Assembly: GCA_027603945.1 (NCBI GenBank)
Contig: JADIIU010000054.1
Location: 1 to 64,000 of the forward strand
Reading direction: 5' to 3'
Length of the DNA stretch: 64,000 bases
Source: Terramyces sp. JEL0728
Taxonomy: Eukaryota > Chytridiomycota > Chytridiomycetes > Rhizophydiales > Terramycetaceae
Position numbers and translations under genes: made by a program. Positions 1-64,000 of the stretch are shown piece after piece. The stretch's first letter is position 1; each line of letters begins with the position of its first letter. The notes under the pieces were generated by a model that had not been told where the DNA came from, searched no databases, and was given only the letters and a program-made list of their open reading frames with translations.

Positions 1-1323
1 ATCCTGGCGGGGCAACTTCAAAACCAGCTGATGCATTGGATCCTACGACAGTCGCCGATTATTTAAGAACAAGCAATGACCTCTTTGGAATCCTCGCAAT
101 TATTCTATTTGCAATTGGCGTTTTATTGAGCATTGTAACTTTAATTGCAACTTTTATATACAGGAATCGACCAGTGATACGGGCATCGGATATCTTTGTA
201 GGATCAGCCATGCAGATATGCATTTTAGTATCTTGGATAGATCTTTTGACCATGCTGAACAAACCAACTACATTTTCGTGCACGTTGGACTCTGTAATAT
301 TGCCAATTACATTTTCTGTGTACTATGGGCTCATGTTTGTAAAGAACTATAGACTGTACATGATTTTTACTCAGCCCTCCAACTACGTGCCTAATACATA
401 TGTGACTATTGCAGCTGGTGCAGCCTTTGGTATACCGACAGCCATTATTCTTGCGACTTGGAATATCATTGACTTTCCCAAACCAGCGGCTATGGCTGTT
501 GTTAAAGGATCTTATGCTTGGACATGCTCTTCGTCCTCTATTTATTTCCAAACAGATATTGTAACTGCTATTTCTGTCTATTGTGGGTTGATCTTGGTTC
601 TTAATATTGTCATGGCGTTCAAGACAAGAAATGTCCCTTCCAAGTATATTGAAACGAAAATGATTACTATGGCAATCTACAATGCCGCCATTGTAACTAA
701 TTTGCTAAATATAGGTCACGCTATTTGCCATTTCCATACTTTTATCTCAGGGTCTGAGCTTCCGGCTAAAAGCTGCAGTTAAAATGATTGCAGTCTTTTA
801 CTTGCTTCTATTCAATTTGATTTCTTCATTTTTCATGAAAATCCTCTTCTGTGTCAAGGAACATGCAGGAACGGGAAAGAGTTTTGCCAAATCGCTTACT
901 GCGCTATCTGTTGGAAGACGAACGGCTGATAGGAAAGAAGACGAAGCGCCGAATGATAAAAGTAATTGCACGGTATTGATGCGCAAACCCGGATTATTTT
1001 CAGAAGCAAAAAGCAGAATTATTCATGCCGAAGCACCAGATTTTGTTACATTCTCTAGGCTTAGTAAGCTCACACTTGAAGACGAAACTGCAACAAAAAG
1101 AGGAAAGGGAGAATTTTGGAGAATGGCAACCATCAAAGTGTTCAAAGTGGAAGCTTTATCAAAAGTCAGCAGAAGATTCTTTATAGATGATGAAATTGTA
1201 GACCTCACATTTTCCAATGATGAAGAAACGAGGAGTTGGGACGCTTACTTTCATTCTTGGGCATTCGCACACATTACAACGTCTTTGTTGGCCAATGGAC
1301 CGAAAGAGAAAACTCAGCCGTAG
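1..1323 (+). CDS. Class C GPCR (GABA-B/metabotropic type), 3' part
   Basis: The window opens inside this gene, in frame from base 3. Exons are 3-692 and 715-1323, split by a 22-nt intron at 693-714. What remains is the end of the ectodomain linker, a seven-helix 7tm_3 domain running across the intron, and a cytoplasmic tail of about 180 residues. The tail resembles that of the next gene, including a block that reads like a small PH-like fold near its end. It is a tandem duplicate of the gene at 1983. The function expected for the family is G-protein signalling after ligand binding to a Venus-flytrap ectodomain, which lies outside the window. The ligand is unknown. An AATAAA lies about 40 bp after the stop. 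Confidence 0.85.
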
Positions 1324-1982
1324 TAGTCTTAATACTCTACAAGGAAATTTCATATTTCAACTAAAGAATAAAGTAAATTACGTCGTCTTTGCGTGAAGAT
1401 CGCTGCTCCTTATGGCAACCACCAACAGTGCCTTATGTGATTAGCTTTAATCGCATTGGCAAAGATTTTGTCCAAGTTTATTTCCATATTTGGGGAGAAG
1501 CAGTGGCATTGGAGATTTCACAAGTTACTTCTTGGACACACAACCACGCGTTTCCTCGTTATCTGTATGACATCACTGACAGCAAATCAACTTTCATTTA
1601 AAATTTGGTACTGCAGGTTGTAATAAATTACCTCCAGCAGAATAAAATTGCCCGGAATTCACTACGAGAGGTAATAAGTTGCCTACAGCATTTTTCTGGA
1701 AAAAAGTTTGTTATTATCGCAAGTTTCCGGGTTAGAAGTAGCTTTTGATTAGTTTCATTATCAATAACTTGAATCTTCAATAACTATCGATTGCGATTTG
1801 TTCTGATGTCGTAAAACGCCATTGAGCTGTTGCACAACGGGCATTTTATTAGCATAACCGCATCGTTTGATATTCCAATTCGAAAATTGCAGATGCTTTA
1901 GTTCATTAGAGTTCTGAGCATCATATTATACGAAAAATTGTAACCTTACGCGATTCCAAGGTGACATCACTTAACTTCTAAA
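1324..1982. other. Intergenic spacer between tandem GPCR genes
   Basis: This is one of the two largest spacers in the window. It carries the 3' end of the first receptor gene and the upstream region of the second. I see no convincing coding exon: a 70-codon open frame at 1389-1601 has no ATG and no recognisable content. The only structured element is a pair of similar 20-bp motifs, listed separately. Confidence 0.6.
1620..1690 (+). repeat. Pair of imperfect 20-bp direct repeats
   Basis: The motif GTAATAARTTRCCTMCAGCA occurs at 1620-1639 and again at 1671-1690, 51 bp apart, with three mismatches between copies. Each copy starts GTA and ends CAG, so each could be mistaken for one of the micro-introns. 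They may also be regulatory sites for the downstream receptor gene. Confidence 0.45.
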
Positions 1983-4541
1983 ATGAAATTGATCTACCTG
2001 CTTACTGTCCTATTAGGGATATGTAAATGCCTTTCCCCCAATGGAACCATACAAATTAAAGTGGGGATTCTCATGTTCTATCTCAATGGCGTGAATGATT
2101 TATCCGACGAAATTGAAGGTGTTTTCGTGCGCATTGATCAACTTAACCAAAACAGCTCGCTCATCCATCCAAATGCCAAAATTGTTCCTACTTTGTTGAA
2201 CAATCATGGCAGTAAAGCGGAAATGATTCCGCAAGCTTTGGACATGGTCTTAAATGGTGAATTATTCATCTTTGGTTCCGGTTACTCGTCAATGTCAATA
2301 GTCAGCTCGCTAATTCTGCAAAACTACAAGATTCCAATGTGCTGTGGCTCTTCAACTAACCCATCTTTGGGAAACAAAGCTCTCTACCCCAACTTTTTCC
2401 GAACTATCCCAAACGATAATGCAGCTACTTTGACAATGGCTCAGTATCTGGCAGCAAACGGATGGTTAAAAATCGCTACCATCAACACGGACGAAGATTA
2501 TGGAAACGGTGCTATTTCTTCATTCCTAAATTACGCGTCTGACTACAATATTACCGTGCTTTCACGACAATTAGTAGAAACAAATGTAGATACAAAGGCT
2601 GCTAACCAAATTGCCCAGCAAATCATATCTGCTGAAGCAAGGATTGTAGTATATTTTGGGTTGGCTGCAGAATACGAAATTATTGTTCAACAGGCTACTC
2701 TTGCTGGTTGCTACGGACCAGGATATTTCTGGATTGGAACCGATGGTTTACAGCAAATGGTTCCAACTCCTGCATATGCAGGCACATCATATCTTTTCCC
2801 TCTTGAACGAGCTGACGGTTCAGTTGCTGACGCATTTGATGATTATTGGAAGGCAAACAGATTAAATGTTGGCAATCCAGGTGCAAATGTCTCGTCCACG
2901 AACAGTAGCGGTCCTTTTGGCTATTTCCACAGCAGCTGTGTGGATTTAATGGTTCTTGGCTTTGATGCGCTTGTCAAAGCAAACGGAAATAACATTACGA
3001 AACTTGTCAATGGTGCGTAGTATCTAATTATAGGAGAATTGAATAGCCAGATGCAAGTTCCGCAGAGTTTCAATTTCCCTGACCACGAAACAACAACAGG
3101 AAAGGTATCACTTGATAGTAATGGCGAAAGAGGTGGCGACTACGCGATAATGAATATTCGAAGTGATGCTAGTTTAGTTCAAGTATCTAAATGGTCAGAC
3201 GGCATCGAATACCAAATCCAACCTTACTATTATCCTGGCGGGGCAACTTCAAAGCCAGCTGATGCATTGGATCCTACTACAGTCGCTGATTACTTGCAAA
3301 TAAGTGGAGATGGACTAGGCGTCCTTGCAATTATACTATTCTTTATTGGCGCTGTCACCAGTGTGGCTTCCCTTATTGGTATTATTCTCTACAGAAATAG
3401 ACCAATGGTTAGAGCATCAGATGTATATGTTGGTTTCGCAATGCAGCTGTGCATTTTCATTACTTGGTTTGATCTTTTGACCATGCTGAACAAGCCGACC
3501 GTAGCTGCATGCACAATTGATTCCATCATTATTCCAATCACTTTCTCGGTTTACTATGGATTAATGTGTGTTAAGAATTACAGAATTTTCACGATTTTTA
3601 CTCGCCCTCGAAGCCGTATACTAAAAACTCACGAAACCATTCTTGTTGGGACAGCATTTGGACTTCCGTCAGCTATTATGGTAGCTATTTGGAATGCCAA
3701 GGATTCCCCAAAGCCAGCGGCTGTTACGATTATTAAAGGTGTGTATGCATGGACTTGCTCATCGACCTCAACTGATTTCCAAAACGTAATGGTGACTGTA
3801 CTGTCAGTATATTGTGGTATTATATTGGCACTGAACTTGTATATTGCGTTCCAAACTAGAAACATACCTTCTAAATACAGCGAGACCAGAGTTATTACTC
3901 TAGCAATCTACAACACCACTATTGTAACTCGATGTTTAATTTAGATTACTCTATTTGCAATCTCCATCTTGCTTTCAGAAGGATTAGGGTTCCGATTAAA
4001 AGCAGCCATCAAAATGATTGCAGTGTTCTATTTATTGTTCTTTAACCTTGTATCATCGTTCTCCCTGAAAGTAGTGCACTGTGTTCAAGATAATGTATTG
4101 ACAACCAAGAGTGGTGGGAAATCATCCAACAATTTAACCAATCAATCAGTTGACGCAACACCTGTCAAAGACAAAGAAGTAAAGAAAGGCAAAACTGGAA
4201 CCCCAGTAATTCTAAGAAGACCTGGATTATTCTCTGAATCTAAACCAAGGATAATGGTACAAGAAACCCATGAATTTGTGTCATTCTGCAGGTTTACCAA
4301 ACTGACACTTGAAGATGAAAATGCTTCAAAGAGAGGCGATGGGGAATGCTGGAAATTGCCAAACTTGAAAGAATTCAAGGTCGAGAAAATGTCGGACCTT
4401 ACTAGAAAGTACTATTTGGACACTGATCGATATGAGATCACTTTTGAGAATGACAATGATGTAAAGACTTGGGATAACTACTTCCATCCATGGACTAATG
4501 CGCATGTTGCAAAGACAATGCTGGGCGAAGGAAATAAATAG
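1983..4541 (+). CDS. Class C GPCR with Venus-flytrap ectodomain
   Basis: The exons are 1983-3012, 3034-3923 and 3945-4541, with two 21-nt introns, giving 838 aa. The order is a signal peptide (about residues 1-18), a periplasmic-binding/ANF-type ligand domain (about 25-400), a linker with a GxVxxDxNGxRGGDY-like motif typical of GABA-B and bacterial-like receptors, a 7tm_3 domain (about 430-680), then a cytoplasmic tail. The tail block near the end (VSFCRFTKLTLEDE, and a final Trp-rich segment) is shared with the upstream gene. The start ATG begins the signal peptide. AATAAA lies immediately before the TAG stop. Family knowledge: such receptors sense amino acids or similar small ligands. The ligand here is not predictable. 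Confidence 0.9.
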
Positions 4542-4577
4542 CGTTTTTGGTAATAGTAAACTTGTAAAATAAACAAT

Positions 4578-5677
4578 TTATATTCTCTGCATGAATCGAA
4601 TGCTGCACAAACCGCGTTTGTTGGTCTTCAAGTTTCTGCCAGTTCCCCAGCCTGCAGTTAACTAAAAATACCTTTATCATCAATGCTTTCCATTTCAATT
4701 TCATCACCTTCAATCAATTCCAGTTCATCATCCAATGAGGGAGTATATGCAAATCTAACCCTGTACAACAGCTGGGCAGTAGTCAAGAGAGTCTCTTCTT
4801 TATCGCTTTGTGTTTCCAAGTTGTTGTAGGTATTTTCTTGAGGAGCATCCTGTCGACTCTTTTTCTGAATTGCAACTACTTTTGCAATCATCAAACCAAT
4901 AACAAAGACACAAAACAGAGCAACAACAATGATCAAAATAATATTCCCAACGTTGTCAGAGCTCATATCGCTGTGTCCTTTACCTGAATTCTTTGCGTCA
5001 GTTACTGCACTCCACATTTTCATTGCATTTGAAAGAGAATCTGAAAATGTGTTTGATTTCATCATTTGACAACAGCTTTCGCCAGGATTCGCTGTGCAAT
5101 ACGTCCTTACTGCGTCGCTTGTTCCCATACCACAAGTAGAATCAGCATCTACACCAGGAATCTTTTTTTGATCTTTAAACTGCGACAGGTCGAGATATTC
5201 TTTACAGGTATCAGTAGCTCGACACATGCTTTCCCTGTTACTGCTCATGGAATTGTAAGATGGTGAATTCTTGTCCAACTTTGGACATACATTTTCGTTA
5301 GATTCCATCGAATGCAAGTAATTCCCATACTTTTCACAAACGTATTCTTCCAATCCAGGTGCTGTCTTTCCATCGTTGCAATGTTTCGAGTAGAGAAAGA
5401 TATCGGTTAAACACTGGTAAGATCGTGCATATGGAATTGGATCCTTGCTGCTCAGTGTGCATCCAGCCCAGTATTTCCATAACTCTGCTTGATCGGCAGT
5501 AGTCGATTGAATCACTAACTGTTCCCATGTTTTCGCATCTAGTGGTGAACTTGGCTTATAGACGTGTTCAAGTACATCTGCGTCAATTTGCATGTCAGAC
5601 CATGGTGAGCAGACTGTTGTTTCTGTTATTGAAATGCATTTCGACATTGCGAACCCAAACAATACCAGTTGGAACAT
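4578..5677 (-). CDS. Single-pass membrane protein with Cys-rich ectodomain and SH3 domain
   Basis: The exons are 5677-4672 and 4651-4578, with a 20-nt intron, giving 359 aa. It has an N-terminal signal-like segment and an ectodomain of about 220 residues with many cysteines. One strongly hydrophobic helix (starting NIILIIVVALFCVFVIGLM) follows, then a cytoplasmic tail ending in an SH3 domain (LYRVRFAYTPSLDDELEL, then GDEIEM). The SH3 domain is completed only by the second exon. This type I topology with a terminal SH3 occurs in chytrid and other fungal surface proteins and in Fus1-like proteins. A role linking the cell surface to actin or signalling is inferred. The stop lies 36 bp from that of the convergent receptor gene. 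Confidence 0.75.
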
Positions 5678-5832
5678 GATTGTTTTTTTGGAATTGGTGA
5701 ATTTGCAGGCTGAATAATTTGTTCAGCCTCGCAAAATCAGTCTAACTCTGCGAGTTCCAATTAACATTGCTCACGATTCCAGAAAGTATGATGGCAAATG
5801 CAAAACTAGAGCTGGATTTTAAAGCAATTTAT

Positions 5833-6606
5833 TTAAAAAATTTCAGAAGTTAGAGTTCCCTCTCGCTTCTGTTGTTGCCATTGCTGCTTTTCAGCGACAA
5901 GGTCTGCCAATTGCTTGGCCATCTCTTGACGAGCCTGTTCAGACTCTGCCAAAAGGCGTTCCAATTCATAAGTTCTTTCCAATTTTCTTGCACGAGAGCG
6001 ACGAGCAGATTCAGTATTTCTACGTCTCTTTTCTTCAACTTCGGCCAATAGTTCTTGGTGGTTAAGATAATGTTCGCGTCTCTTTTTAGCTACTTTACCA
6101 GCGGTAGAAGCAACAGAAAAGTCACGAGCCATGCCAACAGATCCAAAGGATGGGGAATGGCTGATTGGAACTTGTCCCAATGGTGACATTGCTGCCATTG
6201 GGAATTCAGTTTGGAGAATATCTTCAAATGTAAGTGCGGTGTTCAAAGGTGACTGGAACTGTTGTCCAAAAACAGTTCCGCCATAAGAACTATCCATTGG
6301 ATTCAAAATCGGGGTAGTTAAATAAGTCTCCACAGCAGGCGACAATAATTGAGCTTGATACTTGTTGGTACATTGAGCGTTTACTTTTGGTGAAATGGTG
6401 AATAGATTTGTGAGGTTAGAGTTTTCGTTTGTTTCTTCGAGCTTTGAAGAAGAGCTTTGCTTTGGCGATAGGGAGCAAAAAGGTTTCTGGTTTCGTTTGT
6501 TCTGCGCGTGATAAGTAGTTCCTTCTTTCTTTGAGGAACTGAGACGGGAAAACGGTTTTTGTTTGGCTTTTCTGTTTCTCGTATTTATATTTTCGACGGC
6601 GGTCAC
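5833..6606 (-). CDS. bZIP transcription factor
   Basis: One open frame contains a C-terminal bZIP. The basic region has an N-T-E-S-A-R-R-S-R-A-R core (asparagine and arginine in DNA-contact positions), followed by a leucine heptad region of about four heptads. Upstream are Ser/Gln/Pro-rich stretches, including several SP motifs that look like phosphorylation or activation regions. The basic core is of the fungal Gcn4/AP-1-like group. The start is uncertain: the open frame begins with GTG at 6606, and no upstream exon could be joined convincingly, so an unseen first exon is possible. AATAAA overlaps the TAA stop. Confidence 0.8.
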   Translation of the reverse strand: MTAVENINTRNRKAKQKPFSRLSSSKKEGTTYHAQNKRNQKPFCSLSPKQSSSSKLEETNENSNLTNLFTISPKVNAQCTNKYQAQLLSPAVETYLTTPILNPMDSSYGGTVFGQQFQSPLNTALTFEDILQTEFPMAAMSPLGQVPISHSPSFGSVGMARDFSVASTAGKVAKKRREHYLNHQELLAEVEEKRRRNTESARRSRARKLERTYELERLLAESEQARQEMAKQLADLVAEKQQWQQQKREGTLTSEIF

Positions 6607-6994
6607 CTGACTGCCGTGCTTTTTAACGATCTTCCAAAGAGCACAGCTTCAAAGGCATTTTCGCCGAAAAGCAGGTCGGCATTGTTAAATACATATTGTA
6701 AATGAAATACGCACTAGTTTGAGGCATATAGCATAGGTAACCGACGAGTTATGGATGCAATAAATCTCACCTTTCTGGATGACTCACATTACAGCGTGGC
6801 TTGGGACTCGACTCCGCCCCATTATTAGTGTAATGAATCAAGAGTCTATTATTTCAGGCAATAGAATTCAGACTGGCAAGTTGTCAATGGGCAGCCGCGA
6901 TTTATATCAGGCGGGTTTACTTGTTTCCTGGAGATTCAAGCAGTGAAGCATGTTTTGCCAGCGAATCAAAAATATTAACAAATTACATTCTATA
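6607..6994. promoter_or_regulatory. Upstream region of the bZIP gene with AP-1/Gcn4-type site
   Basis: This 388-bp gap lies between the bzip gene and the next minus-strand gene. It contains a perfect TGACTCA at 6780-6786, the palindromic half-site pair bound by AP-1 and Gcn4-type bZIP dimers. The site is about 170 bp upstream of the bzip reading frame, which suggests autoregulation. No coding exon is evident. Confidence 0.5.
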
Positions 6995-7315
6995 TTAAGC
7001 AAAAGAGTTCTTCAATTGCGGTTTCAGTAGTGGGGTAACTATTTTAAAGCTCGGTAGGCCAAATTCAATGTCATCACAGTTGATAAAATCTTCTAATCTA
7101 AATTCTTCTGGCTGGGACATGTATGATTGGTTGGACACGTAAGACAAAGTAGGCGAGGATTGCGAATATTGCTGTGGGTAATAATTTACTTGATTGGATT
7201 GGATGTTGGCCTGTTGGAACTGCCTTTGTCTCTTTTTCTCGTGTGGGTTGTAAGCTACAAACTGATATTGAGTATTTGTTGGAGAATACATGTGCGTCTT
7301 GGTATTGGCAGTCAC
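6995..7315 (-). CDS. Small Gln/Asn/Tyr-rich protein of unknown function
   Basis: This open frame has 106 codons, the first being GTG. Inside is a Gln/Tyr/Ser-rich low-complexity stretch followed by an acidic-hydrophobic tail (EFRLEDFINCDDIEF) resembling a transactivation segment. A short upstream exon, ATG AAT TCC TGG at about 7342-7353, could join at 7315 through a 26-nt GT..AG segment, but the acceptor AAAAG is unusual. I recognise no family. It may be a second small transcription regulator next to the bZIP gene. Confidence 0.45.
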   Translation of the reverse strand: MTANTKTHMYSPTNTQYQFVAYNPHEKKRQRQFQQANIQSNQVNYYPQQYSQSSPTLSYVSNQSYMSQPEEFRLEDFINCDDIEFGLPSFKIVTPLLKPQLKNSFA

Positions 7316-7987
7316 CTTTTAAATACTTGATGAAACAGTACCCAGGAATTCATCCTGGTAGTGGCTCAACTAGCGATCTTGCATCCATCAAGAAATTATT
7401 CTAAATTTGGGATCAGTCTAGCAGTGTTTGGAGTGCCAGTCTCATTGGAGATTAAAACTATCCATGCACAATGAATAGTGCTATTCTAGCGTGCCTTTGT
7501 AATTGTGATTTTTGTATTTGGCTCTTTTTAGTGTCTGCATTTGGAAGGTGCGTTTCGTCAATTTGTGCCACCAATCTGTGCCTTCATTAGCATGGCCCCG
7601 ATTGGTAAAAACATAATGACGAATGTCAACGGACCCTTCGATTGCAATATCAAACTAATTAATCAAACGTCTTGCATTTTACAAAAACTAGAAATTTGTG
7701 CTGAAATTCTTGTGTAATTACGTGGACATGTGAGATTGCCTTATTGAAATTATGAAACATGAGGCTAATATTATCTCAATGTAAACCTAAAAAACGGGCT
7801 ATACAATTTGATTTGCGGGACCTTTCATGGTTCCAGCGATAGAATCACGGACTCAATTCAAGTTTATTATTAATACACTACTTGACCCAAAATACTTCAT
7901 GTACAGGCATCTTTGGCTTTGAGAAAATGAAATCCCGTAACGCTGTTGGTTCTTGAGGTTTGTTTACAAGTCTATATTAGTGTTGGA
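7316..7987. other. Intergenic region, nothing recognised
   Basis: About 670 bp separates the small protein gene from the oxysterol-binding protein gene. I see no long open frame with family resemblance, no tRNA-like box pair and no repeat. It is AT-rich and probably holds the promoter of the small gene and the 3' end of the OSBP gene. Confidence 0.5.
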
Positions 7988-9081
7988 TTACGAATCAAGC
8001 ATGATTAATTCCCATTTATCATTCTTTTTATGAAAGAAACGTGATACCCACTCCTCTTTTCTAGTTTTTACTAATGTGCGCTGATTTTCTTCAATTTTTT
8101 GTTTTTCTTGGGTTGCAGTTGTGTGGTCGTTGTCTTTTACAGCTGCTGCTACATGCTTCCACAGTCTAGAATTAGCACTAGTTACTTTGATGATTCAAAA
8201 TCTTCCATTTCTGGGTGCAGGTTCCTTGGTCTTATCTTTGGAGCTTGAGTTGCATCAAATAAAAGGCTTTCCTTTCCTTTGTTGTCAGTCGCAGTTGTTT
8301 TTCCAGTCCATTTTCCGCAGATTTTATACACAGTCTCGCCAGTAGACTTTTTGGTAATCTTTCCTGCAATGCAATCTCTATCACTTCCCCCAAAGAATCC
8401 CTGCATTAACATACACATACTTTTTGCTTATAGTCAATCGTACAAGTGTAATCGGACTTGCTGCTTGATATAGTGCAGGAGTCTCCCAACTCCATAAACA
8501 TGGTTCCAAATAGAATGGATCTCGCATAGATATTTGGCTCGGTTACGCTGTACTCGTCATTCGGTAAATATATAACCGACCCGCCTTCCATAATTGTTGC
8601 TGCGCTATTCCCAAAGAATTTGGCTTGCGGTATTAATTCTCCACTGATGGCAATTCCCTTCTGCGGGTTGCCATAAAAGAACGCAGACATTGGTGGATGA
8701 TGCGACACTTGTTCACAAATATAAAACGCTTCGCTGCCATCATCCTCAGTCCAAGAACATCTATAAAACTCGCCCAAGATTGGGTTAAACGGTTTCTTTA
8801 CTCCTTTAGGTCTAATATGCCACCCTGACAGAAAGTATCGCACCACCTGAAGGATCCTCTCCTGCGGTGATGATATATTGGCGCATCTGTGTTAAATCAA
8901 TATAGTACTGGAATAGAATGTCCTGGTATGTAAAGAAATCTGACAATCTTTCGCACATACTTCTTGCTTCCAATATAAATGTAGGAAGGGTGACTCGGTG
9001 AAGGTCGGTTCCTTTCCTCAATTGACCAATAATCTCCATAATAATGCTTCTGTTGCCTTCATCGAAATCTTCGTCTGCCAT
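7988..9081 (-). CDS. Oxysterol-binding protein-related protein (Osh4/Kes1-like)
   Basis: The exons are 9081-8909, 8886-8421, 8400-8186 and 8165-7988, with introns of 22, 20 and 20 nt, giving 343 aa. It consists of the ORD lipid-transfer domain only, without PH or ankyrin domains, as in short Osh proteins. Visible motifs are the lid/entry region (QLRKGTDLHRVTLPTFILE), SGWHIRPKGVKKPFNPILGE, the OSBP signature EQVSHHPP, and the C-terminal LWKHV region followed by the K/E-rich helix. Proteins of this family exchange sterol for PI4P between membranes. The ATG at 9081 gives the normal start of a minimal ORD. Confidence 0.93.
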
Positions 9082-9264
9082 GGATGTTTGGTGAAAAATT
9101 TCAGCCCCAACGCAACACCAAAACAACAATGGGAATTATGGACCTATCAAAATCTCTTATGGAGTATCAGCATGGATAGTCTTCAAGCTTGGCTAGGGCA
9201 TTGAAGCGACTCTAGTAGCCGGGCATAATCAAGAAATAATTTGCTGTGTATTTATTGAAAATGA

Positions 9265-10839
9265 TTACTTTTTGGCTTCAATTTCACGATTGGTATATAA
9301 AACAACCAACTGCGGTCAAGTCAAAGTTACCTTATTATCGGAATAACATACAGCTAACTTGTCCCCCTTGGGACTATACGCCAGTTCGAAAACACCTCCT
9401 TGACCAGTGTAAGAATTAATTAGACTTCCATCCTGGGGTTAACAAGAACTACCTTCAAGTTCCATATATAAACACTTTTATCTACAGATCCACTTGCCAA
9501 GTACGTGGAATCTGGCGTGAAAGACACAGAATATACAGCTTCTTTGTGCTGAGATAGAGTATATAGACAATTACCAGAATTTATATCCCACAGCCTAATC
9601 GCACCATCGAAAGAAGCACTAGGTTAGCATACAAATACGTTGCAAGCCATAGTTTGTCTTCATTAGGTTTTGCTGGACACCACCTTACAGTGTAGATCTC
9701 TTTGTCGTGGGCAGTAAGATCCCAAATGGGTTCGTCTTGGTCCAAAGACCACACTTTTGCCGTTCTATCATCTGCGCACGATGCAAGGTATTTACCTCTG
9801 GGGTCCCATCTAATACAATTAACTTCGTCTGTATGGCCAGAAAATCTCTTTAGAGGCTCCAGTGACCCCAGCTGGCACACGAAAATCTTTTTATCAGCAG
9901 AGCTAGTGGCAAATGTAATATCATCACGCCAATCGACGTCTAATGTAGGTCCTGTATGAAACGAAAACTGCTGTCTAGAGTCGCCAGTCCTAATATCCCA
10001 AACGATGGCGCTAGTATCCAATCCACCGCTCAGCAATAGCTCTCCCTTTTTGTTCCATTTTAGTGAAAATATTGGGCCAACGTGTCTCTCCATCACAAAC
10101 TTTAGCTCTCCAGTTTTGTGCCAAATTCTGGCAAATCCATCATAAGATCCTGTTGCAAGGAGGTTTCCATCGGGCTAAAATTAAATATCTCGTACACTCC
10201 ATTCTAAAGTCGTGATATCTTTACTCTCTGCATTAGAATTACTGTGTGGCAAAATAATACTTGTAACTTTTACACTTGGATCTTCAGGTATATTCCAAAT
10301 TCTAGCAGAGCCATCTGCACTACCTGTAGCCAACAAAGGGAAAACAGAGTTCCACGAGCACACAAATACCTGGAATTAGAGAGATAATACCTATAATCAA
10401 CCATTACATACGTCTGCTTCATGCTCTTTAAGCGCTATTACATTATTGCTCGAAATTTCAATATTTCTATCTCGTTTCTCTTCACTCTTCTCCTTCTCTT
10501 CCTTGCGCTTCTTTTTCTTTTTCTTTTCTTGTATTTGACAAACGTGAGGGCCTAGTAGGGTGTATGGAGCGACACATTTCTTTTCACTTCCATCCTGCAG
10601 TTAGCAAAAATTACCTCATTTAAATGGGTTTCCACTTGAGAGAAGAGCAAACCTTTCTGCAGCAGCGTTATTAGAGCTCCAGGGGCAACTGAACCTTGTT
10701 TGATCTCTGCCATGTGTATCGCAGTTTCATACTGAAAGGCAAACGAAGTGTGATTGAATCCTGATATTAACATGATTGAACCTGATTCTAAAAGATACCT
10801 GTACACCAAATAGTTTACTTCGTCTGAAGTGATGCTCAT
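9265..10839 (-). CDS. TBL1: TBL1/Sif2-like LisH-WD40 corepressor subunit
   Basis: There are eight exons: 10839-10782, 10760-10615, 10594-10412, 10369-10196, 10174-9639, 9618-9453, 9432-9331 and 9309-9265, giving 469 aa. An N-terminal LisH ([20 protein letters not shown]) is followed by a linker with a long Lys/Glu-rich stretch and about eight WD40 repeats. The first intron is 21 nt, in frame and stop-free, so only family alignment reveals it. The third is 42 nt and looks like two 21-nt introns joined (10370-10411). Family knowledge: TBL1/TBLR1 and yeast Sif2 belong to NCoR/SMRT or Set3 histone-deacetylase complexes. The divergent neighbour is an Ssn6-type corepressor. Confidence 0.92.
10370..10411 (-). 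other. Double-length intron: two 21-nt intron-like halves
   Basis: The sequence removed between exons 3 and 4 of the TBL1-like gene reads as two 21-nt GT..AG units directly abutting, 10411-10391 and 10390-10370 on the minus strand. Each has GTAT at the 5' end and TAG or CAG at the 3' end. The second unit contains an in-frame stop if retained, so both must leave the mRNA to keep the WD40 repeat intact. Confidence 0.7.
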
Positions 10840-10904
10840 TTTGAAAAAACAAAATTCCTTGAAAATTTCTCCAAAAAAACGACCGTTCAATGGCCACACA
10901 GATT

Positions 10905-11060
10905 GTAAAGGAATTACAGGTAATGAATGAGAACACTTGGTTCCAAATAGGTATCACGATGAATAACGCATAGGTAAGCAAACCATAATCATTAGGTAGC
11001 TGGATGATTAACCTTTAGGTATAGGAAATCTAACATAAGGTAAGAGATCCTAACATGTAG
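10905..11060 (+). repeat. Tandem array of seven abutting micro-intron-like units
   Basis: Seven GT..AG segments lie end to end: 10905-10919 (15 nt), 10920-10950 (31), 10951-10973 (23), 10974-10995 (22), 10996-11018 (23), 11019-11039 (21) and 11040-11060 (21). Every junction reads AG|GT, every unit begins GTA, and the last five contain TAAC or TAAT a few bases before the acceptor, as the coding introns do. The array ends 17 bp before the ATG of the Ssn6-like gene and lies in its sense orientation, so it is probably in the 5' leader. It contains several upstream ATGs that splicing would remove. Confidence 0.7.
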
Positions 11061-11077
11061 GCCAAGTAGCTGAAAAC

Positions 11078-12623
11078 ATGTCGGACCCAGATAAAGCTCT
11101 GGCGGCTTACGAAAATTGCCTCCGGCACAACCCCTACTCTGAAAAAACGCTTACCATCATTGCGTCCCTGTGCCGATCTCAAGAGAAATACGCAAAAGTA
11201 AGCAGGTTTAACCCTAGGCTGCTGAATATTTTCAAAGAATATTGAAATTACATGACAATAATGGAGAAGTCTGGGGAGCTTTAGGACACTGTTATCTGAT
11301 GCTGGATGATTTACACAAGGCATATTCTGCATACCAGCAAGCGCTTTATCATTTGCCGAATCCTAAAGTATATCTTTTTTCATTTAGGAACCAAAGTTAT
11401 GGTATGGAATAGGGATATTGTATGATCGTTACGGTTCTTTTGAACATGCAGAAGACGCATTCTCAGCAGTTATTGAGATGGATCCAAATTTTGAGAAAGC
11501 TAACGAAATTTATTTCAGACTTGGAATTATTTACAAGCAAGAAGGAAAATATGAAAACAGTCTGGAGTGTTTCAAGTACATTTTGAACTGCCCGCCTAGC
11601 CCGCTGACTGAACTAGATATCTGGTTCCAAATCGGACATTTGTATGAACAACAAAAGGAATACGGAAAAGCCAGGGAGGCATATGAAAGAGTGCTGACCG
11701 AAAGTCCAAAACACGCAAAGGTTTTACAGCAACTTGGATGGTTGTACCATATATCCAACTCTGGTTTCACAAATCAAGACGCAGCAATCAGCCATCTAAG
11801 CCGCTCAATCGAATCTGATCAAACTGACGCGCAGAGCTTTTATTTCTTGGGCAGATGTTATATGGCTCAACAAAAATACAATGACGCCTACAACGCATAT
11901 CAACAAGCTGTATATCGCGATGGACGTAATCCTACATTCTGGTGTTCGATCGGTGTACTCTACTATCAGATCAACCAATACTCTGATGCATTGGATGCAT
12001 ACAGTAGGGCAATTAGAATTAATCCATATATTTCAGAAGTTTGGTACTTTTGTTTAATATCAGGTTTGATTTAGGGACCCTGTACGAATCGTGTGAAAAC
12101 CAGCAATCCGATGCTTTGGATGCATATACAAAAGCGCTTGAGATAGAACCCAACAATACGTTAATCAAACAGCGTATCCAGTATCTCAAGAACCCTACTG
12201 GCGAAAGCCCACCTCAACAATTGCAACCGCAGCAACCTGCTCCACAAGATACGGCTCCTCCCAAATATCCAAATGCTGGTGGCAGTGCCCCAGTAAATTT
12301 CAGAGTAAACACTACTAATATAGTCTCCACATCTTCCTGAAAGACCATTGAACAATCAACAGCAACCCCGTAAAACTGGCCAAAAACCAGTATTAAATGG
12401 CGGCGGTCCAACTTCTTTCTCTCAATTAGCAAACCCAAACCCGCCAAACCAACCACGACCGCCCCAACCACAGCAACAGCCGCCATCTCGCCAAATGATG
12501 CTGGGTCCTCAACTTAACCGAGCTGGATTACCAGATGAAAAGGAAGAGCAACCACAAAGTGGCAAAAGACGTTTGACACCCATTGATGGCCCTGACATGA
12601 AAAGATACAAACAGCCTCAATAA
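11078..12623 (+). CDS. SSN6: Cyc8/Ssn6-type TPR general corepressor
   Basis: The exons are 11078-11197, 11218-11367, 11388-12043, 12064-12304 and 12324-12623, with introns of 20, 20, 20 and 19 nt, giving 488 aa. About ten tandem TPR repeats fill residues 1-340. They include the characteristic ESxxTDAQSFYFLGRCYMAQ and YRDGRNPTFWCSIGVLYYQI segments of Ssn6/UTX-type TPRs. A Pro/Gln-rich tail and a basic C-terminus follow. Family knowledge: Ssn6 pairs with Tup1 to repress transcription through DNA-bound factors. No Tup1 gene is in the window, but a WD40 corepressor gene is its divergent neighbour. AATAAA overlaps the TAA stop. Confidence 0.93.
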
Positions 12624-12721
12624 AGCATCTATCTTTTTGTGTTTTGAATCTAAATTTCGACTGTTGAAACCTCCGAAGCAAATGAGAAACCACATGCGCG
12701 AATTGTATCAAGTTTATTAAA

Positions 12722-13366
12722 TCAGTCCTCTTTAACAACACCAACATTGGCAGGTCTTAATATTCTGTCCTTCATCTTGTATCCAATCTTGTCGACATGG
12801 ATAATGGTGCCAGGCTCCTTTCCTTCAATTACAGATTGGAAGATTGCGGTGTGTAAGTTGTAGTCAAACTTTTCTCCGAGCGGGTTGTAGTATGTAATCC
12901 CATACTGTTGGAACACTTTCCATAACTCTTTTCTAGTCATTTCAACGCCAGTGTATAATTTGCTCAACTCTGGATTTAGTTTGTTGTCCGCTCTCTCCTT
13001 TTCTGGCACCGCATTAAGAGCTAAAGTCAAGACATCAGCAGTGTCAAGCAAATCCTTTGCAAATCTTTGAACTGCGTAAGCTTCCTTTTCTTGAATTTCC
13101 TTGCGGGTTCTGGTACGGACATTTTCAGCATCTGCTAATGCTCTACGATATAAATCCTTCAACTCGGCAATTTCAGTATCCTTCTTTTTAATTATTTCTT
13201 GAGTATCTTCAGTTTTTTCTTCAGATTTTTGTTCTGGTTTTCCTTCTTCTGCTTTGTCGGTGTAAAATCTCGCAGGGGCAACAAATCTTTGCGGGGCTAC
13301 AATACGGTTGATTTTAAATAAGTTTAATGCAGTAGGCTGCGCAATTCTTCGGATGGTTCCAAACAT
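12722..13366 (-). CDS. MGE1: Mitochondrial GrpE co-chaperone (Mge1)
   Basis: This is one exon of 214 aa. A basic, hydroxylated N-terminus (about 45 residues ending near RFYTDK) looks like a mitochondrial presequence. A Lys/Glu-rich segment and the GrpE long helix and beta-wing domain follow, including ADAENVRTRTRKE and the C-terminal GYKMKDRILRPANVGV signature. Family knowledge: nucleotide exchange factor for matrix Hsp70 in protein import and folding. AATAAA follows the stop by 3 nt. It starts 71 bp from the divergent PheRS gene, another mitochondrial protein. Confidence 0.95.
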   Translation of the reverse strand: MFGTIRRIAQPTALNLFKINRIVAPQRFVAPARFYTDKAEEGKPEQKSEEKTEDTQEIIKKKDTEIAELKDLYRRALADAENVRTRTRKEIQEKEAYAVQRFAKDLLDTADVLTLALNAVPEKERADNKLNPELSKLYTGVEMTRKELWKVFQQYGITYYNPLGEKFDYNLHTAIFQSVIEGKEPGTIIHVDKIGYKMKDRILRPANVGVVKED

Positions 13367-13437
13367 TTTTAAAAAAAAATTTGTGCAAATTTATTCTGGA
13401 TTACTCCATCACAACAGAATTCATCTCCATCACTCCA

Positions 13438-14700
13438 ATGAAGCTCCGCATAAGTAGATTCGCACTTCCAGCAAGGTATTCCACGCTGAATGAAATCAAA
13501 TTGCTGAACAAGAATTACCAAGCAGACAATGTCACCAACATTTCTGCTCCAATTATACAGAAATTGGAGTCTAATTTGCTAAAGACTTTGAATCACCCAT
13601 TAAAGATATTAAAGGATAAAATCGATACTTATTTCACCAGCACCTTTTCCTACAAAATATTGGACTCAATGAACCCAATTGTAACCACAAAACAAAACTT
13701 TGATGACTTGTTAATCAATAAAGATCATCCTGGCAGGAAACCAACGGACACTTACTATATCAACCAAGGGCTTGTATTGCGAACCCACACATCAGCCCAT
13801 CAATCTGAAGCACTTGCGAGCAAAGCTGCGGATGGGTATATCTTATCTGCAGATGTGTATCGTAGAGACGAAATTGATCCAACTCACTACCCTGTATTCC
13901 ATCAAATGGAAGGAATTAGACTCTTTTCAAAAAAGGAACTGGCAACACTGAAACTACCCAACCATGAGATGGAAACGCTTTCAAGGGAAGGAGATAATCC
14001 TATTCAAAGTGTTCATGATTCTAACGATGTTGACTTGGTAGCGAGACACTTACGGACGGAATTGGAAGGGCTAATGAAAAACTTGTTCCATCAGGAATTG
14101 CAAATTAGATGGATCAAAGCCTATTTCCCATTCACTTCTCCAAGTTGGGAAATGGAAATATTTTACAACAACGAATGGCTAGAAGTATTGGGATGTGGTG
14201 TTATTCAACAAGAAATTCTGCAAAACGCAGGGGTTGACAAAGTCGGTTGGGCATTTGGAATTGGCTTGGAACGTATCGCAATGGTAACTAATTTCTAACA
14301 AGATTCTTTTCAATATTCCAGATATCAGGCTATTTTGGTCCAAGGACGAAAGATTCCTGAACCAATTCAAAGATGGTGAAATCTCTGAATTTTCGCCATT
14401 TTCCAAATATCCAAGTTGCTACAAGGATGTTTCGTTCTGGGTCAATAATGAAATCCATGAAAATGACTTTGTAGAAGTTGTGCGCACTGTTTGTGGAGAC
14501 TTGGTTGAACGAGTTGCGCTCATTGACACATTTGTTCACCCAAAGACAAAGAAAACAAGCAACTGCTTTAGAATCGACTACAGATCAATGGACAGGTATT
14601 TGTTTTTAATTTTAGAAACTTGACCAACAAGGAAGTTGATTCAATCCATGCCGAATTGTGCGACGCAGTGGTTCAAAAGTTTGGCGTGGAGCTTCGATAA
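13438..14700 (+). CDS. MSF1: Mitochondrial phenylalanyl-tRNA synthetase
   Basis: The exons are 13438-14283, 14303-14595 and 14616-14700, with introns of 19 and 20 nt, giving 407 aa. The short basic N-terminus is a likely presequence. The class II core has motif 2 around [20 protein letters not shown] and motif 3 around [13 protein letters not shown], split by the first intron directly after the AM. The C-terminal anticodon-binding (FDX-ACB) domain ends at residue 407. This is the monomeric mitochondrial form: a single chain with both domains. An upstream TTG open frame was rejected in favour of the ATG at 13438. Confidence 0.95.
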
Positions 14701-14716
14701 ATTATTTCGCATTTAT

Positions 14717-16045
14717 TTAATAAAAGGATAGTACTTGCACAGAAAAGTCGTTGCTATTTCCCTTTGTCTTTAGCTTGGCGTTCAACAAAGTGTTTTCTAT
14801 AACACCAATTCTCAAGTCCATTTGCTTAATTTCCCCCTTGGATTAACTATGTTCAACCTTTAGTTTAGCAGAGCCTTGCTTAATTGTGACCAACGGTTTT
14901 GAATCTGTCATTCCGCTACCCAGCTCATCCATACGTGACTATGATCAAATACCGATTACTTTAACCGAGTCCAAATCTTCAGAAATTCTGGCCAATTCAT
15001 TCGTCAATTCTGTAACGTTTGATGACGCAACAGTGTACTTGTGTTTCGAGTCCGACGCTTGATCCTGCAATCTCTTGTATTGCTCAATCTACATTAGCTT
15101 GATATACTTGAGTTTCAAATTGAGAATTGATGTACTTTTCTCTGCTGGCTATTTTTTCCAGGCTCTGCTCAATTTCAGAATGTAATTTGGTCAGTTGCGC
15201 GTGTGTTTCAACTTTAGTTTCCTGAATGTTTTTTTGGTGGTGATCCATTTGTTGCAGATGCAATCTCCAATCTTTGTTGTCATTTGGAATGACTACTTTT
15301 AAAAGCGGAGTGACTCTTTCGACTTCCAATCGCCATTCCGCCGGGTCGGTTTTTGGAAGTTGCTGAGGCTGGGCTTCTTGTTTTCTGGCTATTTGTGTGT
15401 CCATGAAATTTTCATCTTCTTCTTGATTTGCTTCTACCTCTTCTACCGTCTCTGTAGTTACTTCTGCGTCATAGTCGACTTCAGCTTCTTCTGGATAACT
15501 AGTTGAGCATGCAATTACTCGTCTACTTTGTGAATTGGCTGTTGAAATGCAATTTTCCTTTGAGACAGAGCAATATCTGCCAAGCTCTGCAATACATAGA
15601 GACAAGCATCCCCGTAGGCCTGTCTTAATTTTTGGGGTCCGTATTCAAACGGAATTCCCAGTTTCTTTAGCTCCGCAGCTATCGATTAATACTGGATACC
15701 AATATTCGCACAAGTTGCGTTAGGGTCGTCAAACTGCCCTGGCTTCTCAAATGGAATATTAATGATTTTCATAAACCAAGTGAATAATAGCGCGAATGTA
15801 TAGAATTGTTCGTTGGGATTAGCATCCGGATAAACAAAATAGAACCTATGAATTGGAGGGATATTACTACGAGTTATTAGGTATTACTTTGGGATACAAA
15901 ATTCTTTTTGATAATTGAGACACTTTAGTTTATCCAAAATTTCATCAAGTGATGCTGCCGTGGATGCCAAGGTTCCTCTACTTGAAGATCTGCCTCCACT
16001 AGATAGCTGTTCCATCGACCCCATATCATTTCCCTTCAAAGACAT
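14717..16045 (-). CDS. IFT57: Intraflagellar transport protein IFT57 (Hippi homologue)
   Basis: There are seven exons: 16045-15888, 15866-15700, 15678-15519, 15498-15108, 15088-14960, 14938-14858 and 14836-14717, with introns of 19-21 nt, giving 401 aa. An N-terminal calponin-homology-like domain (LNYQKEFC, then NEQFYTFALLFTWFM) is followed by an acidic linker and the family-defining DPAEWRLEVERVTPLLKV and NDNKDWRLHLQQM segments. A C-terminal coiled coil ends near DLRIGVIENTLL. Family knowledge: IFT-B subunit required to build cilia, so the organism should make a flagellum. AATAAA overlaps the TAA stop. The start lies 24 bp from the divergent HAD gene. Confidence 0.95.
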
Positions 16046-16069
16046 TTGAAATTTTACGCGATTTTTTTC

Positions 16070-17152
16070 ATGTTGATTTTCAAAAGGGGACTAAGGACAC
16101 ATCCTGCACAATTAGGATTCGCATTTGATATTGATGGGGTATTAATCAGAGGCGCCAGAGTACTCCCTCAAGGAGTCAAAATGCTGAAATTATTACAGGA
16201 AAAGAAGTGTCCATTCATATTATTGACTAATGGAGGAGGGGTAACAGAAGCCAGAAAAGCTGCGGAATTATCATCCAAATTTCATATTACATTAGAGCCA
16301 AAACAAATTGTATTATCGCACTCTCCGATGCAGCGGTTAGTTTCAAAATACAGGGAGAAACCAGTATTGATTGTTGGAAAAGAATCTTGCAGAGAGGTAG
16401 CACTATCATATGGATTCAAACATGTAGTTACAACGGATGACATTTATGAATGGAATCACACTGTCTGGCCATTCAAGAACCCGCCTCTCAATCCTCGAAA
16501 GGGCTTGGATTTACATAATCTGCGCATAGCAGCTATTATGATGTTTTATGACTCATGGGATTGGGGAAAAGTAGTTGAAATTAATCTCAGGATTTGCAGA
16601 TAATGTGCGACATCTTAAGGTCAGACAACGGAGAACTGGGAACACTGACTAAGCAGCCGCATAAGCAGAGGTAGATTAACTTTAAACAGTGTCCCGCTAT
16701 ATTTCAGCAACTCTGATTTTATTTGGAGTAACGATTATCCCTTAACCAGATTTGCACAAGGTGCTTTTAGAACTTCGCTGGAGGCAGTTTATCAAAGACT
16801 TGCTGGCAATAGCCTAGAATATACTCGATTTGGTAAGCCGGAAGGAGAAACTTATCGGTAATTTTTACCTGAATTAGTTACGCGGAAGAATTGTTGGATA
16901 ATTTGTCTAATGAATTGTGGCCAAATCACACACATTTACAACGCACTGTCTACGCTATCGGAGGTACCATTTACTAACGCAGATAATCCAGCTTCGGATA
17001 TTAAAGGAGCCAACGATCACGGATGGGAATCAATTCTTGTTCGCACAGGTGTTTGGGATGAATCGCATGGACATGATCATAATGCAAAATATCTGGTTTA
17101 TGATGTAGAAGAAGCAGTAATGCTAGCATTGGAAAAAGAAAAACTCATTTAA
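16070..17152 (+). CDS. HAD-superfamily hydrolase (CECR5/YKR070w-like)
   Basis: The exons are 16070-16570, 16591-16670, 16690-16857, 16878-16963 and 16983-17152, with introns of 20, 19, 20 and 19 nt, giving 334 aa. HAD motif I is FDIDGVL, motif II is the LLTNGGG segment, and motif IV ends in GDNPASDIKGAND, where the G-D is joined across the last intron. The class IIA cap lies between. This matches the CECR5 group of mitochondrial or cytosolic haloacid-dehalogenase-like phosphatases, whose substrate is not settled. The TAA stop is embedded in TTTAAATAAAC, so the polyadenylation signal overlaps it. Confidence 0.9.
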
Positions 17153-17243
17153 ATAAACATATAGTTCCAATCAAGCTCGATTCGCCTGCCGACTGATAAC
17201 CATTCTTTTTATAATTTCTGCTGAGAAAAAAGTCCGAATCTAA

Positions 17244-20204
17244 ATGGTAATCTTGAACTAACACATAGAAAGACATTCGTGACTTTTTCAAGGTAAATGG
17301 CACTCTAAAACGTAGCCTAAAAGTAATTGATTCCTAATTGCAGCAAAGCCTAAAAAGGAACAGAGATCTGTAGTAATCGTTGACTCTGACGATGAAGCAC
17401 CAGTAGAGAAACCAAAATCTACACCGACCAAGAGAAAGTTACCGGACGCATTTGATTCGCAACCGTATTCTCTACTGATATTAGAAAGAAATTGGTTGAT
17501 CCGTCAAGTTTCTTCAACAAGCCAGTTGCACAATCTGACAAAACATTCGCCAAGGGTGTTAATAGGGATGATATGGATGTTGATTTCAATGAAGCGGCAA
17601 TAAAATTACTGGATGAAGTTGAGAAGAACGAGAAGAGTAAGGAGAATTTCATTCCAGAAGAGAGTCCTGCCTCAAAGAAGATCAAAACTGGAAAGGAAGT
17701 TAAAAAGGAGGAACCTGTGAAGCAAAAGGAGGAACCTGTAAAGCAAAAGGAACCTGTGAAGCAAAAGGAGGAACTTGTAAAGCAAAAGGAGGAACCTGTG
17801 AAGCAAAAGGAGGAACCTGTGAAGCAAAAGGAATCACCAAAGAAAAAAGCAGCAGGAAAAAGGGAAAAGACTCTAGAGGATAATGTTCAAAAAGTACATG
17901 ATATTTCAAAGACGGCAGCAAAGGAGACTGAAAAAGAAGAACCCAAAAAATTCAAGTATTTCTAGTTAATCCAGTTACCATGAATATGTAGCCAAGAGAG
18001 CTAGCCATACTCAAGCAATAGTTCATAGGCCAGCTCCAGTTGGAGCTCCAAACTGTTTGGCTGGAATGACATTTGTATTTACTGGAGATTTAGCTTCGCT
18101 TTCAAGAGAAGATTCCACAGATATTATAAAGAGATATGGAGGGTAACTAATTCTTAACCTAGCCGCGTTACCACGGCTCCGAGCAAGAAAACTTCCTATG
18201 TTGTCGTTGGCCAAGATCCTGGACCAAAAAAGATGGAAAAGATTGCTGATCTGAAAGTAAAGACGCTGAATGAAGACGAATTTTACGATTTAATCAATTC
18301 ATTCGGCTCTGGGTCAGGAGCAGCTCCTGCTTCAGTAACATCTTCAACGAAAACAGCCCCAACAGAAAAGAAACCTATGAAAGATAAAGGCAAAGCACCA
18401 ATCAGTTCAACGGTTCCCTTTGCTAAGCCAAAGCCATCAGACCAATTGTGGACTGATAAATACAAACCTCAAAACTATGGGGAGGTTATTGCGAACAAGA
18501 CGCTGATTGAAAAATTAGCGCTATGGGTACGGGACTGGTAAATTTGAATAAACAACAGGGACAAGAACCGGAAGGCTGGATTCCCAAAAGGATCAAAGGA
18601 TTCTGTAACGCAATTTAGAGCTGCACTGCTATCTGGCCCGCCTGGTATTGGGAAAACCACAGCTGCACATTTAGTTGCAAAGTTTGAAGATGTTGACGTT
18701 TTGGAATTTAATGCGAGTGATTCGAGAAGCAAAAAGACACTGGACGATCTGGTTCGAGAAGCAACACTTTCAGGAACGGTAAAAGACTTTTTCGCTGGAA
18801 AACCTCAATCTAAAGGGAAAAAGATCATTATTATGGAGTAATTATCTGTTGATGTTAGTGAGGTTGATGGCATGTCCAGCGGAGATAGAGGTGGCATCGC
18901 TGAGATAATCCAAATCTTAAAGAAAAGTCATGTTCCTATCATCTGCATTTGTAACGAGCGGTCGTCCCCCAAAATTAGGTCTTTGGCCAATCACTGCCTT
19001 GATCTGCGATTCAGAAGGTTCGTATTCTTTGACTGTAGAGCAACTGCACAGCAGGTTGAAGCAAGGTTGAAGACTATTGCGCAAAAGGAGGGCTTGAGTC
19101 TCGAGCCAAATGCAATCGCTGAACTGGTTGCCTCGACATCTGGTGATATCCGTCAAATTTTGAACCTTTTGTCGACCTACAGACTATCACACAACAATAT
19201 GTCTTTTGATGATTCCAAAAATATGTATTTCAAAGCTAAGCTAGTTCAAATTCTGTTTCAAAGAATGTTTCTTTGTCGCCATTCGATATCACCTCACGGC
19301 TATTCACTCAGCATTCCTTTAGATCTACTTCTTTCAATGATAAGATTGATTTCTATTTCCAAGATTTTTCTTTGATTCCATTGATGGTTCAAGTATTTAT
19401 GCTATAATTCTAGGAAAATTATATTCATTGTAATTCACAACTAGCTCGGGAATCTGGAGCATCGGGTAAAAAATTGGATCATCAAGTGATTAGTTTAATG
19501 GCACAGGCTGCAGATTCAATCTCACTTGGTGATATTTTGGATAGCAGCCAAAGAAAAGAAAACTCATGGTCTCTATTGCCAATACACGGTGTAATATCCA
19601 CAGTGCGTCCCTGTTTCTTTGCTCACGGTCAACTTAAGGGGATGATTCAGTTTCCGTCTTGGCTGGGTCAGAACTCAAAGCAAGGCAAGGGAGGCAGATT
19701 GCTGCGTGAATTGCAATTACACACTAGACTCCATACATCTGCTGATAAACACCAATTGCGTCTTACTTATCTTCCACTTTTAGCAAAGAAATTGACCAAA
19801 CCAATGATTGACAGTGAAGAGGGGGTTGACGATGTCATCAGCCTGATGGACAGTTACTATTTGAACCGAGACGATTTTGATTCAATCATGGAACTGGGCT
19901 ATCAGGGATATCCAGGCGGCATTCCTTCAAAAACGAAATCTGCTTTCACGCGAACGTAATTCTCTATTAACCTAGATACAACAAATCCAGCCATCCAACA
20001 CCATTCTCATCTGAAGTAAAAGCTTCACGTCCTTCTGCATCCATGGATGTGCCTGATTTAGAAGACGTTGTATTGGAAGATGAAGCAGCCGAAGAAGAGG
20101 AAGAAGAGGAAGAAAAGCCGGTGCAAGCAGCTAAACCGAAAGGAAAACCAACGAAAGCGGCCAAACCATCGTCTTCTAAAGCAAAGCCAAAGAAAGGCAA
20201 ATAA
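17244..20204 (+). CDS. RFC1: Replication factor C large subunit
   Basis: There are thirteen exons, all ending in frame: 17244-17246, 17269-17292, 17316-17322, 17344-17464, 17485-17955, 17975-18142, 18163-18537, 18559-18837, 18859-19017, 19039-19224, 19245-19392, 19414-19955 and 19976-20204, giving 903 aa. The first coding exon is only the ATG and the third only 7 nt. The order is an N-terminal PIP-like MKDIRDFFK, a disordered charged region with KQKEEPV repeats, a BRCT domain (about 230-310), then the AAA+ clamp-loader core with Walker A SGPPGIGKTT and Walker B IIIMDE (split by an intron). The RFC1 C-terminal domain follows, with an acidic and Lys-rich tail. It loads PCNA. Confidence 0.95.
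17316..17322 (+). other. 7-nt microexon of RFC1
   Basis: CCTAAAA lies between a 23-nt intron (17293-17315) and a 21-nt intron (17323-17343). Only inclusion of these 7 nt joins the MKDIRDFFK exon to the downstream frame, giving FFKPKTKPKKEQ. Neither read-through of either intron nor one 51-nt intron keeps the frame. Confidence 0.7.
17707..17831 (+). repeat. Tandem 21-bp repeats coding KQKEEPV
   Basis: Six near-identical copies of a 21-bp unit (one copy shortened by a codon) encode a Lys/Glu/Pro heptad repeat in the disordered N-terminal region of RFC1. The copies are almost identical at DNA level, which suggests recent expansion. Confidence 0.85.
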
Positions 20205-20475
20205 ACTTTTTACGCTATACTTTACGAACGGTGCGAAATCCTGTGCATGCTCATGTCAGGCAGATTAACCGAAGAATAATTGCATCCTTTAAGACTGCCG
20301 TTTTTCGAACGTATGCTGCATATCTTTGATGATCGCCTTCAACAAGTCAGAATTTTTGGATACAACCAATGCGGTAAAGTTAAATCGGGATACAGACGCA
20401 ATTTACGGAGGGTTGTCTCATCGCTTTCAAAATAATGTTTGATTCAAGAAAAGAACGTGTCCAAAAGCACTTTCC
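20205..20475. other. Gap with an unresolved coding-like segment
   Basis: The 270 bp between RFC1 and the FAM210-like gene contains coding-like stretches on both strands. On the minus strand a stop-free segment ending near 20303 would read SKNSDLLKAIIKDMQHTFEK. On the plus strand a frame through 20313-20433 is also open. No ATG plus intron model joined either into a complete protein, so I leave the region unassigned. Confidence 0.3.
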
Positions 20476-20935
20476 ATGTTCCGCTACCGTCCATTTCATT
20501 TGTCGTTGATATCCAGTCCGATTTTCCCATTGAAATCCAGCAGAATTCAACCCAAGGCAAACTACTCTTCAGTCAAGGATATTGCAAAGAAGTACGGCCC
20601 AGCTACCTTCATTACCTATTCAATAGTATCAGTAGTATCTTGCACCACATGGTAATTAATACTAAGTTAGGCTAACCCTCCTTTCCTTTGGAGTTGATTT
20701 AGCTCCACTAACTGCCGAAATTAATAAGGTGCGACACTACATATTTGCAGATCAGGATAATATCGATTTTGATACTCACGGAAAAGCAGACTGGACTACC
20801 GTAGTAGGAGTTACTTGGGTTATACACACTGTAATTATGCCTGTTAGGGTAGGCATCACTGCAATATTTACGCCGGCTGTTGCCAGGATTCTTCAGAGGA
20901 GAGGCTGGATACTTAAAAAAAGTAGATTTGAATAA
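20476..20935 (+). CDS. FAM210/DUF1279 mitochondrial membrane protein
   Basis: The exons are 20476-20651 and 20671-20935 with a 19-nt intron, giving 146 aa. A basic, Ser-rich N-terminus of about 35 residues resembles a mitochondrial presequence. The DUF1279 domain follows: KKYGPATFITYSIVSVVS, then FGVDLAPL and, at the end, WTTVVGVTWVIHTVIMPVRV with a terminal PAVARIL segment. Two hydrophobic helices are visible. FAM210 proteins act in mitochondria. Exact biochemistry is not established for this group. AATAAA overlaps the TAA stop. Confidence 0.88.
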
Positions 20936-21199
20936 ACTGCATAATCCATGGGTACAGTTAGTAGTTTGATCTCGACCAACTATCTGGAAACCGCTTAGTA
21001 AGGCTAACGCTGAAGCATTATGGCAAAATTCCGTGTCGTGTTCAATTGGTGGTTCATTATTCATGCAGGCTTTGTGAGCTTGTGCAAGGCGAAAAAAGTT
21101 TTCGCGCATACAATAGACCCATGCCCAACAGGCATCCCAGATAAACTCAGCTCCCATAAATATTCCATATCTCAATGCTATCAATAAAACAAACCACAA
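20708..21199 (-). CDS. Cys-rich membrane protein, unrecognised; 3' end uncertain
   Basis: An ATG at 21199 opens a frame with an N-terminal hydrophobic segment (MWFVLLIALRYGIFMGAEFI), then WDACWAWVYCMRENFF and a Cys-containing stretch to about 20990. Beyond that the frame runs antisense through the 3' end of the FAM210-like gene, so the true stop is probably earlier, after an intron I could not place. I recognise no family. The first 70 codons look coding; the rest may not be. Confidence 0.4.
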   Translation of the reverse strand: MWFVLLIALRYGIFMGAEFIWDACWAWVYCMRENFFRLAQAHKACMNNEPPIEHDTEFCHNASALALLSGFQIVGRDQTTNCTHGLCSLFKSTFFKYPASPLKNPGNSRRKYCSDAYPNRHNYSVYNPSNSYYGSPVCFSVSIKIDIILICKYVVSHLINFGS

Positions 21200-21245
21200 T
21201 AATCTGACTCACAGAAAAATAGCCCTAACCCTACGTGGCGTGAGA

Positions 21246-21361
21246 TAAAAAAAAATCAAAAAATCAAAACAAACCTCACTTTCTGTCAACTTTCTTTCTT
21301 CAAAAAAGTTACTAAACAACTCCATAACCTACTAAAAATCAAAAAAAATCAAAAAATCATA
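21246..21361 (+). promoter_or_regulatory. A-rich 5' leader of the PABP gene
   Basis: The 116 bp before the ATG contain repeated AAAAAATC-type blocks (at about 21247-21270 and 21337-21360) separated by a pyrimidine-rich stretch. A-rich leaders of poly(A)-binding-protein mRNAs bind the protein itself and repress translation in animals. The same autoregulation is plausible here by analogy. Confidence 0.5.
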
Positions 21362-23221
<1,860 letters not shown>

Positions 23222-23241
23222 ACTTGAATTTTATTTGTGCT

Positions 23242-23433
23242 TTAGACAGGTTTATGGAACTCTTGTTGTTTTTTAATAATAAGAATTTTTATTTCAGAGT
23301 TTGGTTTTGATGAATCTATTTCAACATGATCAATGCCATGCGAGGTTTGATCATGTTTCGTTATCGCTAGGGATCTAATAGCTGTAATTCCCTCGCAGGA
23401 CAAATATCTTTCATTACCACTGCCCAGATACAT
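23242..23433 (-). CDS. Small ORF, unrecognised, possibly partial
   Basis: From an ATG at 23433 this reads 63 residues. The same frame is open 16 codons further upstream but without an ATG, so a first exon may be missing. Its composition is mixed and ends in ILIIKKQQEFHKPV. It sits in the short gap between convergent PABP and divergent ARMC8 genes. I recognise no family. Confidence 0.3.
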   Translation of the reverse strand: MYLGSGNERYLSCEGITAIRSLAITKHDQTSHGIDHVEIDSSKPNSEIKILIIKKQQEFHKPV

Positions 23434-23501
23434 TGCAGGTAAATCTACTCTACAGCCAATGAATACAATTGCTTCACGCAATCACTTTTTAACTTTTTTC
23501 A

Positions 23502-25762
23502 ATGACTATCCCCAGCTTGACAATGCAGCAAAAATCCGCCCAAGCAGTGTTCGTATTGGATAGCAAATCGTCAGATCAGCTACTAGAAGCGCTGAGATTT
23601 ATTAAAAATTCAATTATTGGCAACCCCACTAGAAAGGAGCATTACTTGAAAAAACTGGATATTGCTCCAAAGTACGTTTCTTTAATAGTAGACTTGTCGA
23701 TTGTCTAGTCAGATACAAATCAGACCCGGAATTGATGGGAGAGATAGCACCGATTATCGGGAGTCTAGCACAGCACGATGTTACAGTACTGATTGAAGCT
23801 GGAGTGTTACTGCCGCTTTTCGAAGCATTAGATTCCCAAGATACTAGGGTATTAGAAGCCACGGCAAGAGCGCTACGTTCTGTAGTACAGCACCCATTAT
23901 CAATCCCATTAAACTCCATTACTGTACCAAATCAATAACCCTAGACAGGGCATATCTATAATTTGGTGACTCTTTCAAAACCGCCGTCAAATAAGCCAGC
24001 AAAGGCAAACATTGCAGAGATATCCATCAGCATTTTGGCAAGATTGGCCAACTCTGACTCGGAACGCGATCGAATTTCAAACGCTGGAGGAATACCAATT
24101 CTAGTAGAATGGCTAAATGATAGATGGTCACATACATCTCGTGTACAGGAATCGGCACTTGATGCATTGGCAAGTTTGTGTAAGACTAGCACAAGCCTCG
24201 GCGAAACTATTTCTCATTATAAAAGTACGGGATGTCTAACAACAGCCGAGTCTGGAAAATCTGTTTCGCACATTTTGTTTAAATTGTTACACGATAAGCG
24301 ATCCTCCATGCGTTTAGGTGCTGCAACATGGTAAGTAATTTTTTATCCAGTATCACATATTTATACAAAACCGGATCGCTACCGATTGATTATCAAGATC
24401 AGATTTCGCATCAGTTACTTTCCTGTATAGTTAGGCTGTTTGATGATACAGCCAGTCTTACTTCTCAACTAGGAATGAACATTACCACCGTTCAAGAACG
24501 ATCTGTTGCTCTATTTGCTTGTTTGATGGATAAGGATGCCAAACTTCAAGTTGCTGCGCTAGTACAATCATCTAATAGTAGGAAGGAGACGCAATTACCA
24601 GACTAGTGAGAATATTTACCACATGCACCCCATCTATCACTGATCCCGGCATCGCTTGTGGAGATAAAACAATCGAAAGTTTATTGCAAGCAATAGCTGC
24701 AGTTTCGTCTATTACAGAAGAATGTAGAAGACAGATTATTGATTTGAAACTTATTCCACACATCGTCAGTTATCTGGAACATCCAAATGTTGCGATACGA
24801 ATTGCAGCCTGTAACTGTGCCAGATCTCTGTCTAGGAGCGTTAAAACCTTGCGCACCAGCCTAATGGACGCGGGAATCGCCACTCCACTATTTAAATTAT
24901 TGTTTGATACCGATATTAATGTCCAAATCACCGCAACAGCCACTATTTGCAATATTGTCTTGGAATTTTCGCCAATGAAAAAGATTATTATTGAACAAGG
25001 AGGAGTAAAGCAACTTGTTGCCCTTGTACAATCGCCTAGCCATGAACTAAAGCTAAATGCCTCTTGGGCACTAAAGAATATGCTCTTCAACTCAGATTTA
25101 GATACCAAAAAGAATGTCATTTCCCATTTGGGTTGGGGTGGGCTCGAAAGGTTATCATTTCTTACTTTAGGCTATTACAAGACCCAAACATTGAAATACA
25201 AGGGCAGGCACTTAATTTACTTCGCAATCTAGCATGCGCAAAGATACCAGTAAGTTTTCTTGATACCAGGATATTGATTTCGTGCTACAAGGATATGGCA
25301 GAGATAATTTGTTGAATATGTTGGAAATCAAGCTCATGAATATGTACGACTATCCACAAGTCCTGTTGCATGTATTTTCATCCTAATTTAGTCCATCTAC
25401 ATTATTGTAAATATTGCAGTTGGTTCATTCGAGCACAAGACTTGTATAATCCAAAGATCGAGGATACTCGATTCAATAATGTCACTTTTGGTAATAACCA
25501 TCTAATCCAGAACCATGAAAATGACAAAGTGCGTGTTGGATGCATATGGTGCATCATAAATCTAACATGGGCAGAAGATCCGAGCTCAAGTGACCGGGTG
25601 AATTTGTTCAAGCGAATGGGTGCAGAAACGAAGCTGAAAATACTGTCCAAAAATGATGTGAGCTTGGATGCTAGGGATCGTGCCCAAACTGCGCTCTCTA
25701 ACTTGGCTGGAAATACAGGTGTCTACCAGAGCCATACTGCTGCTAGTGGCCCTGAAATCTAG
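23502..25762 (+). CDS. ARMC8: ARMC8/Vid28, GID/CTLH E3 ligase armadillo subunit
   Basis: There are nine exons: 23502-23671, 23692-23923, 23945-24330, 24351-24561, 24582-25150, 25171-25249, 25270-25371, 25392-25490 and 25511-25762, with eight introns of 20-21 nt, giving 699 aa, close to human ARMC8. Armadillo repeats run throughout. The C-terminal signature VRVGCIWCIINLTWAEDP, followed by ARDRAQTALSNL, is typical of ARMC8/Vid28. Family knowledge: this subunit scaffolds substrate-receptor binding (Gid4) in the GID ubiquitin ligase. No other GID subunit is in the window. Confidence 0.9.
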
Positions 25763-25811
25763 TGTATTTTTTTAAAATATAATTGTTGAATTTTTAAATA
25801 TAGATCTCAAA

Positions 25812-26967
25812 ATGACACTGCGTAAGACAAGTATTAACTCTGCGATTTCACAATACGATGCTATCGTCATTTCTTTAAAGCAGCGCAAGAGTAGGAATCA
25901 TTAACACCAGTTGCAAATTCGCTTCAGACTCTTTATGACTTCACCAGCTCAGATCATTATCCACCAGCGTAACTTATCAATAATTTCCAGCGCAATTACT
26001 CGAATGCTGTTTGATTTACTGATACATGATCATCCTACAGCTGAAGAGTGGACCAAAACTATTTTTCTATACAGGAAATTCATCAATCTTTATTCCACCA
26101 GGATATTCAAAAACGTATGGAAGCCTACCAGAGATTCAATGTTTCCTTTTTGGGATTTGATTGAATCGTTAATGGCGGAGATTAGCCAATCTGACGAGGA
26201 GAACTGGGAAAGAAAAGTACAGCTGGAGCAATTTGTAGAGTTTCTGATTGATATGCTATCGCTGGATATTACCAAACATAATGGTACCTTGAATATTAAA
26301 TCAGGTGAACTGTTTGAGGAATTGTCAACCGTAGACGGACGGTGGACAACTGGTCTCAATGTTCCAGTCAATATCATTAAAAAAAGCACCAACTCTGCTA
26401 CGATATTATTTACAGCCAGATGGATTGATACCGTAGCCGTTTATTAACATAGATTTCAAATATTAGATTTCTCCATTTTTTGACGGCAGAGCAGCTAAAT
26501 GACAAATTTGCGGATATCCTCAAGGTGATATCGTATAAGGAAACCTCTGTTTTGCTGAGAGTAGATGTTCCTAATCTTAGTTGCTTAATCCAGACTATAG
26601 ATTAATCCTGGTTGACTATCTCCTCGGGTCGTGCTGTCTCTATCCGAATCCAGCCAAAAAAATGATCAACTTGCCTCCGTCGATAAAGAAATTTGAAAAT
26701 CTGCATATTATGGGAGAAATAGTTGACAAAGGTAAATCAAGGAAATCTTTGCGAATGCTTGAAACTCTTGATAGTCTGTCCTATTTCCTGTCGCTGTTGG
26801 TATTTTATTCAGAGCTAGTAAAACGGGATTCCGCAGAGAATAACAAAGATGTCAAAGAAAACTTGAGGGAGATTGAAATCCGTTTGGAAAAATTGGATCC
26901 TGACGCTGACCATTTTGTAGCCTGGGCTAATCTGTCAAAGCTCCTTTCTATATATCAGAGTGCTTGA
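25812..26967 (+). CDS. Helical protein of unknown function
   Basis: The exons are 25812-25890, 25911-25968, 25991-26432, 26453-26560 and 26581-26967, with introns of 20, 22, 20 and 20 nt, giving 357 aa. The predicted sequence is largely helical, with alternating charged and leucine-rich stretches that could be HEAT-like repeats. There is no signal peptide or membrane helix. I recognise no domain. It starts 49 bp after the ARMC8 stop in the same direction, but fungi do not normally share operons and no functional link is implied. Confidence 0.7.
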
Positions 26968-27119
26968 CATGTAGTTTTTTCTGTTTTCATTGCAGTGCAA
27001 TTTTGCACAATGAAGTGTTTGGATAAACAAAGGCGCAATTCAATATTTAGATCAGCGTCCACAACAAAGCCAGCTAAATAAATAAATAATCGAATCTCCA
27101 TTCTTTACTTAATTTTCAG

Positions 27120-29257
27120 AAACTTATCGGATGCCTAAAAAGAACCTCGAAAAACAATCATCAGTACTATCAATGTCCTCCTATTGCAAGTAATCCGTTA
27201 CTCACAGCTAGTCTACTGGACGATGCGCTAGACAAGCCATTTGCAATCAAAGCAGAAAAACAGGCCGAGTATAATAATTTGACATTTAATTCTGACGTTC
27301 CGTTTCTCAGGACATCCAGCAATTCCGACATATTTACCTCGATCGATCATTCAGGAAGCGGTATTTGACTACTAAACGGTAGAGCCTCAGTTATTGCCGC
27401 TCGACTGGACGAAATTCGGGGAGTCTGAAGTGAATTTAGACTCGCAAACTCTAATGTCATCAAATAGCACACATGTAATGAGCTCTGGCGATGTTAAAAA
27501 TTGCTGGCCATTTGTATTCGAGTCCCATTATAAAGATTCGTCAAGTGAGTATTCAAATGTGATTGATCCTACTCAACTCGAAGCAAAAGAATCAAGCCAG
27601 CAACTGGCACTTCCGATTGACAACGGAACTGGTGCAGGAGGTACATTAGCACCTTACTCTAGCTTCTCCTTATTACTCTAATAACTTTCCTACCATGTCC
27701 AAAGCCAATTCCGCGTTGGAAGCTGTCAAAATGCTTGGCGCCACGACTTTCAGCTCGTCTTTCGTGGAACGATTAATCGATGAATCGGAAAATGAACGAA
27801 ACCTAAAAGCCGAGATCTATCCAAATTATTTGGCATCTGAACATTCACAACTACAGCTACACCCCGCTCTCACGGCTAATCAAAAAACTATAGATCCATC
27901 AATATACTCTTCCTGGAACCCTGCTCAACATTGGGGGATGTCTCATCAAAATATATGCCCTTCCATGACATCTTCCAATACAATTAAGGCCGTCGAGACC
28001 TCTTCATCCGGATCAAAGAGAGGAAAAGTCTCCAACGCCGACACAACTGGGAACAGGAGAAAGACAATCCAGCATACTATCATATGCACTGAATGTAATT
28101 TTGATTTGGGTATCGCGTTTATTAGAGGTGCTCCTTGCGGTGACAATGACAATGGCCCTATCAATGCGGTCTGCCAAAATTGTTCTGGAAAATCCCCACA
28201 TGTACATTATGAAAATATAAACGATCAAAGAAAAAGAAAACGGCGCGAATCGAAAACTATTGACTGTGAAGTTTGCCATTCAAAGATTGGAAACGGCGGT
28301 CTAAGTGGGCATTTGAGTGCTCCAGAAATAAAAGTAGAGTTTGTGTGCGGTGACTGCGGGGTAAAGTACATGTTTTGCTCTGAATGTGGTGGAGGTGGGA
28401 AACAACGCACTGGAAAATGGCGACCTAGGGAATTGTTTGAACAAGGAAGAAGAACATGTTCTCTGCCGCACATTCGAGTCGGGACTGCAGAATTACATTA
28501 CAAAGTAATAAGAGCAAATGAATTGACTTCGGACATCTTGCAAGGCATCCAAGATGTGTTTTTTGATTGCTTGCTATCTCTCTACTGTGTACCATCAGTA
28601 ATGTCATCAAATAGATATAATACTTTCGAGACAATCAAACGAGAAATCGAAAGACTTTGGGTTACTTCAGTGTTGGATGTATTAACGAATAATGTGTTAA
28701 ATGGTCGAAAGTATGTAACCGTTGCCTGGATCCACAAGAGACATCGCAACAAGGGGATTGGCAGATCCAACCCAACAAAAGAAATTATACCATGGTTGAA
28801 ACGATTGGGTCTGTCTGGGATTATCAGCCCGTCCAAATTCGCCTCTAGTCAAGACTCTGAAGAAAAGCATCACTGTTTTGTAGCGTTTTCAATTGCAGAA
28901 TGGGATCCAGTTAACCAATCCATTTTCATGGCACAAATGGCTCCTAGAAGTGTGTTTTTGAAAACTATGGAAGGATACATTGAATTAATAAGAAATTGCA
29001 TCCAGCAAATACAAAAAGACGCTATTGACTGTCACCAAAATTTGCCAGAGCACATTTGGTGTTGGACAAAGGCCGATCATGCAAGGCTCCAATCAATTCC
29101 AACCAGATTAAAGTTTGTTCCAAAAACAGACTATCTAGAAAGTAGACCTGATTTGGACAGCAACGCATTCGAAAGACATGATTACGAGCCATTGCAAGCT
29201 GAAGGGACTGCTGTATATGCAGCTCCGACTAAAACATTCATTTCATCAAAAGATTAG
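27120..29257 (+). CDS. Multi-Cys zinc-binding protein, unrecognised; 5' end missing
   Basis: The exons seen are 27120-27360, 27383-27640 and 27663-29257, with two 22-nt introns, about 697 residues. A polypyrimidine TTTTCAG just before 27120 marks a likely acceptor. No in-frame ATG follows for over 100 codons, so a first exon lies upstream and was not found. The middle contains at least three CxxC pairs (CTECNFDLG, CQNC, CEVC, CGDCGVKYMFCSEC) consistent with treble-clef zinc sites. A Lys/Arg-rich linker separates them. The C-terminal 250 residues form a compact domain beginning LHYKVIRANELTSDI, somewhat acetyltransferase-like in its N-terminal rhythm, but I cannot assign it. Probably nuclear. 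Confidence 0.65.
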
Positions 29258-29338
29258 TTTCATGGCTTAATACTTTTACAATAAAAAATAGATTAAAATA
29301 TACTTGCTGAATCAGTAATCTATTGAAGAATAGTGGAA

Positions 29339-30028
29339 TCACTCACTGGCATATGCACCTTCTTCATCAGATTCGTTCCGATACTCGTCAATATTCAATG
29401 GCCAGTCTTCAGCAGGCATTTCCTTAACTTTTTGAACCATCTTTTCAAGATATTCTTCACGTTGTTGATACACACTCGGAGAAATTTCTGGATATTCGTT
29501 TGAAAAATCTTGCATCATATCACTCACCCCTTGCAAATCCAACCATTCGGCAGGTTCTACGTACTCTTCAAGTGGAGCGATGGGTTCACTGTCTGGTTCT
29601 GGTACATTGGACTCTTCAATAATTGGCTGAGGTTCAGGCACGACAGGCTATATCAGCAAATTAATACTTCAGTTTGTGAGATTGATTCGTGACGCTCCCA
29701 TGCAGAATCCAGAACTGAGTCGTACTTTGGTTTGGCTGGGATTGGCTATATAAAAGACGTATTACCGCTGCTGGCTTCCGCATTGGAGGGTGGGGAGTAG
29801 ATTTAACGGGGTTTTTTGATATAAAGGTAGCCGTATTGGTCGTATACTCTCCAATCTCGGTTCGGAAAGGCAGGGGAGAAGCCGTTTTCTTTTTCACTAG
29901 AGTGGAGACTGGCGGCTGCTTCTTTGGCTCTGCGGGTTTCTTACCTTTGACAAATGTGCTGATCTTCTTTGGAACTTTTGCAGGTGGTTTTGGACTTTCT
30001 GAATTATATGCATCTAAAGAATTAATAC
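29339..30028 (-). CDS. Acidic/proline-rich protein of unknown function; 5' end unresolved
   Basis: The exons seen are 30028-29766, 29745-29668 and 29647-29339, with two 20-nt introns, giving about 217 residues. The first part is Lys/Pro-rich, the last part acidic, ending DEYRNESDEEGAYASE. A consensus acceptor (TTTGCAG) precedes 30028, so at least one upstream exon exists. Candidate starts near 30095 need an atypical donor or leave alternatives I cannot separate. No known domain is visible. Confidence 0.55.
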
Positions 30029-30253
30029 CTGCAAATGAAAAAAGAATAATACCGGGGTTTAATGATTTATAAACTCTTAACCACTAACACCAAAAACTCT
30101 CAAACGCTTTTCATTCTTTACAACGGATATTAAAAAAAGTCAAAAAATATAGGATAGATGATTCACATTAAAAAAGTAAGATTGGCGTTGAAAGCTGATG
30201 GGTTCATGGCTATTTATAGAGTTTATAAACATAACCACCATCAACATATTATT

Positions 30254-32032
30254 CTAGTCGCTAGCACTACCTGAATCATCTTCATCCGATTCAGATGAAC
30301 TGGAAGCAGCTAAGGTTAAACGAGTAACTACCTCCGCCAGTGGCAGTGCCGTTTTCATCGTCCAATTTTGCCTTCTTTGGTGGCCGTGTGTGTTTTTTGA
30401 CAAACAAATATAATTTCCACAACACTGCTTTATCCAAAGAATCAATGTCTAATTCAATCTCTTCATCCTCCGCAGCCTACGATGAGAAAACGGCTACCTG
30501 TAGTTGTGTGTTTTCTTTAATGATTTCAAAGACTTGTGGTAGCTTTTCCGGTGGTAAAATATTAATATTATCAGATAGTTCGCGTTTTTGTTCGTATGTA
30601 ATGTCGGTTTCTGGCATTTTTTCATCATCAGTGTCATTATGTGGTCTCTTTTTCTTGTTGCTCTTTTTATCAGATGATTTGGATTTGGACTTTTTTTTGA
30701 CAGACGCTAGTCCAGGAGGTGCTACAGCTCCTGCTGGCCCGCTGATCGACTTTCTCTTCTTCTTCTTGGCGCGCTTTTCTGTAAGCATTTGAAGTTGTTG
30801 ATTAAGTAGTACCAGTTGTGATTTTAACATTTGAATGTGTCTTGCGTCTTCATCTAGAGTTATTCAATATTACCATCATCATCTTCATCAGATGTTTCGT
30901 CGAGTCCAGACATTTTCCTAACCTTTGATTCGCCGTGTTGTAGCAAGAAAGTAGTCTTTTCAGCCCATTTTAAATTAAACAAAGATTCAAGCTGTTTTCC
31001 ATAGTTATATACTTCTGTTCCGACTGCGTTGAACGCAAAACAATTATTTAGCATTAGGCGAAAGTCTTCTTCATAATCTTCTGCAGACAAGTATTCCGAA
31101 GAGTCTAGTTTCTTTTTGATTGTTGATAAATCCATGGGACGAGTGACGATGGTGCGATACTGGGGAATGCCCATTGCTTCAGGGTCAACAGGGGTCAAAA
31201 ATGGCCATACAAAATGGCTATATTGCTTGCGTGTAACCTCGCGATGGATATGGTTACAAAATTTCATGTCCAGCAGAGACTTTTTTGATAATAATCTTTT
31301 CTTTCCGTCTTCATGTACAGTCTCTCGCCTTGGTCTGGAATCCGGGGGAATCTCACGCAAACCCTAAGTTTAGGATGTTCAACATAAGCAACTAGATCAC
31401 AAAATATTAACGCAATAATATCTCTAGCTTGTGTCTAATAGTGTACTTACCAATCCAATATCTGATTTGCGCTTCTTTTTTGCTTCCACTTGCTCCAAAC
31501 TCTTTGGCACCTTTTCCCATTCCTTTTCAAACCATTTATGTAATTCTTTTGCCATTAGACCTACCGCTGAATCTGGTCCGTTAAAGGTATAGCAATTGTT
31601 GAACATTAGCTCAACATCATCGAAAGCTTCTTTGGCGGATTGATAGCTGGAAAGTTTCTTTTCAACGGTTGAAATATCCATTGGATGTTTGATTACATCG
31701 AAATATGTTGGAATATTAAGAGCGGTTGGATCTACTGGGCTGTGAAATATGTGAGATCCCTTTCGACGCTTCATGTTCTTGATCATCGTGCCAGCCCATT
31801 TAAGTTGCTCCTTCAACAATAAAGGATCTTGCTCGTGCTGTTCCGGCTGATCTACAGTCTAACATTAACAGATCGTTTGCCTGTTCTTCCTCCTGTTGGG
31901 TATATGCTTCAGTTACTTGAGATATCTCTTCCTCTTTCACTTCCTGTTGAAACACAGGCTCCTTTTTGCTTATTTCAGGTCTGCTATTAGTAAAAATGGT
32001 TACTCTTGCTCTTGCTTGAGCTCAACAGTCAT
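30254..32032 (-). CDS. BET family double-bromodomain protein
   Basis: The exons are 32032-32004, 31983-31870, 31851-31451, 31363-30874, 30853-30498, 30476-30332 and 30309-30254. Bromodomain 1 is HSPVDPTALNIPTYFDVIKH to about NNCYTFNGPDS. Bromodomain 2 is LTPVDPEAMGIPQYRTIV to NNCFAFN. The NET domain (PEKLPQVFEIIKENTQ) and a Ser/Glu/Asp tail follow, the full BET layout of Bdf1/BRD4. Both bromodomains keep the acetyl-lysine-binding asparagine. An 87-nt intron separates the two bromodomains. The junction at 31852-31869 leaves the frame off by one with a GT donor, so the N-terminal exons are less certain. Confidence 0.88.
31364..31450 (-). other. 87-nt outlier intron of the BET gene
   Basis: This segment, with GTAAGT donor and CTTAG acceptor, separates the bromodomain 1 and 2 exons in frame. 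It is about four times the length of nearly every other intron in the window. It is a multiple of three but contains stops in frame, so it cannot be coding. It is the only intron here with room for classical donor, branch and acceptor spacing. Confidence 0.75.
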
Positions 32033-32533
32033 TCGATTAAAAAGAAAAAACTGATTTTTGTCTGTTGGAGCAAACATTATGTGGCTTAAGTCAACGTATC
32101 ACGTGGTTTTCACAGGGGGTTTTGAAATTTAAGCGGAAGAGAACCTAGTGATAATAGCTTGGAAGATATTAAAAGCGCTAGTGAGGGTTTGGGATACCAA
32201 GTTTGAGCCTATGCGAGTTGGTCCAGGCGGTTCCAAGTGTTTAGGAGCCTTCAAACTGGATTGACGAAAGAGATATTTCGGGTTGTCTCAATGTATAGCA
32301 AATTTCTCGAGCCAGTATCGGTAGTCAGATCTGACTTTCCAACGGGCCGATATTGCCTGTATCAAAGAGGAAATTACTTTGCGAGTTGATTCAGCTGTCA
32401 GGATCATAAGTACTTTGCAAATAAAATATAACCTATGAACATGCAAACGTCCATATTTAGCTGAAAAGAATCGCAGCAATATGCAGTTGCAGCGTGTAAC
32501 AAGTTTCTCACTGTAATTTTTTTCAAAAATTAG
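32033..32533. promoter_or_regulatory. Divergent spacer between BET and TFIIIC genes
   Basis: About 500 bp separates two head-to-head genes. A 63-codon minus-strand frame at 32288-32479 has no ATG (it starts TTG) and I could not extend it to a complete protein, so I do not call it. No tRNA-like or repeat structure is evident. It probably holds both promoters. Confidence 0.5.
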
Positions 32534-34414
32534 ATGCGGTTCCAGGGCAAACCATTATCCAACCATGCAATATCTCTGTCCCTGTACAATAATATAGCGA
32601 TTCCAACTTCTGACAGGATTTACGTTACCAATCTCAATACCAAAGTAATCAGCGTAATCAGACTGGAATTAAAAATCAGAGATCCAAGCTATGGATTGGT
32701 TTCAGTACAAAATCTTGCATACGAACGTATAAAGAAATGCTTATACTGCGACATATATCTGCTGATTTTAACTACATACGGAAGAGCAATTTTGTATAAT
32801 ACTGCCCTCGAACACACTGTTTGTACAGTAAATGACTTGCTGGAGGATATCGGACAAATTAAGGAAATCAGAGTCTTGGAAAGCAGTAAGCTGGATTATA
32901 TATTTATTGGAAATGACACGGGAAAAGTAGCCGTGCTTGAATTTCATATTGAATCCCAGAATCTAGTTTCCAAGTGCATGTTTGACGCACATGAGAGTTG
33001 GATTTCATTGTAATTATTACTCATTTAGGATATCAACCTCTTCAATAGACAAAAGCTTTATTTATATTGCAACCGCTAACTGCGAAGGAGAAGCACGGCT
33101 CTGGAAATACTCTATAGATTTAAACCAAGTGAAAATGGAGAAAATACTGTTTGAAAAGGACTATAAAATGTGTACCGCAATTGAATTCACAAGGGCAGGA
33201 CGGAACCATTTCATTGCAATCGGAAAATCTAACGGCGTCCACGTTGTTCAAGTCGGAAATACCAACCAATACTCAAAGTTATTTTCTCCATGCATGACAT
33301 CTGGGTTTGTATGGGCCGGAAATTCTAATAATCAGATATTAAGGATATATACAGTTGATTCGCAGCTATACACCTTGGCATTTGATTTAAAAATGTTCAC
33401 AATGACTAGTATGGCTAATGAAACAAGCTCATTAAGATCAGTGCTATCTTCAAGTGTGGATGTGGGATTGGATGACAATAGTGAAGCTGGGTCAGAGTCA
33501 GGAGTGGAGGATTTTTATGTTTATGGGGTTGTTAGTTCTCAGCACACCTTAATTGATTTTGTTGCGTTTGAACTGGTGGAACCATTTTCAAATATATCCA
33601 GAACTGAAAGGGTGATTGCTGTCCACAAGGCTGAATATTCGTTCAGAACAGAAACGCCAAGCATTGATTACTTGATAAAAGATTTCGATCAAGAAACCGA
33701 CACCAGCCCAGCAAAGTTACTCTATGACTTGTATTTCTCCCCAGATGTAGTTGAAAACTTGGATATCAATGAAATCGACAGGGTGGTGAATGTTCTATTT
33801 AGTATGTGCAAAGACGACAGTGTTAAACAAGCTAGATATGAATCATTGATGCAAAGCATATGCTACTATTTCTTAGTGGCAACCGAAACGAAATGGGAAG
33901 ACACCCTAATGACCGATCAGTATAGAGCTTACATTTCAAATACCCAGCAGAGACTTTCCTCTATTTTTTCAACCAAAGTGCTCAATAATTTTGCCCTAGA
34001 AGAGACCGTAGCATGGGAAGGTAATACGTGCTAATTCAAGATTCGGATTTTCTAATTCTGTCAAACTTGGTTGCGCAAAGCAACAGTCATTCAATAGAGG
34101 ATATACAAAAATTCATACCCAAGGCAAAGCCGTCCGCAATTACCAATGGGAAAACACCAGAGCAGTGTGTGATATGCAATGAAGCAATTCCGTTTTCGAT
34201 ATTTGATGAATCACAGTGTCCAAAGCAACATTATTTTGCGAGATGCTCAATTACCAAAACAACAATTGATTTTCCAGACAACCTGAACTGCTCCAACTGT
34301 CCCGCAAAATTGAGAAAGTTTGAAAAGACATCAACACTAAAGAAAACACTACCAACCGTCAAATGCTTATATTGTCAATCGCCATTTATCAATTCCAAAC
34401 TTGAATTTATCTAA
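32534..34414 (+). CDS. TFIIIC subunit (TFC8/GTF3C4-like)
   Basis: The exons are 32534-33009, 33029-34020 and 34041-34414, with introns of 19 and 20 nt, giving 613 aa. The N-terminal 350 residues have WD40-like character, as in the TFIIIC delta N-terminal domain. The C-terminal about 80 residues form the TFIIIC zinc finger: CVICNEAIPF, then CPKQHYFARCSIT, CSNCPAKLRKFE and CLYCQSPF. This pairing is diagnostic. The protein acts in RNA polymerase III transcription of tRNA and 5S genes. Its stop is separated from the convergent gene's stop by 3 bp. Confidence 0.85.
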
Positions 34415-34417
34415 TGC

Positions 34418-35110
34418 TCAATCTTTCCTAAAGCCTACAATAAAATTTAATATTACCAATCTCGTCAGTTGAAAGTCCTCCAATCTCCTGCAGTTTGATT
34501 CTGACAATACCACTTGATCATTCTCTTTCCAACGCGCAGAGACATTTTCCAGCTTGTGGGTGATTTTAGACAAGGTTTCCTGGGTTAGATTCAAATACCT
34601 TGAGCATATTTTCGAATTCCGCAGTCATATAGGCCATCTTCAGATTCTGTTCTTCCAGTTGTGCTTCCTTTGCCGCCAGTTCATCTACATGGTTCTTTTT
34701 TGCTTCAGTAAATGCCGCCTGAATCATTTCCAGTTTAGTTTGCAATTCAAAAGAAGCAGTTTCCAGCCGGTTTACTTCAGAGATTAATTCGCTCTGCATT
34801 GTCTTGTATTGTCGCGACATGTTGGAGGTGAGATCCAGTCTATCTTGCGTGCGCATCTCCAAAATCCGTTCCAGGTGGTCAATTCGAAGTTTTTGATCTT
34901 GAATAGTTTGTCGAAGACGGGCATTTATCTCATTCTTGTGTTCTATATTAAAAGTATGGAACCGAGTTCGTGTTGGAGAGATTCCTTTTCGACAACACAT
35001 TTCGCATAGTTTTCTTGAAGCGCCAGTTCGCCTGCGTCTTCTGGTTTCATTAGAGCGATCTTACCTACTTCTGGGGCTCCTTTAGACTTTTTGGCTTTCT
35101 TTGGAGGCAT
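34418..35110 (-). CDS. DRC12/CCDC153-like axonemal coiled-coil protein
   Basis: The exons are 35110-34963, 34942-34599 and 34579-34418, with introns of 20 and 19 nt, giving 217 aa. An MPPKKAKKSK start precedes a continuous coiled coil. The family-like ending is ELAAKEAQLEEQNLKMAYM, then TAEFENMLKETLSKITHKLE. The region 35041-35064 is a further stop-free 24-nt GTAAG..CCAG segment that may be an in-frame intron, which would shorten the protein by 8 residues. DRC12 belongs to the nexin-dynein regulatory complex of motile cilia. With IFT57 and CEP20 it supports a motile flagellum. Confidence 0.75.
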
Positions 35111-35112
35111 GT

Positions 35113-35367
35113 TTATATGTAGCTAAAACGCGAGTACTCTCCTTGTGCTTTATAACCATAGAAAAGGTAAATCCGCATTGCTATTTTACCTTTTGGTGCC
35201 CAATCAAAGTTTAAATCGCTAAATCCTCTTTTGGGAAAATCATGAGGCACAGGATTTTCTTTTTCCATAGGATGGTATTGGACGAGGCAAAGATATCGGC
35301 CAGTATAATCGGGGTTGCAGTAGCCATACGTACTACAATAATTAAACATAGTCGGAAACGTATTCAT
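35113..35367 (-). CDS. Small overlapping ORF, doubtful
   Basis: A frame from an ATG at 35367 runs 84 codons to 35113. It overlaps, antisense, the first two exons of the NIPA gene from 35272. A shorter version would start at an ATG at 35268, 3 bp from the NIPA start. Its middle (PVPHDFPKRGFSDLNFDWAP) has a plausible small-protein look, but I recognise no family and the overlap makes a shadow more likely. Confidence 0.25.
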   Translation of the reverse strand: MNTFPTMFNYCSTYGYCNPDYTGRYLCLVQYHPMEKENPVPHDFPKRGFSDLNFDWAPKGKIAMRIYLFYGYKAQGEYSRFSYI

Positions 35368-36747
35368 ATCTGTAGCGCTCAACGTTCAGAAACAAGTTCA
35401 CAATTCTCTCTTGGAAAGATCCAGCAGAGAAGGATCGGAGATAGATTCAAAAGCATATTTAAAATCGAAATTTTGGTGGTTGGGAATGGCCATTATGACA
35501 GTGGGAGAACTTGGTAACTTTGCAGCATATGGATTTGCACCTGCTGTTTTAGTAGCACCATTGGGAACTGTAGCTCTGGTACTATATTGTTGATAGATAG
35601 ATAAGCAACGCAATTATAGCGCCGTTATTCCTGGGGGAAAGGTCAAGGATCAGGGATATGGTCGGAATCATTTTATCCATAGCTGGAACTTTGGTGATTT
35701 TGGCAGTACTTTTATCTAAGGATTAGGTCAGTACAAGCACTTCGGAACCATCACTCTCTCCTGAAGACATTGTAAATGCACTGTTCCAACTTTCATTTGT
35801 GATTTATGCCATCGTTACATTAGCATTGCTGGGATTTCTCTTGAAGCTTTCAAATACAGAAGCTGGAAAACACTTTATCTTTATTGATCTTTTGATTGCG
35901 TCGATCATGGGTAATTTTCACTGATCAAGGAGGATATACGGTCCTGTCGATTAAAGCAGTGTCTAGTTTATTGAATCTGGAATTCTACAATATGTTTACC
36001 CACTGGGTGACATATTTGATGCTACTTGTGCTTGCTTCAACGGCAGTGGTATTGACGGCGCTAACTTAGTCTCAGATCCACTTTCTGAATAAGGCATTGT
36101 CTTCTTTTGACTCTACGCAGGTTATTCCAACCAACTTTGTATTATTTACTACGTCAAGCATAATCGGCTCCTCGATCATGTATCATGACTTGTCAAGAAC
36201 GAATCCAATTGCTCTGCTGGGTGTGATTTCAATGTTTATGGGCGTTTTCCTGATTACATCGAAATCTGAAGATCCATACGCAGAGATTCCTGATATAGAG
36301 CACCATCAGACCGCCTCTCAAGATTGGGCTGCTTACAACGAATGGAACAGAGAGAATAGCGCTTTATGGAACCCACCATCTAGTTGGAACTCTCCGACAA
36401 ATGCCAGCGCTCAAGCAACAAGCGTTCCAACTGGAGATTTGTTCAACTTGAATCATCCTTCCCAAGCTATTCATATTGCTGAATCCGACACACCCTTATT
36501 GCCAAACTCGTTTAGGAGCCAAAGCTTAGTTGCACCTTCAGTGACAAACTCATCTCCTAGACGGACGCCGAGAAGAAACTCTCTATATCCCCCTGAAGAA
36601 GATTTCAGCCAAAGTCCAATTGATTCTACACTTCGAAGGTTGTCAAGCGTAATGTCATCAATAGGAACGCATCAAATTAGAAAACTAGAGTTTGACCATA
36701 TGACAGATAAAACTAAATTCTCAAAGAGTCCTGGATCCAATTTGTAA
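35272..36747 (+). CDS. NIPA-type magnesium transporter
   Basis: There are six exons: 35272-35329, 35352-35578, 35601-35705, 35727-35910, 35930-36048 and 36070-36747, with introns of 22, 22, 21, 19 and 21 nt, giving 456 aa. The DUF803 core has about nine hydrophobic segments. Recognisable pieces are KSKFWWLGMAIMTVGELGNF, YGFAPAVLVAPLGTVAL and QIHFLNKALSSFDSTQVIPT. A Ser/Pro-rich cytoplasmic tail of about 140 residues follows. NIPA proteins carry Mg2+ across plasma or endosomal membranes. AATAAA follows the stop within 10 bp, and the convergent stop is 13 bp away. Confidence 0.92.
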
Positions 36748-36760
36748 AAATAAATCTTAA

Positions 36761-38389
36761 TCAAACCAAGAGTGATTCAAGCGAATCTACCACAACATCT
36801 TTTTGAGGATTGTACTTTTTCAGTAAATGTACGATTCCATTTTCAATGGCTAGTCTATTCCCAATCATAACCAATTTTGGCCATGTTTGTGATTCCCCTC
36901 TTCTCAAATAATCCCTTAGCATTTCCACATCAGGATCATATATCAGATTGCCCAAATTCATGAGAGATGGTGTATCCAATGTAATTGTGGTGTTGCCTTC
37001 AAATCCTTGAACCCATAAATTCGAGAAATCCGCACCGAAAAAGTTTGGGAAAAGATCTGCGTCTCTGATAAATGTAATCCATTTCTGTAACTCTAGTTTG
37101 TGATACTTTACAATCGTCGAAGCTATATACCCGCCACGCCTATATTAATACAAATCACCATCCTTTTCCATCCCGATGAGATGGAGGAGCACCAGCGGAT
37201 CCTTTTGCATGGAAAAAGAATAGGAATACGTGTGGGTTAACTTGAGATACGATTATATGCCGTACTCTGAATTGTTGCTGAAGCTCTTTTTCAGGAATAT
37301 CGCTCTTCATACTTCCATCCCTCCATAATTTACCATCATCTCTGAATGGAACTATTTTCCCGTCTGGCGTTTTACGATACAACTCGCATGGTGGGAGTAC
37401 ACCAGGTACAGCTGATGAAGCCACAGTAGCAGACACTAGTGTAACGTTAGGAGTGTTAATATAGTTCAACAACTGGATTTAGGCAAAAAATACTTTTAAT
37501 TTCGAATGTGGTTCATTAGACATTACAGTGATATTCAAGATCTTTCCGGTAAGTTTGTACGCTTCCAAAAAAGTCATGTCTTCTTTGCAAAACCACCTTG
37601 CAGCTTCTCTGAAATGCTCTGCAGTGAATAGCGTACCATGCGTAAAGAAATTCCTGGTCCGTTCCTAAGATTAATATATGTTACATAAATACCAAGTTTG
37701 CAGCAGTTGATTCTATTTGCTAATTCTGGAACAAAAATATCTTGTTTTAGTTCATCATCTGTTCTGCAGCAGACCATGGCAGCCATCATTGCGCCAGCAC
37801 TAGTGCCGCTTATTATATCTGGCAAGAGATTTTGCTCCCATAACGACTTCAAAACTCCAAGATGAAAGTATCCCAAAGTAGCTCCGCCAGATAAACACAG
37901 TGCCGTTCTGCCATAGGCTATTGTGAGTCTTTTGAAGAATACAGCTTTCTGGTCTGTACTGAGATTGTTGCATTTATCTATATACTGCAAGGAATCCAGT
38001 ACTTGGTGTACATACTCATTGACAGTCTCTTTGGTTCCAAAGTAACATCGAGAGTACAAGGCTTCATGCTCAACACCCGCCATATCATTCTTACAACTGC
38101 TGTACTCTAAAATATCACACAATTGACCAGTAGCCCCGGATAATTGAAATCGATGCATTCTGTTTGTAATTTTAATCAACAACGGTTCGTCAAATATAGT
38201 TTCCCGAGTATTGGAAGTCTTCCAATCGTCCAACTCCAACATTTTATCCAATTCAATAGCATATTTTGTCCATTCGATGTATGTCTTGCTTTTTCGCAGT
38301 TTTGATTTCAATTCACAGCAGTCAGAGGTGAAATCAGATATATATTCAAAGACTTTTACTACTAGTCTTGCCAGCGAGTATATTAGCAT
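36761..38389 (-). CDS. Patatin-like triacylglycerol lipase (Tgl3/4/5, SDP1 type)
   Basis: The exons are 38389-37685, 37664-37637, 37618-37494, 37472-37159 and 37139-36761, with introns of 20, 18, 21 and 19 nt, giving 516 aa. One exon is only 28 nt. The DUF3336 leader carries membrane-apposed helices (ITNRMHRFQLSGA). The patatin core has the oxyanion motif LSGGATLGYFHLGV, the nucleophile elbow GTSAGA (Ser) and the catalytic Asp in RDGSMKSDIP. The TFLEAYKLTGKILNITV segment is characteristic of lipid-droplet TAG lipases. It probably mobilises stored fat, for instance to fuel zoospores (inference). Confidence 0.93.
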
Positions 38390-38592
38390 TGTGCGCAGTA
38401 TATTTATGGCAGCATATATCTGGTCAATATTAAATTACCAAAATGGGAAATTTGACTAGGTAGTAGCTGTGGGAAATGAGATATTGAGCTCTACTTCCAT
38501 CTGAATGGTAAGTTTTTAAAGAATTCCTTTTCTTTACAGTTATGGATTTTTTCATTTTGTTTGTCGGGCGGTATAACTATTTAAACAACGCA

Positions 38593-39588
38593 TCAGCCTT
38601 TTATTGAGTCAATGGTTCCTTGGGCAACAACAGCGCGTCTCTGTCCTGTGAATAAATGCACCATATCGGGTCTATGTGGTAAATCTCGGGCCGTAAACGA
38701 AGCAACTTCCAACCTGTTTTGCTGTACGCGTCCCTTTACTATAGGAGTTTCGACTGCCCTTCGCTTCTTTTTCTTGTACTTGTAATATAAGCTAAAATGG
38801 ACCGCTAATGCATGAAAGAACCCGCTGGCTGAGTAAGTCACGAGTATAATTGTGAGACACACATCGATGGCAAGTTTTACATTATTCGCAGCGCTTGGTA
38901 GAATGAACATGTAGACAAAAGTGAGTATTCCATAAGACAATGCAGGTATAATGAGTAAAAGTTGCACCAGAGCAAAGCTGCCAGTAAACCTAGTCATCTT
39001 AACACTAGCCTGCTTTGAATAAAACTCTTTTTCTTCAAAATTGCCCACCTTTTGTGCATTGCGTCGTTTGATTTTATCTGCCATCAATTCCTTCCAGCAA
39101 ATTGCAAAACAAAAGCACATTGAGGAAAACATGGAAAATAGGAATATAATTCCGAGTATAATACGAGTGTAATCCATGTTGCTTAGTCCTACTGACACAA
39201 TTGCCGTCCAAGTAAATGTGCCGACGACACATAAAGAAATCAGCGGTAATTTGTTTAATGTCCTGACCGTTCCATTGAATAATATGATATACACTGGTAC
39301 GAATGCTATACAGAAACCTACCAAGTAGTACAAATACCCCAGACACAGAAATACTGAAATTGTAACTTTTACAACTGGCTCTTCCTGCATGAACGTAAAT
39401 GTGCTAATCAGGTATCCGTATAATGCCAGTGTAACTGCTATTAGAACATCGATTTTGGCAAGTGTGTGTAGTAGTTTTTTAAATACATTATTTGGTAGTC
39501 GCTTTTCTTGCAGTATCCAAAACGAGCCAAGTATTCCAAATAGCGAGGATATGTACAGGGCCATCGTCTGGTTATCCCATTCAATCAT
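38593..39588 (-). CDS. 7TM receptor-like protein, paralogue A
   Basis: A single exon of 331 aa starts at ATG 39588. Seven hydrophobic helices are visible, the second after KIDVLIAV, the seventh ending VHFSLYYKYKKKK. The C-tail ends in the motif MVHLFTGQ and, 10 residues later, TIDSIKG. It is the intronless member of three tandem paralogues. It has no recognised GPCR family signature (no DRY or NPxxY). The codons for the terminal SIK contain AATAAA. I infer a receptor from topology only. Confidence 0.8.
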   Translation of the reverse strand: MIEWDNQTMALYISSLFGILGSFWILQEKRLPNNVFKKLLHTLAKIDVLIAVTLALYGYLISTFTFMQEEPVVKVTISVFLCLGYLYYLVGFCIAFVPVYIILFNGTVRTLNKLPLISLCVVGTFTWTAIVSVGLSNMDYTRIILGIIFLFSMFSSMCFCFAICWKELMADKIKRRNAQKVGNFEEKEFYSKQASVKMTRFTGSFALVQLLLIIPALSYGILTFVYMFILPSAANNVKLAIDVCLTIILVTYSASGFFHALAVHFSLYYKYKKKKRRAVETPIVKGRVQQNRLEVASFTARDLPHRPDMVHLFTGQRRAVVAQGTIDSIKG

Positions 39589-39727
39589 TATAGTTGCTTT
39601 TTTTTGTTCTATTTTGGTAAAAAGTTTCAAAGAGAAAATGTGCTACTCTGAATCCAGTTCTCGTACTTTGGACTCGCATGTGCACTGCTACAAATGGTAC
39701 ACGGAGCAATTAACTTCAATAAGAGAA

Positions 39728-40743
39728 TCAGGCTTTTATTAAATCGATGGTATCTTGTTGCTGTGAGGTGCGCACTTGTCCTGTAAACAGGTGGACCATT
39801 TCTGGTCTATTAATGTCTTTTCTATTAGGTTCGCATAGTAATGTTGATGATTCCGGACTTGCCAATCTGTTCTGCAATGGAATAGCGTCACTCTGTCTTT
39901 TCTTTTTCTTGTATACATAAAATAAGCTAAAGTGGATAGCCAATGCGTGAAAGAATCCTGCAGCCGGGAAAGAAACAATCATGATATACTGCGTTATATC
40001 ATTAATAATATCGGATATATCCTGCCCTAAAAATGGGAAAAGGCCGCTTACAAATCCATAGATATTTGTAAATACCAGTGGGAGGATCACTACCAATTGC
40101 ACCAATGCAAAATTTCCAGAGAACCTCGCCATTTTAACACTAGCTTGCTTTGAATAGAATTCTCTCTCATCGAAATTCCGCACACTTTGCACATGCTGTC
40201 TCTTGATTTTATCAGAATTTAGCTCCTTCCAGCAAATTGAAAAACAAAAGCAAGATGAAGCAAACATTGCGTATAAAAACAAGAATCCAAGTACTGAAAT
40301 CAAAAGGCTATTTTGAATTATTGCAACTATGATTACTGAAGCCCATGTTACTGATCCAATAAAACAAAGAATAACGAATGGTATCTTGTTGAGTGTCCGT
40401 ACTGAGCCTTTGAATAGAATTATATACACTGGAATGAATGATAGACTAAAGTTGATGAAATAATAAAGAAAAGCGAGGAACAAAAGTATTCCACATCTCA
40501 CACCAACCAACTGCACATTGAATTCCTCCACATCATAATTACTACAGATATAGCCAAATATCACTAGCGCAACAAAATTAATGGAAAATTACCTGAAATT
40601 ACAAGGTCTACTTGAGCAAGAGTGTAAATCAAATCAGCAAAGACATTCTTTGGTAGTCGCTTTTCTTGTAGAATCCAAAACGACCCTCCGATGCCGAATA
40701 TTGATGATATATATAGGACTATTGCTAATTGTTGGTAGTTCAT
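39728..40743 (-). CDS. 7TM receptor-like protein, paralogue B
   Basis: The exons are 40743-40593 and 40563-39728, giving 328 aa with a 29-nt intron ending at the first available AG. At the equivalent position paralogue C has a 20-nt intron and paralogue A has none. Judged by that alignment, the ancestral 20-nt intron of this copy would end TTG, so its acceptor has been lost and a downstream AG (+9) would delete three residues (VAL) from helix 2. The C-tail again has MVHLFTGQ and terminal TIDLIKA, with AATAAA in its codons. Confidence 0.78.
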
Positions 40744-40804
40744 TGGCTTTGAAAAAATCAACTTAAAAAGCCTTGATCACTGGGAAGGCAAAAGGATTTC
40801 CAAA

Positions 40805-41793
40805 CTAGGCTTTTATTAAATCAATGGTATCTAGCTGCTTGACTGGCAATCTCTGTCCAGTGAATAAATGGACTGGCATCGGCTCTTGCACAATCGTAGT
40901 TTCAAAGGTTTCGTTTACTGGTAGTAGCGGTACTCGAGAGATTGGTCTATTTTTCTTTTTGATTTTGTAAAAGAGACTGAAATGAACTGCCAGTGCATGA
41001 AAGAACCCGCTTCCAGCTACAGATACTACCACAACGCAAAAGGAGACGACTACTATGGTTTGTAGTATCTCATTCTGTCTATCATAGAAAATCAAATTTG
41101 CAGCAGAGGTACAAACCATAAACATCAACGGTAAGATCAATAGCAGCTGTATAATAACAAAATTCCCTGTAAATCTAGTCATCTTTGTACTAGCCTGCTT
41201 CATATAATACTCTTTCTGTTCAAAAGTCCACATGCTTTGCACATTCTTTCTCTTGTTCTTTTCCGCACTCAATTCCTTCCAACAAATCGCAAAACAAAAG
41301 CACATTGAGGAAAACATTCCAAAAAGAAACAGTAGTCCCAATGTAGAAATCCAACTTGCTGAGGTATAGTCTGTTATTACGATAATCACCGTCCAAATTA
41401 TTGACCCAAATACACACATAGTAACAAGCGGTAATTTGTTTAATGTCCTGACCGTTCCTTTGAATAATATGATATACACTGGTACAAATGCTATACAGAA
41501 ACCTACCAAGTAGTACAAGTAAGCGAGAAACAGAAATAATATAAATGCACTGTATAAAAACGACTGGTCTTCCAACAATGGCTGATAGTAGACTGCCAGG
41601 TATCCAAACAAGGCCGCAGTTACTATATTAATCCAATTGCACCTGCTATTAGAACGTCAACTTTGGCAAGTGCGTATAATAATTTTGCAAATACATTTTG
41701 TGGTAGTCTTTTTTCCTGCAAAATCCAAAATGAACCTATAGTTCCTAAAAGCGATGATGAGTACAGTAAAAGTGCGAATTGCTCTACTTGCAT
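40805..41793 (-). CDS. 7TM receptor-like protein, paralogue C
   Basis: The exons are 41793-41643 and 41622-40805, with a 20-nt intron starting GTGCAA, giving 322 aa. It has the same seven-helix layout, the conserved first-helix stretch GSFWILQEKRLPQNVFAKLL and the terminal PVHLFTGQ...TIDLIKA motif. The AATAAA polyadenylation signal lies inside the last codons (TTA ATA AAA GCC TAG). Confidence 0.8.
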
Positions 41794-41887
41794 CGTTTAG
41801 TTTGTAAATCTTTAAGACAAGTGGTATCCTGATTTGGCTGCAACTTAACAAGACTCAGCCGCAAGTGTGAAAAATCAATCCATTATA

Positions 41888-42376
41888 TTAAGGAATAACC
41901 ACAACTGGAACTCGAGAATGCTGAACGACATGCTGGCTAACCGAGCCAAGTATGAACCTCTGGATAGAGCCGTGCAATCCCCGCGACCCAACAAGTACAA
42001 GGTCAGCTCGCTGTATTTCGATTTGTTGATCAATCAGCACTCTAGCATCTCCACAAGCAATAACTCCTTTAACATGGTACCCTGCAAAGTTCAATCTCTG
42101 CGCATAAAAAGAAATTATCGTTACTGCTTGTTTCTGTGATTCTTCCTCCAGTTTCGTAACAATATCTGTATACCGCAGAACTGGGGTTCCTACCAATGGT
42201 CTGGCCTTCTTGTACGCATGCACAAGGACTATTAGATCTGTATCTGGATTTAAATTTGCTTTAGCCCATTCTACCACATTTGGAGAACAGTCGGTGTTTT
42301 CTACTGCTGCTACTACTGTCCGTTTAGGCGAAAACTCATTAGCTGTATGTATAATTTCAGTGTTTTCAACTTCCAT
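41888..42376 (-). CDS. Universal stress protein (UspA) domain protein
   Basis: One exon of 162 aa holds a single Usp domain: an N-terminal strand with TVVAAVENTDCS, then LIVLVHAYK, and the ATP-binding-type motif GSRGLHGSIQRFILGSVSQH (G-2x-G-9x-G-S). The motif suggests the nucleotide-binding class. Such proteins act in stress responses in bacteria, plants and some fungi. The start ATG lies 167 bp from the divergent LtrA-like gene. Confidence 0.93.
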   Translation of the reverse strand: MEVENTEIIHTANEFSPKRTVVAAVENTDCSPNVVEWAKANLNPDTDLIVLVHAYKKARPLVGTPVLRYTDIVTKLEEESQKQAVTIISFYAQRLNFAGYHVKGVIACGDARVLIDQQIEIQRADLVLVGSRGLHGSIQRFILGSVSQHVVQHSRVPVVVIP

Positions 42377-42543
42377 TGCTTATCAATTGAAATTGTTGTT
42401 TATAAATCAATTTCATAATGATGACGCAAAATAAGTCACATATAGATATCTCGGTCTTTGCAGAGAGGTAGCATGCACAATGATTTCATTCCTTTGATGT
42501 TGGGTGATTTTCGGCACTTGCTTTTTCTACCAAAACTCTCAAA

Positions 42544-45301
42544 ATGGACGGAAATAGAATTAGAGAGGAAATAGAAAAGATTAATGAGACCTCATTTGAC
42601 GACAAATTTGAATTTGAAACGAATAGCAGCATCTCGGAAATGGCAGAGGACAATTCAAACTCAGCATTCGCTTTTGAAAGTATTCCTATTTCCAGCTCAC
42701 CTGGAAATGTTCAGAGTCAATTTGCAAATGCTCAAAAGCTGTTTCAACAAGCACAACAATTATCACAGCAAAGGTTTGCAGAAGCACGGGTTAAGCTTGC
42801 AGACGCTCAAGAAAATGCAAACGAAAAGATTTTGGAAGCTCAAGGTAAAATAAAAGAAGCTACCGTGAAAATGCATGATGCACAAATAGAAGCTGGAGTG
42901 AAAATGCATGATGCAGAAGCATCGACTAAGTTGGCAGAGGCTAGAGGAAAGTTAGTTGAAGCTCAAGAAAGGCTGGGGTCTTCGCTATCAGAAGCGCAAT
43001 CTAAAGTAGAGGAAGCCAAAGTTAAAGTGGACCAGGCACAAGCTAATACTGCTGCCAGGGTAGCTGCCGCTCAAGCTAGAGTTGCACAAACACAACAGAG
43101 GATTATGCATGCTTATAGCCCTTTTCCTAATCCACCTCAAGAGTTTGGAATTTTAACTTTTGGGGAGAGACCTAGTTTTTCTAGATTTGGAAGTGGATTC
43201 ACATTTTCAGATTCCGCTGTGTCTGACATGGATAGTGCGATGCTCCCTAACGCTCCTCCTATACCGCCTCTGCCAGCATTTCCTGATTATCCTCATCCTA
43301 AAAAAGCAGCACGGGCTGAACGAGCAAAGAAATCAGGTAAAAGTAATAGAAGAGGCGGTGTATTCGGAGATATGCTGGTTACCAATCCAAACGAAGTAGT
43401 TTCATCAAGTTCGGAAGATATCATGAAATACAATGCTCCAAAACTCGGGCTGAAAGAAGCACGAGAGTTAGACGCTTCCTTCAGGCAGTTGGAAAATACC
43501 TACAAAATGTTGGAAAGCACAGGAACAGTCCCAATATCGGCCCTTGAAAATTTCAAGAGTGCGCTTCAAGATAAAAAACGAGTGATTGACTCTTTGATAG
43601 AAGAGTCTGAAGAGCCCTCTATAGAAGAGTCGGAAACATCGTCACTGACAAAAAATAACTCTGCAGATCCTGATTTTGTTCAAGATGAAGACACCGATGA
43701 TGGATTAGATATGGAAGATGACACTGAAGTTGGTTTTCTTCAGCCCGACAAACCAAAAAAAGATTCAGAGCATGAGATAATCAGCAGTTTGAAAAGGTTG
43801 AAAGGTGCAAGAGTGCGACAGTATTACGTCAAAGATACTCTCTATCAGTTGCCTGGCCATATAAAAGTGAAATGGTTTGAATTGTTCCTGGATCTACTGT
43901 ATGTTGGTGCAGTCAGTAAAGCAGGAAAAGTAATTGAACACTACCAATTTTCAGTATCGGCAATATGGCGGTTTACCCTAATTCTAACACCGTTGATTTT
44001 TCACTGGAATTACCTTGCAATGTTGAACAACTCTATTCACCATAACGGCATATTCAGAAAGATATTTACATGTGTTTTCATGCTGGTTTTGATTTACATG
44101 GGTATTTCGGTCAGTAATGCTTTTGAGCCGAGTGGCAATGCCAATACTGGCGGGATATTTGTTGCCTTTCATGTAGCCACTATTATATTAATGGAGTCGT
44201 ATATTTCAAGAGCGGCAAAGAGGTCGATACCCAATATCGGAATAGCTGCGTATACGAATTTATTCTGGGTCTTGCTACAGTCTGCTATATATTCAGTAAT
44301 GTACTTTTTCCCTTCAAATGGGACTGAAGATCGACAAACTCTCCGGCAACTAATCTGGACTGCTGGGTTGCTATTTGAACTGGTCACGTTCTTAGGGACG
44401 GATATCTACCGATCTTTTTACAAAAAGACACGAATTGGTATTCATGCGGAACATTTAAGGGAAAGAGTCGGGTGTTTTGTATTGTTTGTTATGGGTAATT
44501 TCAGTATTAATGCTAGGGGAAATCGTGGTTAATCTTCTGGCAGACTATAGTGATTCTGAACCGACAAAATACTTGCTATATGTAGCATTTTCCTTTTTGA
44601 TCTCCATCAACATCTTTTTGTTATATTTCCGTGTAGAAGGGGCCAAGTATTTTATCCATGCACTCCATCGAAAAGAAGCAGTTTGGGGGATTATTTGGAA
44701 ATTCATACATATTCCATTTTCAATAGCGATAGTGGCTCTAGGCGCTGCCAATTCTCAAATCTTGAAAAACCTTCAACAGGTTCTTCTGAATACAAATGGT
44801 TTGAATGAAACTTTGCAAGTAACTACTCACGACCAGCCTTCATTTACAAGAAATCTATTTGTGGAGACGGAGCATGCACCACCGGAAAGTTTATTACGGT
44901 TCGTATTCTGCTTTGCATTTGTAGGAATTTACTTTACGCTTGGATTTATGGGTATTACTCACAAAGAAATTGTGAAACCGCAGCGACTACCTTTAATTGA
45001 TCGAAACACTAGAATTAAGGGCAGATTTGTATTTGGGCTACTATGGATACCATTAGCATTCTTTAATATTGAAGAGCTCAATTTGATGATCACAGGCTTG
45101 GTCGTAACCTTTACTTCAGTTCTATTTGAAGAGCTTGGAAGATACGGCTATCACTACAAAAAAGGAAGCGGTACGATTACATTTGGTGCAAGAACTGAAG
45201 AGACCACTCAGAATGGAAATAAGCTGAATCCTCAGGATTTCAAGATGCATGGTCCTCAAAAAGGCAGAGTAACTATCAGAAGGAAAACAGATTTGCATTA
45301 A
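42544..45301 (+). CDS. LtrA-like membrane protein with long amphipathic N-terminal repeat
   Basis: The exons are 42544-44494 and 44517-45301 with a 22-nt intron, giving 911 aa. Residues about 60-185 form an Ala/Lys/Glu-rich helix with 11-residue periodicity (two exact-looking copies begin VKMHDA). A Pro-rich spacer, another coiled coil (about 290-360) and an acidic stretch follow. The last about 480 residues carry the low temperature requirement A-type membrane domain, with KVKWFELFLDLLYVGAV and HLRERVGCFVLFVMGE signatures and about ten helices. The repeat resembles LEA/apolipoprotein hendecads that lie on membranes. AATAAA overlaps the stop. Function unknown. Confidence 0.85.
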
Positions 45302-45414
45302 ATAAAGTGTATTCAATCTATCCGTCTTCCGTAGTCCTATAGGAATACCTTGACAACATTCTACTTTGCGGACGATTATTAGGATGAATTTGCGTTGGAG
45401 TGACGTTTCATAAA

Positions 45415-46387
45415 ATGTCAACACGTCCAATACCACCGCAAGACGCTCGAGGACTGATTTACGGATCTGGAATAACAATCATGCAGTTGAGTTTACTAGG
45501 ATCTATATATATTATTTATAGAGTGTTGATCAGATGGAAAAGACAACAAAAACGTCCAATAACACTGCGATTCCCACTATATCTTGCCATTACAGACATA
45601 ATATTGTATATTGCAACCATGACTGATCAATTGCATGATGTTATCTTTGGGAATAACTGGCCGGGTCCAATGTGTGTCATTACAGCGTGTATGGTTGCAA
45701 TAGCAAGTTCCGGAAACATGGCATTGATTTGCAGTGTAGCTTTCCAAGCGTATTCAAGCATAGTGCTAAACAAGCCAATCGATTTGGGAAAGTACGATTG
45801 GAAACTCCTGCTGACTATTTTGACCTTTATAATAATAATAGTATTGCTACTGCTGCCTGGAGTAGGAGAATCATGGTACTGGTGCTATGAACAGTATCCA
45901 ATTGTTAATACAGGATGTACGGCGGAAACAAATCTGTAGTAATAGTTTCCTTTTGCTGCGAGACGGTGCTGTTCCTGCTGACATTGTACTTTTCGTTACA
46001 CGTACTGTACATTATCAATTACGTCAAGGTAATGCGGAATGAATTGCTGAACACAAATTTACCAAACACGACGATAACCCCTTCTGCAGATTTAAAGCCC
46101 AAGGATGTCCAACTTCCAAAAGCGCAAAAGGGACGGCCAGGAAAAGAAACTGTAATGGATAGAGCGGCTAGAAAGTTGCTTATATTCATCATGAATTATT
46201 TCATTCAGTGGTATCTGTCTTTAACCAAAGGACCTTTGTTGCGGTATACGTGTTCCTGGGCATATTTGATTATTACTCTGACATTGTCCTTTTCCTATGT
46301 ACCATATCCATGAATGCCGGTGGTATCTTGAACATGCTTGGATTCGTTCGAAATGAAGGCTGGATGGACAATTCCTCAGACGATTGA
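45415..46387 (+). CDS. 7TM receptor, cAMP-receptor/Git3-like
   Basis: The exons are 45415-45916, 45940-46210 and 46231-46387, with introns of 23 and 20 nt, giving 309 aa. Seven helices with short loops are visible. Helix 2 is preceded by RFPLYLAITDIILYI, helix 3 contains CVITACMVAIASSGNMA, and a cytoplasmic loop between helices 5 and 6 is charged. This layout fits the fungal Git3/slime-mould cAR group of glucose or cyclic nucleotide sensors, but without alignment I cannot fix the subfamily. It is not similar to the three tandem 7TM paralogues upstream. Confidence 0.8.
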
Positions 46388-46420
46388 AAAATTCGCATGT
46401 AGCCTGTAACTCGACATATA

Positions 46421-46912
46421 TTAATTTCTAATTTCAAATCCTTCGTTTATATCCTGTCCCAGCACTTTAGACTCGTTCATCAGCACAGGCTCGGTTGGGT
46501 TTTTGAGTTTGTCTGTCAAAGCCAATCCGTACAGCAGAGGTCTATATTAAGCAAAATTACACTCCGCTTGGATAAAATTTGTCGTTCAGCCCCAGATCAT
46601 CTATCTGCAAAGATCGATCTCGCGGAAGGTTGCTCAAATTAGCTTCTAGGATTATTGCCTTTTACCGGCTTTAAAAACGGATAGCGTGTGTCCGTAGCCG
46701 TTAAACTGTAAATATTCTCTTATTAGTTCATTAATCAGTCTTGTTTCCTGTGAGGCATTTGGGACTGAATCGTATCCTGATTTTATAGATTCAAACATCT
46801 CTGCCCGCAATATCGCCTCCAACTTTGCAATTACTCCTCTTTCCTTCAGGTTTACGGCCATTGCTATCATTAAAACTCGAGAACCATCTTTCAAATCTTG
46901 GTACGACGCCAT
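46421..46912 (-). CDS. CEP20: CEP20/FOR20 LisH basal-body protein
   Basis: The exons are 46912-46666, 46645-46561 and 46541-46421, with introns of 20 and 19 nt, giving 150 aa. The N-terminal domain LKERGVIAKLEAILRAEMFE precedes the LisH signature LINELIREYLQFNGYGHTLS. The rest resembles the FOPNL/FOR20 tail (LPRDRSLQIDDLGL). Family knowledge: FOR20 is needed for basal-body docking and ciliogenesis. The start lies 36 bp from the divergent phosphomannose isomerase gene. Confidence 0.85.
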
Positions 46913-46948
46913 TTTGTGCAAATTAATTGCCTGAAAATCAGAAGCAAA

Positions 46949-48167
46949 ATGCAAGCAATCACTGGAACTACGCAAAATTATGACTGGGGGAAATTAGGAG
47001 ATGTTTCGCAAGTGGCAACACTGGCGTCTGCTAACGGATTGGTTCCAGATGCTACTAAACCGTATGCGGAATTGTGGATGGGAACCCACCCGAATGGTCC
47101 TTCAGTCGTGTCTGGCAATTCAACAACACTTAAATCGCTACTAAACAAGCAAACCTTATCGCCAGGTATCCATGAAAAGTACAATGGTGATTTGCCCTTT
47201 TTATTCAAAGTCTTGTCTATCAGAAAAGCACTTTCCATCCAAGCACATCCAGATAAGGTTCTTGCTGCTCGCTTGCACGCAACTAGACCAGATATCTACA
47301 AGGATGGTAACCATAAACCAGAAATGGTAATCTTATTTAACATAGGCAGTTGCTTTGACCGACTTTGAGGCATTCATTGGATTTAGACCATTGCAGGAAA
47401 TCCAACAACACTTGAACGAATATCCTGAGTTTAAAGGTCTAGTTGGACGAGCTGGATTGGAGTTTGCAGTCACTGATAACGTTTCAACAAACAAGGAGTC
47501 TTTAAAAAGAGTATTCCACGCTTTGCAAACTTCAACTCCAGAGCAAATCACGGCAGCAGTTGAAAAATTAGTCTCTAGGGTTAAATCATCAACCAAGACA
47601 TTGGATCAATTGCTTGTCAGGTTAGATTCCCAATTCAAGAACGACGTTGGGACTTTCTGTGCATTCATGCTGAATTTCGTTACTTTGAAGCCTGGCCAAG
47701 CTATATTCTTGGCAGCGAATGAACCACATGCGTATTTATCTGGAGATTGTATCGAATGCATGGCCGCAAGTGACAATGTAGTCAGAAGCGGTTTGACTCC
47801 AAAATATAAGGATGTTGACACATTGGTATCGATGCTCACCTACAACTATGGCTCTGCACAAAATCAAATCTTGAATGGCGATCAAGCTACCAAGCATACG
47901 AAGCTATACAATCCTCCAATTGAAGAATTTTCAATCTACCAAACAGTGTTGCGTAATGAAAGTGAAACTCAAGCTGGAGTGCAAGGGCCAAGTATTATAA
48001 TAGTCGTGAATGGAAACGGCGTGTTTTCTGGCGATAAAGAGCTCCAAACTAAAGCTGGAAGCATATTGTTTGTCCCAAGCGGAATGGAAGTCACCACCAA
48101 GGCGACTGGCAATGAAGATTTGGTTTTTTACCGTGCATTCTGCGAACTGCCAGCATCAAGAATGTAA
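46949..48167 (+). CDS. PMI40: Mannose-6-phosphate isomerase, type I
   Basis: The exons are 46949-47326 and 47346-48167 with a 19-nt intron, giving 399 aa. It has the type I PMI fold: N-terminal QNYDWGKLGDVS, the zinc-binding QAHPDKVLAARLHA followed by YKDGNHKPEM, and FLAANEPHAYLSGDCIE with the catalytic region downstream. It interconverts fructose-6-P and mannose-6-P for glycosylation and cell-wall mannan. The stop reads TAATAAAC, so AATAAA overlaps it, and the convergent TBC gene ends 13 bp away. Confidence 0.96.
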
Positions 48168-48180
48168 TAAACATAATCTT

Positions 48181-49471
48181 TTATTCAAACTGGCCATTAT
48201 ATTCAAGTAAAAGTTCTTTGAGCGCCTTGTCATTCACATGCGATTCAAGATCAACCGCTTCTTTGATAATCAATTCGATATTCCCTTCATAGGATTTAAT
48301 CAGGTTGCTTCCTTTCAGTATTTCAAATATCAACTCCAGATCATTCGCCGACAAAATTAAATCTTGGTTGTGAGCGAGGATGGCGATTGAAAGTCTAATT
48401 AAAGTCAATATTATGCCATCTGCAAGCATGATATCGTATATGCGGAATATAATAGCAGGTGGAAAGCAGGAGGCAAAAAATGTCAAGAACCACTGTGTAG
48501 CATATGTGGATGGGGTGATGCCATATTCAGTAAAGTGTTCGGCTAGATCTGGTAGTAATTCCGCTACCAAATATGAATGCTGGTATAAAATCAAATCAAG
48601 ACCGTCCAAACCAGTAGTGAAAAGAGAACGGGTGCCTTCCGCGGAATTTAAGCTGTAATCCCATTTCAAGTCATCCAATATAGAATTTCTTGGTATTCTA
48701 CCCATCATCGCAGTGAACATTGCAAATACTTTGTCTTCAGGAATCTGTAGATTAATCAGAAAATACATTTTGCATTAGCAGCGGGCCAACACAGAATGGC
48801 ATTCCTTGGCAGAATCCCAAGCTATTGTCGTATATGGAATACGCTTCAAGAACTCTAAATAAACTCTTCTGGCCCTCTCCGTCTCTTTCTTTGAATAGTT
48901 CATGGTCGGGAAAAGTTCGATGCACATCCCTAGTATAAAAGCCTGGTTACATTTCAATTTCTTTTCCGCAAGGGCTGTCCATTTCTGATAATTTTCTGTA
49001 CAGTGGAATTGCAGAATCCAAATTGGCTTTTGAAAGTAAAATCCATACTTTGTTTCGCAAGTTTTCCGGTATTGGTGACGAACGTACTTTTGCCCTTACT
49101 AACTGTTTGTATTTCTCTCTCTTTCCCTCCGAATCATTGATATATTCTATCCAAAAGTTTGTAATTGAATCTCCTGACGAAATTGCTGTTAGCGATTCTC
49201 TTGCTTGAGCTTGCACTTTGATTACTCCATTGTCCACTGTGACTGCTTTGGGATCAGACTGAAGGTCGGAATTTACCTTGTCCAACTGCGATAATAGTGA
49301 ATTTACATACTCGGAATCTTTTTCCGGAATTATGTTTTGTTCTTCCTCGTCTAGAAACATGTTGGAGGCAATCTTGGTTGCCTGACTATATATTGCGTTG
49401 GAAACATTCGATATTGACCATTCAAAATGCTTTTTTGGCAGTGAAGTCGACCTTGGATATTGATTTTCCAT
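48181..49471 (-). CDS. TBC-domain Rab GTPase-activating protein
   Basis: The exons are 49471-48951, 48929-48767 and 48744-48181, with introns of 21 and 22 nt, giving 415 aa. The TBC domain spans about residues 130-400. Visible are the start IPENLRNKVWILLSKA, the arginine-finger motif DVHRTFPDH (IxxDxxR) formed across the first intron, and the glutamine finger in SLGFCQGMPF (YxQ-like). A long helical tail follows. It should stimulate GTP hydrolysis on a Rab. The N-terminal 130 residues have no recognised domain. The GAATAAAAG stop context overlaps its polyadenylation signal. Confidence 0.92.
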
Positions 49472-49743
49472 CTGTGAGTAAGAAATCCAAAAACGAGGCG
49501 GAGTGATTATATTTGATCAGGAATGACAGTGATTTACATTTACAAAGGCAATCGTATTACGTCCCATTCTGCAGCAATCATCGGAGATTGATTTTGGCAG
49601 ATTTCTAGGTCTGACACAATTTGACTTGTGCTCGTTCATAGCTTAGTATTCGTTCTTGAAGACAATGAAACCGACTATCTTGACAAGTTGAACCCAATTT
49701 AACTCTATGGTAACAGCTTTTTTTCCGATAATATAAATTTTCA

Positions 49744-50670
49744 ATGCATCTCACACAGGAGCAGATAATTCAAGTTGCAATGCACTAACAATAGTTAGAT
49801 AGAGATGGATTCCTGGTGGTTCCCAACTTTTTTGATCCGAAAGAGTTGAGGGAGGAAGCAGCAAACTTGTTGAATGGTAATAGTCTTGTTAACAAAGCAA
49901 TGAACTTGAATGAGCATCCACTTGTTAAATTCACAACTGGAGACAAGGAGCATGTAGGAAATGAATACTTTTTGGAATCTGGAGACAAGATTCGTTATTT
50001 CTTGGAACCTGATGCGGTGGATGAAAAGAACAACCTAAAGTACGGAAAGGAGAGAGCAATCAACAAGATTGGACATGCTCTCCATGAATTGAACCCGGTT
50101 TTCAAAAAATTCACCTTAAATAACGATCTTGCTGAACTTGCCGAAAGTTTAGAATTTAAAGACCCACGGGTTTTGCAATCAATGCTGATCTTCAAAGTAA
50201 GCTATATCTAAAACAGCAACCATCAATTGGAGGGATTGTCCCGCCTCATGTAGACTCTACATTTTTGTACACAGATCCACCATCTTGCAAGGGGTTATGG
50301 TTTGCGCTTGAGGACTGTACTTTAGAAAATGGGTGTATGTGGTTTGCTCCAGGATCACATAAAAGTATTTGGTATTAATTCAGAGTATCCATTGCAAAAA
50401 AGATTTGTTCGGGATGGAAATAGTGCTACCAAGACTATATATTTGAGCGACAAGACCAACGAACCTTCTGATGACGAATACGTTGCCGCTCCGGTTACTG
50501 CAGGATCATTAGTGTTGATCCACGGACTCGTTCATCATAAATCTGGCGCAAACAAATCAGACAAGAGCAGATGGATTTATACTTTCCATATGATTGAAGG
50601 GCGATATCCTTATCCTTCGGACAACTGGTTGCTGCCAACCCCGTCAATGCCTTTTTCAAAACTATTCTAA
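49744..50670 (+). CDS. PHYHD1-type phytanoyl-CoA dioxygenase
   Basis: The exons are 49744-49773, 49795-50196, 50217-50364 and 50384-50670, with introns of 21, 20 and 19 nt, giving 288 aa. The 30-nt first exon supplies [10 protein letters not shown], joining to [13 protein letters not shown], the normal start of this family. The Fe(II)/2-oxoglutarate site is complete: HVDSTF (HxD) and the distal His in [28 protein letters not shown] and the terminal [11 protein letters not shown] match PHYHD1. It is a 2-oxoglutarate oxygenase whose natural substrate is unsettled. AATAAA overlaps the stop. Confidence 0.93.
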
Positions 50671-50685
50671 TAAACAACATTTCAT

Positions 50686-53600
50686 TCAATATATTTCTTG
50701 GGATTCGCTGAGAAACATTTCAATTTGTGCCAGATCTTCTACGTCGTCCGCAATACCATGATATTTTTTGTATAATTTCCAAAGTTTGATTGCATCGCTA
50801 GTTCTATCGTTAGATTGCATTTACCTGGACGCATTCAAAGTAGCCTGCAATAGCTTGGTGATTCTGTTATTCTTGATCAAGTGCTTCACAAATGATTCCA
50901 TACATTGCGATCTTCCTATTGTCAGATATTTGCCATGATCATTTAGCAAATCAAAGATGGTTGATGACAATGAATCTTGAATTTCCGTGAAAACAGCGTA
51001 TTTTTGGGAATATTCTTTAAGAAGTACAAGAACTTTTACTGACTTCTCTTCATTCTCCCATTTAATATATGAATCTAGCGATTCATTTTTGATTGAGCCT
51101 GGTAGTCTACTGAGCAGTAAATAAGAGCAAATCATTTCGTTTGCAGTATTTTGATATCTTGAACAAATATCCAAAATATCAACAAAGAAACTACTCGTCA
51201 AATGCTCAATCTCTATCAAATGATCTGCATACTGAATAAATTGGTGCAAATCAGAATCTGCGTTATCTTGTAGTTACCGTCTGATTTAAACCGGTTGGTC
51301 AGCATATTTTTCAGCACTGTACTCCAAACTGAATGTAGGTTTTTCAGAGTTGAAAGCTGCGGAATGTAAAGCATACTGCGCAATAGGGAGTACTGTTTAG
51401 ATAATGGAAGCTGGGAGGTCGGAAAGGTTTCAAGCACATTAAACCATAACTCCAAGTCAAATATTGAATAATCTAGACAAATTTTGCAAATAAGGTTCAA
51501 TGTCTGATTGTAAACAATAATTTTACCGTTTCGTTAGTTCGATACGAAAGCCAAAGGGATCTTACAAGAGCCAACTTGTTGCTGTTTTCAAAATCAGAGA
51601 GTAGCTGTGGAAACCCAATTTCTTCAAAATCTTTCAAGTACATCAAAGTCTTTACCTTTTTTCTTGTTAAGGAAGGCTTACCGAATAGCTTCAGGATCAA
51701 TATGTTTCGAGCTAAATCCATCCAATGTTGTAAACCTCAATATAATCGATAAACTTTGGATCCTTGAAGAGACTGATATTTTGTTGTTTGGCTACTTAAA
51801 TAGAAATTACCAATTGTGAAAACGCATACAATTTGCTCACTCCCCATTCAACTTTACCATTAAACAAGAATATGACACGCTCTTGCAATTCCAAGTCAGA
51901 TTGAAGTGGATTTAAATCAGTTGTTATCCACTTTTGAAGGAGCATCAACTTTAATTTTTCCAAGTCAATGTTGTTTCTTTTGGCCACTTCTTCTGCCAAC
52001 GTATGAAAAGTTTCCACTATCATTAAACTCTATTACCTTCCAGCTTTGGTCTGTTATTCTCGTGTGTTAACAACTGCGCAATCAATGAGTTTGGTTTTGT
52101 TACAAGTTTGTCATAGATCTGCAGCCCATATATCTGTAAAGAATTTTCTGTTTCGGCTATCGCAAGCATATTCTTGATTTTCGACACCCCAGTCTGTGCC
52201 ATCTCTAACGTTGCCGTTTCCTTGGATTAGTTTGCACATACTTTATCTCCTTGAAGTGAATGTACCCATTTATCGGCAAATTGGAGACCTAATCTGTAGG
52301 CAGCAATCCGATCTTCTCCTCTCGGAAAATTGCCTGCTATATAGACAGTGGTTCGTACAAGTAATTCATAATCAGCAATTTTAGTAACCAGAGCTTTAAA
52401 ATCGTTGAATGTGATGTCTCTGCCAATCAGTCGCAGTTCATATTCTTCAAGATTTTGATACTGCTCAAGTTCCAGTTGCTTTAATTAGCTAATTTGTACC
52501 AATTTTTGGATTTTTTGATTGATCAAGGCTTCGTAGAACTTGTCAGTCGAAAGTTCAAGGACCTGAGTTAATGGGATCAATCTGGAAATTGTAGATTCAG
52601 TGATTTCAACCGACAGAACCTTGATTGGATCAATCATTATTTGATGGAAAGGAAGACGTTCTGTGCGCATATTATGGAACTTGTTAGCAATCGAAATACC
52701 ACTTCGTTTGAGATTTTCCACACTTTTTCAATATTACTCAAGCCTATATCAATTTCATTTGGTGGAAAATTCTCCTCTTCGGAAGGTTCAGATGCCCTAT
52801 TATAGCGCACTAGTATATCAAGAATAGCTTTCTTCTTCTTTGTGACTGTGCAAGAGGGATCCAAATACAAAATCTGCTGACATAGGAAAATGAGACCTGG
52901 TATCAGAGCATATTACCTGGATAGTCATAGGGGGATACCTTTGGTAAATAGTCGTTCAGAAGCAAATCCAAAAGCAAAGATTTGTTGGTGTACTTTTCAA
53001 TCGCAAAGACTATTCGAGAATGGCGGTCTTCATCGTTGGAGTGAATAAAGAAGTTTAGCTGAATGTAATTTTTGTATATGAAATCAAATTCAATGTTGAA
53101 CTGATCTGCAAAATCTTCCCCAAGTGTGAGATCGCCAGATTTGAATAATAAATATGGGACTAGAGATCTTCGGTATTCGTCACCCTGCGGAGTTTGTGCT
53201 TTAAAGACCATTTCCTCACATGGAATTTCTCGTCAGAAACAAATTACCCAGCATTTTAAATTCCTGTAGCCATTTTGAGTGGATTACAAGCTGTAAACAG
53301 TTGACTTGGAATATCCGTTGATTCCAATGCTTTCCTGCCAAAGATCCCAGGTTACCAATCCTTTGTAATTTTAGATGATCTTTGCCCGCATTGGTAATAC
53401 CATTCTAAAGATTAATTAGAAAGTACCTTGAACAGCTCATTTGATTTTCCAATAGGCAAAAACAGCATGCACCCGAGAGTGTAATCGTAGTCCATATTGC
53501 TAGTTGCCAACAAATTTTGCAAAGAGTTGACAATTGAGTCGGTGATTAAATGGTCTAGTTCTTTGAACGGTCCTTTGGCATGGAACTGCTGCTTTAGCAA

Positions 53601-56600
53601 CTGGCATATTCTTATACAACTTGCGTAGTTTCTAGTTGAAAAGCATTTTTGAGCAACATCTAATGCAGCAGAATAGACATCATTTTCTGCAGACTTTCCC
53701 TTCCCTTTTGAATCTGCTGTGTCTTCTTGAAGATCCCGCATCTTTATAAAAGTCAACAAATTGGGCAGTATTGCAGAGGACGATGCAACTAAACCGATAT
53801 CTTGATACCTGTCTTCAAATAGCCCGTCGATTTCAGATTTGCTTTTGTTTTTTACCACGGATTGCTTGTAAGCTCCAAGATCTGTTTGCATAATCACTTC
53901 ATAAGCAATTTCTAGTCTTTTGAAAAATGCCATGTGCACTTTGTTATCTCAATATTACTCTCTAGCTGGCTGGGTTTACAGTGCTTCACTGTTAACTTTG
54001 ACATCTCCAAAACACTGTGTGAAATTTCGACACACTTGCTAGGGTATTTGTCAGCATTTGAAATTAGATCCCCAATCAGATGGGAAATAATTTCGGAACA
54101 ATACTCCTGGTCTAATTTGACTAGTTCCTATCGTTACTGATCAACTACTTTGCATATGGATAGTACATGACTTGCTTCCCCATTTAGAGCCAAATAACGG
54201 CCAATTCTTGATAGTATCGTACGTTGTTCAAACCCTAGTATTTCTCCCATTTTGATACAGTGGCCCTCTTCAGCCTTTTGCTCTTCTATTATTTCATCCA
54301 GTAGAACAACAGTGAATTCTTTATCTTCCAATTGCTTTGGGGTAATATTTCGATTCAGTTGAATACATAGCTGAATTGTCTTACTATAAACTGGCGAATT
54401 AAATACCAAGGCTCCAGCTCGCAAGAAACCAATGAAAATTTCCAAATCAACATGAATCATGCCGTCTAATTTGAACAAAATCCAGGTATCTATATGCTTG
54501 AGCACATACTGTAGCTCTTCTGGCTCAATATACTTTTGCTGCCCACTTTCTGAGCAATTTTTCAATAATCGTTCCAATTGGTCCAGCATTGCGTTGTTGA
54601 CTAGATACTGCAAACGCTGAACAAACACATCTATTCTGCTTACACCGTATACATCAGACACCATTATCGCGTCGTCGATGGCACGATCAGTGTCATTTGA
54701 CAGTATAAGGGAAATGATCTTTAGAGCAGTAACTTTATCCGAGACATTGAACTTGTCCACACCATACGACTTGACCATTCTTTTCAATTCCATCATCCTG
54801 TATTGTTCAGACAATTCTGTTGATAGTTTATTTTCATTTTTGAGCGCTTCAGCTATCAACTTGTCAAGAGCATGGGACCAAGGTATTGGCGAGCGGCGCA
54901 TCAAGTCAATTAGAATCTCTGATCTGTAAGTTTGGCATTCGATTAAAGATAAAATTGGGAAAACTCGAAGCTCCATATCGTCAGATTCTTGGATCAAATC
55001 TTTGGCGTACTCCACCAGAAACAAATTCAGTGATACTCGATTTTTGGTTAGGTATGGTTTGATATGTTGTTGAATCTGGGGGACGATTTCGTCGGGTGAT
55101 TCAGCCCTATCTAACATCGACATTGCAGTTATTTGCACAGTGCTGTTTTCAAAGCTTTCAAAGGTTGTATAAAAAGAGTGCATACCCTAAAATTAGCAAC
55201 AGTTACTGCCAACTCAATGATGTCTTGCAATTGAGTAATACGTTTAGTGATTTCAGAAAAAATATCACTGCTTTTGAATTTTTGTGAAGATGAAGCCTTG
55301 AAGATGCTCGAAATGTAATTTTCAGGAGTAGTGGAGCTCTCTTTATCTTTGAGATTATCTGAGGCCCATTCTAGCAGAAATAGAGAGTCTTTGAATGATC
55401 CTTGTTTTGCAATAGTTTCAGCGCGTTCCAGAATCCACTTGTATAAGACTTTCTTAGATTTAGCTTCCTTTTCAATCTCACAAAGTATCAAAGTCAAAAT
55501 TCGAGATGGTATTTCTAGGTGGATGTATGAAATTAGCAATTCCAAGTTCTTTTCAAAGTCCAATTCTGTTTTAGCAGACACATACCTGTCCTGTGCCGTC
55601 TGCAAACGATTAACGCCAAATCGTATCTTTCCAAAGAGAGATATAGCTGTAAATTCAAGATCATTTTTGATTTTAGGAATATTTGAGCGCTCGAGCAAAA
55701 CCCATCCTGATTTCGGTCTTTGCTTCTCCATTGGTATTGGATTTCAAGAAAAGTGTTTACTCTTCCAATCAATTGTGTAAATTCATTTACAATAGCTGGC
55801 TGGTTCAACCCTGCGAATGTATTTTTGGCAAATAGAAAGATCGATTGCAGTTGTTGAGTGTCTTCTGACTTGTAGCTTAAACAAAACGAATAAACAAACT
55901 CATAATCCTACGGTCAACACATCGTACAGTGATTTCTCCCAGAATATCAATAATTTCTTCAAATGGGCTGCACAATAATCTGGCTTTATAAAATTCATCA
56001 TTCGAAATATTGTTTTCTGCCGCATAAGCTTCAGCTCTCTCTAGATTTGTCTGTAAAAGCTGTAAGAGGATTTCTTTTGGGTCAGTCACTACTTTTTCGT
56101 ATAATTTCAGATTTCCTTCCTTGGATAGAACAAATACATTCTCTGAGCAAGCCTTTAAATTAATCTCTCTACAATATTGAACAAATAAGAATCCCCTTGT
56201 GTCTAATATTCTGGCAGCATCTGCGAATCCGCAAATAATCCTGAATGCATCCAGTTTGCGTATATTGGCAACCGTTAATTCCAGCTTTTTGGCAATCAGG
56301 AAGCTTATCAATTATAAAGTACCTTTCTGCATCAATGGCGTAAATCTGGTTCTCCAAGTGAACTATTATCATTCCGTTCAGTGAAATGATGTTCAGAATG
56401 TGTTGTTTGAAATTGACCGACTCTTCCAAGGTGCGGTTGTACAATCGCAATGCGTCTTGTTACAAAAAACTTACCTCCTACCGTTAATATAGCACTCTAA
56501 AATAAGAATCATGTACCACCATTGGCGATTACAACTTTTCCAGGAGAATGTTTTTGTATTACTGTAAAGTCGATATCCCACTTTATGATTTCATGCTTGA

Positions 56601-57098
56601 AGGAGCTGCTTGAGAATATTTCATGTCGAGCCTTGAATTATATACCAAACACCTCTGGATCTCTTGTGATTTTCAACATGTTTCCTGCAAACAGGACAAT
56701 TAATTCATTGTCGCTAAATTAGACCCAAGATACTCATTGAACAGCAATCCTTGAAACTTCTTTTCAGTTTTTGAGTTGTTCAATAGGATAGAGTGGAGTA
56801 CGTTCCCGTCGAAATCAATAAACGATAAACTTCCCAAAGAGTCTGCAATCACTAGTAATTGGGAAGAGATTGCCATATACTCTATGGGACAATCTGATAT
56901 TAGATTATTGGTACCTAATTGTATGGTTATTGTATTCTGTGTTCCCAAATCTACGATAAACAATTCCTCGTTGCACGTAATTGCACTTTTGATATCGTTT
57001 GAAACAACAATACAGTCAGTCGCTCGACCTAATTCTTTGATTTCCTTCAATATTAACTCCTTTTCGATTAATTCCAGAGCAGAGTTTTCTCCTGCCAT
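50686..57098 (-). CDS. KNTC1: ROD/KNTC1 kinetochore protein of the RZZ complex
   Basis: About 23 exons and 22 introns (nearly all 19-23 nt) assemble into roughly 1,985 residues. The N-terminal part is a beta-propeller-like region (ELFIVDLGTQNTIT, KVVIANGG). The rest is alpha-solenoid, with the ROD C-terminal hallmarks CEEMVFKAQTPQGDEYRRSL and RKKVKTLMYLKDFEEIGFPQ. The end is DAIKLWKLYKKYHG. Human KNTC1 has 2,209 residues. Family knowledge: with ZW10 and Zwilch it recruits dynein and Mad1 to unattached kinetochores. NBAS/Sec39 is the nearest alternative, but the C-terminal segment fits ROD. The junctions at 56456-56516 are ambiguous. Confidence 0.8.
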
Positions 57099-57484
57099 GT
57101 TGGAGATTTGATCTGGACGATTTTCCTGGACAAAGTTGAGTTTGTCGGAATAGATATTAGCTATGAGAATGAGCAGTCCAAAGACACCATTACGTATTTA
57201 TAATTACTACTTGTTACCGGTTTAAAGAGATGCCCTCCATCGAGCACAGCCAATGTACTCTACGCGCTCATTGTATAACTAACCGGTTATTTAAGCGGGG
57301 ATTTGCATGATTACTTTAGCGTTGCTAGTCGCTATCCACCATCCCTTTGGATTTATCGGATGAGAAAGCGAGATACTAATTGAATTATGGGCAAAAGTAT
57401 CATCGTATCAGAAATGTTTCCCTGTGCGGTCGCAGGATAAGTGCTTCAATTTAAATTGTTTGCAAATTGAAAATCATCTGTAAA
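57099..57484. promoter_or_regulatory. Divergent promoter region, KNTC1 and MO25
   Basis: This head-to-head spacer of 386 bp has no coding exon I can support. It contains two ACCGGT palindromes at 57216-57221 and 57282-57287 (the second within AACCGGTT), 66 bp apart, and a CCAAT at about 57250. These may be shared control sites for a mitotic gene and a cell-polarity gene. This is inference. Confidence 0.4.
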
Positions 57485-58598
57485 ATGAACTTTTTCAAAC
57501 CAAAACAAAAGTCTCCAACGGAATTAGTGAAAATTACAAAAGATTCAATATCAAAATTGGATTCCGGGGATTCTAGAAAAGTAATTTTTGTTTTATTTGC
57601 AGCTGAATGAGGAAATATCGAAAAACCTGGTTTCAATGAAAAATGTATTATATGGCGATGGAGGTACTTTTTCTTAATCCAAGAAAACGATCCAGTTCCG
57701 GAATTGGTTACTCAATTGTCAACAGAAATTATCAACACCGACTTGCTAGTCATCTTGGTTCACAGTATCCAGTTACTAGAGTTTGAAGCAAAGAAGGACG
57801 TTGCTCAGATTTTCAATAACTTGTTGAGAAGACAATTAGGAACACGATTTCCTACTGCAGATTACATTGGAGGAAAGCCAGAAGTGTTGATGACCTTGAT
57901 TGGTGGATATGAAAAGCAGGATATTTCATTGAACTGCGGTATGATTTTAAGGGAAAGTTTAAGGCATGAACTGCTAGCCAAGATTATTTTAGAGTCGCCG
58001 CAATTCTGGAACTTTTTCAATTACGTCGAGCTATCCACTTTTGATGTTGCCTCTGATGCATTCGCAACATTCAAAGATTGTTTGACCAAGCACAAAACAC
58101 TTGTAGTTGGATTCCTTGAAGCCCATTATGATCAAGTATATCTTGGTTAATCCTAGTTTTTTGAAAAGTACAATGCTCTGTTAAATTCCTCCAATTACGT
58201 TACCAAAAGACAGAGCTTGAAGGTATCTTTTGTTAACGCAGCTATTGGGCGAATTGTTACTCGACCGCAACAACTATTCCATCATGCTAAAGTACATAGC
58301 GAGTCCAGATAATCTACGACTAATGATGAACCTTTTACGGGAAAAAAGTAAGAACATTCAATTTGAAGCATTCCATGTATTTAAGGTACGCGTTACTAAC
58401 AAGATATTCATTGCGAACCCTCAAAAAACAAAGCCAATTCTTGATATCTTGTACAAAAACAAAGATCGTTTGATTACCTTCTTGAGTAATTTCCACAACG
58501 ACAAAGCTGGTAATTTTGGGTTGAACATAGATGATGAACACTTTAACGATGAAAAAGTATTCCTAATTAACCAAATATCGGAATTGAAAGCTCCATAA
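57485..58598 (+). CDS. MO25: MO25/Cab39/Hym1 scaffold protein
   Basis: There are seven exons: 57485-57580, 57603-57663, 57684-58135, 58157-58222, 58242-58385, 58404-58509 and 58531-58598, with introns of 22, 20, 21, 19, 18 and 21 nt, giving 330 aa. It is near-canonical: [44 protein letters not shown] and [20 protein letters not shown]. The last two introns are multiples of three without stops, so only comparison with the family shows they are removed. MO25 activates GCK/STE20 kinases and LKB1-type complexes in polarity and cytokinesis. Confidence 0.96.
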
Positions 58599-58625
58599 AA
58601 GAATGTAGAATTGCCATTTATAATT

Positions 58626-58806
58626 TTATACTATGCACTTGAGAGCACTGCTTAATTCAAGCCAGTCACCAAGGACGCAATGCAAAGAGCGACAGTGTTC
58701 ATCTATAACTCGCGGATACTGCTCATCCAACCCCACTGCAGTAATGTTTTGATTGATGGTTTTGATTTTTTCGTATGGTGACGCGGCTAGTATAAAAGCG
58801 AAAATG
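58626..58806 (-). CDS. Possible small minus-strand exon upstream of profilin
   Basis: A stop-free frame reads about 60 codons, starting near 58806 and ending IVDEHC-like, precisely LELSSALKCIV at 58626. The residue pattern looks coding, but there is no ATG and no clean acceptor. It overlaps the profilin promoter on the opposite strand. I list it only as a candidate. Confidence 0.25.
58791..58798 (+). promoter_or_regulatory. TATA box of the profilin gene
   Basis: TATAAAAG lies 40 bp before the profilin ATG, a fitting place for the TATA element of a highly expressed gene with a short leader. Confidence 0.5.
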
Positions 58807-58838
58807 GCTTTTCAGTTTTGCCAATCTATATTTGAATC

Positions 58839-59263
58839 ATGTCTTGGCAAGCATACGTTGATACTAACCTTGTTGGAACTGGGAAAATCGCAAAAGCTGC
58901 AATTTACGGCCACGACGGATCTCTCTGGGCTACCTCTAAAGGATTCAGCGTAACCCTGGCATTAATTACAGGTTTCATCTACTGAAATCCAAGGAGTCGT
59001 TGCCGCTTTCAAAGATGCAACCGCGATCCGTGCTAATGGACTTTTAGTCGGAGGAATCAAGCATATTGCTATCCGTGCTGACGAACGTAGTGTTTACGGC
59101 AAAAAGGTACCAATCTATTTGATTGTAGGGAACTGGTGGTGTATGCTGCGTTAAAACCAAACAAGCAATCCTCATCGCCATGTATGAAGAACCAGTTCAA
59201 TTTGGAGAAGCAACCAAAGTCGTTGAAGCTCTTGCTGATTACTTGATTAGCGTCAACTATTAA
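58839..59263 (+). CDS. PFN: Profilin
   Basis: The exons are 58839-58949, 58972-59106 and 59129-59263, with two 22-nt introns, giving 126 aa, the usual profilin length. It starts [20 protein letters not shown], the poly-proline-binding Trp/Tyr set, then [15 protein letters not shown]. The C-terminal half has the actin-binding [19 protein letters not shown] and ends [12 protein letters not shown]. It controls actin monomer exchange. Confidence 0.98.
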
Positions 59264-61094
<1,831 letters not shown>

Positions 61095-61287
61095 AATATT
61101 GCATCGAATAAATTTGGGCAGATATATACTATTATTGATTACAAAGAACAATGAATCTTACTATATTCAACTTTTAGATGCAATCCAATTGTAGCTGTCA
61201 AATTCAAAATCCTGAATTCCTCGGTTTGTGATTGGCCCAATAACCAGCTTCAAGTGCACGATAAAACACAGTCCCAAACAAATAAAG

Positions 61288-61790
61288 TTAAATCGGTTTA
61301 ATTTTAAAATGTAAAGAAATTAGGGAAAACACAAGACACTTTAGATCTTGAATCAAGTAATAAAAGACCCTCAACCCTTCAGGATCATTGCTGTTTTGTA
61401 CATCCGCTAGCGATCCAACTTTAGAAGTCTAATATTAATGAAAAATACAGTAAAGGAAATATGTTCGTCTCCTAATACAATTTCCAATTCTTGTCTGCCA
61501 ACTCTATCTGGCTCCGGCTTTGTTAATAATAATTACCCATTGGGAATCGTCTTCCTTTAATATCTCGCTTTCTTCAATGATCCTCTTCAACTCTTCCATC
61601 AGTGTGGTGGAAACATAGACTTCCTTTTTAATGAGTGTATCGTTCTTGTAGTTGCTGTTGTTTGCATATCTGAGATTTCCATCTGGTCTAAACTCAAACT
61701 CGAGAAATTCATGGCCAAACTTTCCCATGTGTCCAACGCTACAGTTAGCTACAGGTACTAATAACGAACGTAGAATTCTTCCAGTGCCAT
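61288..61790 (-). CDS. MAGO: Mago nashi, exon-junction-complex core
   Basis: The exons are 61790-61759, 61738-61537, 61517-61449 and 61428-61288, with introns of 20, 19 and 20 nt, giving 147 aa. It is near-identical to the family along its length: [57 protein letters not shown], and the C-terminal [15 protein letters not shown]. With Y14 it locks eIF4A3 on spliced mRNA upstream of exon junctions. Its presence means this genome of micro-introns still keeps an exon junction complex component. Confidence 0.97.
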
Positions 61791-62076
61791 TTTTGTGATT
61801 TTCTGTTTAGAGATCAAGAAAAAAAGATTGGGTTTGGTATCAGTATTCAAGTGAAATAGAAGCACAGCTTATGATAAATACCCCAATTATAACTTGGTTG
61901 CTCCAACTATGCAGACAAGGTAGCGATTGGCAAGAATAAGGTTAAACTTTTTGTATTGTAATAGAGTATAAATAGATGGAAATTGCATCATTATTCATCT
62001 TCTATTTGCCCTGCCGATGTTTATAATGCTGTGTTAGATGACTCAAATCCAGAAAAAAAAAGTTTCTAATCAAAAA

Positions 62077-63251
62077 ATGTCAGTCATAAACATTCGTCGA
62101 GATGTATCGGATAAATTCTACCGTTACAAGATGCCCAAAGTACTCTAGTTTAACCCTAGTTGATTTCGAAAATCGAAGGTAAAGGAAACGGAATCAAAAC
62201 TGTAATTGTCAACATGTCGGAAATTGCAAAAGCACTGAGTAGACCTCCTGCTTATCCAACCAAATATTTTGGTTTTGAATTAGGTACCCAAGTAAAATTG
62301 GATGAAAAGAATGACAGATATATCATCAACGGTGCCCACAATGCCGATAGTTTACAAGATATTCTTGATGGATTCATTGATAAATTTGTGCTGTGTGCAT
62401 CATGCAAGAACCCGGAAACTGAATTTGTACATTCAAGCTAACGTAGACTTTTACAAAGGATGATATTCTGAAAGATTGTAAAGCCTGTGGTGCACATTTA
62501 CCAGTCGATATGAGACACAAATTGACTTCTTACATCATGAAAAACAAACCAGCAGAGAAAAAGTATTTCTTATTAATACAGGGATAAATATTCTAAAATC
62601 AAAGATAAAGCCGCTGATGCTGAAGAAGACCATATGCAAGTTGATGACGAATTGGAAAAGGAGTTGGCTGCATTACCTACAGCTGAGCAACACGGTGTAG
62701 ATGATGATTGGGCAGTTGATACTAGCGCGGATGCTGTAGCAGCCAGGGTTAAAGAAATCAGCGTTTCAGAAGCAGTTCTTTCAAAAATCAATGATGATGA
62801 ACTTAAAGATCCAGTTGAAGAATTTGCAGACTTTTTAAAAACAGATTTGTCTGATCAAGATATTATTTCCAAAGCAGAAGAATTGGAAGTAAGGGAAGAT
62901 AAAGTCTGTGCAGTGCTACCGCAAGTGTTGCTAAATGAAAAAGTATTGGGCGAAAAGCAATTGGAAGCGCGGCTGGATCTTTTCAGAGCATTCACCAAAA
63001 ATGAAAAATGTCAAAAAGCCCTTTTAGGTGGTGTTGAAAGACTAGTTGGGATGAATCACCCGGAATTGCTCCCTAGAGTATCTTTGATTTTCAAAGTATT
63101 GTATTTTGAAGATTTGGTTGAGGAAGAAGTGTTTTTGAATTGGGCAGAAAAGGCTTCGAAAAAGTACGTTGACAAGAAGATCAGTGTCAAGATTAGAGAA
63201 GCTGCAGCTCCATTTATTACCTGGTTGAAAGAAGCCGAAGAAGAAGATTAA
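62077..63251 (+). CDS. TIF5: Translation initiation factor eIF5
   Basis: The exons are 62077-62139, 62160-62426, 62447-62562 and 62582-63251, with introns of 20, 20 and 19 nt, giving 371 aa. The GAP domain starts [20 protein letters not shown], where Arg15-type residues stimulate eIF2 GTP hydrolysis. A C4 zinc ribbon follows ([11 protein letters not shown] then CKACGAH). An acidic linker and the C-terminal W2/HEAT domain ending [11 protein letters not shown] complete it. The stop context ATTAAATAAAC merges TAA and AATAAA. Confidence 0.97.
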
Positions 63252-63346
63252 ATAAACCCATTTCACATTGAGTTAGATTCTTGTCTGAAGATGTTGAACA
63301 GAAGTCTAATCAGCAGTGTTGCACATCCACAGACGAAACAATACTA

Positions 63347-64000
<654 letters not shown>

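Follow-up and report, generated by a model that had tools for sequence, protein, structure and literature searches.

Abutting intron units in the Ssn6 coding sequence of Terramyces sp. JEL0728 and similar arrays across its genome

The Ssn6 gene and its array

The window analysed here is the whole stretch of 64,000 nucleotides at positions 1 to 64,000 of contig JADIIU010000054.1 (Terramyces sp. JEL0728, assembly GCA_027603945.1). Terramyces is a genus of the Rhizophydiales, an order of chytrids. The window carries a gene that encodes, once spliced, a TPR protein of the Ssn6/CYC8 type with 98% identity to HDV04_003566 of Boothiomyces sp. JEL0838. The divergent start codons of Ssn6 and of a TBL1-like gene are just 50 bp apart (10840-10889), and both genes are relatives of corepressor parts. 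Within the Ssn6 coding sequence, the 110 nt at 10951-11060 consist of five abutting intron units of 23, 22, 23, 21 and 21 nt, which interrupt codon 21 in phase 1. The features of the gene are as follows; here and below, a slash within a motif marks a joint.

10890 to 10950, + strand: Ssn6 coding exon 1, MATQIVKELQVMNENTWFQIG, last codon split G/GC (translation; homologue alignment; protein-to-genome alignment)
10951 to 10973, + strand: Ssn6 intron unit 1, 23 nt, GTATCACGATGAATAACGCATAG (unit scan, gene finder, protein-to-genome alignment)
10974 to 10995, + strand: Ssn6 intron unit 2, 22 nt, GTAAGCAAACCATAATCATTAG (unit scan, gene finder, protein-to-genome alignment)
10996 to 11018, + strand: Ssn6 intron unit 3, 23 nt, GTAGCTGGATGATTAACCTTTAG (unit scan, gene finder, protein-to-genome alignment)
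11019 to 11039, + strand: Ssn6 intron unit 4, 21 nt, GTATAGGAAATCTAACATAAG (unit scan, gene finder, protein-to-genome alignment)
11040 to 11060, + strand: Ssn6 intron unit 5, 21 nt, GTAAGAGATCCTAACATGTAG (unit scan, gene finder, protein-to-genome alignment)
11061 to 11197, + strand: Ssn6 exon 2, in which ATG 11078 is an internal Met (homologue alignment; protein-to-genome alignment)
11198 to 11217, + strand: solo intron, 20 nt (protein-to-genome alignment, 3/3 homologues)
11368 to 11387, + strand: solo intron, 20 nt (protein-to-genome alignment, 3/3 homologues)
12044 to 12063, + strand: solo intron, 20 nt (protein-to-genome alignment, 3/3 homologues)
12305 to 12323, + strand: solo intron, 19 nt (protein-to-genome alignment, sole full-length query P0001)

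The place of the array in the coding sequence, its exact outer boundaries and the signals of its units were computed directly. The Ssn6 frame runs from ATG 10890 through MATQIVKELQVMNENTWFQIG and resumes past 11060 with QVAENMSDPDKALAAYENCLRHNP. The deposited Boothiomyces protein has the same start Met, and the conserved first TPR repeat is built from residues on either side of the array. A protein-to-genome aligner, which charges an equal cost for any intron length, allows 10-500 nt and has no knowledge of units, placed a 110-nt gap at exactly 10951-11060 with all three homologues used (P0001, P0002 and P0003). In an alignment with 15 fungal homologues, the junction is gap-free; P0006, which has a different N-terminus, begins three residues upstream of it, and the insert of P0093 is located further downstream. 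These gapless homologues imply that the array would be removed from the Ssn6 mRNA. A gene finder trained on the Terramyces genome likewise took 10890 as the start and predicted the five units to be introns; the same program erred later in Ssn6, where it removed 18 coding nt.

Each unit has the size and the signals of one intron (GTA, TAAY, AG), and all five are of the U2-type form GT...AG with a branch motif near the 3' end. At the four AG/GT joints between them, an acceptor and a donor are juxtaposed, as in recursive splicing. When GTA...TAAY...AG units of 18-25 nt were scanned for, a single chain was found in the 64 kb, namely the five units at 10951-11060, while 20 dinucleotide shuffles of the window gave a mean of 0.05 two-unit chains and none longer. 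Bare GT...AG units (15-35 nt) form a seven-unit chain, and the shuffles never went above four. This loose rule also chains coding sequence, at 52877-52938 and at the first two members of the seven-unit chain.

An earlier note on this DNA had read 10905-11060 as seven intron units of 15, 31, 23, 22, 23, 21 and 21 nt in the leader of Ssn6. The seven GTA...AG stretches and the AG/GT at all their joints are as it described. The first two (10905-10919 and 10920-10950), however, fall within coding exon 1, as the start at 10890 and the gap common to the three homologues indicate, so that only five are intron units; the homologue and protein-to-genome alignments move the array from the leader into codon 21. 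The ATG that the note saw 17 nt past the array is at the right distance, but it encodes an internal Met of a frame that begins at 10890. All 31 possible combinations of retained units bring in a premature stop codon; when one unit is kept, 24-31 residues are translated.

Ordinary introns and arrays across the genome

The arrays are to be seen against the ordinary introns of this genome, which are very short. In a 264-kb sample (the window plus 40 kb from the start of each of contigs C1-C5), 628 of 724 ab initio introns measure 17-25 nt with a mode of 20, some of these calls being false. GTA opens 81% of the 592 solo introns predicted at 18-24 nt, and TRAY stands before the AG in 60% and YTRAY in 52% (51.9%); in most of those that bear the motif, the branch A is followed by 5-6 nt. 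A G at donor position +5 is rare (16% of predicted introns), the consensus being GTAATT/GTATTT. The U2 snRNA gene is present (140 bits), and U6 gave two matches, both below the cut-off. U1 was unmatched by its Rfam model, which also matched none of 14 control genomes and is therefore uninformative.

Protein guides gave a similar picture in a Rod/KNTC1-like gene. With P0145 (Boothiomyces sp. JEL0866), the best guide, 20 of its 22 introns are 19-22 nt long, and the others 61 and 77 nt. Three other guides put 18 of 21, 14 of 20 and 13 of 16 introns at 19-22 nt, the remainder being irregular gaps of 11-307 nt. The gene finder's introns of 26-75 nt were not trusted. Under protein guidance in the Rod gene, a 42-nt prediction shrank to 20 nt, a 37-nt one was without counterpart, and a 39-nt one was absorbed into the 61-nt gap. 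In the Ssn6/GPHR and Rod alignments, protein guides lend little support to solo introns of 40-200 nt. The 61-nt gap is possibly a decayed array that is turning into a longer intron:

56456 to 56516, - strand: Rod/KNTC1-like 61-nt gap, readable as 20+22+19 nt, with AG/GT at the second joint only (protein-guided, P0145)

Recurrence of the arrays was also computed directly. Three AGGTA sites at a spacing of 18-24 nt have 61 matches genome-wide, and 4 at 30-36 nt; reversed-letter controls of the pattern gave 26 and 14, respectively. Such pattern-search counts are lower bounds in repeats. The earlier note had held that an absence of similar arrays elsewhere would tell against abutting introns; they are in fact present, the 61 matches grouping into 36 loci. 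The branch motif is no part of this search pattern, and yet 57 of the 87 distinct array units carry YTRAY at 2-6 nt upstream of the AG, against 6.5 with the interiors shuffled (maximum 15 in 500 trials). At one locus on C104, the branch motif is absent and the sequence resembles a coding repeat. The pattern TAAC..AG/GTA..TAAC was matched 41 times, falling to 9 or 8 when three or five bases were inserted between AG and GTA; its reversed-letter control exceeds the real count each time (82 vs 41, 55 vs 9 and 54 vs 8), which is put down to the different words contained in the control.

In the 264-kb sample, abutting GTA..TRAY..AG units meet at 9 joints, compared with an average of 0.53 (maximum 3) over spacings of 1-60, and two of the nine (52916 and 9330) were judged false on inspection. 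With loose GT...TAAY units, 9 abutting joints were found against a mean of 1.2, and 10 against 4.6 in the reversed sequence, so the signal is clean only with GTA. At four thresholds, a weight-matrix spacing test counted 2, 1, 0 and 0 pairs that abut; it was uninformative because the branch motif floats, and the motif-based test was substituted. Tandem Repeats Finder detected no array with near-identical units in this sample. For the GTA donor type, arrays of at least three units are rare per gene, at about 36 loci in 15 Mb. Two-unit arrays are commoner, TBL1 and INTS4 having been validated in the 264 kb. As a frequency estimate, ab initio arrays were dropped: the two-unit calls include false ones. 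Three calls stand behind this decision. Only the middle 20 nt of 52877-52938 is an intron by protein guidance, 9310-9351 was read as coding sequence at the end of the TBL1-like gene, and L025:1122-1159 is probably false, the Pfam domain being six residues short.

Homology supports nine arrays, the largest of which has nine units. Removal of the whole array leaves a gapless junction in Ssn6 (five units), GPHR (nine), HOOK (seven and three), EMC2 (three) and the TBL1, INTS4 and KCNT1-like genes (two each), though gaps are present 5-20 residues from the junction in EMC2, INTS4, KCNT1 and the first HOOK array. For BAP31 (two units), the sole support is equal length, 136 residues to 136 Pfam positions. 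These loci support the earlier note's suggestion of abutting introns at a micro scale. The array of the TBL1-like gene lies in the window:

10370 to 10411, - strand: TBL1-like gene array, two abutting 21-nt introns (gene finder, motif spacing test; junction gapless against TBL1XR1 5naf)

The GPHR array spans 198 nt, and its homologues come from Kappamyces and Batrachochytrium salamandrivorans. Two extra GPHR gaps near the alignment ends (43 nt, and 24 nt with GC) are probably artefacts. The protein has no PDB match, and its Pfam matches lie past the array junction. The deposited JEL0728 GPHR protein, P0123 (locus L042), starts downstream of the nine-unit array and is without the parts that flank it. 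Standard annotation thus seems to fail at arrays, and the case of P0123 may serve as a warning to annotators. The gapless INTS4 junction lies in a stretch that matches weakly (25 bits), and a further array of this gene falls outside the homology match. Pfam, run on eight array proteins, yielded one informative equality (BAP31), and one of the eight was without a Pfam match; the ING domain of another (L041) matches with 109 residues over 100 positions. The PDB match of L030 starts past the junction and is therefore uninformative.

Locus L051 (G000:C128:20800-24300) has four intron-like arrays in 3.5 kb, three of them in the HOOK-like gene. Of the eight units in the third HOOK array, five are identical 20-mers; its support comes from frame and repeat. 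The fourth array of the locus has 23-nt units on the strand opposite to the gene. Some array units begin with GC and not GT (L041 1402-1529, L037 1431-1550, and L051 at 2680 bases after C128:20000). Two ab initio two-unit arrays at L049 1390-1432 and 1496-1540 (- strand) lie where a fibrillarin-like gene is rich in RGG and are possibly coding. In the window, a 21-nt repeat of about six copies at 17703-17832 stands in a predicted gene; it is probably coding and unrelated to the arrays.

Origin and removal of the units

Tandem duplication is directly visible in the arrays. Several adjacent units are identical, the copies being joined at AG/GT as in AGGT tandem duplication; 24 of 61 adjacent unit pairs exceed 95% of between-contig pairs in similarity, and 22 exceed 99%. 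Identical neighbours of this kind are the tandem duplication of one intron length, and growth by this route, as the earlier note had put forward, is supported at several loci. As regards introners (mobile introns), whose mark is similar sequence at many separate gene positions, array units on different contigs are little alike (mean similarity 0.554); C37 and C56 share a pair of array units (at C37:35266 and C56:21320 of G000, perhaps a duplicated segment). Similarity among the Ssn6 units is weak (0.53-0.70), and four of their ten pairs lie near the 98th percentile, uncorrected, which is suggestive of an old expansion.

The exon downstream of an array starts with G in 9 of 10 cases and with GT in 5 of 10, against 27.9% and 5.1% for solo introns; the ten comprise the nine homology-supported arrays plus the third HOOK array. 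The excess is weaker when six unvalidated arrays of at least three units are added (10 of 16 and 5 of 16). Slippage would exploit a GT that recurs on either side of the intron.

It is proposed that the 110 nt of Ssn6 are five complete mini-introns that arose by tandem duplication of one intron of ~20 nt and are probably excised singly, and we regard this as the likely reading. A single intron would have been tandemly duplicated, probably by slippage between the donor GT and the G or GT that opens the downstream exon. Each AG/GT joint could then serve as acceptor for one unit and as donor for the next, and a spliceosome accustomed to introns of ~20 nt would most likely excise the units singly by intron definition. 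As removal of any unit or run of units would keep the AG/GT joints, all orders and skips (five units can be partitioned into whole-unit blocks in 16 ways) should yield one mRNA. Since all routes would give the same mRNA, duplication would be nearly silent, and copies could accumulate in the manner of a minisatellite.

The most serious alternative holds that the 110 nt are one intron, spliced in one step with the first GT as donor and the last AG as acceptor, and that the inner AG/GT joints and branch motifs are relics of duplication. The protein-guided aligner does show one gap, and the 61-nt gap of the Rod gene, which lacks AG/GT at its first inner joint, indicates that removal beyond one unit length may be possible. 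Yet closer acceptors and branch motifs would need to be skipped, and solo introns of 40-200 nt are poorly supported by protein guides. The diverged units speak to the point as well. At 21 loci, the units have diverged to background; in 20 of these (C56 was excluded as a copy of C37), YTRAY is kept by 32 of 49 units against 5.6 in shuffles (maximum 13 in 1000), a rate not under the 51.9% of solo introns. One-step excision predicts that inner motifs decay, and unit-by-unit removal is therefore favoured; we consider the single intron unlikely, though deserving of some weight.

The other readings carry far less weight. The earlier note had seen in the array a regulated leader before the start codon, whose removal would switch Ssn6 translation on or off through upstream ATGs. 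There are indeed ATGs within the array and one 17 nt past it, but the conserved TPR repeat is made by the residues on its two sides, the Boothiomyces protein shares the start Met, and all 31 partial products are truncated; the switch is unsupported, partial retention cutting the protein short, and the leader is very improbable. The same low standing is given to inflation of the arrays by assembly error: identical adjacent units are a repeat type prone to miscounted copies, but the Ssn6 units are distinct from each other, and arrays of varied sequence are spread over many contigs. Least credible of all is a chance GT...AG chain or a translated, non-intronic repeat. Bare chains of three or four are frequent by chance, and a coding 21-nt repeat is known at 17703-17832; against this, no shuffled chain with a branch motif exceeds two units, stops occur within the region, and the homologues are continuous without it.

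Two observations speak against the proposed reading of singly excised mini-introns: the 61-nt gap of the Rod gene and a TG/GT joint in the L037 array, whose coding status is unvalidated, both hint that two units may sometimes leave together. On balance, we lean towards viewing these arrays as an unnamed kind of element, an 'intron minisatellite', a tandem repeat whose unit is a complete spliceosomal intron of ~20 nt. Slippage would gain or lose whole introns, splicing could remove them singly in any order, up to nine exonless units in succession would be tolerated within conserved coding sequence, and decayed joints may give longer introns. If this is true, whole introns multiply in place without an exon between them and are still spliced cleanly, which would offer a direct route for growth of both intron number and intron length. 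The arrays would also be a natural test of order independence at a spacing of ~20 nt, where an acceptor and the next donor share AGGT and could not be engaged simultaneously.

Comparison with known systems

Among the matches listed in a literature search, whose scope left subscription journals mostly outside, arrays of abutting mini-introns are undescribed in titles and abstract openings. Several known systems come near to them. The stwintrons of filamentous fungi are reported as nested, an internal intron splitting the donor or acceptor of an external one, with a fixed order of removal and a frame shift when distal sites are used (PMC9024468, PMC12403724). Like them, the Terramyces arrays are complex intervening sequences of fungi that would need consecutive splicing and that multiply by duplication. 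Unlike them, the units abut at complete AG/GT joints, the order need not matter, and distal use would be harmless; in the Ssn6 array, no intron splits a splicing element of another.

In the ratchet points of Drosophila, an acceptor likewise adjoins a donor, with an apparent exon of zero nucleotides. These are described as single sites in long introns that require a cryptic downstream exon (PMC8605326, PMC2773006), whereas in Terramyces as many as nine ~20-nt units follow directly on one another. Near-minimal introns are known from Stentor coeruleus, where they measure 15-16 nt with the branch A ~5 nt from the 3' end (PMC9505925), close to the 5-6 nt of most Terramyces introns with the motif; section 2.1 of that paper reports no abutting introns. 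Synthetic two-intron genes of yeast, as reported, retain an exon between the introns (PMC8496845).

Human UBC has tandem dual-specific AGGT sites around 228-nt coding ubiquitin monomers, of which a variable number is kept (PMC10809524). It, too, is a repeat-derived AGGT array in which each site is potentially acceptor or donor (here, by sequence), but the ~20-nt units of Terramyces are noncoding, and all must leave. In Schizosaccharomyces, 24-bp exonic AGGT repeats have been described, four copies of which are spanned by a single intron (Zhu and Niu, cited in PMC4974935). The duplication of AGGT and the presence of several short copies under one gap are common to both cases. There, however, an exonic segment becomes an intron; here, an existing intron would have been duplicated, each unit with its own donor, branch motif and acceptor.
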